Positions 1 to 64,000 of a stretch of 64,000 bases of DNA are shown piece after piece. Source of the DNA: Rheinheimera sp. (lineage in GTDB: Bacteria > Pseudomonadota > Gammaproteobacteria > Enterobacterales > Alteromonadaceae); assembly GCA_003543135.1 (NCBI GenBank), contig DPJG01000023.1, forward strand, positions 62,001 through 126,000. Direction: 5' to 3'. Under the pieces are notes generated by a model, which had not been told where the DNA came from, made no database searches, and saw nothing but the letters and a program-made list of their open reading frames with translations. The position numbers and the translations under genes were made by a program. How positions within the stretch are numbered: the first letter of the stretch is position 1; the number at the start of each line of letters is the position of its first letter.

Positions 1-155
1 TTGCTGAAAATAAAAACAAATAACAGCAAATGGCTGCAACTTGCTTGTATTTGCAGCAGCAAACGGGAATAGCGGCAGGTGTTCACAATATCTCTGTACC
101 TGCCGATGCAATCTTGAATCAATTTTAAGCATCAACATTCAAAGGGGAGTTACCC
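1..155 (+). promoter_or_regulatory. Leader region upstream of prpC
   Basis: This stretch holds no convincing gene. It carries the inverted repeat TTTGC-AGCA-GCAAA (50-63) and a stem-loop with GGCAGGT (74-80) pairing with ACCTGCC (98-104). The prpC ribosome-binding site GGGGAG lies at about 142-147, eight or nine bases before the ATG. The inverted repeat could be a regulator site for the prp genes, but I cannot name the regulator. prpB, usually next to prpC, would be upstream of the window. Confidence 0.35.
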
Positions 156-1286
156 ATGGCAAATGCAAAAGAGTTAACAGGCGCAGGCCTGCGTGGTCAA
201 ATCGCAGGTAAAACCGCTTTATCCACTGTAGGTAAAACAGGTTCTGGCCTGACGTACCGCGGTTATGACGTAAAAGATTTAGCGGCGCATTGTGAATTTG
301 AAGAAGTGGCCTATCTGATTTTAAAAGGTGAGTTACCAACAGAAGCACAACTTGCTGCTTATAAAAGCAAACTGAAAGCCATGCGCAGTCTGCCACAGGC
401 ACTCAAAGAAGTGCTGGAGCGTATTCCGGCTTCTGCCCATCCGATGGATGTGATGCGTACCGGCTGCTCTATGCTGGGCAATCTGGAAACAGAACAATCC
501 TTTGCAGAGCAGCAGGACGCGACAGACCGAATGCTGGCGATTTTCCCGGGCCTGATTAACTACTGGTACAACTACAGCCACCATGGCAAACGAATTGACG
601 TGGAAACAGCCGCTGATTCTATTGCAGAGCAGTTCCTCTGGACTTTACACGGTGAAAAACCGCAGGCGCTGCATACCCAGGTCATGCAGGCTTCATTAAT
701 TTTATACGCCGAGCATGAATTTAACGCTTCGACTTTTACCGCCCGTGTTTGTGCTTCAACCTTGTCAGATATGCATTCCTGCATCACAGGCGCTATTGGT
801 TCACTGCGCGGTCCACTGCACGGTGGTGCCAATGAAGCGGCAATGGAACTGATTGAGAAGATGCAAAACCCGGATCATGCCGAAGAAACCTTAATGGGTA
901 TGCTGGCACGCAAAGACAAAATTATGGGTTTTGGCCATGCAATTTACGCAGAATCAGACCCACGTAACGCCGTGATCAAAGCCTGGTCGGAAAAACTGGC
1001 CGCAGCTAATGGTGACACCAAACTTTATGATGTGTCAGTGCGCTGTGAAGCGGTGATGTGGCGTGAGAAAAAACTGTTCTGTAATGCCGACTTTTTCCAT
1101 GCCTCGGCCTACAACTATATGGGCATTCCAACCAAATTGTTTACACCGATTTTTGTTTGCTCACGTTTAACCGGCTGGGCCGCTCATGTGATGGAGCAGC
1201 GGGCTGACAACCGTATTATCCGGCCAAGTGCTGAATATACCGGTGTGGAGCCGCGTGAAGTCACGCCTATTGCACAGCGCGGCTAA
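156..1286 (+). CDS. prpC: 2-methylcitrate synthase PrpC
   Basis: Condenses propionyl-CoA with oxaloacetate to 2-methylcitrate, the first step of the cytoplasmic methylcitrate cycle. The 376-residue protein has the length of PrpC rather than of the longer hexameric citrate synthases. Citrate-synthase fold motifs are visible: the PLHGGANEAA segment with an active-site His, GFGHAIY with a second His, and the NADFFHA segment near residue 310. The ATG at 156 follows GGGGAG. acnD and prpF follow on the same strand and complete a propionate-degradation set. A perfect hairpin lies just after the stop codon. A plain citrate synthase is less likely given the neighbours. Confidence 0.95.
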   Translation: MANAKELTGAGLRGQIAGKTALSTVGKTGSGLTYRGYDVKDLAAHCEFEEVAYLILKGELPTEAQLAAYKSKLKAMRSLPQALKEVLERIPASAHPMDVMRTGCSMLGNLETEQSFAEQQDATDRMLAIFPGLINYWYNYSHHGKRIDVETAADSIAEQFLWTLHGEKPQALHTQVMQASLILYAEHEFNASTFTARVCASTLSDMHSCITGAIGSLRGPLHGGANEAAMELIEKMQNPDHAEETLMGMLARKDKIMGFGHAIYAESDPRNAVIKAWSEKLAAANGDTKLYDVSVRCEAVMWREKKLFCNADFFHASAYNYMGIPTKLFTPIFVCSRLTGWAAHVMEQRADNRIIRPSAEYTGVEPREVTPIAQRG

Positions 1287-1294
1287 TCAACCAT

Positions 1295-1318
1295 AAAGGG
1301 ACGCAAAGCGTCCCTTTT
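1295..1318 (+). terminator. Hairpin terminator after prpC, inside the prp gene set
   Basis: AAAGGGACGC (1295-1304) and GCGTCCCTTT (1308-1317) form a perfect 10-bp stem with an AAA loop. The following run of T is short (TTTT, then GG). It may reduce transcription from prpC into acnD rather than stop it fully. Confidence 0.7.
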
Positions 1319-1382
1319 GGCTTGATGCTGCTTATCGCTCAATTTTTTTGGGCAGCAACAGTTGCTGCTCTGGAAGCTAAAA

Positions 1383-3968
1383 ATGAATACTCAATATCGC
1401 AAGCCGCTTGCCGGCACGCAGTTAGACTATTTTGATGCCCGCGAGGCCGTCAATAACATCAGCCCTGGCGCCTGGGAAACCTTGCCTTATACCAGCCGTG
1501 TCCATGCGGAAAACCTGGTGCGCCGTGCAGATCCTGCCCAGTTAAATGCCTATTTAAGCCAGCTGATTGAACGCAAACAAGAGCTGGATTTTCCCTGGTT
1601 TCCGGCTCGAGTGGTGTGTCATGACATTCTTGGCCAAACTGCGCTTGTGGATTTAGCTGGCTTGCGTGACGCCATCGCCCAGATGGGCGGCGACCCTGCC
1701 AAAGTAAACCCTGTGGTGCCAACCCAGCTGATTGTTGACCATTCACTGGCGGTTGAGCATGGCGGTTTTGAAAAAGACGCTTTTGACAAAAACCGCGCTA
1801 TTGAAGACAGACGCAACGACGACAGATTCCATTTTATTAACTGGACAAAAAAAGCCTTTAAAAACGTTGATGTGATACCGCCTGGCAACGGCATTATGCA
1901 TCAGATCAATTTAGAACGGATGTCGCCGGTGATCCATGCCATTGATGGTGTGGCTTTCCCCGACACTTTGGTCGGCACCGACAGCCATACCCCGCACGTG
2001 GATGCTTTGGGTGTTATTGCCATAGGTGTGGGTGGTTTAGAGGCTGAAAGTGTCATGCTCGGCCGTGCCTCCTGGATGCGCCTGCCAGACATTATTGGTG
2101 TGGAGCTGACAGGTAAAGCCCAGCCTGGCATACAGGCAACAGACATCGTCCTGGCACTGACCGAGTTTTTGCGTAAACAAAAAGTGGTATCCAGTTATTT
2201 AGAGTTTTTTGGTGAAGGCGCCAGCAGCTTAAGCCTTGGCGACAGAGCCACTATCTCCAATATGACGCCAGAGTATGGCGCCACTGCGGCGATGTTTTAT
2301 ATCGACCAGCAGACTTTGGACTATTTAACCTTAACCGGCCGCGATGCCGCGCAGGTTAAACTGGTCGAAACTTACGCCAAAACGGCCGGTCTTTGGGCTG
2401 ATAGTTTAACCACAGCCGTGTATCCACGGGTGCTGAAGTTTGATTTATCCACTGTGGTTCGTAACATTGCTGGTCCTTCTAACCCGCATGCGCGGGTAGC
2501 GACCACCGACTTAGCGGCAAAAGGCATCAGTGGTGTGGTAGAAAATACCCCGGGTTTAATGCCGGATGGTGCTGTGATTATTGCTGCTATCACCAGCTGC
2601 ACCAATACCAGCAACCCGCGTAACGTCATTGCCGCTGGTTTATTGGCGCGTAACGCCCACAAACTTGGGTTAAGCCGCAAGCCCTGGGTAAAAAGCTCAT
2701 TAGCGCCTGGCTCCAAAGCGGTAGAACTGTATTTAAAAGAAGCTAATTTACTGACCGATTTAGAAGCCTTAGGTTTTGGTATAGTCGGTTTTGCCTGCAC
2801 CACCTGTAATGGCATGAGTGGCGCTTTAGACCCAGTCATTCAGCAGGAAGTGATAGAGCGTGATTTATACGCCACAGCGGTGCTGTCCGGTAACCGCAAT
2901 TTTGATGGCCGTATTCACCCTTATGCTAAACAAGCATTTTTAGCCTCACCTGCGTTAGTCGTTGCTTACGCCATTGCCGGCACCATCCGTTTTGATATTG
3001 AAAAAGATGTGCTGGGGGTCGTAGATGGCCGTGAAATACGCTTAAAAGACATTTGGCCAACAGATGCGGAAATAGACGCCGTTGTTGCCAGCAGCGTAAA
3101 ACCGGAGCAATACCGCAAAGTGTACGAGCCTATGTTTGCAGTGTCGGTTGATTTTGGCGAAAAAATCAGTCCGCTTTATGACTGGCGGCCACAAAGTACC
3201 TATATTCGTCGTCCGCCTTACTGGGAAGGTGCGCTGGCCGGTGAGCGCACGCTCAAAGGTATGCTGCCGCTGGCGGTGCTGGGTGACAACATCACCACAG
3301 ACCATTTATCACCATCCAACGCCATTATGATGGACAGCGCGGCCGGTGAATATTTACACAAAATGGGCTTGCCGGAAGAAGACTTTAACTCTTACGCCAC
3401 GCACCGTGGTGACCACTTAACGGCGCAGCGCGCTACTTTTGCCAACCCTAAACTCATCAACGAAATGGCGGTGGTCGATGGCAAGGTGAAACAAGGTTCT
3501 CTTGCGCGGATTGAGCCAGAAGGCAAGGTCACCCGGATGTGGGAAGCCATTGAAACCTATATGGAACGTAAACAGCCGCTGATTATTATTGCCGGTGCTG
3601 ACTATGGTCAGGGTTCGTCGCGTGACTGGGCGGCCAAAGGTGTGCGTTTAGCTGGTGTTGAAGCCATAGTTGCTGAAGGTTTTGAGCGTATTCACCGTAC
3701 TAACTTAGTAGGGATGGGGGTATTGCCGCTGGAGTTTAAAGCCGGCACCAACCGCCAGACCTTAGGCCTGGATGGCACCGAAAGTTATGACGTCATTGGT
3801 GAGCGTTTGCCAAGGGCTGATTTAACTTTGGTCATTCATCGCCGTAACGGTGAGACGCTGCAAGTGCCGGTCACCTGCCGTTTAGATACCGCTGAAGAAG
3901 TGTCGATTTACGATGCCGGCGGGGTACTACAGCGTTTTGCCAAAGACTTTTTGGGTGGTGCTGTTTAA
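1383..3968 (+). CDS. acnD: Fe/S-dependent 2-methylcitrate dehydratase AcnD
   Basis: Aconitase-family enzyme that dehydrates 2-methylcitrate in the AcnD-PrpF version of the methylcitrate cycle, replacing PrpD. The three 4Fe-4S ligand cysteines are visible at C406 (in SCTNTSNP), C472 and C475 (in CTTCNG). The C-terminal swivel domain has the GSSRDWAAKG segment. The ATG at 1383 is chosen over an in-frame TTG at 1362 because GGAAG lies six bases upstream and the protein then begins MNTQYRKPL, as expected for AcnD; this gives 861 residues. It is followed by a hairpin and then prpF. AcnD needs PrpF, and both are present here, which supports the assignment over a general aconitase. Confidence 0.95.
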   Translation: MNTQYRKPLAGTQLDYFDAREAVNNISPGAWETLPYTSRVHAENLVRRADPAQLNAYLSQLIERKQELDFPWFPARVVCHDILGQTALVDLAGLRDAIAQMGGDPAKVNPVVPTQLIVDHSLAVEHGGFEKDAFDKNRAIEDRRNDDRFHFINWTKKAFKNVDVIPPGNGIMHQINLERMSPVIHAIDGVAFPDTLVGTDSHTPHVDALGVIAIGVGGLEAESVMLGRASWMRLPDIIGVELTGKAQPGIQATDIVLALTEFLRKQKVVSSYLEFFGEGASSLSLGDRATISNMTPEYGATAAMFYIDQQTLDYLTLTGRDAAQVKLVETYAKTAGLWADSLTTAVYPRVLKFDLSTVVRNIAGPSNPHARVATTDLAAKGISGVVENTPGLMPDGAVIIAAITSCTNTSNPRNVIAAGLLARNAHKLGLSRKPWVKSSLAPGSKAVELYLKEANLLTDLEALGFGIVGFACTTCNGMSGALDPVIQQEVIERDLYATAVLSGNRNFDGRIHPYAKQAFLASPALVVAYAIAGTIRFDIEKDVLGVVDGREIRLKDIWPTDAEIDAVVASSVKPEQYRKVYEPMFAVSVDFGEKISPLYDWRPQSTYIRRPPYWEGALAGERTLKGMLPLAVLGDNITTDHLSPSNAIMMDSAAGEYLHKMGLPEEDFNSYATHRGDHLTAQRATFANPKLINEMAVVDGKVKQGSLARIEPEGKVTRMWEAIETYMERKQPLIIIAGADYGQGSSRDWAAKGVRLAGVEAIVAEGFERIHRTNLVGMGVLPLEFKAGTNRQTLGLDGTESYDVIGERLPRADLTLVIHRRNGETLQVPVTCRLDTAEEVSIYDAGGVLQRFAKDFLGGAV

Positions 3969-3993
3969 CACAGCAACCATAAATTTTCAGTAC

Positions 3994-4027
3994 AAGCCGG
4001 TGCCTGCGTTGCAGGTGCCGGCTTTTT
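3994..4027 (+). terminator. Hairpin with T-run between acnD and prpF
   Basis: GCCGGTGCCTGC and GCAGGTGCCGGC pair in two 5-bp blocks around a 2x2 internal loop, closed by GTT and followed by TTTTT. It lies 14 bases before the prpF start, so it probably lowers prpF expression rather than ending the operon. Confidence 0.7.
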
Positions 4028-4041
4028 AGCAGGGTGACATC

Positions 4042-5223
4042 ATGACTTTTGCACCACAAATTAAAATTGCCGCCACTTATATGCGCGGTGGCACCAGTAA
4101 AGGGGTGTTTTTTAAATTAACCGATTTACCTTTAGCAGCACAGCAGCCAGGTGAAGCGCGTGACAAGCTGCTGCTTAGGGTGATTGGCAGCCCTGATCCA
4201 TACGGCAAACACACCGACGGTATGGGGGGCGCGACTTCCAGCACCAGTAAAACAGTAATTTTAAGTAAAAGCCAAAAAGCTGACCACGATGTGGATTATC
4301 TGTTTGGTCAGGTCGCCATCGATAAAGCCTTTATCGATTGGAGCGGCAACTGTGGCAATTTAACAGCGGCTGTGGGCTCTTTTGCCATCAGCAATGGGTT
4401 GGTGGATGCTTCGCGTATTCTCCAAAACGGTATTTGTACGGTTCGGATTTGGCAGGCCAATATTGGTAAAACCATTATTGCCCATGTGCCTGTTACCAAC
4501 GGTTTGGTTCAGGAAACCGGTGACTTTGAACTGGATGGGGTGACTTTCCCCGCCGCAGAGGTGGTGATTGAATTTTTAGACCCGGCCGCCGACGAAGATG
4601 GCGGTGGCGGTGCTATGTTCCCAACCGGCAATCTGGTAGATAGTTTAGAAGTGCCTGGTATTGGTACTTTTGCTGCCACTATGATTAACGCCGGTATTCC
4701 AACCATTTTTGTCAATGCTGCCGATATTGGTTATAGCGGCACTGAGTTGCAGGACGCCATTAATGGCGACGCCAAAGCGCTGGAGAGATTTGAAACCATC
4801 CGTGCTTATGGCGCGCTTAAAATGGGGCTGATTAGCGAGCTCAGCGAAGCTAAAAGCCGCCAGCACACACCAAAGATTGCTTTTGTGGCACCGCCTGCAG
4901 CTTATGTATCGTCCAGTGGCAAAACTATTAGCCAAAACGACATCGATTTATCAGTGCGGGCACTGTCGATGGGCAAATTACACCACGCCATGATGGGTAC
5001 AGCTGCAGTGGCTATTGGCACTGCTGCGGCAATTCCCGGTACTTTAGTCAATCTGGCCGCTGGTGGCGGGGAGCGCACTGCGGTGCGGTTTGGCCATCCG
5101 TCCGGCACTTTAAGGGTTGGGGCAGAAGCGGCGCTGGTCGACGGCCAATGGCAAGTGACCAAAGCCATTATGAGCCGAAGTGCCAGGGTGTTGATGGAAG
5201 GTTGGGTGCGGGTGCCTGGTTAA
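4042..5223 (+). CDS. prpF: 2-methylaconitate cis-trans isomerase PrpF
   Basis: Isomerises the 2-methylaconitate made by AcnD so that it can be hydrated to 2-methylisocitrate. The 393-residue length fits PrpF. The opening MRGGTSKG motif and the GNCGNL motif with its catalytic-site Cys (about residue 107), typical of this diaminopimelate-epimerase-like fold, are visible, as is the glycine-rich GGGERTAVRFGHPSG near the C-terminus. It starts at ATG 4042, right after the intercistronic hairpin, with AGGGTG upstream. Genes after prpF belong to other functions, so the prp set ends here. Confidence 0.95.
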   Translation: MTFAPQIKIAATYMRGGTSKGVFFKLTDLPLAAQQPGEARDKLLLRVIGSPDPYGKHTDGMGGATSSTSKTVILSKSQKADHDVDYLFGQVAIDKAFIDWSGNCGNLTAAVGSFAISNGLVDASRILQNGICTVRIWQANIGKTIIAHVPVTNGLVQETGDFELDGVTFPAAEVVIEFLDPAADEDGGGGAMFPTGNLVDSLEVPGIGTFAATMINAGIPTIFVNAADIGYSGTELQDAINGDAKALERFETIRAYGALKMGLISELSEAKSRQHTPKIAFVAPPAAYVSSSGKTISQNDIDLSVRALSMGKLHHAMMGTAAVAIGTAAAIPGTLVNLAAGGGERTAVRFGHPSGTLRVGAEAALVDGQWQVTKAIMSRSARVLMEGWVRVPG

Positions 5224-5461
5224 CAGCTGTGCGTTTTGTTGCATCAGTTATAGTTGCGACAGTAAAAAAGTAAGCAGGGCAGCGCTTTTACAACAATGTT
5301 GTGCCTGCAGCTTTTTACTGGCGCCACTGCCGTCAAGATGGCAGTGCGATGGGCATAACTTATTGCTTGTACTGCGCTTCCTTTTTGTTTGCATTGATTG
5401 CAAATTAAAATATTTCTGTTTAGATTGGTACAGTCGAAGGTCAAAACAGCGGGATCACACA

Positions 5462-5848
5462 ATGAAAAAATGGTTGCTTACCAGCCTGATTGCCGCCAGC
5501 CTGAGTTGCTCAGTGCAGGCTGCAGATCAGGATTACAAGTTAGTTACAGTTGCCGGTTACCTGAATTTTTATCTGTTGAACCTTAATGCCTGTGAAGATT
5601 TCCACCCAGAGGTGCGTAAAGCCGCTTTTGATGCAGAGCAGTCGTTGTATCCCTGGCTGGAAAAATTAGATGCCCGCACCAAAAACAGCATTGATGCCAG
5701 TGTGATCAGTGACGTGGTGAAAAAACGCCGTAATGCGCTCAACGCACAAATTAATGAAGGTGATTTTACGCTGGAGCATTGTCAGGCAGTCATTAAGCTG
5801 TTGGCCGGTGATGGTTTAGATAAAACTCTGTTAAAAAATCTGGAATAA
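5462..5848 (+). CDS. Small exported protein of unknown function
   Basis: I do not recognise a family. The 128-residue protein starts MKKWLLTSLIAASLS and has a typical Sec signal peptide ending near VQA/AD (residues 1-21). The mature part is about 105 residues, mostly helical in composition, with two cysteines: one in NACEDFHPEV and one in LEHCQAVIK. These could form a disulfide in the periplasm. The ATG at 5462 is preferred over an in-frame upstream start at 5363 because the signal peptide begins there. It stands alone: a 238-bp gap lies upstream and a hairpin terminator downstream. Confidence 0.65.
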   Translation: MKKWLLTSLIAASLSCSVQAADQDYKLVTVAGYLNFYLLNLNACEDFHPEVRKAAFDAEQSLYPWLEKLDARTKNSIDASVISDVVKKRRNALNAQINEGDFTLEHCQAVIKLLAGDGLDKTLLKNLE

Positions 5849-5871
5849 ATTCCGACCGCAAAAAAAAGGAA

Positions 5872-5896
5872 AGCCCACCATAAGGTGGGCTGTTAT
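5872..5896 (+). terminator. Hairpin terminator
   Basis: AGCCCACC (5872-5879), loop ATAA, GGTGGGCT (5884-5891), then GTTATTT. The stem is strong and the T-rich tail is interrupted. It ends the small exported-protein gene. Confidence 0.65.
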
Positions 5897-5898
5897 TT

Positions 5899-6399
5899 AT
5901 GTTGATGATCCGCCAGATGCAGGCTTTTGATTTGCCTGCAGTCGTAAAACTGCAAGACCGTTGTTATTCCGCTGAGTTATTTGAACCTGCTGAACTGTTA
6001 AAACGACGTTTTTCCGCTTTTCCGCAAAGCTGCTGGGTGGCTTGTTATCAGGATAAACTCTGGGGTTATCTGTTTAGCTATCCAGGGCAGCTCGGCAAAA
6101 TTAATGCGCTGGCCGCTGATTTTATTCAGGTGACAACACCTGATTGTTTGTACTTGCACGATATGGCTGTCAGCCTGGATGCACGTGGGCAGGGGGTAGC
6201 GCAACATCTGCTCACAGCGGCAGAGCAATATGCCGCGGCTCAAGGTTTGAATACGCTTGCGTTAGTGGCAGTGCAAAATTCTGCCTCTTATTGGCAACAG
6301 CGTGGTTTTGAAATTTTGTCTTCTTTAACTGCAACACAGCAGCAGAACCTGGCAAGTTACAGTGGTCAACAAGCTTTGTATCTGACCAAAACACTGTAA
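5899..6399 (+). CDS. GNAT family N-acetyltransferase
   Basis: A single-domain GNAT enzyme of 166 residues that would transfer acetyl from acetyl-CoA to an amine. Motif A is visible around residues 93-110 (MAVSLDARGQGVAQHLL), with the Q/RxxGxG/A-type CoA-binding loop RGQGVA. The C-terminal part has YWQQRGFE, a common GNAT motif B end. The substrate cannot be told from sequence. It begins directly after the upstream terminator, and a second ATG two codons in (5905) is an alternative start. The following gene, glpQ, is on the same strand. Confidence 0.85.
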   Translation: MLMIRQMQAFDLPAVVKLQDRCYSAELFEPAELLKRRFSAFPQSCWVACYQDKLWGYLFSYPGQLGKINALAADFIQVTTPDCLYLHDMAVSLDARGQGVAQHLLTAAEQYAAAQGLNTLALVAVQNSASYWQQRGFEILSSLTATQQQNLASYSGQQALYLTKTL

Positions 6400-6439
6400 G
6401 TCGTTCTATTGTCATCAAAATATCACCGATGTTTTTTAC

Positions 6440-6467
6440 ACTCTGGCTTTTTAAGAAGCCGGAGTTT
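6440..6467 (+). promoter_or_regulatory. Hairpin that covers the glpQ ribosome-binding site
   Basis: ACTCTGGCTT (6440-6449) pairs with AAGCCGGAGT (6456-6465) across a six-base loop, giving 10 bp with one G-U pair. The GGAG ribosome-binding site of glpQ (6461-6464) lies inside the 3' arm, six bases before the ATG at 6471. No T-run follows, so it does not look like a terminator. Confidence 0.5.
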
Positions 6468-6470
6468 GTG

Positions 6471-7655
6471 ATGCGTGTGTTATTGGCTATTTTTGCGATT
6501 GTGGCGGGTTTAACCGCGCAAGCGCAGACCACAGAAGCTTGCCCCTATTGGCCTTTGGTTATTGCCCATCGTGGTGCCAGCGGTTATTTGCCTGAGCATA
6601 GCCTGGCCGCTTATCAACTGGCTTTAGAGCAAGGCGCTGATTTTATTGAAGTAGATTTGGTGCCAAGCCGTGACGGTGTATTGATAATACGCCATGAAAA
6701 TGAATTAAGTCATAGTACAGACGTCGCTAAAAGAGCCGAATTTGCTCACCTTTATACTAAAAAGCAGGTTGACGGCATTTGGCAGCAAGGCTGGTTTAGT
6801 GAAGATTTTACCCTGGCCGAACTTCGGCGTTTAAAACTCAAAGAAAGTATGCCCAGGCTCAGACCGCAAAGTGCAAAACACGATGGTGTTTATGGCATTG
6901 TCACCCTGGCTGAGGTTCTGGAGCTTCTGAGCAGGCATCAGCAACAAACCGGTCGTAACGTTGGCATTTATATTGAAACCAAACATCCCAGTTATTTTGC
7001 CCATATTGGTAAAAGGCAAGATGGTCAGCCGTTAGCCATAGATATTACCGCTTTGTTGGTGCAGCAATTAAGCAAAACCTCAGTCTTACCAGACCAGATG
7101 TACATTCAGTCTTTTGAAGTCAGTAACCTGGTGCGGCTGAAGCATCAGTTGTTGCCTGAGGCCGGCTTAACAAGGGTTAAGCTGGTGCAGCTAATTGGTG
7201 ACAGCCGCCAGCAGTATTTGCAGCCCAAAGACAGCTTTTCCGAACCCTATGATTTTTATGCAGCCAGTCAGGGACTGTTGCAGTTACCTGAATTACCGTT
7301 TGGGTTAAAAGCCTTTGCCGGCAGCAGGTTACACTATGGTTTACTGATGACAACACAGGGGCTGAGCGCAGTCGCAAGTTATGCCGACGGCATCGGCCCC
7401 TGGCGGCAAGACTTATACCCACAAATTGGCGGTGATATACCTTTGTTAGCTGAGGCCGCCACAGCCGGACTGGTGGTGCATCCTTATACCTATCGTAGGG
7501 AACCAGACCATCTGCTGGCTGATGGTTCGGGCAAGCTGATGTCGATGCAAAATGAACTTGGCTGGATCTACCGTCAGGGTATTCAGGGTGTTTTTACGGA
7601 TTTTCCCGATATCGCCGTAAAGATCAGGGCTGAGTTATGTAAAAAAGGCAATTAA
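6471..7655 (+). CDS. glpQ: Periplasmic glycerophosphodiester phosphodiesterase (GlpQ type)
   Basis: Hydrolyses glycerophosphodiesters to glycerol-3-phosphate and an alcohol. A Sec signal peptide (MRVLLAIFAIVAG...AQA, residues 1-20) sends it to the periplasm, as for GlpQ and unlike cytoplasmic UgpQ. Catalytic motifs are present: HRGASGYLPEHS near residue 35, EVDLVPSRDG with the metal-binding Glu and Asp, and RHE. Its 394 residues fit GlpQ. The ATG at 6471 is chosen over 6429 because it has a GGAG site and starts the signal peptide. That site sits in a hairpin, so translation may be controlled. No glpT is next to it. Confidence 0.92.
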   Translation: MRVLLAIFAIVAGLTAQAQTTEACPYWPLVIAHRGASGYLPEHSLAAYQLALEQGADFIEVDLVPSRDGVLIIRHENELSHSTDVAKRAEFAHLYTKKQVDGIWQQGWFSEDFTLAELRRLKLKESMPRLRPQSAKHDGVYGIVTLAEVLELLSRHQQQTGRNVGIYIETKHPSYFAHIGKRQDGQPLAIDITALLVQQLSKTSVLPDQMYIQSFEVSNLVRLKHQLLPEAGLTRVKLVQLIGDSRQQYLQPKDSFSEPYDFYAASQGLLQLPELPFGLKAFAGSRLHYGLLMTTQGLSAVASYADGIGPWRQDLYPQIGGDIPLLAEAATAGLVVHPYTYRREPDHLLADGSGKLMSMQNELGWIYRQGIQGVFTDFPDIAVKIRAELCKKGN

Positions 7656-7786
7656 TTATCTGAAAAGTATCAAGCTATTGAGCCTGTCATAACTTGTTAC
7701 TGTTTTGCACAGAAGCCCAGTTAACAAATACAGTACACTAAGAGCAATATAAAAAACCTTATTGTATAAAGTTGACGGACCTGCTT

Positions 7787-8938
7787 ATGAAATTCCAGAA
7801 AAACTTGTTTTATGTTGCTCTTTTCGCAACTTTTTTAACGGCCTGCGGTAAACCTGAATCCACTGAAGACACAAAACCCGAAACAAAACCTTTGTCGCTG
7901 GTCAGTGCTGATATTCTGCAGCTAAAAGCCAGTGAGCTGGCGCGCGGCCCTATGGTGTCAGGTTCGTTACAGCCTGTGGTGAAAGCTGAGCTGAATGCCG
8001 AAGTTTCCGGCATCGTCACTAAGGTTTTAAAAGACAATGGCGATTTGGTGAAAGCTGGTGAGCTTTTAGTGCAGCTTGATCAAACCACTTTTCGAGATAA
8101 GTTAATGTCAGCGCAGGAAGCCGAGCGTTCAGCTTTGGTCACAGCCGATCAGGCGCAAAAACAATTACGCCGCATGCAGTCTTTGCATAAACAGAATCTG
8201 GTGACAGCCGAAGTGCTGGAGTCTGCCGAAATTAAAGCCAATCAGGCGCATTCAGAACTGGCCTCTGCCAAAGCGCGTCTGGTTGAAGCAAGGCAGCAGC
8301 TGGAGCGTACTGAAGTACGGGCACCTTTTGATGGTGTGGTGGCACTTCGCAAAACATCCGCCGGTGATACAGCCCAAATTGGTAAAGCGCTGATGGTGGT
8401 GATTGACCCATCCAGCATGAGATTTGAAGGTTTTATTGCTGCTGATCAGGTTGGACAGGTCAAAGTGGGTCAGGCGGTGAACTTCAAAGTGAATGGTTAC
8501 AGCAACCAGCGCTTTGATGGGGTGATTGAACGTATCAACCCGCAAGCCGCTGAAACCACCCGTCAGGTCCAGGTTTTTGTGGCAATCAATAGTGAAGAAC
8601 CACTGGTGGCCGGTTTGTACGCCGAAGGCCATATTGCCGTTGCCAATCAGCAGAGCCTGATGGTGCCACCTTCAGTGCTGGTGCAGGAAGGTGACAACCA
8701 TTTTGTCTGGCAACTGAGCAACAATACACTGCATAAAGTGAAAGTTCAGGTGGGGGCCAAAGATCCACGCTGGGGCACAGTGCAGCTGCTGTCGGGCGTA
8801 AATATTGGTGACGAGGTGTTATTACAGCCTTTGGGCGCCATTAAAGAAGGTGCCACTGTCACTTTAAACAGAACCGCTGATATCGACAAAAAACCTGATG
8901 CAACTGCCGCTGCTCAGACTGCTGTAGTGGGGAACTAA
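7787..8938 (+). CDS. RND efflux periplasmic adaptor lipoprotein
   Basis: Membrane fusion protein linking an inner-membrane RND pump to an outer-membrane channel. The signal ends in a lipobox (LTAC), with the lipid-carrying Cys at residue 20 when translation starts at ATG 7787. The order is typical: a lipoyl/barrel-sandwich half (EVSGIVTKVLKDNGDLVKAGELLVQLD), a coiled-coil hairpin rich in Ala, Gln and Glu (residues about 95-165), the second lipoyl half (VRAPFDGVVALR), then beta-barrel and membrane-proximal parts. The stop lies two bases before the pump gene, so the two are co-transcribed. No outer-membrane factor gene follows, so a TolC-like protein from elsewhere is probably used. Confidence 0.93.
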   Translation: MKFQKNLFYVALFATFLTACGKPESTEDTKPETKPLSLVSADILQLKASELARGPMVSGSLQPVVKAELNAEVSGIVTKVLKDNGDLVKAGELLVQLDQTTFRDKLMSAQEAERSALVTADQAQKQLRRMQSLHKQNLVTAEVLESAEIKANQAHSELASAKARLVEARQQLERTEVRAPFDGVVALRKTSAGDTAQIGKALMVVIDPSSMRFEGFIAADQVGQVKVGQAVNFKVNGYSNQRFDGVIERINPQAAETTRQVQVFVAINSEEPLVAGLYAEGHIAVANQQSLMVPPSVLVQEGDNHFVWQLSNNTLHKVKVQVGAKDPRWGTVQLLSGVNIGDEVLLQPLGAIKEGATVTLNRTADIDKKPDATAAAQTAVVGN

Positions 8939-8940
8939 CT

Positions 8941-11900
8941 ATGTTTTTGTCAGATTTCAGTATTAAAAGACCCATGGTGGTGGTGGTGGTGACCATCGCC
9001 CTGATGCTGTTTGGCTATTTTGCCTTAACCAAACTGAAAACTAACCAGTTTCCGGATGTGCAGCCACCAGTGCTGGTGGTGAACGTGCCTTATCCGGGCG
9101 CTTCACCTGAAACTGTGGAGCGAGAAATTTTAAACCGGGTGGAAGACTCAATGTCGACCATTCAGGGTATTCGGGATATCCGCTCTTATGCCCGTGATTC
9201 CAGTGCCACCATAGTGGTGATCTTTGATTTTGATAAAGATTTAACGGCTGCAGCCCAGGAACTGCGTGACAGTATTTCGACGGTGCGCGATAAGCTGCCG
9301 AGCGAAATGAAAGAGCCTTTTATTAACCGCGCCGACCCCAATGCTCAACCTGTGATGTCGCTCGCTTTATCCTCAGATACCTTAACCCCGCTGGAAATTT
9401 CACGTCTGGCTGATGTGGATATTGGCCGTAAATTAAGGTCAATTCCGGGTGTTGCCTTGGTGACGCTGGAAGGTGAGCTGGAACGGGAAATGACGATATT
9501 CCTGAACAGCAACGCCATGCGTGAAGCCAAGGTTTCTGCAGTGGATGTGACCAATGCACTGCGCAGTCAGAACCTGGCGGCACCTGTTGGCCGGGTGATG
9601 GATGGTTTGCAGGAGCAAAGTATTCGTCTGCAAGGCAGGCTTAAAGATATCAGTGAATTTGAGCAGATGGTGGTAAAACAGAATGGCGATCAGGCCATTC
9701 GGTTAGGCCAGATAGCCGATATCGTGGATGGTGGTGCCGAGCAGCGCAGGTTGTCGTTTTTTAACGGCAAAAAAGCACTGGGTATCGATATTGTTAAAGC
9801 CCGCGAAGCGTCAACCATCAGTGTGACAGACGCCATTAAAGCCGAAATTGAAGAGATCCGTAAACAGCTGCCCAAAGAAGTGGAGCTGGTGATAGTGCAG
9901 GATCAGGGCGAAGACGTTGCTGCCAGTATGCGTAATGTGACCGAGGCGCTGGGCCTTGGCGCTTTATTAACCATTATTGTGGTCTTTGTGTTCCTGAACT
10001 CCTGGCGTTCCACCTTAATTACCTCGCTGGCGCTGCCAACCTCAGTTCTTGCGTCATTTATTGCGGTTTGGGCCTGTGGTTTTACGCTGAACTTTATGTC
10101 GTTGCTTGGCTTGTCTTTAGCCATTGGTGTACTGATTGACGATGCCATTGTGGTGCGGGAAAACATTGTGCGCCATATGGAAATGGGCAAAGACAATATG
10201 ACAGCCGCGCGTGACGGCACTAAAGAAATTGGTATGGCGGTGACAGCCACTACCATGTCGATTATGGCGGTGTTTATTCCTATTGCTTTTCTGGACGGTA
10301 TGACGGGTCAGTGGTTTAAACCTTTTGGTTTAACAGTCGCGTGCTCTGTTTTAGTGTCGCTTTTTATCTCATTTACCATTGATCCTATGATGTCTGCCTA
10401 CTGGCACGACCCTGATCATGACAAAACCGCCAAACGCCGTGGTTTAGGTCTGGTATTCCAGAAGTTTAACAATTGGTTTGATCATCAGGCTGAACGGTAT
10501 TCAAAACTGATTGGCTGGGCACTGAAACACCGTAAATCAATGTGGGCGCTGGCTTTTGGCAGCTTTTTTGGTGCCATTTACCTGCAGGGCGCTTTTGGGG
10601 GCTCGGGTTTTATGCCGGAAACAGACAATGGTGGTTTTATTGTCAGTATCCGCACGCCGTCTGAATCCAGTCTGGAATACACCCGGATAAAAGCGGCGCA
10701 GGTTGCTGAAATAACGCAGAAATTACCAGAGCACCGTTATACACAAACCACAGTAGGTACCCAGGGTAATATCACCAGAGCCCAGGTTTTTGTACGCCTG
10801 GTGCCGGAAAAAGACCGCAGCCGCTCAGCTGAAGAAGTAGCCACTGAAGTTCGCGCTCAGATCAAATCTTTGATTGGTGCTGAATTTACCGTGACTGCAG
10901 ATTTAAGTGGCGGTGGTGGTGGTGACGGTAAAAAACTGCAAATTCAGTTCCGTGGCCCAGAAACCCGGGTGCTCGAAGGCATAGTGATGGATTATTTGGC
11001 CAAGTTAAAGCAGGTACCTGGCGCTGTGGATGTGGGCCTGTCGGCACAGGATCCAAAACCGGAATTACAGGTTGAGTTTGACCGTGGACTGGCGTCCAGC
11101 CTGGGTTTATCCATGAGTGACGCTGCCAGCGCGTTGCGTTTGGCCTTTGCCGGCGCTGAAATTGGCGACTGGGTCGACCCGACCGGTGAAACCCGTAATG
11201 TGTTTGTACGGATCCGGCCAGAAGAGCGTGCCACAGTGCAGGACTTAGAGCAGTTACCGCTGTTATCCAGTAAAACCGGCGCCATGATCCCATTGGAGCA
11301 GGTGGCCACTGTGACGCTGGGCAAAGGTCCGGCGCTGATTGAGCACCTGGATCGTGAAACTATGATGGCGGTCAGCGCCAATATTGAAGGCCGCAGTTTT
11401 GGTGAAGTCTTTAAAGATGCCATGGATTTGGCCAAACAAATTAACTTCCCGCCTGGCTACGACTTAGTGGTGGGTGGTGAAGGCCGCGATCAGAACGAAG
11501 TATTCGGCAGCATATTTGGTGCCCTTGGGCTGGCTGTGGTGCTGATGTATCTGATTCTGGTGCTGCAGTTCCATAGTTTTATGGCGCCAGTGTCCATTAT
11601 GATGTCACTGCCATTGTCGCTGATTGGTGTGGTGCTTGCGCTCTTGGCATTTGACTCAACATTAAACCTGATGAGTCTGATTGGGGTGGTGATGCTGATG
11701 GGCATTGTCGTGAAAAACGCTATTCTGCTGATTGACTGCGCCCGTAAGAAAGAACTGGAAGAAGGTTTATCTCTGGATGAGTCGTTAATTGCGGCAGGTC
11801 GTGAGCGTTTACGTCCTATTCTGATGACCACTTTTGCGTTGGTGGCAGGTATGTTGCCGGTGGCAATTGGCATCGGTGAAGGCTCTGGTTTCTACCGGCC

Positions 11901-12081
11901 GCTGGGTATCGCTGTTATTGGCGGTACCATCACTTCAACCATTTTGACTTTGTTAGTGGTTCCGACTTTCTATGACAGTCTGGAAACCTTTAAACGCAAG
12001 ATCAAAGCCCGCTGGCGCCGCCGTTTTGGCAATAAAACCGCGCAGGGCACCACTGAAAAACCTGTGCTGACAACACCATAA
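8941..12081 (+). CDS. RND family efflux pump, inner-membrane subunit
   Basis: Proton-driven drug/solute exporter of 1046 residues, the usual length of AcrB/MexF-type pumps. It starts FLSDFSIKRPMVVVVVTIALML, that is, the cytosolic N-terminus and first transmembrane helix. Twelve hydrophobic helices flank two large periplasmic loops. The proton-relay Asp pair is visible in helix 4 (VLIDDAIVV, D400-D401). A poly-Gly stretch (SGGGGGDG) sits in the second periplasmic loop. The substrate cannot be predicted. The adaptor gene directly upstream and the strong terminator downstream define a two-gene operon. Confidence 0.94.
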   Translation: MFLSDFSIKRPMVVVVVTIALMLFGYFALTKLKTNQFPDVQPPVLVVNVPYPGASPETVEREILNRVEDSMSTIQGIRDIRSYARDSSATIVVIFDFDKDLTAAAQELRDSISTVRDKLPSEMKEPFINRADPNAQPVMSLALSSDTLTPLEISRLADVDIGRKLRSIPGVALVTLEGELEREMTIFLNSNAMREAKVSAVDVTNALRSQNLAAPVGRVMDGLQEQSIRLQGRLKDISEFEQMVVKQNGDQAIRLGQIADIVDGGAEQRRLSFFNGKKALGIDIVKAREASTISVTDAIKAEIEEIRKQLPKEVELVIVQDQGEDVAASMRNVTEALGLGALLTIIVVFVFLNSWRSTLITSLALPTSVLASFIAVWACGFTLNFMSLLGLSLAIGVLIDDAIVVRENIVRHMEMGKDNMTAARDGTKEIGMAVTATTMSIMAVFIPIAFLDGMTGQWFKPFGLTVACSVLVSLFISFTIDPMMSAYWHDPDHDKTAKRRGLGLVFQKFNNWFDHQAERYSKLIGWALKHRKSMWALAFGSFFGAIYLQGAFGGSGFMPETDNGGFIVSIRTPSESSLEYTRIKAAQVAEITQKLPEHRYTQTTVGTQGNITRAQVFVRLVPEKDRSRSAEEVATEVRAQIKSLIGAEFTVTADLSGGGGGDGKKLQIQFRGPETRVLEGIVMDYLAKLKQVPGAVDVGLSAQDPKPELQVEFDRGLASSLGLSMSDAASALRLAFAGAEIGDWVDPTGETRNVFVRIRPEERATVQDLEQLPLLSSKTGAMIPLEQVATVTLGKGPALIEHLDRETMMAVSANIEGRSFGEVFKDAMDLAKQINFPPGYDLVVGGEGRDQNEVFGSIFGALGLAVVLMYLILVLQFHSFMAPVSIMMSLPLSLIGVVLALLAFDSTLNLMSLIGVVMLMGIVVKNAILLIDCARKKELEEGLSLDESLIAAGRERLRPILMTTFALVAGMLPVAIGIGEGSGFYRPLGIAVIGGTITSTILTLLVVPTFYDSLETFKRKIKARWRRRFGNKTAQGTTEKPVLTTP

Positions 12082-12103
12082 ATAACCAGAACACAAAGCT
12101 GAT

Positions 12104-12136
12104 AACAACGCCTGCAAATGCAGGCGTTGTTATTTT
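12104..12136 (+). terminator. Strong terminator after the RND operon
   Basis: AACAACGCCTGC (12104-12115), loop AAAT and GCAGGCGTTGTT (12120-12131) form a perfect 12-bp stem, followed by ATTTTT. Confidence 0.9.
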
Positions 12137-12365
12137 TACCGGAAAGCATTTGTCTTTTTGGCCGCTGTTGCTTTAAGCCGCACCAACAACATGCCCAGTT
12201 GCTGTGACGACAAATATTTAATCTGTCACTTTATTTTCACAAACCCGTCATTTCTGTGCCTCAGTATTAGCCGCCGTCGGTCACTGATCAGACCAACTAC
12301 AACGATGAAAACAAACAACTATTTAGGCGCGTTTTTGTGCAGGCGCAATTTTGGGAGATTTGACT

Positions 12366-14660
12366 GTGTTATCAACCCGTTTACACCCTTTGTCACTGGC
12401 ATTATTAATGGCGTTACCGGCAACAGCTGCAGTGCCGGTTGAAGAAATGGCCAGCAATGTTGCCGCTGAGGCTGCCATTGAAAAAATTTCGGTGACAGGC
12501 AAAAAAGTGGCTTACGCCAATAATGCGACTGACGAAAGTGCCAAACTGCAACAGGCCGCCATTAGCAACGTACTGGATTTAATCAATAAATTGCCTGGTG
12601 TTAATGTGGCACAGGGGGATGCTTTTGGTAGTGATGACTACACCACGACTGTCAGTATGCGTGGTTTTGTTATAGACAGGGCCGATCAGCAGCTGGGTAT
12701 TACCATTGACGGTTTGCCAAATGGTGGTTCGGCCTATGCCGGCGGCAGTAAAGCAAACCGTTATCTGGACAGTGAAAACACAGCTTTTGTTGAAGTCGGT
12801 CAGGGCTCAGGTGATATCAGCTCTGCTTCTTTGGATGCGCTGGGTGGAACCATGAACTTTGTGTCGGCCAACCCAATGGCAGAACAACAAGCCAGGCTTG
12901 ATTACAGCACAGGCAGCTTTAATGCCCGCCGTTATTTTGCCCGTTTTGACTCAGGTGAAGTATTTGGCAATACCACGTCTTATGTCAGTTTGTCGGACAG
13001 CTACAACAATCGCTGGATTGGCACTGGCAGCAATGGTTTTTCCAATCGTTTACATGCTGAAGCCAAGTCGGTGACTGAGCTTGATAACAGCAAAATTACC
13101 GCCCGTTTTTCGTATGATGACGCCCACGAAGATAACTACGACTATCGTAGCCTCGAACAATTTAAACAAAATCCGAAATTCGACGGTTTAACCAACGTCT
13201 GGACAGGTAACCCGGATATTGATCAGAACTTTGCTGAAGCCTGGTCCACGTTACGCGAAAACACGCTGGCTTATGTAAAAGCTGAATTTACCTTAACTGA
13301 CAGCATGCAGCTGGATGTCAGCCCCTATTTGCACTTGCAGGAAGGGCGTGGTGACTGGTTGCCGCCTTATCAGGTCTATGCCACTGACGCCAAAGGAGCG
13401 CAAATCAGCCAGGGTAATGGTGCAAAACGCACCACCTTTACTTATGTCGACGCACAGGGCAGGCCTATCCTGGACCCTAAGGCAGACTTAACAAACGCCA
13501 AAAGAGTATCCTCTTACCGTCATACCCACTATGACAAAGACCGTTTTGGTATCACCACAAATCTGAACTGGCAGCTGGACAGCCAGCTGATCCGCGCCGG
13601 GATCTGGCTGGAACAACAGCAGCGCAATCAAAGCCGCGACTGGCATCAGGTGCTGGATGCCAAGGTGTATCATTATTTTGATGAAAGACCATACTGGGTG
13701 CAGTTTAACGACGACTATCAAAACGATGTGATGAAGTTATACCTGCAGGACAAAATCAGCCTTGGTGATTTAGAGCTGACGCTGGGTGTTCAGCAATATC
13801 TGGTGGATGTGGAGCGCACCGACAATTTTAACAGCGCCAATAGCGGCAAGCTGAATTCAGATTCTGACTTATTGCCAAGTGCTGGTCTGGTGTATCCGCT
13901 GAGTGCAGAAGTTGAAGTTTTTGCCGGTTTTTCCAAAAACTTTAAAGCCATTCCGGATACTTTATTAAATACCGTCGGTCAGGACTTTAATAAGCTGGAG
14001 CCAGAAACGGCCGACAATATGGATTTTGGCCTTCGTTATCAGGGTGAAAGCGTCAATGCATCGGCCACTTTATATCAAATTAACTTTGATAACCGTATTA
14101 CCTTATTGGCTTATCAGGAAGTGGATGGAGCGCCGGATTATCTGACTGAGCTGGACGGTACCTTTGTTAACGTTGGTGGTGTGAAATCCAAAGGTCTGGA
14201 AGCCAACATCGATTGGCGTTTTGCCGACAGCCTGAGCCTGAATTCGTCGTTAACGCTGAATAACTCAGAGTACACGCAAAATGTAAACGGTTATCGTGCT
14301 GGCGACAAAGTCGCTGCTATTCCGGAGCAAATGCTCAGTGCAACCTTCAAATACCAGCATGATAACTACCGTGCCGGTTTAGGTGCCAAGTACACAGCTG
14401 AATATTTTGGTGCTGCAAAACGCACTGAAATGAATAAAGTTTCCATCTGGAACCGCGACAATATTCCAGCCCACACTTTGCTTAATCTGTATGCCGGTTA
14501 TCATGCCGAAATGGCGCAGGCAGGCTTTGTACAAACCCTGGATTTATCTTTTGTCATCAATAACCTGACAGATAAAAGATATATTGCCGGTGGTCAGGAA
14601 GGTGCCTATTTGTTAGGCGCTGAACGCTCCGCCAGCCTGACGCTGAGTTTAGGTTTTTAA
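12366..14660 (+). CDS. TonB-dependent outer-membrane receptor
   Basis: Outer-membrane beta-barrel that imports a ligand using TonB energy. I start it at GTG 12366, because GGGAG lies eight bases upstream and the protein then begins with a signal peptide ending in ATAA; the upstream in-frame TTG at 12351 is less likely. This gives 764 residues. A TonB-box-like stretch (IEKISVTG) follows the signal. The plug domain runs from about residue 50 to 170 (LPGVNVAQGD, SMRGF, DGLPNGG, GGTMNFV), then the barrel, ending in an aromatic residue (LSLGF). The ligand is unknown. Iron complexes or sugars are both possible, and the neighbours give no clue. It is flanked by terminators and so is monocistronic. 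Confidence 0.92.
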   Translation: MLSTRLHPLSLALLMALPATAAVPVEEMASNVAAEAAIEKISVTGKKVAYANNATDESAKLQQAAISNVLDLINKLPGVNVAQGDAFGSDDYTTTVSMRGFVIDRADQQLGITIDGLPNGGSAYAGGSKANRYLDSENTAFVEVGQGSGDISSASLDALGGTMNFVSANPMAEQQARLDYSTGSFNARRYFARFDSGEVFGNTTSYVSLSDSYNNRWIGTGSNGFSNRLHAEAKSVTELDNSKITARFSYDDAHEDNYDYRSLEQFKQNPKFDGLTNVWTGNPDIDQNFAEAWSTLRENTLAYVKAEFTLTDSMQLDVSPYLHLQEGRGDWLPPYQVYATDAKGAQISQGNGAKRTTFTYVDAQGRPILDPKADLTNAKRVSSYRHTHYDKDRFGITTNLNWQLDSQLIRAGIWLEQQQRNQSRDWHQVLDAKVYHYFDERPYWVQFNDDYQNDVMKLYLQDKISLGDLELTLGVQQYLVDVERTDNFNSANSGKLNSDSDLLPSAGLVYPLSAEVEVFAGFSKNFKAIPDTLLNTVGQDFNKLEPETADNMDFGLRYQGESVNASATLYQINFDNRITLLAYQEVDGAPDYLTELDGTFVNVGGVKSKGLEANIDWRFADSLSLNSSLTLNNSEYTQNVNGYRAGDKVAAIPEQMLSATFKYQHDNYRAGLGAKYTAEYFGAAKRTEMNKVSIWNRDNIPAHTLLNLYAGYHAEMAQAGFVQTLDLSFVINNLTDKRYIAGGQEGAYLLGAERSASLTLSLGF

Positions 14661-14687
14661 GCAAAGTTAAACATACTGCAAAAGAGT

Positions 14688-14715
14688 AAGGACAAGCTGC
14701 GGCTTGTCCTTTTTT
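14688..14715 (+). terminator. Terminator after the TonB receptor
   Basis: AAGGACAAGC (14688-14697), loop TGCG and GCTTGTCCTT (14702-14711) form a perfect 10-bp stem followed by TTTT. Confidence 0.9.
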
Positions 14716-14832
14716 GTTCAGACTGGCCTGAAACTCCCGCTGTTGACAGGCGCTTACCAAGCCATCGGCACTGGCGCTGTTCGCAACCGAGTACAGTTCA
14801 CAACAGCATGACTTTTACAATGCAGAGCAGTG

Positions 14833-15876
14833 TTACAAAGCTTCCAGCTGGTAGTTACCTGTTTTCAGCGCCTGCGCCAATTCAAAAGAACGTTCTGTGA
14901 CTTGTTGCCAATAGGCGATGCGGTCGGCGTCTGATAATTTGTTAAAGTCGGTGCGGTCCGGAATTTTGCCATAAGGCAAACTTTTCACCCAGCTGTCGCT
15001 TGGGCACAACAACACTAAATTATGGAAGTTCCGCTTGTTACCACGGCGCCATTTTAAGCTTTTATCAAACCAGCCCGGGCTTAAATGCGGGTAAAAATGT
15101 GGATACAACACCAGGCCTTGCTCGCTAAAAGGCCAGTCAAAGTGGTAATCCAGAATACCGCCGTCAACAAAAATACCGCTTCCTGCTTTGGCGATGTGAG
15201 CGACAGGGGAGATCACCAGCGGAATGGCACCAGTTGCCAAGAGCGCGGTTTTTAAATTGTCCTCACCAAGCGCCACACGCTCAGTGGGCAAATTGTCGAG
15301 CCTGCGAAATGCATTGGCTGAAAGCGGGTGCTGAAACAAATATCTTTGATAAAACAAGCCCAGGCTGCGCCGGTGCACCAGATTGGCAGCAGCCACCAGC
15401 GATAAAGCGCCAAGCTGGGCCACTTTGGGTTGTAACTTGCTGATGCCTTTGGCGCGCGCCACCACAAAATTCAACTGAAATACCTGGTTCTCCACCACCT
15501 GGCGTACATGCTCTGCAGTTGGAAATACCGCGTCCATCACTGTGGCGGAAATTGCCGTTACTTCGCGGATATCTGCCTTTGGCGGATAGCATAGATTGCG
15601 GTAAGCATCACAAAAACGTCTCGAAGCGGCAGCCGGGTCTTGTTGACCATAACAGGCAAAACGCCAGGCGCCGGCCGAGCTGCCTAAAAGCTGTAACGGT
15701 TTTTGCCGGCCTTTAAAAAACTCACTACAAAGGTACTGATCAAGCCCGAATAAACTAAACCATTTGGGGCCGCCGCTGGCACCAACCAATACTTCAACGG
15801 CGTCGCTGGTTAAACCATGTTGCTGTAAATGTAAAAGGGCGGTCGGGCCTGCTTTTACAATAAGTGGTGAAGCCAA
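14833..15876 (-). CDS. Patatin-like phospholipase/acyl hydrolase
   Basis: A 347-residue cytoplasmic protein with the patatin Ser-Asp dyad. The nucleophile elbow GSSAG puts the catalytic Ser at residue 67. An oxyanion-type glycine motif (GASGGPKW) is at 32-39, and the DGG motif with the catalytic Asp is at about 238. It would cleave acyl esters of lipids, but no substrate can be given. There is no signal peptide. It lies 50 bp downstream of the dGTPase gene on the same strand, so the two may share a transcript. Patatin enzymes act as effectors in some phage-defence systems, but I see no sensor partner here, so a housekeeping lipid role is equally likely. Confidence 0.8.
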   Translation of the reverse strand: MASPLIVKAGPTALLHLQQHGLTSDAVEVLVGASGGPKWFSLFGLDQYLCSEFFKGRQKPLQLLGSSAGAWRFACYGQQDPAAASRRFCDAYRNLCYPPKADIREVTAISATVMDAVFPTAEHVRQVVENQVFQLNFVVARAKGISKLQPKVAQLGALSLVAAANLVHRRSLGLFYQRYLFQHPLSANAFRRLDNLPTERVALGEDNLKTALLATGAIPLVISPVAHIAKAGSGIFVDGGILDYHFDWPFSEQGLVLYPHFYPHLSPGWFDKSLKWRRGNKRNFHNLVLLCPSDSWVKSLPYGKIPDRTDFNKLSDADRIAYWQQVTERSFELAQALKTGNYQLEAL

Positions 15877-15926
15877 AGCTGCTCCTTGCTGTTGTCAAAA
15901 TTGCCGGGAAAAAAGAAACTGCCGGA

Positions 15927-17180
15927 TTATAAAATACGGCCATATAAACGCTGATGCATACGCTCGGCATATTCGTCGGTCATGCCGGCAATATAATCGG
16001 CAATCACCCGCTCGCCGGCGCCTTTGTGTTGTTGCAGTTGCCAGCGCTGCTGGGTATTAAAGGGCAATAACCGCAGCGGGTCGCTGTTAAAAGCACTAAA
16101 GAGTTGTTGTACGATACGCTGGCCACGAAATTCCAGCTGCTGCAAGCTTGGATGCAGGATCACATGGCGGTATACAAAAGACTTTAACAAGGCCAGCATC
16201 TGCTGTTCCACTTTGGGGAGCACAGCGTTATAACGAATTAATGGTTCAGCAGCTTCTGGCAATACCTCTGCCCATTGCACATGGGTAATCAGGCGGTTCA
16301 CCAGCGCACCTATGGCATCTTTTCGAATGTGATGCGCCTGATGAAACAGTTTGTCGCCAACGTCCCGTAAAAACTGCGTGGCTTCTGCCGGCCAGTCACG
16401 ACAGAGCTCAGGTAGCTCCTGTTGCCAGATTTGCTGTTGCACTGTGCCTGTCACAACAGCGTCTTCCAAGTCATGTACACCGTATGCAATATCGTCCGCC
16501 AGCTCCATAATTGCTGCGTCTAATGACTTAAAACGTGAACGGATAAAAGGTGCCTGAGTCAGTTTTTCGGTCTGACAAAATAAATCTCTGTCAGAAACAG
16601 ACAGCGGCGCCAGGATCCAGTCGAGTAAATCTTCGTCTTCCCGATAAATGGCTTTGCAGGGTTTTTGTTTATCAATCACCCTCGGCTGTAACAGCGGATA
16701 TTTTAATAACCCCAACAAAGTGCGGCGCGCTAAATCCATGCCACCCGATGCGGTGTAAGGTTCGAGTTTGCCAACAATCCGCAGTGTCTGGCCATTGCCT
16801 TCAAAACCGCCAAAATCAGCCATGACGGCGTTTAATGCTGTTTCACCGCCATGACCAAAAGGCGGATGGCCAATGTCGTGCGCCAGACACAAAGCTTCCA
16901 TCAGGCTGTCTTCCGGCAATAAGGCAAGCAACTGTGAAGTTGGCGCGTTTAATCTCAGCTGCGCCACCAAAGCAGTGCCAATTTGGGCGGCTTCCAGAGA
17001 ATGGGTTAACCGGGTGCGGTAAAAGTCGTTTAAGCCAACCCCCATAATCTGGGTTTTGGCCTGCAGTCTGCGAAAAGCTGCACTGTGTAAAATTCTGGCT
17101 TTGTCACGTTGCCAGGCACTGCGATGATCCAGCGGTCTTTGGGTTGCACTGGGCTCGCGTCTTTCATTCCATGCCGACAT
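15927..17180 (-). CDS. dGTPase-like dNTP triphosphohydrolase (anti-phage dGTPase family)
   Basis: HD-domain enzyme that hydrolyses dGTP (or other dNTPs) to the nucleoside and triphosphate. The HD metal ligands are visible: H60 in RLTHSLE, H101-D102 in LAHDIGHPPFGH, and a later Asp in ELADDIAYGVHDLED. The 417-residue length and the MSAWNERR opening resemble the dGTPase group shown to protect some bacteria by depleting dGTP during phage infection, rather than the longer E. coli Dgt. That resemblance is from memory and function here is inference. A LexA box lies in the divergent intergenic region with yebG, 120 bp from this start. Confidence 0.87.
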   Translation of the reverse strand: MSAWNERREPSATQRPLDHRSAWQRDKARILHSAAFRRLQAKTQIMGVGLNDFYRTRLTHSLEAAQIGTALVAQLRLNAPTSQLLALLPEDSLMEALCLAHDIGHPPFGHGGETALNAVMADFGGFEGNGQTLRIVGKLEPYTASGGMDLARRTLLGLLKYPLLQPRVIDKQKPCKAIYREDEDLLDWILAPLSVSDRDLFCQTEKLTQAPFIRSRFKSLDAAIMELADDIAYGVHDLEDAVVTGTVQQQIWQQELPELCRDWPAEATQFLRDVGDKLFHQAHHIRKDAIGALVNRLITHVQWAEVLPEAAEPLIRYNAVLPKVEQQMLALLKSFVYRHVILHPSLQQLEFRGQRIVQQLFSAFNSDPLRLLPFNTQQRWQLQQHKGAGERVIADYIAGMTDEYAERMHQRLYGRIL

Positions 17181-17279
17181 ATCAGTTCCTGTACTGCAAA
17201 GGTGCCTTATGCTACGTCATTTTTTAGTCGCTTGCGACTACGGCAAAGAGCAGTTACTTGCATGCTTTTGAAAAAAAGC

Positions 17280-17316
17280 TGGACAAAGATTTTATCAATA
17301 CTGTATATATAACCAG
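17280..17316 (+). promoter_or_regulatory. yebG promoter with LexA (SOS) box
   Basis: A LexA box CTGTATATATAACCAG lies at 17301-17316; it differs from the ideal E. coli CTGTATATATATACAG in two bases. It overlaps a promoter with -35 TGGACA (17280-17285), an 18-bp spacer and -10 TATATA (17304-17309). LexA bound here would block yebG. The site sits between yebG and the divergent dGTPase gene. Confidence 0.8.
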
Positions 17317-17370
17317 TATTCTTTATTTCGGATAAATATCGCTGATATTCACAACAAGAGGCAACACAAC

Positions 17371-17715
17371 ATGGCCGTGATCGTAAAATATGTGGTTGAA
17401 CGCAACGGAGTAGAAAAAATGACTTTTGCTGCAAAAAGCGAAGCCGATGCTTATGACAAAATGCTGGATATGGCCGATGACTTGTTTGTCGTGCTGGGCG
17501 CCAGTCAGCTGCTGCAAGATGAACAGATGCAGGAAACGCTGGCATTGTATTTAGCGCAGCATAAAGACGATGTGTTACAGGCGCTTGGTGCTAAAGCGAA
17601 AACGGTTAAAAAAGACAAAACCACTGAGCCTAACGAGATCCAAACCGATGTAAAAACGGACACAGCAGAGCAGGAACAGGCAAATAACACAACGTTAAAT
17701 TTGGTTGCGGCTTAA
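17371..17715 (+). CDS. yebG: SOS-induced YebG family protein
   Basis: Small DNA-damage-induced protein of unknown biochemical role. The N-terminal 70 residues match YebG closely (AVIVKYVVERNG, MTFAAKSEADAYDKMLDMAD). The C-terminal 35-40 residues are a Lys- and Thr-rich extension, making it 114 residues against about 96 in E. coli. GAGG lies nine bases before the ATG. The LexA box at 17301-17316 overlaps its -10 element, which fits the known SOS control of yebG in E. coli. The tail is probably disordered. Confidence 0.93.
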   Translation: MAVIVKYVVERNGVEKMTFAAKSEADAYDKMLDMADDLFVVLGASQLLQDEQMQETLALYLAQHKDDVLQALGAKAKTVKKDKTTEPNEIQTDVKTDTAEQEQANNTTLNLVAA

Positions 17716-17810
17716 GTTGAAGCCCTGATGCAAACCTAAGTGCAAGGGTGTTGTGATTAAAAGCAGGGCGGATAAACACAGCTGAGTTGCAGTTAATATC
17801 GGATAAACAA

Positions 17811-17830
17811 AAGCCCGCAATAGCGGGCTT
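17811..17830. terminator. Bidirectional terminator between yebG and the lipoprotein gene
   Basis: AAGCCCGC, loop AATA, GCGGGCTT. On the minus strand it is followed by TTTGTTT and on the plus strand by GTTGTTT. It fits best as the terminator of the minus-strand lipoprotein gene, whose stop is at 17852. Confidence 0.8.
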
Positions 17831-17851
17831 GTTGTTTATGACAAACCTGAT

Positions 17852-19201
17852 TTAAGGCTGAGTCAGCTGTTGTTGCAAGGCTTTTGCCTGAGCCAGTGTT
17901 TTACTGGCAGCATCCAGTTTTGCTTTGGCGGTGGCAACTTCGGCCGGACTGGTGGCTTTTGACAACAAAGCCGCAGCCGCTTCCACTTCAGCCTGTGCTT
18001 TGCTCACTGCCGCATTAGCAGCTTTTAACTGCGCAGCTTTATCGGCAACTGCAGTTTGTTGCGCCTTATTTTGCATCAGGCTGGCTTGTTCAGCGGCCAT
18101 TTCTGCTGCTAAATCATTGTCTTCCGCCATTACAGCTGTTGGTGCTGCTTTAACCGCATTTAAACCTTGGCTGGCGGTGTTTGCCTTATGTTCAACAGCA
18201 GTGTGCAGCTGCGTATTCAGCTGAGTTACAGGTTCGGTCAGCGCCTGGGTGTGCTTTTTAACTTGTGTATCGGCCTCTTGTTGCAGCTTTGTTTGTGCCT
18301 GAACCTTCAGTGCCTCGCTTTGTTGCGCTGCACTGGTTAGCGGGTCTTTAACCGCTGTTTGCACCTGGGTTTTGATGGCTGTAACAGGCTGAGTGAATGT
18401 TTCGAGCTCTGTTTTAGCTTGTTCTTTTACCTGGGATTTGACCGCCTCAGCAGGTTGGATTGCATCCTTGAGCTGGGTTTTTACCGCGGTCTGCACATCA
18501 GTTGCTGCTTTTACTTGCTGTTTTACAGCATTTACTTGTGATGTAACAGGTGCTGTTGTGGTATTGAGCAACTGCTGTTTTTCCTGCTCAAGCTTTGCTT
18601 TGACAAGATCTTCCGCTTTGGCCCCGCCAAGCACAGCGCCGGCCAGCTGCTGTTGTTGCTCGCTCAGGCCAAGCTGGGCTGAAGCCTCGCTGCTGGCTTT
18701 TTGCAGTGCTTTTTGTTTGAGCTTCACCGGATCCGCATAGTCGGCTAAATCTGCCGGCCAGCTCGGTACCACCTTGGCGGCCTGATTATTCAGCTGCTCA
18801 GCAAAAATCTGCGGGGCGCCGCCGGAAACCAGCATCACCGCCATTTGGTTAGTTTCTGAGTTCCAGACAAAACCAGCTTTTTCAGCAAGTTGTGGTATCG
18901 GTGTATGGTTGGACACCAGATAAAATAACGGCCCTTCCTGCTGTAACTTATCGGCTGTTTTTAACAGGGTGACGGCGGTGTCATAATGTTCGCCTAACAA
19001 AGGTTGCATCCGGTTTTTGATCAACGGTTGCTCCAGCAGGTTCATTTCATTGGGATCAAGCCCAACCAACGGCTTCAGTAAAGCCCACATCAGCTGCCCC
19101 TGAGGAGACAACAACAGTGCTGGTGCAACACAACCTGCCAATAATATGCTGATGGCAAAAATCCATGAACGCTGCCGTGATCGGCGAATGAATGCAAACA
19201 C
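17852..19201 (-). CDS. Putative lipoprotein with long amphipathic repeat region, unknown function
   Basis: I recognise no family for this 449-residue protein. It begins with Arg-rich residues, a hydrophobic helix and a lipobox-like LLAGC (Cys 24), so it is probably a lipoprotein. Residues 30-175 look like a compact domain (for example LVSNHTPIPQLAEKAGF). From about 215 to 350 the sequence is a Lys/Gln/Thr/Val-rich amphipathic region with recurring AVKxQVK-type units, as in TQVKQQVK and AVKSQVKEQAK. The last 90 residues are Ala-rich and helical, probably coiled coil. It could be a periplasmic spacer or envelope-stabilising protein. It stands alone between a terminator and the end of the thi operon. 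Confidence 0.7.
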   Translation of the reverse strand: MFAFIRRSRQRSWIFAISILLAGCVAPALLLSPQGQLMWALLKPLVGLDPNEMNLLEQPLIKNRMQPLLGEHYDTAVTLLKTADKLQQEGPLFYLVSNHTPIPQLAEKAGFVWNSETNQMAVMLVSGGAPQIFAEQLNNQAAKVVPSWPADLADYADPVKLKQKALQKASSEASAQLGLSEQQQQLAGAVLGGAKAEDLVKAKLEQEKQQLLNTTTAPVTSQVNAVKQQVKAATDVQTAVKTQLKDAIQPAEAVKSQVKEQAKTELETFTQPVTAIKTQVQTAVKDPLTSAAQQSEALKVQAQTKLQQEADTQVKKHTQALTEPVTQLNTQLHTAVEHKANTASQGLNAVKAAPTAVMAEDNDLAAEMAAEQASLMQNKAQQTAVADKAAQLKAANAAVSKAQAEVEAAAALLSKATSPAEVATAKAKLDAASKTLAQAKALQQQLTQP

Positions 19202-19351
19202 GCGAATAGTCCTGATCTGATTGAATAAAATATGGCCGACAGGCTACCACAGCAAGGCTTAAACGGCCAGAGTTGGGCATTCTTGCCGTTACTGCAGTGG
19301 CCGGGAAAAGCGCCAACCAAAAGATTTTTCCATCAGCAGTTTTGTCTTTAT

Positions 19352-20521
19352 TTAACCTCTGCCAAAAGCCGGCAGCCAGTTGGTCCAGACCGGTTGTAGG
19401 CCAAGGCTGGTCAATACCTTTGCCATCTCAGCCGGGCTTCGCTCATCATCAATACTAAATTGTTGCAGTGCTTCTGGTGCCACCTGATAACCGCCGGGCT
19501 GGGTTTTGGAACCGGCACTGAGACTGGTGATCACCAGCGGCAATAACAAATCACGCAGTCTGGCGTTTTCCCGGGTGGATAAAATTAGTTCAAGCTCCGG
19601 CGCAAAAACGCGAAAAGCACAATACAGCTGCACCAGTTCAGCATCACCCACCAGTACCGCCGGTTCAACGCCACCGCTGCAGGGTCTTAACCTCGGAAAG
19701 GCGACACTATACTGACTGCGCCAGTAGTGCTGCTGTAGATGGCGCAAATGCAAACCAAGCGCCAAAGCGTCTAGTCGCCAGTCGGCAAGGCCTAATAAAA
19801 TGCCGAGGCCAATTTTATCCATGCCGGCTGCACCCAGCCTGTCCGGACAATCAAGCCGCCAGCGCATATCGGTTTTAGTGCCTTTTAAATGATAGTGCTG
19901 ATAAGCCTGAGGTTGATAAGTTTCCTGGTACACCAATACAGTGTCGATGCCAAGCGTCTTTAACTCCTGATAATCGCTGGTCGAAAGTGGCTGCACTTCT
20001 AACATCAGACGGCTGAATAATGGCCGCAGCAACGGAACTTGCCGGCGAAAATAATTCATCCCCACTTTTCGGTCATGTTCACCTGTAACCAGCAGCAGCT
20101 GATCATGGCCAAGAGCTTTGACAGCCATGGCTTCCTGCATAAGCTCATCGCTGTTTAACACCCGCCGCTTTACTGCCTGGCTTAACGAAAAACCACAATA
20201 AGTGCATTCGTTGGCGCACAGGTTTGACATATAAAGTGGTGCAAATAGCTGCCGGGCTGCGCCAAAGTGCTGCCGGGTGAGTTCAGCGGCGCGTGCTATC
20301 AGCTCTGGTAACATTAATTTGGCTTGTGGGCTTAACAGCACGGCCAAATCCGTCAGATCCGGTGTTTTGGCATAAAGCGCCTGCACAACTCTGGTTTTAT
20401 CGGCTGTCACTAACTGCAGCGCTGCAAAGTCAGTGTATGCCAGCACTTCACTAAATGGCGGATAATGAAACGTTGTGCTTGCAGTGCCGTGAGTTGCGGT
20501 TTTAGCCTGACGATGACTCAT
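19352..20521 (-). CDS. thiH: 2-iminoacetate synthase ThiH (radical SAM)
   Basis: Radical SAM tyrosine lyase that makes dehydroglycine (2-iminoacetate) for the thiazole ring. The 4Fe-4S motif CANECTYC has the CX3CX2C ligands C102, C106 and C109. The 389 residues fit ThiH, and the MLEVQPLS and [12 protein letters not shown] segments are typical. It is the last gene of the thi operon and its start overlaps the thiG end by four bases, so translation is coupled. No thiO is present, which fits the ThiH (tyrosine) route rather than the glycine-oxidase route. Confidence 0.96.
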
Positions 20522-21288
20522 GTTAAATAATCCAGTAAAGCTTCTACCGGGCTGGTGGCACTTGCCCCATGCTGCGACGGAGCAAAACGGGCTTTTAACC
20601 CGGCTGCACCAGCTTCTACCGCCAGTTTAAAGGCGCTGGCAGCCAAAACCGGATTTTGTGCTGTGGCAATGGCGGTATTGACCAGTACAGCGGTTGCGCC
20701 CATTTCGATGGCTGCGCAGGCATCTGACGCTTTCCCTATACCGGCGTCGATGATCACCGGCACCCTGGCCTGACTGATAATAATGTCCAGCATCAGCCGG
20801 TTTTGCAGGCCCTGATTGGAGCCGATGGGGGATGCCAGCGGCATCACAGCGGCACAACCTGCATCCTGCAGTGCCTGGCAATGCACCGGATCGGCACTGC
20901 AATACGGCAAGACGATAAAACCTCTTTTGCACAACTCCTGTGCTGCTAACAAAGTTTGGTGGGGATCCGGCAATAAATAACGGGGATCAGGGTGAATTTC
21001 CAGTTTCAGCCAGTTGGTTTGCAGCAACTCACGGGCAAGTTCGGCGGCAAAAATCGCTTCTTTTGCATTCACTGCGCCTGAAGTATTGGGTAATAACCGC
21101 ACTCCGGCCTGCTGCAGTGGCGTCACTAAATCAGCAGAAGGCTGGCCTGGTTTTACCCTTTTTAATGCCAGTGTTACCATCTCTGTACCACTGGCATTAA
21201 CTGCATCCAGCATTTGTCGTGCACTGGCAAACTTGCCGCTGCCAAGCAATAAGCGGCTGGAAAATTGATGTTGGGCGATTTCAAACAT
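20518..21288 (-). CDS. thiG: Thiazole synthase ThiG
   Basis: Builds the thiazole phosphate from deoxyxylulose-5-phosphate, 2-iminoacetate and sulfur delivered by ThiS. The 256-residue TIM-barrel protein has the ThiG segments [11 protein letters not shown], the [11 protein letters not shown] region and the C-terminal phosphate-binding [13 protein letters not shown]. It sits one base after thiS and overlaps thiH by four bases. It acts with ThiH in the cytoplasm. Confidence 0.96.
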
Positions 21289-21289
21289 C

Positions 21290-21517
21290 TTAACCTCCTG
21301 CCACCAGATTAAATATCAGCAGCTCGTCCTGGTGCTGAAGTTGTTGTGTTGACCACTTTTTACGTGGCAACACCTGCTGATTGAGGGCTACCGCGACTTT
21401 AAGCTGCCCGTCAGGCTCGCCGCTCCATGCAGTTAACAACGCCGCGACAGTTGCTTTTGCTTCAATCACAAAAGGTTGTTGGTTCACGGTGAGTTCGATT
21501 ATTTGATGTCCGTGCAT
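21290..21517 (-). CDS. thiS: Sulfur carrier protein ThiS
   Basis: Ubiquitin-like 75-residue carrier whose C-terminal Gly-Gly (VAGG) is adenylated by ThiF and turned into a thiocarboxylate. I place the start at the ATG at 21517, which overlaps the thiF stop by one base (TGATG). An in-frame upstream start at 21601 would add 28 residues lying inside thiF and is unlikely. The core [17 protein letters not shown] and LIFNLVAGG match the family. Confidence 0.93.
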
Positions 21518-22502
21518 CAGAAGCTCCTTGTGATCTGGGCAGCGTTTTGAAACTCTGCGCTGAAAGCTTGCGGTGCTTTTGGTTGAGCGGCAGCGCTGCA
21601 AGGGGCCAAAGCTGGCAGGGCGCCGCCCTTACAAACAGCACAGTCTTCATCTGCCGCTATGGTTAAAGGCACAAAGTTTTGTTGCTGATGCTGATACAGT
21701 AAAAACCAGCCTTTTTGTGGTGCACCACGTAAATAATGCAGAGCGGCACTGCTTAGCTGCATTGCCAGCGTTGCCACCAGGGGCGCAAAAACACCCTGAC
21801 TGGCGCAGCCGCCAGGCGTCAAAGGTAGATCCTGACCCAGACACAGCAGACAACCCATCACAGGCGCAATCTGCCGACTTTGTGTTTGAAGCGGCTTTTT
21901 GTGTTCTGTGTAGTGCTCAGTGCTGTATTCAGCATTGTGAGCTGTCTGTTGTGACCCTTCTATCGCCGTATCTGGCATAAACCAACTATATCCCTGATAA
22001 GCCACCACCGAGGCCCCGGCCCAGGCTTTCTGATATTGCCGGCACAACTGGTTCAGCAGTAACTTTGTTGCCTGACTGTCGGAGCAATCCAGCACAAAGT
22101 CCACTTTGGGTATCAGCAGATGTAATAAGGCTTCGTCAGCATACTGAGCAAGTGCCGTCAGCCGTATATATGGGTTATAGGATTGAAGAGCCGCTTTGGC
22201 GGCATCTGCTTTATTCAGACCCACATCAGAGGGGCGATACAATGGCTGGCGCGGCAGGTTGCTGAGCTCAACGGTATCACCGTCACAAAGCCATAACTGA
22301 CCAACACCAGCGCCAGCCAGATAAGTAGCGGCAGGGCAGCCCAAGCCACCTAACCCAATCAGCAGCAGTTTTTTTTGTTTTAATAACAGCTGCTGCGTTT
22401 CACTCCAATCTGGCAGCAGCAGCTGGCGGCTGTAATATAAAAACTCCTGATCCTGCAAAGTTTCAGCTGCATGCGACGACGAAGTGGCAGCTTTGTGTTT
22501 GT

Positions 22503-22512
<10 letters not shown>
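21517..22512 (-). CDS. thiF: ThiS adenylyltransferase ThiF, enlarged
   Basis: E1-like enzyme that adenylates the C-terminus of ThiS. It has the nucleotide-binding [10 protein letters not shown] near residue 53 and the two CxxC zinc pairs (GCLLC and DCAVC). At 331 residues it is longer than the usual 245-255. The extra length is an N-terminal extension of about 20 residues, a Thr/His/Glu/Gln-rich insert around residues 175-200 ([17 protein letters not shown]), and a C-terminal tail of about 35 residues. MoeB is unlikely given the operon. It overlaps thiDE by ten bases and thiS by one. Confidence 0.94.
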
Positions 22513-25957
<3,445 letters not shown>

Positions 25958-26086
25958 TTAAATTAAATTGCTTATCTGGAGTGAGTTGGAGTAATGACGG
26001 CTTAAGCTACAACTTTGCCGCTGCATAATTGGTTGCCAATAACTTTGTGCAAAAAGCCAAGGCAACGGTGAGGTGGATGCACATTA

Positions 26087-26175
26087 CCCTTGTTCCCTTC
26101 GCAGGTTCTAGCCTGATCAGGTTCAACGGATCCCGCATAACGCGGTCTCAGCCCAAATGGGCACTCCGACAAGTG
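26087..26175 (-). ncRNA. TPP riboswitch (THI element)
   Basis: On the minus strand the aptamer core is unmistakable: GGAGTGCC, the conserved GGCTGAGA-like loop, GAACCTGATCAGG, and CCTGCGAAGGGAA near the 3' end. The P1 helix closes with CTTGT pairing with ACAAG. It lies between the thiC promoter and thiC, about 150 bases before the start codon. Confidence 0.97.
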
Positions 26176-26181
26176 TCGTTG

Positions 26182-26211
26182 AGTATAATGATTTGGTTAC
26201 GTTAAATTCAA
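26182..26211 (-). promoter_or_regulatory. Promoter of the thiamin operon
   Basis: On the minus strand -35 TTGAAT (26206-26211) is followed by an 18-bp spacer and -10 TATACT (26182-26187), a few bases before the riboswitch. It lies directly behind the stop of the nucleotidyltransferase gene, so upstream transcription may also enter. Confidence 0.7.
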
Positions 26212-26218
26212 GCTACAT

Positions 26219-27349
26219 TTACTTCTTGTTGTGCTGGTCGGCGTTCTTATCAAGGACACTGCTGCCAAAAAAGGCGCTGAGTATTTGTCTGTAAGCTTTC
26301 CGGCCAAGATGTTTTAACAACAACCAGAACGGCATCTTCAGGTAATGGCCGCGCAGTAATAACAAAAAATCTGCCAGAGAATCGCCGCTACTGGCAAAAG
26401 CCGGATGTTGCGGCATCAATTTGTGCATAAAAATAAAATCGAGCAGACGCATGCCCAAACTGCCTGGCTTATAAGGCTGCAGTGTCTCTATCACATGTTC
26501 CGGCACTGGCAAAAACAGAATTTTCTGGTTATAACGCAGTGCCAGTAACAACTCAGTGGCAAACCCCGTCTGGATTGCAAGCGCGGTTAACTCTTGCCAG
26601 AAGTCAGGGTTTTGATATTGCTCAATAATCAAATACAAGTCGGTCAGATCGCGAAACCCATGTTTAATCTCTTCACTGAGCATTAAGTGAATAGCGCTGT
26701 GTAACAACATGGCTGCCGGGCTGAATACGGTATAACCGGCACTGTTTTGTTGGGTATGACTAAAAAACAGCTGAATATCCGGCGCTCTGCCTGTCATCAG
26801 CGGCAATAAGTTATGGTGCACATCCAGCAAAGTGCCGCGACTGCCATGACGAAGTGGCGGAATTTCATGTGACCATTCACGGTAGTATTTCTGGTCATAT
26901 TCATCGAGATCTTCGGCGAAAAAGCCATGCAAACACAGTTCGCGCTCGATCTGGGGCAAACTTTGTTTGTCTACCAACAGGTCGATGTCACTGTAAGTGC
27001 GGCCACGGCCGACATCTGCATTGTCCTGTAATGAATAAGCGGCGCCTTTTAAAAACAGCAGGTGAGTGGTCAAAGGTTGCAACAAAGATTGCAGCAATTT
27101 GGCTTCGTATTGCACCTGATGGTATTGTTTTTGCGCAATCAGCTCAGCATTTTTTAAATGATGTTGCACAAAAGTGGGCAGTGTTGAGCCAAGCCCATAT
27201 CGTTGCAGACGCCAGCCGACACGGGCCAGACATTGTTGGTCACGCAGGATGCGCACAATGTCCGCCCAATCCTCAAGGGGGATTGGGCCAGAGACTTTGC
27301 CCAAAAACAGCTGAATAATCAGATTATGGATGTGCATAAGGCAATACAT
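26219..27349 (-). CDS. Nucleotidyltransferase family protein of the HprK-like cassette
   Basis: A 376-residue protein of the PF14907-like nucleotidyltransferase family. The fold motif is KGAAY (101-105) followed by RGRTYSDIDLLV with metal-binding D121 and D123, then LLDVHHNLLP. It would transfer a nucleotidyl group to a substrate that is unknown. Family members occur in peptide-modification clusters, including the N gene of the paeninodin lasso cluster (from memory). It is the last gene of a four-gene operon. Its start overlaps the kinase gene end, and an alternative ATG at 27337 gives 372 residues. Confidence 0.82.
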   Translation of the reverse strand: MYCLMHIHNLIIQLFLGKVSGPIPLEDWADIVRILRDQQCLARVGWRLQRYGLGSTLPTFVQHHLKNAELIAQKQYHQVQYEAKLLQSLLQPLTTHLLFLKGAAYSLQDNADVGRGRTYSDIDLLVDKQSLPQIERELCLHGFFAEDLDEYDQKYYREWSHEIPPLRHGSRGTLLDVHHNLLPLMTGRAPDIQLFFSHTQQNSAGYTVFSPAAMLLHSAIHLMLSEEIKHGFRDLTDLYLIIEQYQNPDFWQELTALAIQTGFATELLLALRYNQKILFLPVPEHVIETLQPYKPGSLGMRLLDFIFMHKLMPQHPAFASSGDSLADFLLLLRGHYLKMPFWLLLKHLGRKAYRQILSAFFGSSVLDKNADQHNKK

Positions 27350-28199
27350 CCTGCTCTAAAAACTCCGCCAGTTCTGCCACATCAGCGTAAGTGACTTCGT
27401 AGTTCTGACAATTTTCTACCAGCTGCACTATGGTGTGAAAACCTTCGCTTCCGGCAAGACTAAAATTAAAGGCATTTTCAGCCAGCGCCATAAAGGCCTG
27501 GGCTTGGTTTAAGGCTGTGACTTCCAGTGGCTGAGCTTTTTGGTATTTGGGAAAAACAATAGCAACCACTTTTGCAGGCTCAGTATTTTGCTGCCAACTT
27601 TGTGCCGGCGGGGATAAATGCACCACATCACCTTTATGGGTGTTTTTAGCAACTGTCGAAAACCGCGCTTGTGGAAACCAATTTCGGGCAAGATCAATCG
27701 ACTGATTTTTCAGGCAAATAGGGCGCACAAAAGGGATCACCTGATTGGTGCCGGGAATAACTAACGCCATTTCATCCGACAATAAACGCCAGCCGTTAAA
27801 AGCTAGCCAGGCGGTGAGCGTGCTTTTACCTGAGCCTGGAGGCGCCGGAAACAACACTGCTTTGCCATCTTTGGCCAACACAGCTGCATGCACTATCACA
27901 AAACGCATTTCCGAAGTGGCAATACACCAATTCATGCCCCATTCCAGCAACGCAAAACCATTATTGATGTCAATTGGCTTAAAGGGCTCCTGCTGATCGG
28001 CGAGAAAACGCGCTTGCGGCCGTAAATATTTACGCAGTCCGCTGCCTGAACGCAAGGTCAGATAATAATCGGGGATCCCTGGGGTTGTGGAAAACAAATC
28101 ACCATAAATCTGCTGCAAATTCGTGGCAACTTTGTTGATATCGGTGCGGATTTCAAAGCAAAAAGGTGCTAGATGCAGATATCTGACGTCAAATGTCAT
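27324..28199 (-). CDS. HprK-related kinase (HprK-rel-A type)
   Basis: A 291-residue protein with an HPr-kinase-like P-loop: PGSGKSTL with Lys125, followed by LLSDEMALV, the downstream acidic motif expected of HprK-type kinases. The first about 100 residues are not HprK-like. Since the genome context lacks a Gram-positive-type HPr system nearby, I favour a kinase for another protein or peptide, as in the PadeK/ThcoK kinases of lasso clusters, which phosphorylate a C-terminal Ser. It overlaps the PqqD-like gene by 11 bases and the nucleotidyltransferase gene by 26, so the three are translated together. Confidence 0.85.
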   Translation of the reverse strand: MTFDVRYLHLAPFCFEIRTDINKVATNLQQIYGDLFSTTPGIPDYYLTLRSGSGLRKYLRPQARFLADQQEPFKPIDINNGFALLEWGMNWCIATSEMRFVIVHAAVLAKDGKAVLFPAPPGSGKSTLTAWLAFNGWRLLSDEMALVIPGTNQVIPFVRPICLKNQSIDLARNWFPQARFSTVAKNTHKGDVVHLSPPAQSWQQNTEPAKVVAIVFPKYQKAQPLEVTALNQAQAFMALAENAFNFSLAGSEGFHTIVQLVENCQNYEVTYADVAELAEFLEQDVLPYAHP

Positions 28200-28428
28200 C
28201 GGCAGTACTCATGGAATTCAACGCCGTTTCTGACAGAAACAGCTTTAGGCGCTGCATAACCAGTGGATTTTGTCTTAATTCAGAGTTGGCATCAGGCAAT
28301 TGCCGGGCAATAACAGCAAGCGGCAAACTTAAAGCTAAAGTTTCGCCGCTGTATAGATGGAAAAAAACAGTGCCGGATTTATCGGCAAAATGATGAACAA
28401 CGACTGCTGACCCAAACCACTCTGACAT
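28189..28428 (-). CDS. PqqD-like protein of the HprK-like cassette
   Basis: A 79-residue protein resembling PqqD-family proteins associated with HprK-related kinase genes (TIGR04353-like, judged by eye). The core VHHFADKSGTVFFHLYSGETLALSLPLA fits the RRE/PqqD fold, which in RiPP pathways binds the precursor peptide. It has no obvious strong ribosome-binding site and lies 16 bases behind the Tat-protein gene, so it is probably translated by coupling. Proposed role: present a substrate to the kinase or the nucleotidyltransferase. Confidence 0.7.
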   Translation of the reverse strand: MSEWFGSAVVVHHFADKSGTVFFHLYSGETLALSLPLAVIARQLPDANSELRQNPLVMQRLKLFLSETALNSMSTADDI

Positions 28429-28444
28429 TGCAGATAACTAGGGT

Positions 28445-29041
28445 TTAGGTGTGGTAATTGTCAATAATAGAGCTCAGTTCGCTGCCTACACCGTTAGGAT
28501 CAAGCAAAGCTTTGTTGTAAAGATATTTGGCAAAGTCGCTTGCACTAGCAAAAGGCTGACCAAAACCAATAATAGGGTAGTTAATACCAAACTTACCGTG
28601 GTTAATTGCATTCAGATAGATGCCGACCATATGGAAGTTACAGTTACCAGAACCTTTAAATTTAGGATCGCCTACCAGGATGTCACCGAAAGTCAGACTG
28701 GTTTTAAGAGATGGAAACCCGCTTTTGGTAAAGGCACGACCACCGAAAATGTTGTAGAAATTGTATTTATGCTGATGCAATTCGTGGTTTGACCAATAAC
28801 CAGGTGAACGCAATTCAATAGGATCACCACCTGCAAAGTCGGAACCATGGCCCGATGCAACAATAGACTGAGCAACACCGCCGCCACTGGCCCAGACTGA
28901 GCGCGCCGGCAGACTTGCAATCACTAAACCTGCAGTTGCTTTAGTCAAAAACTGGCGACGCGACTTGCCAGATCCTGTGGCATGCGCAGAGACCGGAGAA
29001 ACGGTTGATTCGATAGACTTGTTTTCGGGTTGCTCTTGCAT
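28445..29041 (-). CDS. Tat-exported protein with SPGYW motif, cassette gene 1
   Basis: A 198-residue protein I cannot assign to a named family. The Tat signal is clear: Ser-Arg-Arg-Gln-Phe-Leu at residues 27-32, then a hydrophobic stretch and a cleavage region near VWA/SGG. It carries SPGYWSNHE at 79-87, similar to the SPGYWKNHP motif I recall from several exported bacterial proteins. One Cys is visible (GNCNFHM). The C-terminus is DNYHT. The ATG at 29041 follows AGGAGG; an upstream start at 29077 is unlikely. Tat export implies it leaves the cell folded, so it could be modified in the cytoplasm by the kinase or nucleotidyltransferase encoded downstream. Confidence 0.7.
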   Translation of the reverse strand: MQEQPENKSIESTVSPVSAHATGSGKSRRQFLTKATAGLVIASLPARSVWASGGGVAQSIVASGHGSDFAGGDPIELRSPGYWSNHELHQHKYNFYNIFGGRAFTKSGFPSLKTSLTFGDILVGDPKFKGSGNCNFHMVGIYLNAINHGKFGINYPIIGFGQPFASASDFAKYLYNKALLDPNGVGSELSSIIDNYHT

Positions 29042-29114
29042 AACTTCCTCCTGATACAACAGCACTGAATTAAGCATAATTCATGCCATCATATTATGCT
29101 GTTGTCGCATATGG

Positions 29115-29139
29115 TTTTTTTGCCAACTCCGGCAAAAAA
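29115..29139. repeat. AT-rich inverted repeat upstream of the cassette
   Basis: TTTTTTGCC (29116-29124) and GGCAAAAAA (29131-29139) form a palindrome with a six-base loop. It could be a weak terminator for sbcB or a regulatory site for the cassette. No classic terminator layout is seen. Confidence 0.35.
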
Positions 29140-29219
29140 GATATTAACTTTGTAAACTGAATTGACAGTTATCGTACGCCTGATCTGCGCCTGAGTCCAG
29201 TTGAACGCTGTTAGATTGC

Positions 29220-30647
29220 CTAGCCGCCAGCAACAAAACGATACAGCGACTGCAGCAGTTGCAGTTTTTTCTCGTTGCCCTGATGTTGTTCAACTGCATT
29301 TTCCAGCGCTATGGTAAATTCTTCCAGCGTTAATGACGGATTATCCAGACCCAAAGTTAACTTGTCATGACAATAACGCTGCCATTTTTGCAGTTCGTCA
29401 TAGTTCAGGCTGTGCGGGTAATTCCTTGCCCGGAATCTGAACAATAACTGATTAAGCCTGTCGTCCTGAAACAACAGTGGGGTGGCCGCAAGCTGCTCCG
29501 GGCTCAGCTGATGCAGGTATTGCATCAATTGTTTGTCCTGATCACTGCAAAAACCCTGATAGAGCGCGTAATCGGGGTTGGTTTCTGCTTTAAAGTCGCC
29601 TTCGAGCTGATAAACTTCCACCACTTTTTGTTGCAGTTGCCGGTGCTGGCGCAACCACTCCAGATGGGTAAGACAAGCAGCGCGGTCGATACCAAGTTCA
29701 GCTGCTCTTTGCTCAGATAAGGTTTTGGCGTTGGCAAGCACAGGGCATTTATTCAGATGCACCAGTTTTAACCCAAGGCGCTGCTCGTCTGGGGCCAGAT
29801 CAGCCGTTTTGCGGTACAGCAGCTGATGTAACTCGGCTACGGGCAGTTCCAGCAGCGCTCTTGGGTCTGCCTGCAGATTAAAACAAATCACGGCGTTTTT
29901 ATTGGTTGGATGATAAGCCAGCGGCACTATCCAGCTGCAGCAGCCCTGCAAGGCTGGAAACTTGGACGAAACGTGCACCAGTGGCATCATGGCCGCGACA
30001 TCAATCAGCGACTGTACCTGTGTTTTTTTGCGAAGTTCATACAAATACTGGAACAGTTTTGGCTGTTTTTCTTTAATCAGCTTTGCGATGGCAATAGTGG
30101 CGTACACGTCACTTAGCGCATCGTGAGCTTGTTCGTGCGCCAGACCATTGGCTTTGGTTAAATCCTCGAGCCGGAAACTCGGGCTGCCGTTGTCGTGCAT
30201 TGGCCAGTTGATGCCGTCTGGTCGCAACGCATAACAGGCGCGCACCACATCAATCAAATCCCAGCGGCTGTTTCCCTGTTGCCATTCACGGCCGTAGGGG
30301 TCATAAAAGTTACGCCATAAACTGTAACGCGTGACTTCATCATCAAAGCGCAGATTGTTATAACCCACCACACAGGTTTCAGCCGTACTGAATTCACTGA
30401 GAATGTGCTGCATAAAGCGGACTTCCGGCACGCCTTTTTTCTGACAGAGCTGCGGACTGATACCGGTAATAAGGGTGGCCACCGGATGGGGTAAATAGTC
30501 GGGTGCCAGCTGGCAATACCACATTTGTGGTTCTGCACAGGGGTTTAGCTCCAGATCGGTACGAATACCGGCAAACTGCGCCGGCCGGTCTTTTTTTGGA
30601 TCCGCGCCCCAGGTTTCATAATCGTGAAAATAAAAAGTAGCTGGCAA
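29220..30647 (-). CDS. sbcB: Exodeoxyribonuclease I (SbcB/ExoI)
   Basis: Single-strand-specific 3'-5' exonuclease acting in mismatch repair and recombination. The DEDD-type motif FHDYETWG with Asp and Glu is at the N-terminus. The fold then continues through YNNLRFDDEVTR and AHDALSDVYATI, followed by the SH3-like and C-terminal helical parts typical of ExoI. I start at TTG 30647, giving 475 residues, exactly the E. coli length; upstream in-frame sequence does not match ExoI. A GGGGT site lies six bases before that TTG. It is divergent from endA, whose start is 158 bases away. Confidence 0.93.
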   Translation of the reverse strand: MPATFYFHDYETWGADPKKDRPAQFAGIRTDLELNPCAEPQMWYCQLAPDYLPHPVATLITGISPQLCQKKGVPEVRFMQHILSEFSTAETCVVGYNNLRFDDEVTRYSLWRNFYDPYGREWQQGNSRWDLIDVVRACYALRPDGINWPMHDNGSPSFRLEDLTKANGLAHEQAHDALSDVYATIAIAKLIKEKQPKLFQYLYELRKKTQVQSLIDVAAMMPLVHVSSKFPALQGCCSWIVPLAYHPTNKNAVICFNLQADPRALLELPVAELHQLLYRKTADLAPDEQRLGLKLVHLNKCPVLANAKTLSEQRAAELGIDRAACLTHLEWLRQHRQLQQKVVEVYQLEGDFKAETNPDYALYQGFCSDQDKQLMQYLHQLSPEQLAATPLLFQDDRLNQLLFRFRARNYPHSLNYDELQKWQRYCHDKLTLGLDNPSLTLEEFTIALENAVEQHQGNEKKLQLLQSLYRFVAGG

Positions 30648-30805
30648 AATACACCCCGGTAACAGGCAAAACTGGCGGCAGTATAAGGCAAAGAACCGCA
30701 GGCGCAAATGCAATGCCTTGATTTTGTTGACCCGGTACTGCTGTGGCATAATGCGGGCTTTTTTAACAAGACACTGTCGTCTGTGATTGAACAAGAGTGG
30801 GTATT

Positions 30806-31777
30806 ATGTTGTTGCGGTTGTGCTTTGTTGTATTTGGCCTGATGCTCTGTGCCCCCTTAATGGCCGCCCCAGATGATTTTAGCGAAGCTAAAAAAATAGC
30901 CCAGCGCATTTATGCCGATGAAACAGAAACCTTTTATTGTGCTTGTCCGCTGCGCTGGCAAGGCGGTAAGGGTATACCGGATTTAAAAGCCTGTGGTTAC
31001 GAGGTTAGAAAAAACGGACCAAGGGCCAGTCGGGTTGAATGGGAGCACGTGGTACCGGCCCATCATTTTGGTAAAAGCCTGAGCTGCTGGCAGCAAGGCG
31101 GACGCGATCAATGCCAACAGTCAGATCAGCAGTTCCGCCTGATGGAAGCGGATTTATTTAACTTAAAACCGGCCATTGGTGAAATAAATGGCGACAGGGC
31201 CAATTTTGCTTTTGCAGAATTGCCGTCGCAAGCGCCACAGTACGGCGCTTGTCCATTTAAGGTCGATTTTCAGCGCCAGCTGGCCGAGCCTCGTGCGGAA
31301 GTACGCGGTGATATAGCGCGGATATATTTTTATATGGCGGATAAATACAGGCTTAATCTGTCAAAAGCCCAGCAGCAGTTATTTATCAGCTGGCATCAAG
31401 AAGATCCTGTGGATGATAGAGAGCTGCTGATCAACCGCCGAATTGCCCAGCAGATGGGGCATCCGAATTATTTTGTGACCGGCGCCCGCAACTGGCTGCC
31501 GGGTTATCAGCCAACAGGTTATGGTTTGCCGCCAGCGCTCTCGACTGCGCATCAGACTAAAACAACGGGCTCAGCGCGAACACAACAAGTTGCTCAAGAT
31601 AGCTTGTCGGGCAATCAGGATATTCAGCGTCAGGTCCTTGGTAATCAGAACAGTAAAATTTACCACTTGTCCACTTGCCCTGGTTTTAGCAAGGTCAGCG
31701 CCAAAAATCAGCGGTGGTTTAGCGACGAACAACAAGCACTTGCTGCAGGCTTTCGTAAAGCAAAAAATTGTGACTAA
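30806..31777 (+). CDS. endA: Periplasmic endonuclease I (EndA) with Ada-like C-terminal domain
   Basis: Exported DNase, 323 residues. A signal peptide (MLLRLCFVVFG...LMA) precedes the endonuclease I domain, which shows the catalytic region VEWEHVVPAHHFG and the ADLFNLKPAIGEINGDR stretch. After about residue 250 there is an extra domain: GNQNSKIYHLSTCPGF and AGFRKAKNC. It resembles an Ada-like small domain found at the end of some exported nucleases. The E. coli enzyme (about 235 residues) lacks it. The ATG at 30806 is chosen over GTG 30797 because it starts the signal peptide. Confidence 0.9.
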   Translation: MLLRLCFVVFGLMLCAPLMAAPDDFSEAKKIAQRIYADETETFYCACPLRWQGGKGIPDLKACGYEVRKNGPRASRVEWEHVVPAHHFGKSLSCWQQGGRDQCQQSDQQFRLMEADLFNLKPAIGEINGDRANFAFAELPSQAPQYGACPFKVDFQRQLAEPRAEVRGDIARIYFYMADKYRLNLSKAQQQLFISWHQEDPVDDRELLINRRIAQQMGHPNYFVTGARNWLPGYQPTGYGLPPALSTAHQTKTTGSARTQQVAQDSLSGNQDIQRQVLGNQNSKIYHLSTCPGFSKVSAKNQRWFSDEQQALAAGFRKAKNCD

Positions 31778-31830
31778 CTAAAGTCAGTCTGCAAGAACCT
31801 AATTGATTGGTTTATATTGCACAAAAAACA

Positions 31831-31864
31831 ATAGTAAAAGGCGTATAAAAACGCCTTTTACTAT
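31831..31864. terminator. Bidirectional hairpin between endA and ydcH
   Basis: ATAGTAAAAGGCGT (31831-31844), loop ATAAAA and ACGCCTTTTACTAT (31851-31864) form a perfect 14-bp stem. Its symmetry allows it to serve both converging genes. Confidence 0.8.
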
Positions 31865-31909
31865 GCAGGTTGTCGAAGGAATGTCTGCACCCGCTGACAA
31901 CGCCGGTTT

Positions 31910-32146
31910 TTAGCCCTGAATAGCGCTGAATAAATCATCTTTTAATTTCAGCCGCAGCTTTTTGCGCTCTTCCAGATAGTCATCTGAGCTCACTTCAGTG
32001 CCTTGCTCAATTCGAAATACTTCGTGATCAACATCGTGGTACTCGGCAAATAAGCGCGCAAAATGATGGTCTGTGGTTTTGAGCTGATGAATACGTTCAC
32101 GATATTCCGGAAATTCCTGCACCAGACTATGTTTTTCTAATGTCAT
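31910..32146 (-). CDS. YdcH/DUF465 family protein
   Basis: A 78-residue helical protein of the YdcH family, with the conserved opening EFPEYRERIHQLK and the Glu/Lys-rich second helix LEERKKLRLKLKD. Function is unknown in the family. No signal peptide or membrane helix is visible. It converges with endA across the shared terminator. Confidence 0.88.
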   Translation of the reverse strand: MTLEKHSLVQEFPEYRERIHQLKTTDHHFARLFAEYHDVDHEVFRIEQGTEVSSDDYLEERKKLRLKLKDDLFSAIQG

Positions 32147-32337
32147 GTGTTTACCCCTTGATTCAGGCTTGCAGCCTGTTGATGTTGTACTGACATCATG
32201 CTAACAACCTGGTTTGGTACTGTTTTGATTTAACGCAATCTTTTGCTGATTGACCGCAACAGCTTGTCCCTGGATTGCAATTGTGGACGGGTTCGGGGTA
32301 TCACTGCTGCATTGAAAACCAATTCCCGGGTGAAATT

Positions 32338-33384
32338 ATGCGTTTTTGTACTTTGATGTTGTCGTTGGCAGCTGTGGCTGTCAGTACCTCAGCCATGGCA
32401 AATCCAACTTACGCCATTGTGATCCACGGCGGTGCCGGCACTATTAACAAAGCAGCGCTGACACCTTCCCAGCAACAAGCTTATGAGGCTGCGCTCACCG
32501 AAGCTGTTAATGCCGGTTATCAGGTGCTGGAACAGGGCGGTAGCAGCCTTGACGCGGTCACAAAAGCCGTGTTGGTGATGGAAGACTCGCCACTGTTTAA
32601 TGCCGGCAAAGGGGCCGTGTATACCTATGAAGGTGGCCATGACCTTGATGCGTCTGTCATGCGTGGTGACAATCTTGCGGCAGGGGCTGTGGCCGGTGTC
32701 ACCACAGTGAAAAATCCGGTGTTATTGGCTCGGGCTGTGATGGAAAAGTCGGATCATGTGATGCTATCAGGTAAAGGCGCTGAAGAATTTGCCAAACTGC
32801 AGGGCTTAACGCTGGTGGATAACCGTCATTTTGATACAGAATTCAGATATGAAGCACTGCTCAAAGCCAAAGCTGCAATGGAAAAAGCCCAGGCCAAAAC
32901 CCCGCATCAGGCCTCAATTCGCCTGTCGCCCGATTGGAGCCCAGCCTGGAATATGGGCACAGTGGGCGCTGTGGCGCTTGATAAAAGCGGTAACCTGGCC
33001 GCTGCGACCTCAACAGGCGGCATGACCGCCAAAAGATACGGCCGTATTGGTGATGCGCCTATTATTGGCGCCGGTAATTTTGCTGATAACCAAAGCTGCG
33101 CTGTCTCTGCCACCGGCCATGGTGAGTTTTTTATCCGTTACCGTGTTGCGGCAGATATTTGTGCCAGAGTGAAATACGGCGGCGTCAGTGCGGCAGAGGC
33201 GGCCAACCAGGTGATCCATCAGGAGCTGGTCAAAGCCGGTGGCACAGGTGGTGTCATAGTAATGGATAACAAAGGCAATATCAGCTGGCCTTTTAATACC
33301 GAAGGCATGTACCGGGCAAAACGAACTGAAGGTCAGCCAATAGAAGTAGCTATTTTTCAGGACCTTGCGAAAAAGTCACAATAG
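32338..33384 (+). CDS. Periplasmic isoaspartyl peptidase / L-asparaginase
   Basis: Ntn-hydrolase that releases Asp from isoaspartyl dipeptides and hydrolyses Asn. The precursor is cut before the catalytic Thr208 in WNMGTVGAV. The IHGGAGT opening and the GAG(N)F segment later are family features. A Sec signal peptide (MRFCTLMLSLAAVAV...AMA) sends it to the periplasm. The ATG at 32338 is chosen over 32275 for that reason; GGTGA lies upstream. 348 residues fit the family. Confidence 0.92.
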   Translation: MRFCTLMLSLAAVAVSTSAMANPTYAIVIHGGAGTINKAALTPSQQQAYEAALTEAVNAGYQVLEQGGSSLDAVTKAVLVMEDSPLFNAGKGAVYTYEGGHDLDASVMRGDNLAAGAVAGVTTVKNPVLLARAVMEKSDHVMLSGKGAEEFAKLQGLTLVDNRHFDTEFRYEALLKAKAAMEKAQAKTPHQASIRLSPDWSPAWNMGTVGAVALDKSGNLAAATSTGGMTAKRYGRIGDAPIIGAGNFADNQSCAVSATGHGEFFIRYRVAADICARVKYGGVSAAEAANQVIHQELVKAGGTGGVIVMDNKGNISWPFNTEGMYRAKRTEGQPIEVAIFQDLAKKSQ

Positions 33385-33479
33385 CAAAGCTGAACTTTCG
33401 ATTATGCACTACGCTTGAAACAGCAGCACAATAATTGCTGCTTTGAAAACGCCAGTGGTGTTGTTATTGAGGGGGAAGC

Positions 33480-33899
33480 ATGAACTTATTAAAAGTGGCA
33501 GACCAGATGAATCACCATCCCGTCACTTTCGCTGCCGACATGACGCTAGAAACTGCAGTAGACCGGCTGGCCGCGTCCGGCCAGTTAGGCGGACCAGTCA
33601 TCGATAAAAATCATAAAGTGGTTGGTTTTTTATCGGAGCAGGATTGTCTGGCGCGGATGTTATTGTCGTCTTATCACGATCAGGTCAGTGCCCATGTCAG
33701 CGACGTCATGCGTACTGAGGTGCTGACGGTGAAACCTTATACCGGCATTATTGATTTGGCTCAGCAGATGCTGGGCGCTAAACCAAAAATTTATCCGGTG
33801 GTGGACGACAATGGTGTATTGCTTGGTGTGATCAGCCGTACCGACGTATTAAGGGCCATAGATCAAGAATTACATTCACATTATCGAGCTGTGAGTTAA
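33480..33899 (+). CDS. CBS-domain protein
   Basis: A 139-residue stand-alone pair of CBS domains, about 8-64 and 75-131, typical of adenine-nucleotide sensors. GGxVIDKNHKVVGFLSEQDCL and the second VVDDNGVLLGVISRTDVL are clear CBS motifs. A strong GAGGGGGA site precedes the ATG. It may regulate a partner protein that is not visible here. Confidence 0.9.
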   Translation: MNLLKVADQMNHHPVTFAADMTLETAVDRLAASGQLGGPVIDKNHKVVGFLSEQDCLARMLLSSYHDQVSAHVSDVMRTEVLTVKPYTGIIDLAQQMLGAKPKIYPVVDDNGVLLGVISRTDVLRAIDQELHSHYRAVS

Positions 33900-34001
33900 G
33901 CTGTGTTGTTTGCTTTTTCCGCGCTCTGGCTTTGGATGAACGCTTATCTTGCTGTGTAGGGCTGAGTTTGCTGGATTTGCCTTCACGAAACTTGTTAGCA
34001 T

Positions 34002-34032
34002 AACGCCCTCTTTGTGATGAGGGCGTTGTTTT
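34002..34032 (+). terminator. Terminator after the CBS gene overlapping the hrpA start
   Basis: AACGCCCTC (34002-34010) pairs with GAGGGCGTT (34019-34027), followed by GTTTTG. The apparent hrpA start TTG 34031 lies at the end of the tail, and GAGGG (34019-34023) is also the best ribosome-binding site for it. The hairpin could therefore both stop upstream transcription and hide the hrpA site. Confidence 0.65.
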
Positions 34033-37000
34033 GACTGCTGCTGTAACTGTATCTGCTTTATTTTCCCAATTAGCCGCTTGTATGCCAAAAGACCGTTTTG
34101 GTCTGAAAAAGCGTTTGCATGGTGCTGAAAAACTAGGCGCCGATGCTTTGCCAAAAGTGCTGGAAAAAATTGCCGCTGACATAGACCACTCTGCTGCGCT
34201 CAAATTAAAGCGCCTTGCCACAGTGCCGGGCATCAGTTATCCAGCCGAGCTGCCGGTGGTTGGTAAAAGGGAAGATATTAAAGCAGCGATAGCTGCACAT
34301 CAGGTGGTGATTATCGCGGGCGAAACAGGCTCGGGAAAAACCACGCAGTTGCCAAAAATTTGCCTGGAACTTGGCCGTGGTGTGGAAGGCTTTATAGGCC
34401 ATACCCAGCCACGAAGGCTGGCAGCGCGCAGTGTGGCGCAGCGACTTGCCGACGAGCTGCAATGCCAGCTGGGTGATCAGGTGGGTTATAAAGTGCGTTT
34501 TGGCGATCACAGTTCGCCTTTGTCGCATATCAAACTGATGACAGATGGTATTTTGCTGGCGGAGATTCAGCAGGACAGATTTTTAAATCAGTACGACACC
34601 ATCATCATCGACGAAGCACACGAACGCAGCCTGAATATCGACTTTTTACTTGGTTATCTGAAACAGCTGCTGCCGCGCCGTCCTGATTTAAAACTGATCA
34701 TTACCTCGGCCACTATCGATCCACAGCGGTTTTCCAAACATTTTGACAACGCCCCTGTGATTGAAGTGTCGGGCCGCACCTATCCGGTGGAAGTCAGATA
34801 CAGAGCGCCGGTGGATAACGATGATAAAGACGCTGATCAGCTGCAGGCCATTTTTGATGCGGTAGAAGAGCTGTACCGTGAACCGCCCGGTGATATTCTG
34901 ATTTTTTTAAACGGTGAACGCGAAATCCGTGACACTGCCGATGCACTGGAAAAACTCAAACTGCCACACACCGAAATTTTGCCGTTATACGCAAGGTTAA
35001 GTGCCACTGAGCAAAACCGTATTTTCCAAAGCCATGCCGGCCGTCGTATTGTGCTGGCCACCAACGTGGCGGAAACCTCGCTGACTGTGCCTGGCATTCG
35101 TTATGTGATAGATCCGGGCACAGCCAGGTTGTCACGCTACAGTTACCGCTCCAAAGTGCAGCAATTGCCTATCGAAGCCATCAGTCAGGCCAGTGCTAAT
35201 CAGCGCAAAGGCCGTTGTGGCCGGGTGGCAGCCGGTATTTGTATCAGGCTGTATAGCGAAGAAGATTTTTTAGGCCGGCCGGAATTTACCGATCCGGAAA
35301 TTTTACGCACCAACCTTGCGTCCGTTATTTTGCAAATGCTGGCGCTGGGGCTTGGTGATATTCAGCAATTTCCGTTTTTACAAAAGCCTGACAGCCGTTT
35401 TATCAATGATGGTATTCGATTACTGGAAGAGCTGGGTGCTCTGAAAACTGCACAACAGGGCAAACTGGCGTTATCGCCGCTTGGCCAGCAGCTGAGCCGG
35501 CTGCCGGTCGATCCTAAACTGGCGCGTATGGTGCTGGCAGCAGCCGGCAATGGTGCTTTGCGCGAAGTTCTGGTGATCACCGCTGCGTTGTCTATTCAGG
35601 ACCCACGCGAAAGGCCTTTGGATAAACAGCAAAAAGCCGATGAATTACACGGCCGTTTTACCGAGCCAGATTCTGATTTTGCCTCGATGCTGAAACTCTG
35701 GGATTACCTGCAGGCGCAGCAAGAGGCGCTCAGTAACAACCAGTTCCGCCGCATGTGCAAAATGGAGCTGCTGAATTACCTGCGGGTGCGCGAGTGGCAG
35801 GATTTATTTGGCCAGTTATCACAGGTGTGTCAGGAGCTGCAGTTTAAACTCAATAGCCAGAATGCCGATTATCACAGCATTCACAGCGCTATTCTGACTG
35901 GTTTATTAGGGCAGATTGGCCAACGTGACACTGAAGCGGATTATCTGGGGCCAAGACAAAGCCGGTTTTATGTCTTTCCTGGCAGTGGGTTATTTAAGAA
36001 AAAACCTAAATGGGTGATGAGCGCCGAGCTTGTTGAAACCAGCCGTCTTTACGCCAGAACTTTGGCCAAAATTGAACCTGAATGGATAGAACCATTGGCG
36101 CAGCATCTGGTAAACCGCAGTTATGCTGAACCGCACTGGGAGAAAAAACGCGGTGCTGTTATCGCCTACGAGCAGGTCACTTTGTATGGCCTGGTCATCG
36201 TTGCCAAAAGGCCGGTGCTGTACAGCAAAATTGATGAGGCTTTGTGTCATCAGTTGTTTATCCGTGAAGCGCTGGTGAATCAGGAGCTTGGCCTTAATGA
36301 AGCATTTTTAGCTTATAACGCCCGGTTAATTGATGAAGTTACTGAACTTGAAGATAAATCGCGCCGGCGTGACATTCTGGTGGACGAAGAAACCCTGGCC
36401 GGTTTTTATGCCGACAAGGTGCCACTCTGGGCCAATAACAGGGTAGATTTTCAAAAATGGTGGCGTACGCAAAAACAAAAAGATCCGGCCTATCTTAATT
36501 TTGACCCGGATAAACTGCGTAAACACAATGCAGACAGCATCACCGAAGACAGTTATCCGGAATTCTGGCGTCAGGACAATTTAACCCTGCCACTGGAATA
36601 TCATTTTTCCCCTGGTGCGCCGGACGATGGTGTCAGCCTGATAGTGCCGCTGACTTTACTCAATCAGCTTAAAGATGAAGGTTTTGACTGGTTGATCCCG
36701 GGCCTTCGGCACGAACTTTTGGTGGCACTGATTAAATCTCTGCCCAAAAGTCTGCGCCGTAACTTTGTGCCGGCACCCAATTATGCTGACGCTTTGCTGC
36801 AAAGTATCAAGCCGGAGGATGGTCCTTTACTTTCTGCGGTATCACAGCGCTTAAAGCGAATGAGCGGTGTCACTATTGCTGAAGAAAACTGGGAGCTGAG
36901 TCAGCTGGAACCACATTTAAAATTTAACTTTAAAGTGGTGGATGACAAAGGCAATACGCTTAAACAAGGTCGTTCGCTGGCGCTGTTAAAACAACAGCTG

Positions 37001-37906
37001 CAGGGCAAGGTACAACAAACGCTAAGTGCGGTGGCAGAGCAGGGTATAGAGCAGGACAAGCTGACCGAATGGAGTTTTGGCGAGCTGCCACGCGAATATA
37101 TCAAGGTACAAAGCGGTTATCAGATCAAAGCTTTTCCGGCGCTGGTTGATGAAAAAGACAGTGTGGCGATTAAACTGCTGGATAACCCGGAGCAGGCACA
37201 GGCGTTGTCAAAACTCGGGCTTCGGCGTTTGTTGCTGCTGAATATCCCATCTCCGGTAAAATACCTGCAGGATTCGCTGCCCAACAAAGCCAAACTGGGA
37301 TTGTACTTTAATCCTTTTGGCAAGGTGCTGGAGCTGATTGATGATTGTATTGCTGCCGGTGTGGATTTATTAATTGCCTCGAACCCCTGGCCGGAAAACA
37401 ACGAACAGTTTTTACAGCTGCGCGATAAAGTGCGTGCCGAAATTGGCGATACAGTGCTGCAAATAGCGCTGAAAGTTGAGCAAATTCTGACCATAGGTCA
37501 TGAAATTTCGAAAAAACTTCGGGGCCGGCTGGATTTAGCCCTGGCTTATGCCAATGCCGATATTAAACAGCAGCTTGATACCCTGCTATTTAAAGGTTTT
37601 GTTTCGGCCCATGGTGCCGCCAAACTGGATGATGTACGCCGTTATCTGCAGGCGCTGCAAAAACGGCTGGAAAAATTACCGGTAGACCCACAACGCGACC
37701 GGTTAATGATGCACGAGTATCAAAAAGCCGAAGACGCCTATAAAAATCTGCTGGGCAAATTTTCTGGTAAGCCAATACCCGCCGAAGTTGAAGCCATTCG
37801 CTGGATGCTGGAAGAGCTCAAAGTGTCGTTATTTGCGCAGCAACTGGGCACACCTTATCCCATTTCCGGCAAAAGGGTACTGCTGGCAGTGCAGGAGCTG
37901 AAATAA
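34031..37906 (+). CDS. hrpA: ATP-dependent RNA helicase HrpA
   Basis: DEAH-box helicase of 1291 residues, close to E. coli HrpA (about 1300), acting on RNA and stalled or colliding ribosomes. Walker A GETGSGKTT has Lys103, the DEAH box is at 194-197, and SAT and the arginine-finger region (QRKGRCGR) follow. The C-terminal half is the HrpA-specific DUF3418 region. The TTG at 34031 is preferred because the first 20 residues (VSALFSQLAAC...) align with the HrpA N-terminus; a shorter start would be ATG 34082. The upstream hairpin is unusual. Confidence 0.94.
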   Translation: MTAAVTVSALFSQLAACMPKDRFGLKKRLHGAEKLGADALPKVLEKIAADIDHSAALKLKRLATVPGISYPAELPVVGKREDIKAAIAAHQVVIIAGETGSGKTTQLPKICLELGRGVEGFIGHTQPRRLAARSVAQRLADELQCQLGDQVGYKVRFGDHSSPLSHIKLMTDGILLAEIQQDRFLNQYDTIIIDEAHERSLNIDFLLGYLKQLLPRRPDLKLIITSATIDPQRFSKHFDNAPVIEVSGRTYPVEVRYRAPVDNDDKDADQLQAIFDAVEELYREPPGDILIFLNGEREIRDTADALEKLKLPHTEILPLYARLSATEQNRIFQSHAGRRIVLATNVAETSLTVPGIRYVIDPGTARLSRYSYRSKVQQLPIEAISQASANQRKGRCGRVAAGICIRLYSEEDFLGRPEFTDPEILRTNLASVILQMLALGLGDIQQFPFLQKPDSRFINDGIRLLEELGALKTAQQGKLALSPLGQQLSRLPVDPKLARMVLAAAGNGALREVLVITAALSIQDPRERPLDKQQKADELHGRFTEPDSDFASMLKLWDYLQAQQEALSNNQFRRMCKMELLNYLRVREWQDLFGQLSQVCQELQFKLNSQNADYHSIHSAILTGLLGQIGQRDTEADYLGPRQSRFYVFPGSGLFKKKPKWVMSAELVETSRLYARTLAKIEPEWIEPLAQHLVNRSYAEPHWEKKRGAVIAYEQVTLYGLVIVAKRPVLYSKIDEALCHQLFIREALVNQELGLNEAFLAYNARLIDEVTELEDKSRRRDILVDEETLAGFYADKVPLWANNRVDFQKWWRTQKQKDPAYLNFDPDKLRKHNADSITEDSYPEFWRQDNLTLPLEYHFSPGAPDDGVSLIVPLTLLNQLKDEGFDWLIPGLRHELLVALIKSLPKSLRRNFVPAPNYADALLQSIKPEDGPLLSAVSQRLKRMSGVTIAEENWELSQLEPHLKFNFKVVDDKGNTLKQGRSLALLKQQLQGKVQQTLSAVAEQGIEQDKLTEWSFGELPREYIKVQSGYQIKAFPALVDEKDSVAIKLLDNPEQAQALSKLGLRRLLLLNIPSPVKYLQDSLPNKAKLGLYFNPFGKVLELIDDCIAAGVDLLIASNPWPENNEQFLQLRDKVRAEIGDTVLQIALKVEQILTIGHEISKKLRGRLDLALAYANADIKQQLDTLLFKGFVSAHGAAKLDDVRRYLQALQKRLEKLPVDPQRDRLMMHEYQKAEDAYKNLLGKFSGKPIPAEVEAIRWMLEELKVSLFAQQLGTPYPISGKRVLLAVQELK

Positions 37907-38010
37907 GCAAGTGAAGGATCTGTGGCTGGGACGGTGGCGGAATATTGCCTTTACAGCATCGGCTATTGGCATTATAACAATGCAGAGCCCACGCAAAGCC
38001 TGAGGATTGT

Positions 38011-38310
38011 ATGCTGAGCAGAAACGACAAACGCAATTATTTTAGGATGATGATTAATTGTGATGTGCAGATCCTGATCAATGATCCGGAATCAGGCCGA
38101 GAGCTTGACGGCATCTGCCGTGATTTAAGTGCCACCGGCATGTCGGTTGAAGTGGACGAGCCGCTGGAAATGGGCATGATGCTGCATGTACGGCTTGATT
38201 CGAATAACCCCAGTGTGGCGCCGCTGGACGCCCATGCCAAAGTGGTGCGTTGTGCCCAGGAAGGCGAAGATTTATACCTGTTGGGTTTATTGTTTATTGA
38301 ACTGAATTAG
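38011..38310 (+). CDS. PilZ-domain c-di-GMP receptor protein
   Basis: A 99-residue stand-alone PilZ domain. The c-di-GMP-binding motifs are visible: KRNYFR near residue 10 (RxxxR type) and DLSATGMSVE (D/NxSxxG). It would bind c-di-GMP and signal to an unseen partner, commonly for motility or surface growth. It follows hrpA by 104 bases and no shared function is suggested. Confidence 0.88.
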   Translation: MLSRNDKRNYFRMMINCDVQILINDPESGRELDGICRDLSATGMSVEVDEPLEMGMMLHVRLDSNNPSVAPLDAHAKVVRCAQEGEDLYLLGLLFIELN

Positions 38311-38492
38311 TGATGATATTGGCGGTCTGTGCGGGAACGACTCACATACAGGCCGCCCATCTGTATCAAAACCGCTGACCCGAGGCTGTTAAAAAATCGG
38401 CAGTTGTACGTCAATAGCGTGTTTTATGGATGACAGCCAACGCGAAAGCCTTTACCCTTGCCGCAATTTTAATCGAGTTAACCAGATCCCTT

Positions 38493-39854
38493 ATGTCAGA
38501 GTCCAAAGCCATCAATTATTTCAGCTGGCGTCATCTCGCCATTCTTACTCTCCCTTCTGCGCTTGGACTTTTTTTATTTATGACCCCTATTCCAGCGGAA
38601 AAGGGTTTAACCATTCCGGTTGCTGTGCTGGCCAACTGGTTAAAAACCACGTTGGGTAGTGCCATGCCCTGGATTTTGGCTTTGATAGTAACCAGTTCTG
38701 CTTTATTGACACTCTGGACACAGATTAAACCTGCGGCATTTATGCAGCATGTGCTGTGGCAAAAACTGTTTAAACCTGCGCCTGTCTGGCTTTGGGTTCG
38801 TTTAACAGGGGCTGTGTTTATTGTGCTGGCGCTTTTTGCCATAGGGCCAGCGGCGATTCACAGCAGCGCCACCGGCGGTTTGGTATTTCATGATTTATTG
38901 CCGGTGCTTCTGTGTGTTTTTGTGTTTGCCGGTTTGTTTTTACCATTACTTCTGAACTTTGGTCTGCTGGAAATGATAGGCACCCTGATGACCAAAATTA
39001 TGCGGCCGGTATTCCGCTTGCCAGGCCGTTCGGCGGTTGACTGTATGGCCTCCTGGCTCGGCGATGGCAGTGTCGGTATTCTGCTGACCAGTAAACAATA
39101 TGAAGCCGGTTTTTATACAGCACGCGAAGCAGCGGTCATTGGCACGACATTTTCCGCAGTTTCTGTGACCTTTTGTTTAGTGGTCCTTGGGCAGGTAAAA
39201 CTTGAGCATATGTTTGTGCAGTTTTACGGCACCATTTGTCTGGCCGGTGTGGTCGCCGCCATAGTGCTGCCTTATCTGCCACCACTTCGAAATAAACCCG
39301 ATACCTTTATTGACGGTTTTGACCATATGAAAGCTGAAGGTGGCCATTTTAGCCGTACTTCAGTCTGGAGCAGGGCCTTTTCCCATGGTTTACACCGTGC
39401 CAGTATGGCGCCCGGTGTAAAAGCCACCGCCAAAGAAGGGGTGGAAACTGTGCTGGATATGTTGTTTGGCGTATTGCCGGTGATTATGGCCGTGGGCACC
39501 TGTGCTTTAATCATTGCCGAATACACACCCATTTTCAGTTGGCTGGGGGCGCCTTTTGTGCCCTTATTTGAACTGTTGCAAATTCCTTTTGCCGTGGACG
39601 CATCCAAAGCTGTGATGGTGGGTTTTGCTGATATGTTTGTGCCTTCGATCCTGATTGCCGAAGTGCCCAGTGACATGACCCGTTTTGTTATAGCGGCTTT
39701 GTCGGTGACCCAGCTGATTTATATGTCGGAAGTGGGCGCTTTATTACTTGGCAGTAAAATTCCGGTCACTTTATTGGATTTATTGCTGATTTTCCTGCTG
39801 CGTACGCTGGTGACTTTGCCGGTGATTGCCGGTATGGCGCACTTACTGTTTTGA
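38493..39854 (+). CDS. YjiH-like inner-membrane protein (nucleoside-recognition Gate family)
   Basis: A 453-residue polytopic membrane protein with about ten hydrophobic segments and two Gate-like halves. The first resembles SAVDCMASWLGDGSVGILL and the second SKAVMVGFADMFVPSIL. Transport is likely, but the substrate is unknown for YjiH. Residue 22 of the longer frame (ATG 38493) is chosen, since upstream residues do not look like YjiH and the sequence starts with SESKAINYFSW. A weak ribosome-binding site precedes it. Confidence 0.82.
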   Translation: MSESKAINYFSWRHLAILTLPSALGLFLFMTPIPAEKGLTIPVAVLANWLKTTLGSAMPWILALIVTSSALLTLWTQIKPAAFMQHVLWQKLFKPAPVWLWVRLTGAVFIVLALFAIGPAAIHSSATGGLVFHDLLPVLLCVFVFAGLFLPLLLNFGLLEMIGTLMTKIMRPVFRLPGRSAVDCMASWLGDGSVGILLTSKQYEAGFYTAREAAVIGTTFSAVSVTFCLVVLGQVKLEHMFVQFYGTICLAGVVAAIVLPYLPPLRNKPDTFIDGFDHMKAEGGHFSRTSVWSRAFSHGLHRASMAPGVKATAKEGVETVLDMLFGVLPVIMAVGTCALIIAEYTPIFSWLGAPFVPLFELLQIPFAVDASKAVMVGFADMFVPSILIAEVPSDMTRFVIAALSVTQLIYMSEVGALLLGSKIPVTLLDLLLIFLLRTLVTLPVIAGMAHLLF

Positions 39855-39876
39855 CCTTGATGGTTAAAAGGTACAT

Positions 39877-39906
39877 AAAAAAGACAAGCCTGGCTTGTCT
39901 TTTTTT
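39877..39906. terminator. Bidirectional terminator between yjiH-like gene and yceI
   Basis: AAAAAAGACAAGC and GCTTGTCTTTTTT form a stem around CTG. A-run and T-run flanks serve both converging genes. Confidence 0.9.
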
Positions 39907-39932
39907 ATGCACCTGGTCGCGCAACAGCAGCT

Positions 39933-40505
39933 TTATTTGCGGCTAAATTCAACGTTAAAGGTAACAGGCACCAGCAGGCTGATATCGTTTAATTTGGCGA
40001 TGTCCTGCAATTTACGCACACCAGCGTCCAGTTGGAAAGCTGCACTATTAACCAGTACAGGTGCAGTGGTGCTTGCCTGAATTTTATTGTCGCTGAGTTT
40101 AGTCAGCGTCAGCTGCACTGGTAAAGACTGAGTTTTATCCAGCAGTGTTAAGCTCAACTCAGTCTGATGTTGCATGCTGGCGCCTACAGTTAAATCAGAC
40201 AGCAATTTAGGTTCAATTTGTGCACTGGCGCTGATGGTTGGGAAATTCTTGGCATTAAACACATGTTCCAGGATCCGCTCGTTACGGATAGGGATCAGTG
40301 TATCTATAGTTGTTACCGGAATTTGCACCAAAACCTTGCCATCATCAGCCCAGTTGCCAGACAGCTGACTGAATTTATGTACTTCAGCCACGGTGCCGTT
40401 TTTAACAGAGACAAAACGCAGTTGTGATTGAGCGGGTTCCAGCTGCCAGGCTGCCTGGCTTGCAAAAGTCGTGGAAAGGGCCAATGCGGCCAATAATAAA
40501 CGCAT
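39933..40505 (-). CDS. YceI-like periplasmic protein
   Basis: A 190-residue protein of the YceI family, with a lipocalin-like fold that binds a polyisoprenoid. A signal peptide (MRLLLAALALSTTFASQA) precedes the family opening WQLEPAQSQLRFVSVKNG. The ATG at 40505 has AGGAG upstream, and a longer frame from 40544 is unlikely. Family members are often induced by stress or alkaline pH; nothing here shows regulation. Confidence 0.9.
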   Translation of the reverse strand: MRLLLAALALSTTFASQAAWQLEPAQSQLRFVSVKNGTVAEVHKFSQLSGNWADDGKVLVQIPVTTIDTLIPIRNERILEHVFNAKNFPTISASAQIEPKLLSDLTVGASMQHQTELSLTLLDKTQSLPVQLTLTKLSDNKIQASTTAPVLVNSAAFQLDAGVRKLQDIAKLNDISLLVPVTFNVEFSRK

Positions 40506-40743
40506 AACAACTCCTATCAGATAATAAATTGCCGCTGTGGGCAAGAATGAAACAAACGCCGGCTGATGGTAACCAAGTCGGGCGCCAACAACCAGTAAAA
40601 TTGCCGTTTTATACCATTTGCTGCGATGGATGTAATGGTTTGGCTGGCAGCATTCAATAACTTTTCAGCAAAGCTTGTGTATAAAAAAGCCGGAGCGACC
40701 TTTTGGCCACTCCGGCTGGATGTTTCATACTGCCAATGGCGGC
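40506..40743. other. Intergenic region between yceI and rlmI
   Basis: No gene is seen. It contains the yceI promoter region and, at 40683-40717, the rlmI terminator. Confidence 0.5.
40683..40717 (-). terminator. Terminator of rlmI
   Basis: On the minus strand AGCCGGAG and CTCCGGCT form the outer stem with an inner GGCC-containing arm, followed by TTTTTTAT. Confidence 0.85.
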
Positions 40744-41934
40744 TTATTGAATAATACAGACCAGACCTTTTAAATAATGGCCTTCCGGGTAGAAGCTGGC
40801 GATAGGATGATCTTTGGCCTGACTTAACCTTTCAATAAACAAACAGCCACGATTGGCATCAAGGGCAGCGTCCGCCACCACTTTCTGGAATAAACTTTCT
40901 TCCATTAAACCTGAGCAGGAGAAGGTTAATAACAAACCACCTGGTTTGACAATTTGCATCGCCACCCTGTTGATGTCTTTATAACCACGGCAGGCGCCAA
41001 CCAGCTGACTTTTGTTTTCGGCAAATTTAGGTGGATCTAAAATCACCATATCAAACTGTTTGCCTTCGTCTTTATATTGGCGCAGTAATTTAAACACGTC
41101 AGCTTTGGTCATGGTCGCTTTGGACAAGTCCAGCTGATTCAGTTCCATATTGCGCTGTGCTGTGGCGAGCGCTAAATCCGACAAATCGGCATTGGTGACA
41201 TGAGTGGCACCACCGGTTAAAGCGGCGAGGCCAAAGGTGCCGGTGTAGCTAAAACAGTTCAGCACAGTTTTGCCTTTGGCATAACGGCCAGCGGCAGCAC
41301 GGCTGTCACGTTGGTCCAGATAAAAACCGGTTTTGTGGCCATTGACCACATCAACCAGAATATTCAGACCATTTTCTTTTATCGTCACTTCGCCACTATC
41401 GCGCGGTAAATGTAACCAACCGGTGCGCGGTTCTAACCCTTCTTTTTTACGCACATCCACGTCTGAGCGTTCATAAATGCTGTAACCGTCAAACAGTTGT
41501 TTTAATGCGGCCACAATATGTTTGCGCTGTCGTTCAGCACCTGCGCTTAACAGCTGACAGACCAGCACATCGGCATATAAATCAATGGTCACACCTGGTA
41601 ATGAGTCCGACTCAGCCGCCACCACCCGGATGCCATTGGTTTGGCTTAAGTCAAACAGTTGCTGACGTACAGCCCAGGCCTGAGCAATGCGGCGCAGGAA
41701 AAACTCTGCATCTATCTGCTCGTTTTGGTCGAAGGTCCAGACCCGGGCCCGAATTTGTGAATTGGGCGAATAAGCACCACGGGCTACAAACTTGCCATCC
41801 GCGCTCAGAATATCAACAGTGTCGCCGGAATTTGGTGTGCCATGCACCTGTTTGACGGCTTGTGAAAACACCCAGGGATGGCGGCGTTTTAACGATTTGT
41901 CACGATCGTTTTGTAAAATGATGCTGGCGGTCAT
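40744..41934 (-). CDS. rlmI: 23S rRNA m5C1962 methyltransferase RlmI
   Basis: Class I SAM methyltransferase of 396 residues that methylates C1962 in 23S rRNA. An N-terminal PUA-like domain ([11 protein letters not shown]) precedes an EEHEA-type domain. The SAM-binding site lies in [19 protein letters not shown], with a catalytic motif [13 protein letters not shown] later SCSGLM contains the catalytic-type Cys. It is monocistronic with its own terminator. Confidence 0.93.
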
Positions 41935-42145
41935 AAAAGGGGCTTCCGGCTAAAAAGAAAAGACGCGCATTTTAAGCACGAAAAGCGCAAAGCTAAAGTA
42001 AAACTTATGTTGTTGTGCTGATGTTGTCTGGTGTTTTGCCGCTCTGGCCTGCCCTCAGGCCGGATACCACCACAAAGAGATGTGAGTTATAGTGAATAAC
42101 CGCCTGAGTCGGGCGCTAAAAATCACGCCTATTCAAGGAGTTCTG

Positions 42146-43216
42146 ATGTCAATGTTAAGCACTGATACAAAATCTGCGTTAAGTTCAGTCAATACCACAA
42201 TGCGTGCCATCAACGTGCTAAGCCCGGGCCCTGACAGCAAACTGGTGGTTACCGAGTTGCCCGTCCCTGTGCCCAATGCCAGTCAGGTGCTGGTGAAAGT
42301 GGCGGCAGCAGGGGTGAACAGGGCCGATCTCGCCCAGCGCGCTGGCATTTATCCGCCGCCGCCGGGGGAAAGTCCGATTTTGGGGCTGGAAGTAGCCGGC
42401 ACTGTGGTGGCTGTGGGAGATGTTAGTTTAGAACCTTGGCTGGGGCAGGAGGTGTTTGGCCTGGTGCCAGGCGGTGGTTATGCCGAATATGCGCTGCTTC
42501 ACAGTGGTCATTTACTGAAACGTCCGGCCAATTTGAGCACAGTTGAGGCGGCGGCAACAGCCGAAGTGTTTTTAACCGCTTATCAGGCGATGTTTGAGCT
42601 GGGCGGATTAACTGCGGGTGGTGCAGTGCTTTTACATGCCGGAGCCAGCGGTGTTGGTACTGCTGCTATTCAGCTGGCTAAACTGCAACAGGCGACTGTG
42701 GCCGTGACTGTTGGCTCAGATGATAAAGCAGACGCCTGTCGTGACCTGGGGGCAGATTTTTGTATTAATTATAAAAAAGCTGATTTTGTCAGCGCGCTTC
42801 AAGCGGCTGTGCCTCAGGGGTTTCATGTGATTGTAGACCCGGTCGCCGGCGACTACATTCCTAAAGATTTACAGCTTTTAGCGCAGGATGGCCGTATTGT
42901 GGTGCTGGCGATGATGGGCGGTCGGCAGGTACCGGCTTTTGATTTGGCGCCAATGTTTAAAAAACGTGGTCAGCTTTTGTGTTCAACGCTCAGAAACCGC
43001 AGCGACGCTTATAAAACGGCACTTTGTGCGGCTTTTTACCAGAAGTTTGCTGACGCTTTGGCAACAGGCGCGATAAAGCCGGTGATAGCTCAGGTATTTG
43101 ACTGGCAACAGGCAGAGCAGGCGCATCAGTTACTTGCCAGTAATGCGGTGGTTGGCAAACTGGTGTTAACCCTCAGCCCTCCAAACAAGGGGGAAGAAAG
43201 GCTGAAGGTTGGCTAA
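42146..43216 (+). CDS. Zinc-less quinone oxidoreductase-like MDR protein
   Basis: A 356-residue medium-chain reductase of the PIG3/QOR type that uses NADPH to reduce quinones or enones. The GxGxxA-type Rossmann motif is HAGASGVGTAAIQLAK. AGVNRADLAQRAGIYPPPPGESPILGLEVAG is typical. No catalytic zinc Cys set is seen. The ATG at 42146 follows AAGGAG; the longer frame from GTG 42092 adds 18 residues without a good site. Confidence 0.87.
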   Translation: MSMLSTDTKSALSSVNTTMRAINVLSPGPDSKLVVTELPVPVPNASQVLVKVAAAGVNRADLAQRAGIYPPPPGESPILGLEVAGTVVAVGDVSLEPWLGQEVFGLVPGGGYAEYALLHSGHLLKRPANLSTVEAAATAEVFLTAYQAMFELGGLTAGGAVLLHAGASGVGTAAIQLAKLQQATVAVTVGSDDKADACRDLGADFCINYKKADFVSALQAAVPQGFHVIVDPVAGDYIPKDLQLLAQDGRIVVLAMMGGRQVPAFDLAPMFKKRGQLLCSTLRNRSDAYKTALCAAFYQKFADALATGAIKPVIAQVFDWQQAEQAHQLLASNAVVGKLVLTLSPPNKGEERLKVG

Positions 43217-43259
43217 AGCTTAGCTTTTCTTAAAGGTTAGCTTTTCTGGCGCCGTTGGT

Positions 43260-44693
43260 TCAGGACGTTTTATTATCTTTTGTTGCGACTGGGGTAGGGT
43301 CATCAGGCGCTGTTGTAACCTGCTCAGTCAATGGCTGCACGGGTTCAGCGGTTTCGCTGCTGGCGACGGGTTCTGTTTCAAATACCAGCTCCTGCTGCAC
43401 ACCCTGACCGGGTTCAGCAACAACCACTTCCGGCTCAGCCATCAGTTGTTGTTGTGCTGTGGCCTGATCAACCCTTGGATCTAAAGCGGCAGCCAGCGGC
43501 GATGACACTAAGTCGCCCGATGCCATCACATAATCTTTGGGCTGCGATTTTTCCTGCTGTTTTTGCTGATAATTGACCTGGGTTAAGCGTAGGAACAACA
43601 AGGCCGCCACCAATGCCATAAAAGCGTATAACATGCGGCTGCCGCCAAATTGCATAAAAGCGGACGCAATCAGTGGGCCTGTGCTGGCGCCAAGGCCAAA
43701 GGTCAGCAAAATAGTCGCCGACAGCGCCACCCGTTCATCCTGTTCAATATTCTGATTGGCAAGGGCAGTCGCCAGCGGATAAAGGGTAAAGGCCAGCACG
43801 CCAAAACAAAAGGTAAACACCAGCTGCAGATAGCCTGACAGTGGCAACACTGCCATTGCCAGCACCAAAGTGCCCAGCAGCACAGTATTGGTGCGAATAA
43901 GCCTGGAGCGGCGAATTCTGTCTGATAATTTACCCATTGGCCACTGCGCCAGTAAACCTGCAATGACTGTAGTTGCCATATAAGCGGCAACCTGCTCGGT
44001 ATTCATGCCCTGGGCTGCGGCAAAAGCCGGCGCCAGACCATAAAAAGAACCCACTATCATGCCGGCCAGCGCAATAGTGGTCAGTGACTGTGGCACTTTC
44101 AGCCAGAACGTCTTAATTTTCAATGGTGCAGGGCGCATAGGCTGCGGGTGAATACGGCGGGTCAGTGCCAAAGGCACTATACAAAGCGCAAAACAAATTG
44201 CGACCAGCAACAAAGGCTTGATGGTCAGTTCCGGGTTTAAACTCATGGCGCCCTGACCCAGCACCAGGCCGAGATAAGACACAATCATATAACTTGCGAA
44301 CACAGTGCCGCGGTTTTTGCTGTCTGCTTGTTCATTCAGCCAGCTTTCCAGCACCATGTATTGGCACATCATACAAATACCGACCATCAGCCGAAGCAGT
44401 AACCAGACATTTAAATCATCAATCAGCGCATGACCGAGCGCCGACGCCGTCACTATGCCTGCGGTTGCGACAAAAGCGCGGATATGGCCCACTCGGGCAA
44501 TCAGGCGGTGGCCAATTTTGGAACCAGCCACCAGGCCAAGGTAATAAGCCGACATCATGGCGCCTATCCAGATTTTGGACACATCAATAGCGGCCAGGCG
44601 TAAACCCAGATAAGTGGTTAACAAGCCCGCCGCCAGTACCATCAGTAAAGTGGCGAGGTATAACGAAGAAAATGAGCGGATAGTGGCAGACAT
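43260..44693 (-). CDS. MFS transporter, YcaD-like, with long acidic tail
   Basis: A 477-residue major facilitator with twelve hydrophobic helices, similar to YcaD-type proteins (SSLYLATLLMVLAAGLLTTYL, MMCQYMVLESWLNEQ, GQWPMGKLSDRIRR-like loop). After about residue 385 a cytoplasmic tail rich in Glu, Pro, Val and Gln runs to the end, without a known domain. The substrate is unknown. It converges with the oxidoreductase gene, 43 bases apart. Confidence 0.85.
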   Translation of the reverse strand: MSATIRSFSSLYLATLLMVLAAGLLTTYLGLRLAAIDVSKIWIGAMMSAYYLGLVAGSKIGHRLIARVGHIRAFVATAGIVTASALGHALIDDLNVWLLLRLMVGICMMCQYMVLESWLNEQADSKNRGTVFASYMIVSYLGLVLGQGAMSLNPELTIKPLLLVAICFALCIVPLALTRRIHPQPMRPAPLKIKTFWLKVPQSLTTIALAGMIVGSFYGLAPAFAAAQGMNTEQVAAYMATTVIAGLLAQWPMGKLSDRIRRSRLIRTNTVLLGTLVLAMAVLPLSGYLQLVFTFCFGVLAFTLYPLATALANQNIEQDERVALSATILLTFGLGASTGPLIASAFMQFGGSRMLYAFMALVAALLFLRLTQVNYQQKQQEKSQPKDYVMASGDLVSSPLAAALDPRVDQATAQQQLMAEPEVVVAEPGQGVQQELVFETEPVASSETAEPVQPLTEQVTTAPDDPTPVATKDNKTS

Positions 44694-44785
44694 CTGCTGT
44701 CCTTAAGCCTGTCGGGATTTGCTTATTCTAACAAAAACAAAGTTTGGGGAACTGAATTTACATCAATAAAATCAACAATAAGCTG

Positions 44786-44819
44786 ATAAAAACAGGGCGC
44801 TGTATTTGGCAGCGCCCTG
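44786..44819 (-). terminator. Terminator of metG
   Basis: On the minus strand CAGGGCGCTG and CAGCGCCCTG form a perfect 10-bp stem, followed by TTTTTATC. Confidence 0.9.
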
Positions 44820-44826
44820 ATTGGGT

Positions 44827-46890
44827 TTATTTCACCTGCATACCAGGGGTTGCACCATCATCCGGCGTCAGCAGGAAAATATCACTGCCACCAGGGCCTG
44901 CCGCCATCACCATGCCTTCTGACATACCAAACCGCATTTTACGGGGTGCCAGGTTGGCCACCATCACAGTTAACCGGCCTACTAAATCTGCTGGGTCATA
45001 AGCAGACTTAATACCGGCAAACACCTGACGGCTTTCAAAACCTAAATCCAGTTGCAGTTTCACCAGTTTGTCGGCACCTTCGACATGTTCGGCGCTGACA
45101 ATTCGGGCAACCCTTAAGTCGAGTTTGGCAAAATCATCAAACTGAATCATCGGTGCTAAAGGTTCAAAAGCTGCTGCATCTGCCGTTGTTACTGCTGCAT
45201 CGGCTTTTACCGCAGTTTTGCTTGTGGTTTTTGCAGGCTCAGCAGCCTGTAGATTTTCTTTGGATGCATCCACCATGGCTTGCACTTTAACCGGATCAAC
45301 CCGCTGCATCAGCGGTTTGAAAGTATTGATTTTGTGACTTCTCAGCGCTGTCTGGTAATTATCCCAACGCAGTTCAATATTTAAAAAGGCCTCTACTTCA
45401 GCGGCCATGGCTGGCAGCACTGGTTTTAAATAATGCATCAATACGCGGAACAGGTTGATGCCCATAGAACAGACCTGATGGGTTTCCAGCTGTTTGCTTT
45501 CATCTTTGGCCAGCACCCAGGGCGCTTTGGCGTCGATATACTGATTTGCTTTGTCTGCCAGCGCCATAATGTCGCGGATTGCGCGGGCATATTCACGTTG
45601 CTCAAATGCTGCAGCGATACTTTCTCCCTGCGCCACAAAGTCTGCCAGTAATTCAGGCTCGGCAATGTCGGCAGATAAAGCGCTGTCGAATTTTTTGCTG
45701 ATAAAGCTGGCGCAGCGGCTCGCGATATTAACCACTTTACCCACTAAATCGGCGTTCACTTTTTGCGAGAAGTCATCGAGGTTTAAATCCAGATCCACAA
45801 TGCCGGAAGTGAGTTTTGACGCAAAATAATAACGCAGATACTCAGGGTTTAAGTTATCCAGATAAGTACGGGCCTTGATAAAGGTGCCACGTGATTTGGA
45901 CATTTTGGCGCCATTCACTGTGACAAAACCATGGGCAAACACGCTGCTTGGTTTACGGTAACCGGCACCATCTAACATGGCAGGCCAGAACAAACTGTGA
46001 AAATAAATAATGTCTTTGCCGATAAAGTGATACACCTCAGCGTCAGAATCCAGTTTCCAGAAGTCGTCAAAGTTAATACCGGTTTTATCACAGAGGTTTT
46101 TAAAGCTGGCCAGATAGCCGATAGGTGCGTCTAACCAAACGTAAAAAAACTTGCCCGGTGCACCTGGAATTTCAAAACCAAAATAAGGCGCGTCGCGGCT
46201 GATATCCCACTGCTGTAAACCTTCTTTAAACCATTCCTGCAGTTTATTGGCCATTTCACTTTGCAAAGAGCCACCGCGGGTCCAGTCCTGCAACATTTGC
46301 TCAAAAGCGGGTAAATCAAAGAAATAATGTTCTGAATCTTTTAATACCGGTGTGGCACCTGATACCACAGAACGTGGGTTTTTCAGCTCAGTCGGGCTGT
46401 AGGTCGCACCACAGGCGTCACAGCTGTCGCCGTTTTGATCCACGGCACCACATTTAGGACAATCGCCTTTGACAAAACGATCCGGTAAAAACATCTGTTT
46501 TTCCGGGTCAAACAGCTGGCTGATGGTTTTACGTTTGATATAACCACCGTCGTCCAGCTTTTGGTAAATTTCACTGGCAAAAGCGCGGTTTTCGTCACTG
46601 TGGGTGCTGTGGTAGTTATCAAAACCAATCAGGAAATCTTTAAAATCGGCCTGATGTTCTACTGAAGTTTGCGCAATCATTTGCTCCGGCGTTAGACCGA
46701 GTTGCTGCGCTTTAAGCATAATTGGAGTGCCATGGGCGTCATCAGCACAGACGTAATAACATTGATGACCGCGCGCTTTTTGAAAACGCGACCAGATGTC
46801 GGTCTGAATATATTCCAATAAGTGGCCTAAATGGATAGGACCGTTGGCGTATGGCAGGGCGCTTGTGATCAAAATTTTACGTTGCGTCAT
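44827..46890 (-). CDS. metG: Methionyl-tRNA synthetase
   Basis: Charges tRNA-Met with methionine. The 687-residue protein has the HIGH-type motif HLGH (20-23), the zinc-finger CPKC...CDAC, and KMSKS at 329-333. The C-terminal tRNA-binding OB domain ([15 protein letters not shown]) is present, as in E. coli MetG (about 677). A Lys/Ala/Thr-rich linker precedes it. The ATG at 46890 is chosen, as the protein then begins [16 protein letters not shown]. It is divergent from mrp, an arrangement also found in E. coli. Confidence 0.97.
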
Positions 46891-47090
46891 CAAATCAAAC
46901 TCTGAATGCATAAATAACTGAAAAGAGATGACAACATGATACAATAACGGCCGTTAAAGCGCACTCCCGCTGCGGCAGTTCAGCCCGCTTTTCTGCTTGC
47001 AGCACATCGTATTTTTAGTTTTTATCTGTCACAGCAGTGGCACAGACAAAGACCCCAGAACATAAACTGGTTTTTAAACGCAGGTATCCA

Positions 47091-48158
47091 ATGTTTGGTT
47101 GGTGGAAAAATAAAAACACAACAAAGCTCAGCAGCGCCCAACAACAGGTGCTGGATCAGTTTCAGACTGATGAAATGCCGGTGGCTTTATCGCAGCTTGC
47201 CACTGATATAGAGTTTTCTGATAACCGTCTTTTAATTCAACTACCTTTTGCCGCTGATGCGATGTTGCCGTTGTTACAACAAGCCATGGCTGCGGCGGGT
47301 TTTAACGGTGAAGTAGAACTCAGGTATCAGAATCCAGTACCGCCAAGCCTTGGCAACATCCGACAGGTCATCTTAATTGCGTCAGGCAAAGGCGGTGTAG
47401 GCAAATCCACCACTGCTGTGAACGTCGCCATAGCGCTGGCACAACAAGGCGCCAAAGTAGGGCTGTTGGATGCCGATATTTACGGGCCTTCGATTCCGAC
47501 CATGCTGGGGCTGGTTGGCACTAAAGCCACCTCACCGGATGACAAACACTTAGCTCCTGTGCATAAATTTGGCATTTTTATGCAATCTATCGGCTTTCTG
47601 GTTGACCCACAGGCTGCGTCAGTATGGCGTGGCCCTATGGCCAGCCAGGCGCTGTTGCAACTTCTGAATGAAACACTCTGGCCTGAGCTTGATTATCTGG
47701 TAGTCGACATGCCGCCGGGCACCGGCGATATTCAGCTGACTTTGTCACAAAAGTTGCCTGTGGCCGGCGCCGTGATAGTGACAACACCGCAGGATGTGGC
47801 TTTGGCCGATGCACAAAAAGGCATTGCGATGTTCCGTCAGGTGAATATTCCGTTACTGGGCCTTGTTGAAAATATGAGTTATTACCAATGCAGCAGCTGT
47901 GGTCATATCGACGATATTTTTGGCTCACAAGGTGGTGTTGCGTTAGCAGAACGTTATCAGGTGGCTGTGCTTGGCCAGTTGCCACTGCAAAAACAAATCC
48001 GGCAGCACAGTGACGAAGGTGTGCCAATAGTGCTGAATGAAAGTGAACAATGTGCTGAAATTTATCAGAAAATAGCCAGGCAACTGATCTTCGCTTTATA
48101 CTGGCAAGCCCAGCACAAAATTGCCCAACAACCGCAAATTATTATAACGGACGATTAA
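47091..48158 (+). CDS. mrp: Iron-sulfur cluster carrier ATPase Mrp/ApbC
   Basis: P-loop protein that carries 4Fe-4S clusters to apoproteins. The deviant Walker [10 protein letters not shown] has Lys105, and the cluster-binding CxxC is C267/C270 (QCSSCGH). [14 protein letters not shown] is typical of the family. 355 residues match ApbC. The ATG at 47091 is preferred over GTG 47037, because MFGWWKN begins a normal N-terminus. dcd follows after one base. Confidence 0.94.
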
Positions 48159-48159
48159 C

Positions 48160-48756
48160 ATGAGACTGTGTGACCGCGACATTGAACGCTACCTGGCTGA
48201 AGGCAGAATTTGTATTGAACCTATGCCGTCCCGCGACATGATCAGTGGGGTGAGCGTGGATATCCGCCTGGGACATAAGTTCAGAAGTTTTACCGCTTAC
48301 GCCGCACCTTTTATTGATTTAAGCGGCCCGCGAGAAGAAGTACAACAAGCGCTGGATTCAGTGATGAGTGAAGAGCTGGTACTTGCTGACGATGAAGCAT
48401 TTTATCTGCATCCTGGCGAACTGGCGTTGGCTGTCACGCTGGAGTCTGTCACTTTACCAGCTGACATCGTGGGCTGGCTGGATGGTCGTTCCAGCCTGGC
48501 ACGGCTTGGTTTAATGGTGCATGTGACAGCACATCGTATTGATCCGGGCTGGTCTGGCAATATAGTGCTGGAGTTTTATAACAGCGGCCGTTTACCGCTG
48601 GCGCTGCGCCCTGGTATGAAAATTGGTGCACTGAATTTTGAGCTGATGACAGGTCCGGCCGATCGGCCTTACAACAAAAGAACAGATGCCAAGTATCAGC
48701 AACAAACCGGCGCTGTGGCCAGTCGCATTAATCAGGACGACAAAAGCAGCCGCTGA
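48160..48756 (+). CDS. dcd: dCTP deaminase Dcd
   Basis: Converts dCTP to dUTP for dTMP synthesis. 198 residues, close to the E. coli 193. Conserved [26 protein letters not shown] holds the active-site residues. It lies one base after mrp, so both are in one operon, although they share no pathway. Not an anti-phage deaminase by itself. Confidence 0.95.
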
Positions 48757-48775
48757 GTTGACCTGTGCCCCAAAT

Positions 48776-48803
48776 GAAAAAGCCCATGCAAAAATGCATG
48801 GGC
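48776..48803 (-). terminator. Minus-strand terminator with no matching gene
   Basis: GCCCATGCA (48782-48790), AAAA and TGCATGGGC (48795-48803) form a perfect 9-bp stem. A T-run follows only on the minus strand (TTTTTCATTT), so it would stop leftward transcription. No leftward gene is known above it. A predicted leftward promoter at 48835-48864 would make a short RNA of about 50 bases ending here. Confidence 0.6.
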
Positions 48804-48834
48804 GGAAGCAATAAAGCAAAAATGAAGCGCGGTG

Positions 48835-48902
48835 ATTATGCAATAAAACTGCGAAGTCATGCAAGCAGGTTTTTGCAGAAGATTGCAGTTTTACTGCATA
48901 TT
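48835..48902. promoter_or_regulatory. Mirror-symmetric divergent promoters with paired operator boxes
   Basis: The motif TATGCAATAAAACTGC (48837-48852) and its near reverse complement GCAGTTTTACTGCATA (48885-48900; one mismatch) are centred symmetrically about 48868.5. Each overlaps a promoter: leftward -35 TTGCAT (48859-48864), 18-bp spacer, -10 CATAAT (48835-48840); rightward -35 TTGCAG (48873-48878), 18-bp spacer, -10 CATATT (48897-48902). The core box is close to TGCAGTnnnACTGCA. A dimeric repressor is suggested, but unknown. The rightward promoter would serve the EamA gene. Confidence 0.55.
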
Positions 48903-48959
48903 TACCACAAACAGAGCAGCGTCTGATCACCCAGATGCCGCTTGTCACGGAGTTGACGG

Positions 48960-49841
48960 ATGTCGTTAATGAATGTCGGACGTTTGTTGCTGCTGGCGGC
49001 TATCTGGGGCGCTTCGTTTTTATTTATCCGCATTGCGGTGCCATCGCTGGGGCCTTCACTGCTGATGTCTGGCCGTGTGTTATTTGCTGCACTCTTTTTG
49101 TCGGTGATTGCCCTGCTGTTGCATAAAGAACTGCATTGGCGGCAAAACTGGTTGCATTACCTGAAGCTCGGTTTTATTAACTCGGCCTTGCCATTTCTAC
49201 TCTTTGCTTATGCTGCAACAGTGCTCACAGCGTCATTATTATCAGTGTTAAACGCAACAGCACCTATCTGGGGCGCGCTGATTGGTATTTTATTTTTCCG
49301 CCAGCCGTTGTCATTTGCCGTGGTTGCAGGTTTGATACTTGGTGTCTGTGGTGTTGCCATTCTGGTTGGCTTTGACCCTGTACTGCTTAAAAGCGGTGCC
49401 TTGCTGGCCGTAGCCGCGGCGGCAAGTGCAGCCTGCTGTTACGGCATTGCCACCCATTACACCCGAAGAGCCAAAGCCGTTGAACCTTTTGCCAATGCGC
49501 AGGGAAGTATGTGGGGTGCTGTGCTGGTATTGTTGCCTTTGACCCTGCTGCCAGGGCCAGCCATCGAGCTGAGCATGCAGGTTGCACTTGCAGTCCTGGT
49601 TCTTGGCGTGGTTTGTACCGGCGTTGCTTATCTGTTGTATTTTAAGCTGGTGCAGGAAGTTGGTGCCACACCTGCACTGACCGTGACTTTTTTGATCCCG
49701 GTGTTTGGTGTGTTATGGGGCGCGTTATTTTTGCATGAACAAGTGGGTTGGCACACCGCAGTGGGGGCTTTGACTGTGTTAACAGGCACAGCGCTGGTGA
49801 CGGGGTTTCGCCCGCAGCAATTATGGCGTAAGTCCTGTTAA
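48960..49841 (+). CDS. EamA-family DMT exporter
   Basis: A 293-residue inner-membrane protein with two EamA repeats and about ten hydrophobic helices, probably exporting an amino acid or related metabolite. The first EamA unit (LLAAIWGASFLFIRIAVPSLGP) and second (ALTVTFLIPVFGVLWGALFLHE) are clear. ACGGAG lies seven bases before ATG 48960; ATG 48969 is an alternative. It is controlled, by inference, from the paired operator region. Confidence 0.88.
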   Translation: MSLMNVGRLLLLAAIWGASFLFIRIAVPSLGPSLLMSGRVLFAALFLSVIALLLHKELHWRQNWLHYLKLGFINSALPFLLFAYAATVLTASLLSVLNATAPIWGALIGILFFRQPLSFAVVAGLILGVCGVAILVGFDPVLLKSGALLAVAAAASAACCYGIATHYTRRAKAVEPFANAQGSMWGAVLVLLPLTLLPGPAIELSMQVALAVLVLGVVCTGVAYLLYFKLVQEVGATPALTVTFLIPVFGVLWGALFLHEQVGWHTAVGALTVLTGTALVTGFRPQQLWRKSC

Positions 49842-49991
49842 AAATTAAAAAATAAATGCCGGCGGTTAATTCAGAACCAGTTCAGATCCGCTGTGTCATA
49901 ACCTTTGATAATTGGATGTCGTATAACTGGTGCATCCATGCCTGTTTCTGTCGTTTTAGCAAGAAGCTGCCCAGGCAGCAGGAGTTTGTTG

Positions 49992-51812
49992 ATGAAAAGC
50001 TCAGTGTTACGGTTGTCAACCATGACGTTAAGTCTTGCGCTGGCGTTACATTTCCCTCTGGCTATGGCGGCAGAACCGGCGGCAGACGCGACAAAACGAC
50101 AGACCAAAACGATTTCTGCCGGTGCCAGCAAGCAGGCAACAAGCACAAATCCACAGCAGCAAAAAGCCAGTGCCGGCCAGAAGCTATTCAGCCAGGCCGA
50201 GCTTGATCAAATGTTGGCCCCTGTTGCGTTATATCCGGATACGGTGCTTTCCCATGTGCTAATTGCCGCCACTTATCCGCTGGAAATTGTAAAAGCCACG
50301 CGCTGGCTCAGCACACAAAAAGGCATGACATCCGAACAAGCCTTAAAAGCCGCCGAAAATGAACCCTGGGATCCAAGCGTACGCGCGCTGGTCGCTTTTG
50401 CACCCTTGCTCACCAAGATGAATAATGAGCTGGAATGGACCCAAAAGCTCGGTGATGCCTTTTTAATTCAGCAGCAACAGGTGATGGCCACAGTGCAAAG
50501 CCTGCGGGAAAAAGCTTACGCAGCAGGCAATCTGAAAGATCAGGAACACATCACGGTTCAGCGCCGTGAAAAAGAAAAAGTCATTATCATCGAACCCCGT
50601 CAGCGTGAAGTGGTGTATGTGCCTGTGTATGACACCCGCGTGGTTTATGGTGACTGGTGGTGGCGCGAATACCCGCCCATTCACTGGCCACATCCAATCT
50701 ATGGTAATCATGCGTCTGTGGTGTATTGGGGGACAGGTGCAAGAGTTTCCACCAGCTTTTATTTTTCCACTTTCTACTGGCCAAGACGTGAAGTGGTGGT
50801 GATCAACCATTACCACAGACCAACAAAGTATTATCGTTATGACGATATTATCCGTCATGAAGAACGCCGGCATTGGCGCCACAACCCGCAGCACCGCCAT
50901 GGTGTGGTGTATCACACCAGTTACCAGCCAAACCGCGAATTCAGTGGCGCTGATTACCGGCAGGACGATGTTGGCGAAAGACGGCGCTGGGCAGCTGAAC
51001 AGCGCCAGCAACAGAATGTCGCCTTGCCTGGTGATCAGGATATTCAGCGCCAGTATCCGGTGCCGGCGCAGGAGCCGGTGATGCGTTCAGATCCGGCGAG
51101 TGATGTCGAACGCCGTCAACGCGACAGGGATATAGTGCGGGATAACGACGGTAACCCCCTTGAGATTGGGCAACAGCACGAGGCAGTGCAACCAAATCAG
51201 ACTCAACCGGACCAACACACGGATCAACGCACAGAGGACAGACTGAACCCGTCCTTAAATGTTTCTGGTGACAGAAAAGAGTACAGTCTGAAAGACTCAG
51301 GACTGGAACAGGAGATCGGACCTCAGCCTGTGCCTGATATCACCGACCAGACAAACTCGGGTGTACCGGCAGATCAGCAGTTGCCGACTGCAGAGGTGCC
51401 GGCCGAACTCGAACGTACTCACAACAGAGATATGTTCAGACAAGTTGAGCCTGTGGTTGAACAACCCAGGCCAATAGAACAGCAACCTGAGCCTGTATAT
51501 CAGCAGCCTGAACCTGTGTATCAGCAACCTGAGCCTGTATATCAGCAGCCTGAACCTGTGTACCAGCAACCAGAACCTGTGTATCAGCAGCCTGAACCTG
51601 TGTATCAGCAGCCTGAACCTGTATATCAGCAGCCTGAACCTGTATATCAGCAGCCTGAACCTGTCTACCAGCAACCAGAGCCTGTGTATCAGCAGCCTGA
51701 ACCTGTGTACCAACAGCCTGAACCTGTGTATCAGCAACCAGAGCCTGTATATCAGCCTCCTGTTGAACAACAGGCGGAAAGGCCGATAGAATCTAATCGT
51801 CAGATCGAATAA
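49992..51812 (+). CDS. DUF3300 exported protein with heptapeptide-repeat tail
   Basis: A 606-residue exported protein. A signal peptide (MKSSVLRLSTMTLSLALAL...AMA) is followed by a Lys/Ala/Gln-rich spacer and the DUF3300 domain from about residue 72 (SQAELDQMLAPVALYPDTVLSHVLIAATYPLE). A basic, His- and Tyr-rich middle follows. The C-terminus holds 13 consecutive PEPVYQQ units (last one PEPVYQP). DUF3300 function is unknown. The ATG at 49992 follows AGGAG; a longer frame from 49905 is unlikely. Confidence 0.88.
   Translation: MKSSVLRLSTMTLSLALALHFPLAMAAEPAADATKRQTKTISAGASKQATSTNPQQQKASAGQKLFSQAELDQMLAPVALYPDTVLSHVLIAATYPLEIVKATRWLSTQKGMTSEQALKAAENEPWDPSVRALVAFAPLLTKMNNELEWTQKLGDAFLIQQQQVMATVQSLREKAYAAGNLKDQEHITVQRREKEKVIIIEPRQREVVYVPVYDTRVVYGDWWWREYPPIHWPHPIYGNHASVVYWGTGARVSTSFYFSTFYWPRREVVVINHYHRPTKYYRYDDIIRHEERRHWRHNPQHRHGVVYHTSYQPNREFSGADYRQDDVGERRRWAAEQRQQQNVALPGDQDIQRQYPVPAQEPVMRSDPASDVERRQRDRDIVRDNDGNPLEIGQQHEAVQPNQTQPDQHTDQRTEDRLNPSLNVSGDRKEYSLKDSGLEQEIGPQPVPDITDQTNSGVPADQQLPTAEVPAELERTHNRDMFRQVEPVVEQPRPIEQQPEPVYQQPEPVYQQPEPVYQQPEPVYQQPEPVYQQPEPVYQQPEPVYQQPEPVYQQPEPVYQQPEPVYQQPEPVYQQPEPVYQQPEPVYQPPVEQQAERPIESNRQIE
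51486..51758 (+). repeat. 13 x 21-bp tandem repeat coding PEPVYQQ
   Basis: Thirteen units with no gap run from 51486 to 51758 inside the DUF3300 gene. Units differ mostly at synonymous positions (CCT/CCA, GAG/GAA, GTA/GTG/GTC, TAT/TAC, CAG/CAA), so the peptide stays constant. The unit length keeps frame, so copy number can change without a frameshift. Confidence 0.95.
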
Positions 51813-51827
51813 AACATGCTGTATCAA

Positions 51828-51846
51828 ACGCCCGTTTTGCGGGCGT
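51828..51846 (+). terminator. Hairpin after the DUF3300 gene
   Basis: ACGCCCG, loop TTTTG, CGGGCGT, then CTTG. The stem is strong and the T tail is weak. Confidence 0.5.
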
Positions 51847-51869
51847 CTTGTTATAAAAAGGGAGTTAAG

Positions 51870-52445
51870 ATGCAATTATATGGTTCACAATCTTCACCTT
51901 ATGTTCGGCGTTTACGTTTGTTACTCGCTGAATATCCACATGAATTTATCAGCATGAATATTTTTGAATCTGCCGACAGAGAGCGACTGATCAAACTCAA
52001 TCCAACCCGCAAAGTGCCGATGCTGAGCGACGGCGCGCAGGTGGTGTTTGATTCAGGGGTGATTTTCAGATATTTGTCGCAAAAATTCAGCTGGGCACCA
52101 CTGAGTTGGGATGAAGAGAATACCCTGACACTGATCAATGCTGTGAATGATTCGCTGGTGGAAATTTTATTGTGTCAGCGCAGTGGGTTTGACACCAACG
52201 ACAACAAGCTGTTTTTTAATCTGCAACGGGAACGTACCCATGCAGTGTTAACTGTGCTGGAACAAAAGGCACAGCAAGGTGAATTCCAGCGCTGGAACTA
52301 TTTGGCCATGAGTTTGTATGCATTACTGGACTGGGCTGCGTTTCGCAATTTAACTGATTTAACCCCGTTTAACGCGCTCAATGCTTTTGTTGCTACGGCA
52401 AAAAATCATCCGGGTATTGCCTTAAGCGACCCAAGGTTGTCCTGA
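51870..52445 (+). CDS. Glutathione S-transferase family protein (SspA-like)
   Basis: A 191-residue GST-fold protein. The thioredoxin-like N-domain is MQLYGSQSSPYVRRLRLLL, with the cis-Pro region KVPML and the GSH-contact FDSGVIFRYL. The C-terminal half is helical. It has SspA- or GST-like traits, but I cannot decide between them. The ATG at 51870 follows AGGGAG. It converges with the ABC gene across a shared terminator. Confidence 0.82.
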   Translation: MQLYGSQSSPYVRRLRLLLAEYPHEFISMNIFESADRERLIKLNPTRKVPMLSDGAQVVFDSGVIFRYLSQKFSWAPLSWDEENTLTLINAVNDSLVEILLCQRSGFDTNDNKLFFNLQRERTHAVLTVLEQKAQQGEFQRWNYLAMSLYALLDWAAFRNLTDLTPFNALNAFVATAKNHPGIALSDPRLS

Positions 52446-52482
52446 AAAACCAGTCCCGGAGTTTCGTTATAAATTGAACAAT

Positions 52483-52507
52483 AAAAAAGCCCGGATAGGG
52501 CTTTTAT
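52483..52507. terminator. Bidirectional terminator between GST and ABC genes
   Basis: AAAAAGCCC and GGGCTTTTA form a stem around GGATA with A- and T-runs on either side. Confidence 0.8.
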
Positions 52508-52539
52508 ATTGTTCGCCTGCAATCAGCAACAGACAGGGG

Positions 52540-54384
52540 CTAATCCAGCCCGATAAAACCGCCGGTCTGATGTGCCCATAACTGGGCGTAAATGCCGCCC
52601 TGAGCAATCAGCTGCTGATGGCTGCCTTGCTCAACAATCCGGCCCTGATCCAGCACTATCAGCCTGTCCATCGCTGCTATAGTTGAAAGCCGGTGAGCAA
52701 TGGCAATCACAGTTTTGCCGGCCATCAGTGTATTCAGACTTTGCTGAATAGCAGCTTCCACTTCAGAATCGAGGGCAGAGGTGGCTTCATCCAGAATTAA
52801 AATAGGGGCATTTTTTAACAGCACCCGGGCTATGGCAATACGCTGACGCTGACCACCGGACAATTTAACGCCACGCTCGCCAACCTGGGCATCCAGGCCA
52901 GAGTTACCTTTTGGATCGGTTAAATCATTGATAAACAAGTCAGCTTCTGCAGCGCGCACTGCCGCCAATAATTCAGCTTCAGTGGCAGAAGGTTTGCCAT
53001 ACAAAATGTTGTCGCGCACAGAGCGGTGCAACAAAGAAGTATCTTGCGTCACCATGGCGATCTGGGCTCTTAAACTTTCCTGCTGCACCTGGCTGATATC
53101 CTGACCGTCAATCAGAATTTTGCCTTGTTCCAGATCGTAAAAGCGCAATAACAGATTTACCAGCGTTGATTTACCAGCGCCAGAGCGGCCCACTAAACCA
53201 ACTTTTTCACCGGGTTTGATCACCAGATTCAGCTGATCAAGCACCGCAGCTTTTTGCGCGCTGACCGCTTTGCTGTAGTTAAAGGTTAAATCGTGAAACT
53301 CAATAGCGCCGCCCTGAACTGTTAAAGCTTTGGCATCAGCGACATCCTGCACCTGCTGCGGCTGGGCCAGGGTATTCATGCCGTCGGCCACAGTGCCGAT
53401 ATTTTCAAATAAGCTGCTGACTTCCCACATGATCCACTGTGACATACCGTTTAAGCGCAACGACAGACTGACGGCAATAGCAATAGAACCAATAGTGACG
53501 GCCTGTTCAGTCCATAACCAAATCGACATACTGCCAACGGCAAACACCAGCAGGTAATTTAAAGTTTGCACAGAAAACGTCAGCCAGGTCACCAGCCGCA
53601 TCTGCTGATACACAGGCACCAGAAACTGCGTCATGCTGTCTTTGGCGTAATCTGCTTCCCGGCTGGTATGGGAAAACAGCTTGATGGTGTTGATATTGGT
53701 GTAACTATCCACGATACGGCCGGTCATTTCCGAGCGGGCATCGGCCTGACGGCTGGCCACGGCTTTTAACCGCGGTACAAAATAGATATTCAGGCCGATG
53801 TAACACAAAAGCCAGACCAACAATGGCGACACCAAACGAAAATCAGCATCTGCCACCAGATACAACATAGAGCCAAAGTACACCAGCACATACACCATCA
53901 CATCCAGCAATTTGGTGGCGGTTTCGCGCACAGCAAGCGCGGTTTGCATCACTTTGGTGGCGATACGGCCGGCAAAATCATTCTGATAAAAACTGACACT
54001 CTGTTTGAGCAAATAACGGTGTGCCTGCCAGCGGATGGCCATCGGGAAATTACCCAGGATCATCTGGTGGATCACCGCAGAGTGCAATAGCACCAGAAGT
54101 GGAATACCAATGGCGGTTAACAAGCCCATCCGGATCAAGGTATCTTTTTCTGTTTGCCATAAAGTAGCCGGGTCTTTTTCAATCAGCCAGTCAACCAGCT
54201 GGCCCATAAAACCAAATAACGACACCTCCAGCATGGCCAATAACGCCGTTAAAGAGGCCATCACCAACAGTGGCAACACCATACCCTGACTATAATGCCG
54301 GCAAAAAGCCCAGAGGCCATGTGGCGGCTGAGTGGGCTCTGCCGAAGGGAAGGGCTCTGTTAGTTTTTCAAAAAAACGCAGCAT
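52540..54384 (-). CDS. ABC exporter, fused membrane and ATPase domains
   Basis: A 614-residue half-transporter of the MsbA/multidrug type. Six hydrophobic helices (residues about 30-325) form the membrane domain. The ATPase domain has Walker A GRSGAGKSTL, the signature LSGGQRQRIAIA, Walker B ILILDEATSALD and a His switch (AIAHRLSTI). It should work as a homodimer. The substrate is not predictable. The next gene leftward on the plus strand is the GST. Confidence 0.92.
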   Translation of the reverse strand: MLRFFEKLTEPFPSAEPTQPPHGLWAFCRHYSQGMVLPLLVMASLTALLAMLEVSLFGFMGQLVDWLIEKDPATLWQTEKDTLIRMGLLTAIGIPLLVLLHSAVIHQMILGNFPMAIRWQAHRYLLKQSVSFYQNDFAGRIATKVMQTALAVRETATKLLDVMVYVLVYFGSMLYLVADADFRLVSPLLVWLLCYIGLNIYFVPRLKAVASRQADARSEMTGRIVDSYTNINTIKLFSHTSREADYAKDSMTQFLVPVYQQMRLVTWLTFSVQTLNYLLVFAVGSMSIWLWTEQAVTIGSIAIAVSLSLRLNGMSQWIMWEVSSLFENIGTVADGMNTLAQPQQVQDVADAKALTVQGGAIEFHDLTFNYSKAVSAQKAAVLDQLNLVIKPGEKVGLVGRSGAGKSTLVNLLLRFYDLEQGKILIDGQDISQVQQESLRAQIAMVTQDTSLLHRSVRDNILYGKPSATEAELLAAVRAAEADLFINDLTDPKGNSGLDAQVGERGVKLSGGQRQRIAIARVLLKNAPILILDEATSALDSEVEAAIQQSLNTLMAGKTVIAIAHRLSTIAAMDRLIVLDQGRIVEQGSHQQLIAQGGIYAQLWAHQTGGFIGLD

Positions 54385-54522
54385 AAATACCTTAATTCAC
54401 AAAAGCTGTTAAAGCGGCAAGGCCTGTCAGGTGCAATGCCGGTTAGAAGGAGCCATAAGACCCTAACAAAAGATCAGCATAAACTCAGCAGCATCGGCGG
54501 AAACAGTTTGTTTCCCGAAGGC

Positions 54523-55614
54523 TTATTGTTTTGCACACCAGAGCTGCATCGCTTGCTGACTGACTGCCAGCACCTGCTCAATTTGCTGACGGCTGATATC
54601 CAGATGGGTGACAAACCGAAGCCGTACCCTTGGCCCTTGTTCCGCCTGATAACTGCCGCCGGTGCACAGAATACCTTGTTGCTGCAGCTGCTGCTGATAA
54701 AAGGCGGCAAAATCGGCTGCCAAATCGCAAAACAGAATATTGCTTTGCACAGGTGCTGCTACAAACAGCTCTGTCAGGCCATAGTGTGCCGCTTGTGCAC
54801 ATAAGCCTTGTTGCAGCAAAGTGGCATTGTCGTGATCCTCAGTCAGGCGCCGGACCTGATGTTGCAATGCATATAAACCGGCTGCAGCCAGAATGCCGGC
54901 CTGGCGCATGCCACCGCCCAGCATTTTACGCACCCGAATTGCTCTTTTGATAAATTCAGCACTGCCTAACAACAAAGAACCAACAGGCGCACCCAGGCCT
55001 TTGGATAAACAGACCGACACCGAATCATAACCAGCCACCAGTTGCCGCGCTTTCTGGTAAACATCTGAACCGTCTTTAGCAGCTATGGCTGTGGCGGCAT
55101 TAAAAATACGGGCGCCGTCAATATGACAGGCAAGGCCCCGTTGTTTCGCAAGCTGTTGCACCTGCTGCATATATTCAACTGACAACACCTGACCGCCTGT
55201 GGTGTTTTCCACCACTATGAGTCGGGTACGGGCAAAATGTGGATCGTCCGGTTTAATAGCGCTGGCAATGTCGGCCAGAGCAATAGAGCCGTCCGGCTGA
55301 TGGGGCAGAGGTTGTGGCTGAATAGAGCCCAGCACCGCCATGCCACCGCCTTCCCACTTATAGGTGTGCCAGTTCTGACCCACTATGGCCTCGTCACCGC
55401 GCTGACAGTGACTCATCAGCGCTATTAAGTTGGTCATGGTGCCACTTGGGGCAAACAACGCCGCTTCAAAACCCAGCAACTCAGCAGCATAAGCCTGCAG
55501 CTGGTTAACACTGGGATCGTCACCAAAAACATCATCACCCACTTCTGCTTTTGCCATCAGTTCGCGCATCAGCGCAGTTGGACGGGTGACGGTATCGCTG
55601 CGTAAATCAATCAT
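54523..55614 (-). CDS. ltaE: Low-specificity L-threonine aldolase LtaE
   Basis: PLP enzyme cleaving L-(allo-)threonine to glycine and acetaldehyde. The Schiff-base Lys205 is in [26 protein letters not shown] is the family start and [11 protein letters not shown] a PLP-region motif. The ATG at 55614 has AGGA upstream. The 363-residue length fits a family with about 330-350. It lies 138 bases behind the ABC gene start on the same strand. Confidence 0.92.
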
Positions 55615-55963
55615 AACTGTTCCTGCGCCGGTTCTATGCAAGGTCAAAGTGAGGGTCACATAAATCTGTTGCGGCTGCGTGCCTGGGGGCATGGGGTCTC
55701 GTCAGGCAGCAAAGCAGCCAATCACAACGGCATTTTGCCAGAGAAAAAGCAAAAACAATATCGGGCTGCGCCGGATGTAGCAAAGGCCTGGTTGAGTCGC
55801 CGCTGAATCCGGCATTCGTTAAAATAACGCCATCTGGTTTTTATAAGCTTCTGTCAGTCAACAGTGTTGTGAGCTGCAGATGCTGTGTGAAGGATCAGGC
55901 ATTCAAAGCCCGCAAGGGCAAGGCTTAAGGCACTGTCTGCCACGGACCGGCGATGCTTAGAAT
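55615..55963. other. Gene-free stretch between ltaE and the LysR gene
   Basis: About 350 bases. I find no gene, tRNA or convincing terminator. A weak stem with AAGCC and GGCTT (about 55907-55927) may end the LysR gene. Confidence 0.4.
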
Positions 55964-56932
55964 TTATGCCGGATGCGCGCCAAGGGTTGTTCCCAACTGT
56001 TCAATACCACTGACAATCCATCTGGGCTCCACACAGTCGCCAAGATGCCGGCTGATATAACGCACCAGCTGCTCACCGGTTTGAGGCAGCCGCCTGTCTT
56101 TACGCCTTACCAGATACCAGTGACCGTCAAGCGGAAATCCAGCCACTTCAAGCACTTTAATATTGTCGTTGTGATGGCGCGGCAAACTATGCGCCGATAC
56201 CACGGCAAGCCCTAAACCAGCGGCAACACCAAGCCGGATCGCTTCATTGTTTTCAATTTGCATCGTATCACCAAGCTCGATGCCCTGACTGCTGAGCCAG
56301 GACTCAAACATCAGCCGCGTGGCTGAGCCAGGCTCGCGCAGTAAAAAGCGGTACTGGCGCAGCTGGTTGATTGTCAGAGTTGTGGATGTACTGCAAAGCG
56401 GATGGTTGCCCGGTGCTATCAGACTCAACGGATTTTTCAGTATGCGTGCGGCCTGCACTGTGTGGCCTATGGGTGGATGACTGAACACATATAAATCATC
56501 CAGTTGCTGTTCAAACCTGGCTAACATCTGGGCGCGGTTTGCCACATTCAGCGTCACTTTGATGTTAGGAAACTGACGGTAAAAACCGCCCAAAATTTGT
56601 GGCATTACATAACTTGCCGTGGTGACAATCCCCAAACTTAAATGCCCGCTGGTGCCTTGTTCGGCTTCGGTCAGGCTGAGTGAAAAGTCGTCAAAACGGC
56701 CCAGCACATCACAGGCGGCCTGATACAGCTGCTGGCCAACATGGGTAGGTTGCAGCTGTTGCTGGCGAAGTTCAAACAAAGGTGTACCAATTTCTTCGCT
56801 GAGTTTTTTCAGCTGTAACGACACTGTCGGTTGGGTCAGATGCAGCGCCCGGGCGGCAGCAGAAACCGACCCAAGGCGAACCACCTGTACATACACCTGC
56901 AACAAACGAAAAGTTAAATGCCTTATATCCAT
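55964..56932 (-). CDS. LysR-type regulator, CbbR-like, next to sbtA-like gene
   Basis: A 322-residue LysR regulator. The N-terminal winged helix is visible (GSVSAAARALHLTQPTVSLQLKKLSEE). The effector domain follows and resembles CbbR-type regulators (for example FSHPP...), by eye. It is divergent from the SbtA-like permease and probably controls it. The start ATG 56932 fits the domain. Confidence 0.85.
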   Translation of the reverse strand: MDIRHLTFRLLQVYVQVVRLGSVSAAARALHLTQPTVSLQLKKLSEEIGTPLFELRQQQLQPTHVGQQLYQAACDVLGRFDDFSLSLTEAEQGTSGHLSLGIVTTASYVMPQILGGFYRQFPNIKVTLNVANRAQMLARFEQQLDDLYVFSHPPIGHTVQAARILKNPLSLIAPGNHPLCSTSTTLTINQLRQYRFLLREPGSATRLMFESWLSSQGIELGDTMQIENNEAIRLGVAAGLGLAVVSAHSLPRHHNDNIKVLEVAGFPLDGHWYLVRRKDRRLPQTGEQLVRYISRHLGDCVEPRWIVSGIEQLGTTLGAHPA

Positions 56933-56967
56933 TGATGATTATCTATGTATATGTCGCCTATATTTAA

Positions 56968-56988
56968 TTATTCAATATACCCAAATAA
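56968..56988 (+). promoter_or_regulatory. Candidate LysR site in the lysR/sbtA intergenic region
   Basis: TTAT-N13-ATAA inverted repeat in an AT-rich stretch, about 36 bases from the LysR start, where LysR regulators usually bind between divergent genes. T-N11-A is included. Weak pattern only. Confidence 0.35.
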
Positions 56989-57139
56989 GGGCAAAATCGC
57001 CAGCCGGTAACAGAGTGCGGCAAAACCGAACTTTTATGCTCTGTTCAACAGTTAGCTTAATGCGAACTTTCTATTACCTGTGCTTTGGGATCCTTGGCAA
57101 AGCGACAGGGTAAAGCTTAAGAAAATACAGGAGTACACA

Positions 57140-58069
57140 GTGCCGGATATTGTCATCGCATTTTTTGCCCTTGGCCTGGTGGCCGGGTTATTAAAGTCGG
57201 ACTTAAAAGTTCCTCAGTCGATTTATGAAACCCTGTCAATTTTATTAATGCTGGTGCTTGGCCTTAAAGGCGGTCTGGCATTACATGGCCAGTTATCGGC
57301 ACAGATAGTGCCTGAACTTCTGACTATTGCCGCTTTGGGTTTTATTTTGCCGTTGTTGTGTTATCCGGTGCTCAGAAGTCTGGTCAGGCTCAATCAGGAT
57401 GACGCTGTCAGTGTTGCCGCCCATTACGGCTCGGTCAGTGCCGGTACCTTTGCCGTGGTGCTGGCGCTCACCGAAAAGGCTGGGTTACCGCTCAATGCCG
57501 AAACGACCCTCTATTTGGTACTGCTGGAGCTGCCGGCCATTGTGATGATGTTATGGTTACACCGGCGTTTAACCGGCAAGGGCAGTGCAGGCGGCATTTT
57601 GCGCGAGTCGTTAACCAGCCGGGGTGTGTTGTTGTTAGGCGGTGGTGTGCTGATTGGTGTGCTTTATGGCCCGGAAGGGTTGGCACCACTGTCGCCGGTG
57701 CTGCTTGGTGGTTTTAAGACCATGCTGGCGATGTTTTTACTGGAAATGGGGCTATGTACAGCACGGGTGTGTTCACCCTTGCCACTGCAACACTGGCGTT
57801 TGCTGGCTTTTGCCGCCACAGCACCTTTTGTGCTGGCATGGGTGGGCATTCTGGCGGCGTTGGCGCTGCAGTTACCACTTGGCAGCGCTTTGGTGCTGGC
57901 TACTTTATGCGCCAGCGCCTCTTATATTGCCGCGCCTGCAGCCATTAAAGCAGCTATTCCCAGCGCCAATATTGGCCTTTCAATGTTGGCAGCCCTTGGT
58001 GTCACCTTCCCGGTCAATGTGCTGGTGGGTATTCCACTTTATCAGCAGTGGTTGGGCTGGTTTTATTAA
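57140..58069 (+). CDS. SbtA-like sodium-dependent bicarbonate permease
   Basis: A 309-residue inner-membrane protein of the SbtA/DUF897 family with about ten hydrophobic segments in two halves: GLLKSDLKVPQSIYETLSILL and the later AAHYGSVSAGTFAVV. The GTG at 57140 is chosen because CAGGAG lies six bases upstream; starting at 57080 adds a sequence without membrane character. SbtA takes up bicarbonate in cyanobacteria. In this heterotroph it could supply bicarbonate to carboxylases. Another anion is possible. Confidence 0.85.
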   Translation: MPDIVIAFFALGLVAGLLKSDLKVPQSIYETLSILLMLVLGLKGGLALHGQLSAQIVPELLTIAALGFILPLLCYPVLRSLVRLNQDDAVSVAAHYGSVSAGTFAVVLALTEKAGLPLNAETTLYLVLLELPAIVMMLWLHRRLTGKGSAGGILRESLTSRGVLLLGGGVLIGVLYGPEGLAPLSPVLLGGFKTMLAMFLLEMGLCTARVCSPLPLQHWRLLAFAATAPFVLAWVGILAALALQLPLGSALVLATLCASASYIAAPAAIKAAIPSANIGLSMLAALGVTFPVNVLVGIPLYQQWLGWFY

Positions 58070-58103
58070 GATAATGCCAGGCGCTGGTTTATAGCACGCA
58101 GCA

Positions 58104-58463
58104 TTATGCTTGGTGCTTGAACTCCGGCGCGTCATAACCTACGGGTTCATCAGAATAAATACAGACATTCCAATCCTCAGCCAGACCATCTTCAGCCAGA
58201 CAATAACGGCTGAAGAAGGTCTGAATTTCGCGGCGCTGGCAGTGCGCTTCGAAGCTGGCTAAATCGGCCCAGATCTCATTAAACACCAGCGGGAAACTTT
58301 TGCCTTCGGCAAAGGGGCTGCTGATCTGCCGCGTTACGCGGTATTGCAAACAACCATCTTCCCTGAGCGTATTGGCTTCCAGGCTTTGTAATACCTGAAA
58401 CAGCGCCTGCTCCTGGCCGGCTTTGGGTAAAAACTGGGCGATACAATAAACTTTCTTTGACAT
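58104..58463 (-). CDS. ABM-domain (YgiN-like) putative monooxygenase
   Basis: A 119-residue cytoplasmic protein of the antibiotic biosynthesis monooxygenase superfamily: AQFLPKAGQEQALFQVL and GCLQYRVTRQ, later NEIWADLASFEAHCQ. Such proteins oxidise quinols or small phenols without metal, but family members vary. It converges with the SbtA gene 34 bases away. Confidence 0.85.
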   Translation of the reverse strand: MSKKVYCIAQFLPKAGQEQALFQVLQSLEANTLREDGCLQYRVTRQISSPFAEGKSFPLVFNEIWADLASFEAHCQRREIQTFFSRYCLAEDGLAEDWNVCIYSDEPVGYDAPEFKHQA

Positions 58464-58643
58464 AAAACTGGCTCCGGTACTGGACGTTTTTTTGCTTCAT
58501 CAACCAAAGGTGCTGTTCAAAGCGGCTGGCTTTATTAAAAGCCTGCGTTTATAAACTGATTATTATCAAATTACTACTTTAAATAAAAATACCATGCCTT
58601 TTTCAGGCATAACGTCTGCAGCCCGAGAAATAAAGAGGTTGAG

Positions 58644-59660
58644 ATGGACTCTTGGTGTCTTTACTGTGCAAAGCAGGGGCTTGGTGTGTTTAAAAGCGCC
58701 TGGGACAAGCTCAACGCTGAGTTATATCAGCAGCATCCTTATTTCGACAGCAGATTTATCGAAACCATGCTGCAGTATTTTGCCCATGACACTGTCTGGC
58801 TTTGTGTGCATCAAAGCGGCGGCGAGATTGACGGCATGCTGTTAGTGCAGCGCAAGGGCGTTACCAAATGGACGTTATTTTTACCGGCACAGGCACAGGT
58901 GACGCCGTTGTTGCTGCAAAATCCTGCCATTTTGTCGCAGTTATTGCCATTGTTACCCGGTTTTACACTGGGGCTGGATTTGCCCTGTCAGGACCCGGCG
59001 TATAGCCCGTTAAACCCTGATAGCAGCCCGTTGCAAGCAACGATAATGCCTCATGCACTGACCATTAATGTCAACGTCAGTGCAGGAAGTTTTAATGATT
59101 ATCTGCAAAGACGCAGTAAAAAATTCAGACAAAATCTGCAGCGGCGTTTTGAGAAGGTACAGCAGGCGGGGTTTGGCTTCACACTACACTGTTTTACCAA
59201 AGAGGCCGAGATGGAATGCGCACTGGCGCAATTTGGCAGGCTGGAATCCAGAGGCTGGAAAGAAAAAATAGGCACAGCAGTGCATCTGAACAACAGGCAA
59301 GGGCAGTTTTATCTACAGCTGTTACAACACTTTGCCAAAACGGAGCAAGCCTGTGTTTATCAGCTTTGCCTGAATGAGCAACCGGTGGCGATGGAACTTT
59401 GTGTTGCATCAGCCAATATGCTGATCTTGTTAAAAACAGCCTATGATGAAGACTTTTCGGCTTATTCACCGGGGCGTCTTTTGTTGTATCTGTTGTTGCA
59501 GCGTGAGTTTTTGTGCAAAAGGGTACAGACAGTTGAGTTTTACACTTCAGCTGATCACAATGATTTGGCCTGGGCGGACGGCCAACGCTGGATCAGTCAC
59601 CATATGCTGCTGCGCAATCCAGCCGTGCGTTATTGTCATCAGTTTTTCAAAAGTCGTTGA
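58644..59660 (+). CDS. BioF2/FemAB-like GNAT-fold acyltransferase
   Basis: A 338-residue protein with a BioF2-like (PF13480-type) acetyltransferase domain in the second half: FRQNLQRRFEKV, then GRLESRGWKEKIGTA and a Cys-rich carboxyl half. The first half is less conserved. FemAB-like proteins modify peptides or polysaccharides, but the substrate is unknown here. GAGG precedes the ATG. Confidence 0.78.
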   Translation: MDSWCLYCAKQGLGVFKSAWDKLNAELYQQHPYFDSRFIETMLQYFAHDTVWLCVHQSGGEIDGMLLVQRKGVTKWTLFLPAQAQVTPLLLQNPAILSQLLPLLPGFTLGLDLPCQDPAYSPLNPDSSPLQATIMPHALTINVNVSAGSFNDYLQRRSKKFRQNLQRRFEKVQQAGFGFTLHCFTKEAEMECALAQFGRLESRGWKEKIGTAVHLNNRQGQFYLQLLQHFAKTEQACVYQLCLNEQPVAMELCVASANMLILLKTAYDEDFSAYSPGRLLLYLLLQREFLCKRVQTVEFYTSADHNDLAWADGQRWISHHMLLRNPAVRYCHQFFKSR

Positions 59661-59706
59661 TCAAAAGACGTAAGAGAGAACACAAGAGTTTATTGCGGGA
59701 GATTAA

Positions 59707-59783
59707 TGGTCGGTACGAGAGGATTTGAACCTCCGACCCCTGACACCCCATGACAGTGCGCTACCAAGCTGCGCTACGTACCG
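59707..59783 (-). tRNA. tRNA-Pro(GGG)
   Basis: A 77-base cloverleaf with encoded CCA, nearly identical to E. coli proL. The anticodon loop ATGGGGT has GGG as anticodon, and the T loop GGTTCAAATCC and acceptor CGGTACG pair correctly. The T-T mismatch in the anticodon stem is also in E. coli proL. Confidence 0.95.
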
Positions 59784-59795
59784 ACGTTGCGGCTT

Positions 59796-59823
59796 ATCAT
59801 AATACTTTTCCTCCTGATTGCAA
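59796..59823 (-). promoter_or_regulatory. Promoter of tRNA-Pro
   Basis: On the minus strand -35 TTGCAA (59818-59823), 16-bp spacer, -10 TATGAT (59796-59801), then a GC-rich discriminator. Confidence 0.6.
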
Positions 59824-60027
59824 CGGAATGTCTGGCTTAGCTTGTTTAACTGCTGGGTTTTTAACCGGTTTTTCCGGAATACCAGCTACCAACAACAATA
59901 AAATCCGTTACATTAAGCCTTCCGCTTGCATCCATCTGGCCATCCGGCAGTGTGATTGCATGGTGATATCTACTCACAACGCCGGTTTTAGCACAGTCGC
60001 GGCCAGCACAGCACAGGACATTATCGC

Positions 60028-60900
60028 ATGTGGATTTTATTTACTTTATTAGCTGCATTTATGCAGGCGTGGCGCAACGCCTTTCAAAAACAACTGAGTG
60101 TGGATGTGAATGTCATGGGGGTAACGCTGGCGCGTTTTATTTACGCCAGCCCCTTAGCAGCTTTGTATCTGTGGTTGTTATATCGCTCACCCGATGCGGT
60201 GATACCGGCCTTTCACGGCGATTTTGTATTTTATGTGGTGGCCGCATCCCTGATGCAAATTCTGGCCACTGCGCTGATGGTGGTGCTGTTTAAACAAAAG
60301 AATTACGCCATAGGCGTTGGCCTTGCCAAAAGTGAAGCGATTTTTGCCGCTGTGCTTGGGGTATTATTTTTTGCCAGCTCACTGACACCACTGGGCTGGC
60401 TCGGGGTTGTGCTTGGTGGCATTGCAGTGTTTTTATTAAGTGGCTTAACCAGCATCAAAACCATCAGTTGGTCTACTGTGCTGATAGGCGGTGCTTCGGG
60501 CTTGGCTTTTGCGCTGACATCACTCTGGGTACGTGAGGCCAGTTTAGCCCTTGGTCTGCCTTTTCCTTATGGTGCGGCCTGGGTGCTGCTTTTTGTCATT
60601 AGTTTACAAACGCTGATATTGCTCTGTTATCTGGCGCTGCGTGACGCTCAAACCCTCAGCGCCTTATGGTCAAAACCAAAGCTGACCCTGCTGACCAGTG
60701 TCAGCAGCTGTATTGGCTCTTTAGGCTGGTTTACCGCTATGAGTCTGGAAACAGTGCCGCTGGTAAAAACACTGGGTCAGGTAGAAGTGTTGTTTACCTT
60801 AATGATTTCTGCCTTTTTCTTTAAGGAAAAGCTAAAACAACAGCATTATCTGGGGCTTGGGTTAATAGTAGTGGCGGCCATTTTGGTGATGTGGGCCTGA
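60028..60900 (+). CDS. EamA-family DMT transporter
   Basis: A 290-residue inner-membrane protein with ten hydrophobic helices and two EamA units. ILFTLLAAFMQAWRNAFQKQL begins the first and the C-terminal LETVPLVKTLGQVEVLFTLMISAFFFKEKLKQ the second. The substrate is unknown. It differs clearly from the EamA gene at 48960 and starts at ATG 60028, far from the tRNA. Confidence 0.88.
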   Translation: MWILFTLLAAFMQAWRNAFQKQLSVDVNVMGVTLARFIYASPLAALYLWLLYRSPDAVIPAFHGDFVFYVVAASLMQILATALMVVLFKQKNYAIGVGLAKSEAIFAAVLGVLFFASSLTPLGWLGVVLGGIAVFLLSGLTSIKTISWSTVLIGGASGLAFALTSLWVREASLALGLPFPYGAAWVLLFVISLQTLILLCYLALRDAQTLSALWSKPKLTLLTSVSSCIGSLGWFTAMSLETVPLVKTLGQVEVLFTLMISAFFFKEKLKQQHYLGLGLIVVAAILVMWA

Positions 60901-61242
60901 GCCATCAAGTTCTGGTTTTACCTTTCGTGGCTTAACCCTATGATTGAGCCAGCAGTTTCTAACTGTCAGACATTTGTTAATAAGTTAACTTTAAATAAGG
61001 TAATTGTCATATTCCTGCTTTATGCTGTGGCGCTGCCGTACTTTTTAACAACAAAGTGTTGAAAGTTCCCGGCAGTAAATCACCGGCGCAATACCAAAAT
61101 CATCATGCTTATTGATGCGAAAACTTTGTTTTTAAGCGCTTTTTGATAAGCCTGAACGGGTTGACAGGTGTTTTCATAAAACAACTTAGCTTTCTGAAGC
61201 TAACGAAACAACATAAGTAGATAAGTATAAAGTGGGGAACTG
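60901..61242. other. Gene-free upstream region of the lamin-tail nuclease
   Basis: About 340 bases. No gene. TTGACA at 61161-61166 may be a -35 element, but no good -10 lies 17 bases downstream. A GTTTT-CAT-AAAAC palindrome lies at 61169-61181. Confidence 0.35.
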
Positions 61243-62505
61243 ATGAAACGTCTTATTCTGGCGGCTTGTTGCTGCCTTATTTTGCAACCAGTACAAGCTA
61301 AATTGCTGTTGTCGGAAGTGCTCTATGACGCACCGAACAATGACAGTACCGAAGAATATATTGAAATTTATAACGACAGCTGCGCTGCGGTCAGCTTAAC
61401 AGGTTATAGCCTGGCCGATAACGGTGGCAGTTTTAACTTAACCGGTACCATCAGCGCAGGTGGTTATTTTGTCGTAGCAAAAAGCAGCAGTGCCTTGCAG
61501 GCTCTGACCGGAAAAACGGCCAATCAGTCAGGCATGACGTTGTCACTGGGCAATAGTGGCGATTATGTGCGGCTGCGCCAGGGCAGCACCGAAATTGACA
61601 TGGTGGCATTTGAAAATGCTGTGAGCGGCTGGGGCTTAAATGCGGTTGATAAATCGGTTGCACGCAAAAACGTACCAGACAGCAATACTGCAGCCGACTG
61701 GCAGGTGTCAACCAATGCCGGTGCGCCCGGCTCTGGCTTGCTCAGTACCTCTTGTGACGGTGGTGGCAGCGGCGGTTCAACCACAGTTAATTTACCCACT
61801 TATTATGTTGGCACCACAGGCTTAACAGGCCCTGCACTTAAAACTGCGTTAAATAATATTTTGCGTGGCCATGTGCGGTTTAGTTACAGCGAAGTCTGGG
61901 ATGCTATTAGTTATACCGATGAAGATCCGGCCAATACCAACAACGTGATTTTGTTGTACGCCGGGCGCAGCACACCAAAAACTTTCAGAGTAAATACCAG
62001 CAGCTCGCTGGATGCCTGGAACCGCGAGCACGTTTGGGCCAAGAGCCATGGTTTCCCCGATGAAAGCCAGTACGCCCATACCGACTTACATCATTTAAGG
62101 CCGGAAGATGTGTCGCTGAACTCTACCCGCGGTAATAAAGACTTTGATAACGGCGGAACAAGCGTTGCCGAAGCGCCGCTGAATAAAACCGACAGCGACA
62201 GCTTTGAGCCTCGCGCAGCGGTCAAAGGCGACGTTGCCCGGATGTTGTTTTATATGGACGTGCGTTACCAGGGGGGAGATGACAGCGGCACCCCGGATTT
62301 ATCTATCCCTAACATTGCGCCAACCGGCAGCACAGCACCACAAATGGGTAAACTTTGTGTATTGCTCGCCTGGCATTTAGCCGATCCGGTCGACAGTTTT
62401 GAGCAGCGCCGTAACAACCGTATTTACGAGCTACAGAAAAACCGCAACCCCTTTATCGATAACCCGCAGTGGGCAAGCGCAATTTATGGCAGTTCCTGCC
62501 CGTAA
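61243..62505 (+). CDS. Secreted endonuclease I with lamin-tail domain
   Basis: A 420-residue exported nuclease. A signal peptide (MKRLILAACCCLILQPVQA) is followed by a lamin-tail domain at about 20-150 (LLLSEVLYDAPNNDSTEEYIEIYNDS), a Gly/Ser linker, and an endonuclease I domain from about 190 (NREHVWAKSHGF, TDLHHLRPEDVSLN, RGNKDFDNG). It would degrade extracellular DNA, as for similar marine proteins. It is a second endonuclease I beside endA at 30806. Confidence 0.9.
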   Translation: MKRLILAACCCLILQPVQAKLLLSEVLYDAPNNDSTEEYIEIYNDSCAAVSLTGYSLADNGGSFNLTGTISAGGYFVVAKSSSALQALTGKTANQSGMTLSLGNSGDYVRLRQGSTEIDMVAFENAVSGWGLNAVDKSVARKNVPDSNTAADWQVSTNAGAPGSGLLSTSCDGGGSGGSTTVNLPTYYVGTTGLTGPALKTALNNILRGHVRFSYSEVWDAISYTDEDPANTNNVILLYAGRSTPKTFRVNTSSSLDAWNREHVWAKSHGFPDESQYAHTDLHHLRPEDVSLNSTRGNKDFDNGGTSVAEAPLNKTDSDSFEPRAAVKGDVARMLFYMDVRYQGGDDSGTPDLSIPNIAPTGSTAPQMGKLCVLLAWHLADPVDSFEQRRNNRIYELQKNRNPFIDNPQWASAIYGSSCP

Positions 62506-62566
62506 AGCGACAGCGGCAACAACTGCGCTCAGTAGCTGATGCCGATATAACGGCGCTTTTTGCACT

Positions 62567-62593
62567 ATGACGGCCGATGGCCGTCATTTTTTT
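62567..62593 (+). terminator. Terminator of the lamin-tail nuclease gene
   Basis: ATGACGGCC, GAT, GGCCGTCAT form a perfect 9-bp stem, followed by TTTTTT. Confidence 0.92.
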
Positions 62594-62696
62594 GCTGCAA
62601 AGCCGTCACTGAGCTGGCTACAATGACGCTCTGCCGCTCAGGTTGCTGCTACCAGGACGCCGGCAGTTTATTTGCTCAACATTGCAAGGACCAGTT

Positions 62697-63794
62697 ATGT
62701 TATCTGCGTTACCTACCGCTTTGCCTCAAGTGCTTGCCGATGCCGATTTTCTGGCTTTTACCCTCAAACACCCATACTTTTACCCGGCGACAAGTTTTGT
62801 GCTGCACAATGGCACAAAGTGCGACATCTGGGATACAGGGGTCATTTGTTTTACCCCCCTGAATTACGGCAATAAGGACATCGTATTGTCATCAGGTGTG
62901 CATGGTAACGAAACAGCGCCCATCGAAATTTGCGCCGCTCTGGTTAAAGACATTCTTCTTCAAAAACTACAGCTGTCAGAGCGGGTATTGTTTTTATTCG
63001 GCAATCCGCCGGCAATGAATGCCGGTTTGCGTGAAATCAAAGACAATATGAACCGTTTTTTTTCCGGCGCCCATCAGATAGACGCTGCGGTATTGGCAGA
63101 GGCACCGTCTGCACAGCAGGCAGAAACGGCAGGGCTGTCCTTTGAAAAGTTACGTTGTGCACGCTTAGAGCAATATGTCAGCCGGTTTTTTCAGCTGGTG
63201 CCAGAAGGGCGCAACCGTGCTTTATACGATTTACATACCGCCATTCGCGGCTCTAAGTTTGAAAAGTTTGCAGTTTATCCATATCTGCACGGTAAACCCT
63301 GGTCTGAACAACAGCTCACCTTATGGGCAAGTTGTGGTGTGAATACCTTTTTATTAATGCAAACGCCTGCCACCACTTTTAGTTATTACGGCGCGCAGCA
63401 GCACAACGCCCATGCCTTTACGCTGGAGCTTGGCAAAGCGCGACCTTTTGGCCAAAACGACCATAGCCGTTTTGCCGATGTGGCACTGTTACTGAAAAAA
63501 CTGATTAGTGGCGACATGATCAGCACCAAGGCTTTTGCCGAAACGGATTTTCATTTGTTTGAGGTGTATCGCGCTATTAACAAAAAAACCGAGGCATTTG
63601 AGCTTTGTTTTGCCGCTGATATTGAAAACTTTACCCAGTTTGCGCCAGGCACAGTGCTGGCCAGGGACGAAGGTATTGAGTATGTGGTGGAACAACCCGG
63701 CGAGGCGCTTATTTTCCCTAATGCCAAAGTGGCTATAGGGCAAAGAGCCATGCTGATGGTGAAACCCATTTCAGTGGCGGGTCGTACGGCCTGA
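62697..63794 (+). CDS. astE: Succinylglutamate desuccinylase AstE
   Basis: Last enzyme of the ammonia-producing arginine succinyltransferase pathway, releasing glutamate and succinate. Zinc ligands H69 and E72 are in GVHGNETAP and H180 in DLHTAIRGS. 365 residues fit AstE. The ATG at 62697 follows AAGGA; 62643 is unlikely. Other ast genes are not in the window. Confidence 0.9.
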   Translation: MLSALPTALPQVLADADFLAFTLKHPYFYPATSFVLHNGTKCDIWDTGVICFTPLNYGNKDIVLSSGVHGNETAPIEICAALVKDILLQKLQLSERVLFLFGNPPAMNAGLREIKDNMNRFFSGAHQIDAAVLAEAPSAQQAETAGLSFEKLRCARLEQYVSRFFQLVPEGRNRALYDLHTAIRGSKFEKFAVYPYLHGKPWSEQQLTLWASCGVNTFLLMQTPATTFSYYGAQQHNAHAFTLELGKARPFGQNDHSRFADVALLLKKLISGDMISTKAFAETDFHLFEVYRAINKKTEAFELCFAADIENFTQFAPGTVLARDEGIEYVVEQPGEALIFPNAKVAIGQRAMLMVKPISVAGRTA

Positions 63795-63819
63795 GTGAAC
63801 GACGCCGTGACTGTCATCA

Positions 63820-63845
63820 AAGCCACATTTGTTGTGGCTTTTTTA
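63820..63845 (+). terminator. Terminator of astE
   Basis: AAGCCACA and TGTGGCTT form an 8-bp stem around TTTGT, followed by TTTTTA. Confidence 0.85.
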
Positions 63846-64000
63846 TGCCAGTTTGTCTAGTCAGAGCAGTGACTAAGCTTCGAAGCACAAAGTGCTGCGC
63901 CGCTATGCACAGCATGCAGCTTAGAAAGACCGGATCAACATTTCTTGCCGTTTTGTTTTGGCTTTCTGCTAATTTTTAATGGCTGATCCGGTTGCAATGC

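Follow-up and report, generated by a model that had tools for sequence, protein, structure and literature searches.

Which molecule is modified by an HprK-like kinase and a nucleotidyltransferase homolog that are encoded next to a protein with a Tat signal? This question is raised by a compact operon of four genes, lying on the minus strand at positions 26219-29041 of the 64,000-nucleotide stretch of Rheinheimera sp. DNA analysed here (the window). The genes are found in the order Tat-signal protein, PqqD/RRE-like protein, HprK-related kinase A and PF14907 nucleotidyltransferase, which cannot be ascribed to chance, since all 20 of the order-sample genomes above the cut-off share it; the neighbours of the operon are presumably thiC and an exonuclease, as judged by eye from sequence motifs. 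An earlier note on this DNA had described the genes as overlapping: the strand is as given there, and overlaps of 11 and 26 bases are present between the PqqD-like and kinase genes and between the kinase and nucleotidyltransferase genes, respectively, while the Tat and PqqD-like genes are separated by a gap of 16 bases. The explanation that we regard as moderately probable is that the operon encodes an exported protein together with its own modifying enzymes, with serines of the early mature region being phosphorylated before export, and that in this branch the product would belong to the matrix or the cell surface.

The identity of the two enzymes, already proposed from the sequence as HprK-related and PF14907-like, is borne out by the family models. 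The kinase (27324-28199, minus strand) matches TIGR04352 with an E-value of 7.3e-99 and 330 bits, above the cut-off of 200, and contains His104, the P-loop Lys125 and Asp142-Glu143. The nucleotidyltransferase (26219-27349, minus strand) matches PF14907 above the cut-off (E 1.5e-40), and its Asp121, Asp123 and Asp176 are invariant in 18 aligned sequences; the alignment gave zero matches against PDB sequences. The PqqD/RRE-like protein of 79 aminoacids (28189-28428, minus strand), proposed to bind the N-terminal part of the Tat protein, is tentatively assigned by profile and model: the window copy alone matched no family model in the NCBIfam/Pfam scan, TIGR04353 included, and TIGR04353 matches 33 of the 42 scanned members of the PqqD alignment. 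Against the PDB, the profile scores best with two lasso-peptide RREs, TbiB1 (E 0.0014) and TfuB1 (E 0.002); TbiB1 is also the best Foldseek match (E 0.11) of a weak structure model (pLDDT 70).

The proposed substrate is the Tat-signal protein of 198 aminoacids (28445-29041, minus strand), which is matched by a profile of 40 relatives with an E-value of 1.1e-14. Its ATG at 29041 is preceded by AGGAGG and its stop is at 28445; this start is the better one, because the longer reading frame from 29077 overlaps the sigma-54 site described below. By sequence, the signal SRRQFLTKATAGLVIASLPARSVWA comprises an RR motif, a hydrophobic stretch and small residues at the cleavage site; the twin-arginine motif SRRQF is located at 28949-28963 (minus strand), and its RR is invariant in the 40 aligned relatives. 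TatC is present in the genome, and the protein looks destined for export in a folded form. Past the signal peptide, the serine motif SIVASGHGS (28841-28867, minus strand) is the proposed modification site. The protein diverges fast, yet the RR signal and the serine motif just behind it are kept: in an alignment of 40 Tat proteins, hand-picked from the 73 found in the named genomes, the only invariant columns are the two arginines, S63 and S67. An S...S pattern is found in 91 of 93 Tat proteins versus 49.8 in shuffled sequences (maximum 64), and a stricter serine pattern in 60 versus 6.6 (maximum 13), both patterns having been picked after viewing the sequences. The likely target is this serine motif near the mature N-terminus, which refines the earlier reading. 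Some 150 residues of the product follow the signal; the window protein lacks a cysteine pair that is common among its relatives. The family is nameless, as the window protein and the 40 relatives match no NCBIfam or Pfam model for it; comparison of the alignment with PDB sequences and a Foldseek search with the model of one relative (L063; pLDDT 80.7) returned nothing useful, the best Foldseek E-value being 4.9.

The central proposal of the earlier note was that the cassette modifies a protein in the cytoplasm before export, and a comparison set beforehand asked for a constant Tat partner. Such a partner precedes the enzymes in 20/20 cassettes of the order sample, in 76 of the 80 named-genome loci and in 25 of the 29 phylum loci, the opposite of enzymes occurring mostly without it; an automatic rule alone finds it in 72 of the 80 named-genome loci, versus 103 of 718 control gene starts. 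No Tat gene was seen next to the enzymes in named-genome loci L062, L067 and L076, nor in phylum loci L158, L159, L160 and L166. Of the 197 genomes, 21 contain a match to the Tat profile: in 19 of the 20 kinase genomes the match is at the cassette, and in two others it involves the downstream domain only, these two relatives outside cassettes lacking the signal and serine segment. Thus, across the 197 genomes, matches spanning both the signal and the serine part are found only beside the kinase; this, together with the near constancy of the partner, supports modification before export, as far as gene content can indicate it.

The operon also bears a promoter that the earlier note had missed, and that appears to be the one of PEP-CTERM genes. 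A PrsR box, corresponding to motif 1 of PEP-CTERM genes, is found at 29151-29167 (minus strand; TGTCAATTCAGTTTACA), and 62 bases behind it lies a sigma-54 -24/-12 promoter at 29073-29088 (minus strand; TGGCATGAATTATGCT). If the regulon is defined by motif 1 and a sigma-54 site 32-92 bases further on, this is the sole such pair in the window, where 0.017 are expected (60 simulations). A similar pair precedes 3/3 PEP-CTERM genes of this genome, in which PrsR is present, and the lowest total score of these three pairs is attained by 5 of 4000 random 450-mers. Among upstream regions of cassettes, sigma-54 sites with a score of at least 10 were found in 46 of 92, versus 2.8 in shuffles (maximum 6), and a de novo search gave the motif TGTCRRNNNNNTTTACA, with at least 11 of its 12 fixed positions in 56 of the 62 regions searched; it fits motif 1 in the available part of the description by Haft et al. 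(PMC1569441). The exact motif-1 pattern occurs eight times in this genome versus four for a reversed control, so the pattern alone is unspecific. The operon looks as if it shared its genetic switch with biofilm-matrix proteins.

This link is probable for a branch and does not hold for the whole enzyme family. Exosortase XrtA was found in 20/20 kinase genomes of the order sample versus 6 of 177 others, but an exclusive association failed in the phylum sample, where XrtA is present in 25 of 61 kinase genomes and 36 have none above the cut-off. In the latter, the Tat proteins inspected belong to a different kind, and 18/18 upstream regions scanned showed no PrsR box; for these two reasons the matrix connection is not extended to all the cassettes. 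The window protein itself lacks a PEP-CTERM tail, and the three over-cut-off tails of this genome are on other contigs.

Taken together, the favoured sequence of events would start with the PqqD/RRE-like protein holding the Tat protein by its N-terminal part, which bears the signal; one or more serines of the S...S motif, located where the mature region begins, would then be phosphorylated by the HprK-like kinase, and the nucleotidyltransferase homolog may attach a further group to the phosphate, possibly a sugar or a nucleotide. Since modification would be cytoplasmic, the protein would be finished and folded when leaving by the Tat route. PrsR and sigma-54 may turn on the operon together with the PEP-CTERM proteins; with such joint expression, a matrix or surface protein is the most likely product in this branch, and its destination is probably the exopolysaccharide matrix.

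Other readings of the same operon can be proposed. The cassette could be a maturation or quality-control set, with the PqqD-like protein acting as a Tat chaperone that guards the signal peptide and with reversible phosphorylation timing export rather than decorating the product: HprK itself is a kinase/phosphorylase, according to the names of PDB matches, NCBIfam names the PqqD family "peptide chaperone", and the signal peptide looks well conserved at its end when set against the mature domain, the sole comparison made. We find this rather doubtful, since it leaves the nucleotidyltransferase homolog without a role and the conserved serines are found past the signal, within the part that is exported. 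It is unlikely, on present sequence evidence, that the Tat protein serves as a carrier, with the exopolysaccharide or a sugar of it joined through a serine phosphate, forming a folded, Tat-exported phosphoglycoprotein by which the XrtA-type matrix is anchored or primed; if true, it would represent a route for joining protein and polysaccharide distinct from exosortase sorting. The substrate of the two enzymes could instead be a small molecule, such as a sugar phosphate for the exopolysaccharide, the Tat protein being a separate, co-regulated matrix protein. Consistent with this, in 38 of the 80 named-genome loci the available flank contains one or more genes from the similarity clusters of the XrtA system; however, a Tat gene accompanies the enzymes even in genomes without XrtA, and the kinases of this kind described in the accessible parts of PMC9266682 and PMC13381572 act on peptides, so that such an activity appears quite improbable. 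Finally, modification at the C-terminus, as performed by PadeK on the paeninodin precursor, is very improbable here and was rejected as a universal site: one pattern finds an ending like YL..TM[ST] in 29 of 93 Tat proteins, and ..[ST]CW.S.. closes most proteins of the second kind, from genomes without XrtA, but 64 of the 93, the window protein included, lack the former pattern, against 91 with S...S.

For RRE, HprK-like kinase and NTP-transferase enzymes, the literature, as far as it was accessible, reports peptide substrates whose role stays unknown. Here, such enzymes have a near-constant partner with a Tat signal, and the promoter in this branch is common to floc and matrix genes with genetics in the environmental bacteria Aquincola and Rubrivivax; the purpose of these phosphorylations can now be tested directly, and an unnamed but widespread family of Tat substrates is given a context.

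The operon had been considered a candidate for an undescribed system. This appears valid for the Tat protein family and not for the enzymes, which are already named in NCBIfam as "HPr-rel-A system": the window kinase is above the TIGR04352 cut-off and the PqqD-like gene is in the same place, but the NCBIfam entry names, the only part compared, mention no Tat partner, regulon or function. In the open-licence literature, no paper was found on the HPr-rel-A system, TIGR04352, TIGR04353 or PF14907, and no description of the Tat partner was recognised among the matches listed.

In the accessible parts of the published work, the closest studied relative is represented by the LPP peptides of Bacillota (PMC13381572), where a discrete RRE, an HprK-like kinase and an NTP transferase occur and polyphosphorylation affects a serine close to the mature N-terminus. 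LPP precursors have 35-200 aminoacids, with a conserved start and a variable end, and their loci lie amid polysaccharide genes; LppK phosphorylates Ser3 of the LppA core, deletion of lppN produced no detectable change in the LPP system, and a role in biofilms is called by the authors tempting but untested. The same three kinds of enzyme are found together here, the RRE call being weak for the window PqqD copy. Conversely, the SpI-like archaeal-type signal peptidase and the MsbA-like transporter of the LPP core are not among the four genes of the operon, nor, at the other loci, among the ten model-identified of the 30 most recurrent gene clusters; the LPP leader motif YxxPxVLxHQxIxFETxxS is absent, by reading, from the window Tat protein. 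Export here relies on a putative Tat signal, the relatives have a domain for which folding is predicted, the cassette occurs in Proteobacteria and the promoter is that of PEP-CTERM genes.

Lasso peptides are related through their enzymes: for paeninodin, the C-terminal Ser of the precursor is the target of PadeK, and for pseudomycoidin the HprK-like kinase PsmK and the nucleotidyltransferase homolog PsmN have a ribosomal product as substrate (PMC9266682, accessible parts). A lasso-peptide reading was rejected, since the operon has no macrolactam cyclase or B2 leader peptidase among its four genes, as the earlier note had remarked, and the product is much longer, as given above. With the PEP-CTERM/XrtA exopolysaccharide system the operon has in common the PrsR box and sigma-54 promoter, and some cassettes lie in the same loci; it differs by the Tat signal in place of the PEP-CTERM tail and by the kinase genomes that lack XrtA. 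In Rubrivivax gelatinosus, Table 1 of PMC3684757 lists within the psc1 locus RGS1_10376-10379, two unknowns, an "Hpr(Ser) kinase/phosphatase" and a conserved unknown, without interpretation in the parts available; a transposon screen struck the locus 25 times and these four genes in no case. Their order resembles that of the cassette, a likeness based on annotation alone, and they adjoin genes for a PEP-CTERM TPR protein, a response regulator and a histidine kinase.

The four-gene cassette is real and conserved, and its description so far is partial. It forms a tight minus-strand operon that runs from 29041 down to 26219, with genes for a Tat-signal protein (28445-29041), a PqqD-like protein (28189-28428), a kinase (27324-28199) and a nucleotidyltransferase (26219-27349); the first starts at the ATG at 29041, with AGGAGG just ahead. 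As the earlier note had recognized, the kinase is an HprK-related kinase A (TIGR04352, scoring 330 bits where the cut-off is 200) and the nucleotidyltransferase matches PF14907 (140 bits, cut-off 31), both by model search. Residues invariant in 18 sequences are His104, Lys125, Asp142 and Glu143 in the kinase, within a stretch with which HprK aligns, and Asp121, Asp123 and Asp176 in the nucleotidyltransferase. The 79-residue PqqD-like protein of the window, searched alone, matched no model; of the proteins aligned with it, 42 were scanned and 33 of them match TIGR04353 ("HPr-rel-A system PqqD family peptide chaperone"), its profile found in the PDB the precursor-binding domains (RREs) TbiB1 and TfuB1, and the top structure match of a weak model was TbiB1 with leader peptide (E 0.11). 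Immediately 3' of the cassette lies a TPP riboswitch (RF00059, 80 bits; 26077-26178, minus strand), which precedes a gene reading as thiC (24110-25933).

A Tat partner, which the earlier note had proposed to look for, is nearly constant in three sets of loci. In the order sample (197 genomes) the kinase is over its cut-off in 20 genomes, and in 20/20 the Tat gene, a small PqqD-like ORF, the kinase and the nucleotidyltransferase stand in the same order; at E 0.001 there are 24 kinase genomes, and the four below the cut-off are left out of these counts. In the named genomes, represented by the best-scoring 80 of 178 confirmed loci, an automatic Tat rule was positive in 72, against 103 of 718 gene starts taken as control; reading of the frames dropped L076 and gained five, giving 76 of 80 with a Tat protein (signal cut by the contig end in L121 and L130, KR in L097), with none in L062, L067 and L076 and L093 undecidable. 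In the phylum sample (398 genomes) the kinase is over cut-off in 61, and 25 of 29 further loci fetched have a Tat gene, none being seen in four. In the three named-genome loci where no Tat gene was seen upstream of the enzyme trio, an HslV-like (L062, L067) or PrmC-like (L076) gene is read there. One genome with a standard cassette has a second, divergent one (L051, G134:C1, around 4275869), made of a 61-aa Tat-like peptide, a 394-aa protein reading as a PqqD-kinase fusion and a nucleotidyltransferase-like protein.

The Tat protein diverges fast, even inside the genus of the window, and what it retains is the RR signal followed by serines. As a query the window protein matched 5/197 order-sample genomes, the four others all adjoining the kinase; a profile of 40 relatives matched 21, namely every kinase genome but G098 (19 of 20) and the genomes G016 and G173, in which the match starts no earlier than the GYWK domain. 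In a hand-picked alignment of 40 members the sole invariant columns are two arginines and two serines. The pattern S...S occurs in 91 of 93 Tat proteins against a shuffle mean of 49.8, and a stricter serine pattern in 60 of 93 against 6.6, both patterns having been picked after viewing the sequences; in the window the motif is SIVASGHGS (28841-28867, minus strand). The serine segment is absent from the G016 and G173 relatives, whose genomes have no kinase (the start of the G016 protein lies outside the sequence read), and this points to the segment behind the Tat signal as the likely modification target. The C..GYWK..LNA domain is also present in these proteins of cassette-free genomes (L184 in G016, L185 in G173), the latter with a Sec-like signal by reading; in 40 cassette relatives neither Pfam nor NCBIfam gave a model for this domain. 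Apart from weak or single-member matches, no NCBIfam or Pfam family was found for the window protein or for 40 of its 73 named-genome relatives, a PDB sequence search with the alignment found no relative, and Foldseek found no match for the structure model of one relative, L063, which is of fair quality (pLDDT 80.7).

Sigma-54 sites scoring at least 10 are found in 46 of 92 regions upstream of Tat genes, against 2.8 in shuffles. De novo search of the 62 of 93 regions with a sigma-54 site at a lower score and enough sequence gave the motif TGTCRRNNNNNTTTACA (score 1249; the shuffled sets reached 490 and 494), of whose 12 fixed positions at least 11 are matched in 56/62 rows and fewer than 10 in L032, L088 and L118. 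It fits motif 1 of PEP-CTERM genes, the PrsR box, in the description by Haft and colleagues (17 bases ending TTTACA, spacer 32-92; PMC1569441). Of the 93 regions upstream of Tat genes, 38 contain the exact pattern, and the remaining sequence of 100 loci contains it 33 times. Upstream of the window Tat gene the box (29151-29167) and a sigma-54 site (29073-29088), both on the minus strand, are 62 bases apart, and this pair is the single occurrence in the 64 kb window (0.017 expected, 60 simulations). The exact motif alone occurs eight times in the whole genome, against four for a reversed control; one copy precedes the cassette and two precede PEP-CTERM genes. Three PEP-CTERM genes are over cut-off in this genome, and at a looser threshold the pair lies ahead of 3/3 (spacing 50, 61 and 72), their lowest pair total being reached by 5 of 4000 random 450-mers. 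The same genome also encodes one PrsR over cut-off, XrtA (exosortase) and TatC; in Aquincola, a PEP-CTERM gene has been reported to depend on RpoN (PMC9850573).

In the order sample XrtA is over cut-off in 26/197 genomes, among them 20/20 kinase genomes (Fisher 2e-22, ignoring kinship). At least one XrtA-system neighbour, as defined by nine similarity clusters with one member each identified, occurs in 38/80 named loci (24/49 with at least 16 kb of flank), a raw, uncontrolled count. In the phylum sample 35 genomes have XrtA, 25 have both and 36 the kinase alone (odds ratio 23, P 2e-15, ignoring kinship). Among the Tat proteins read in genomes without XrtA, most are of a second kind with the ending ..[ST]CW.S.., and 18/18 upstream regions scanned from such genomes showed no PrsR box. 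Thus enzymes and Tat protein go together as a rule, and the PEP-CTERM context is a feature of the branch of the window. Second-kind partners in the phylum sample mostly end like ..YYAIT.SCWSSF (L143, L146-L151, L154-L157, L161-L165, L168-L170), and in their genomes the XrtA match is absent or under cut-off.

In the linear polyphosphorylated peptides (LPP) of Bacillota, LppK is reported to attach more than one phosphate to the core residue Ser3, with no visible effect of LppN deletion (PMC13381572); for pseudomycoidin, PsmK is described as phosphorylating, and the hexoses that the phosphorylated Ser carries are ascribed to PsmN (PMC9266682). By analogy with these enzymes, we infer a chemistry in which the PqqD-like protein, as a putative RRE, would guide phosphorylation of the serine motif, the nucleotidyltransferase homologue would make a second addition and the finished, folded protein would be exported by Tat, the cassette being under putative PrsR/sigma-54 control. 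The psc1 table of Rubrivivax contains four unnamed cassette-like genes adjoining PEP-CTERM regulators, with zero transposon insertions, so that the cassette may be dispensable for aggregation there (PMC3684757).

The earlier note had regarded the cassette as the best candidate for an undescribed system in the window; this does not hold for the enzymes, which have an NCBIfam family name, and stands for the substrate family, the serine motif and the promoter, of which no description was found in the open-licence literature searched. The nearest studied system is LPP, which combines an RRE, an HprK-like kinase and an NTP transferase and whose precursors are of 35-200 aa, with a conserved start and a variable end, and lie in polysaccharide loci (PMC13381572); what is new relative to such systems is a Tat-exported protein as the partner.
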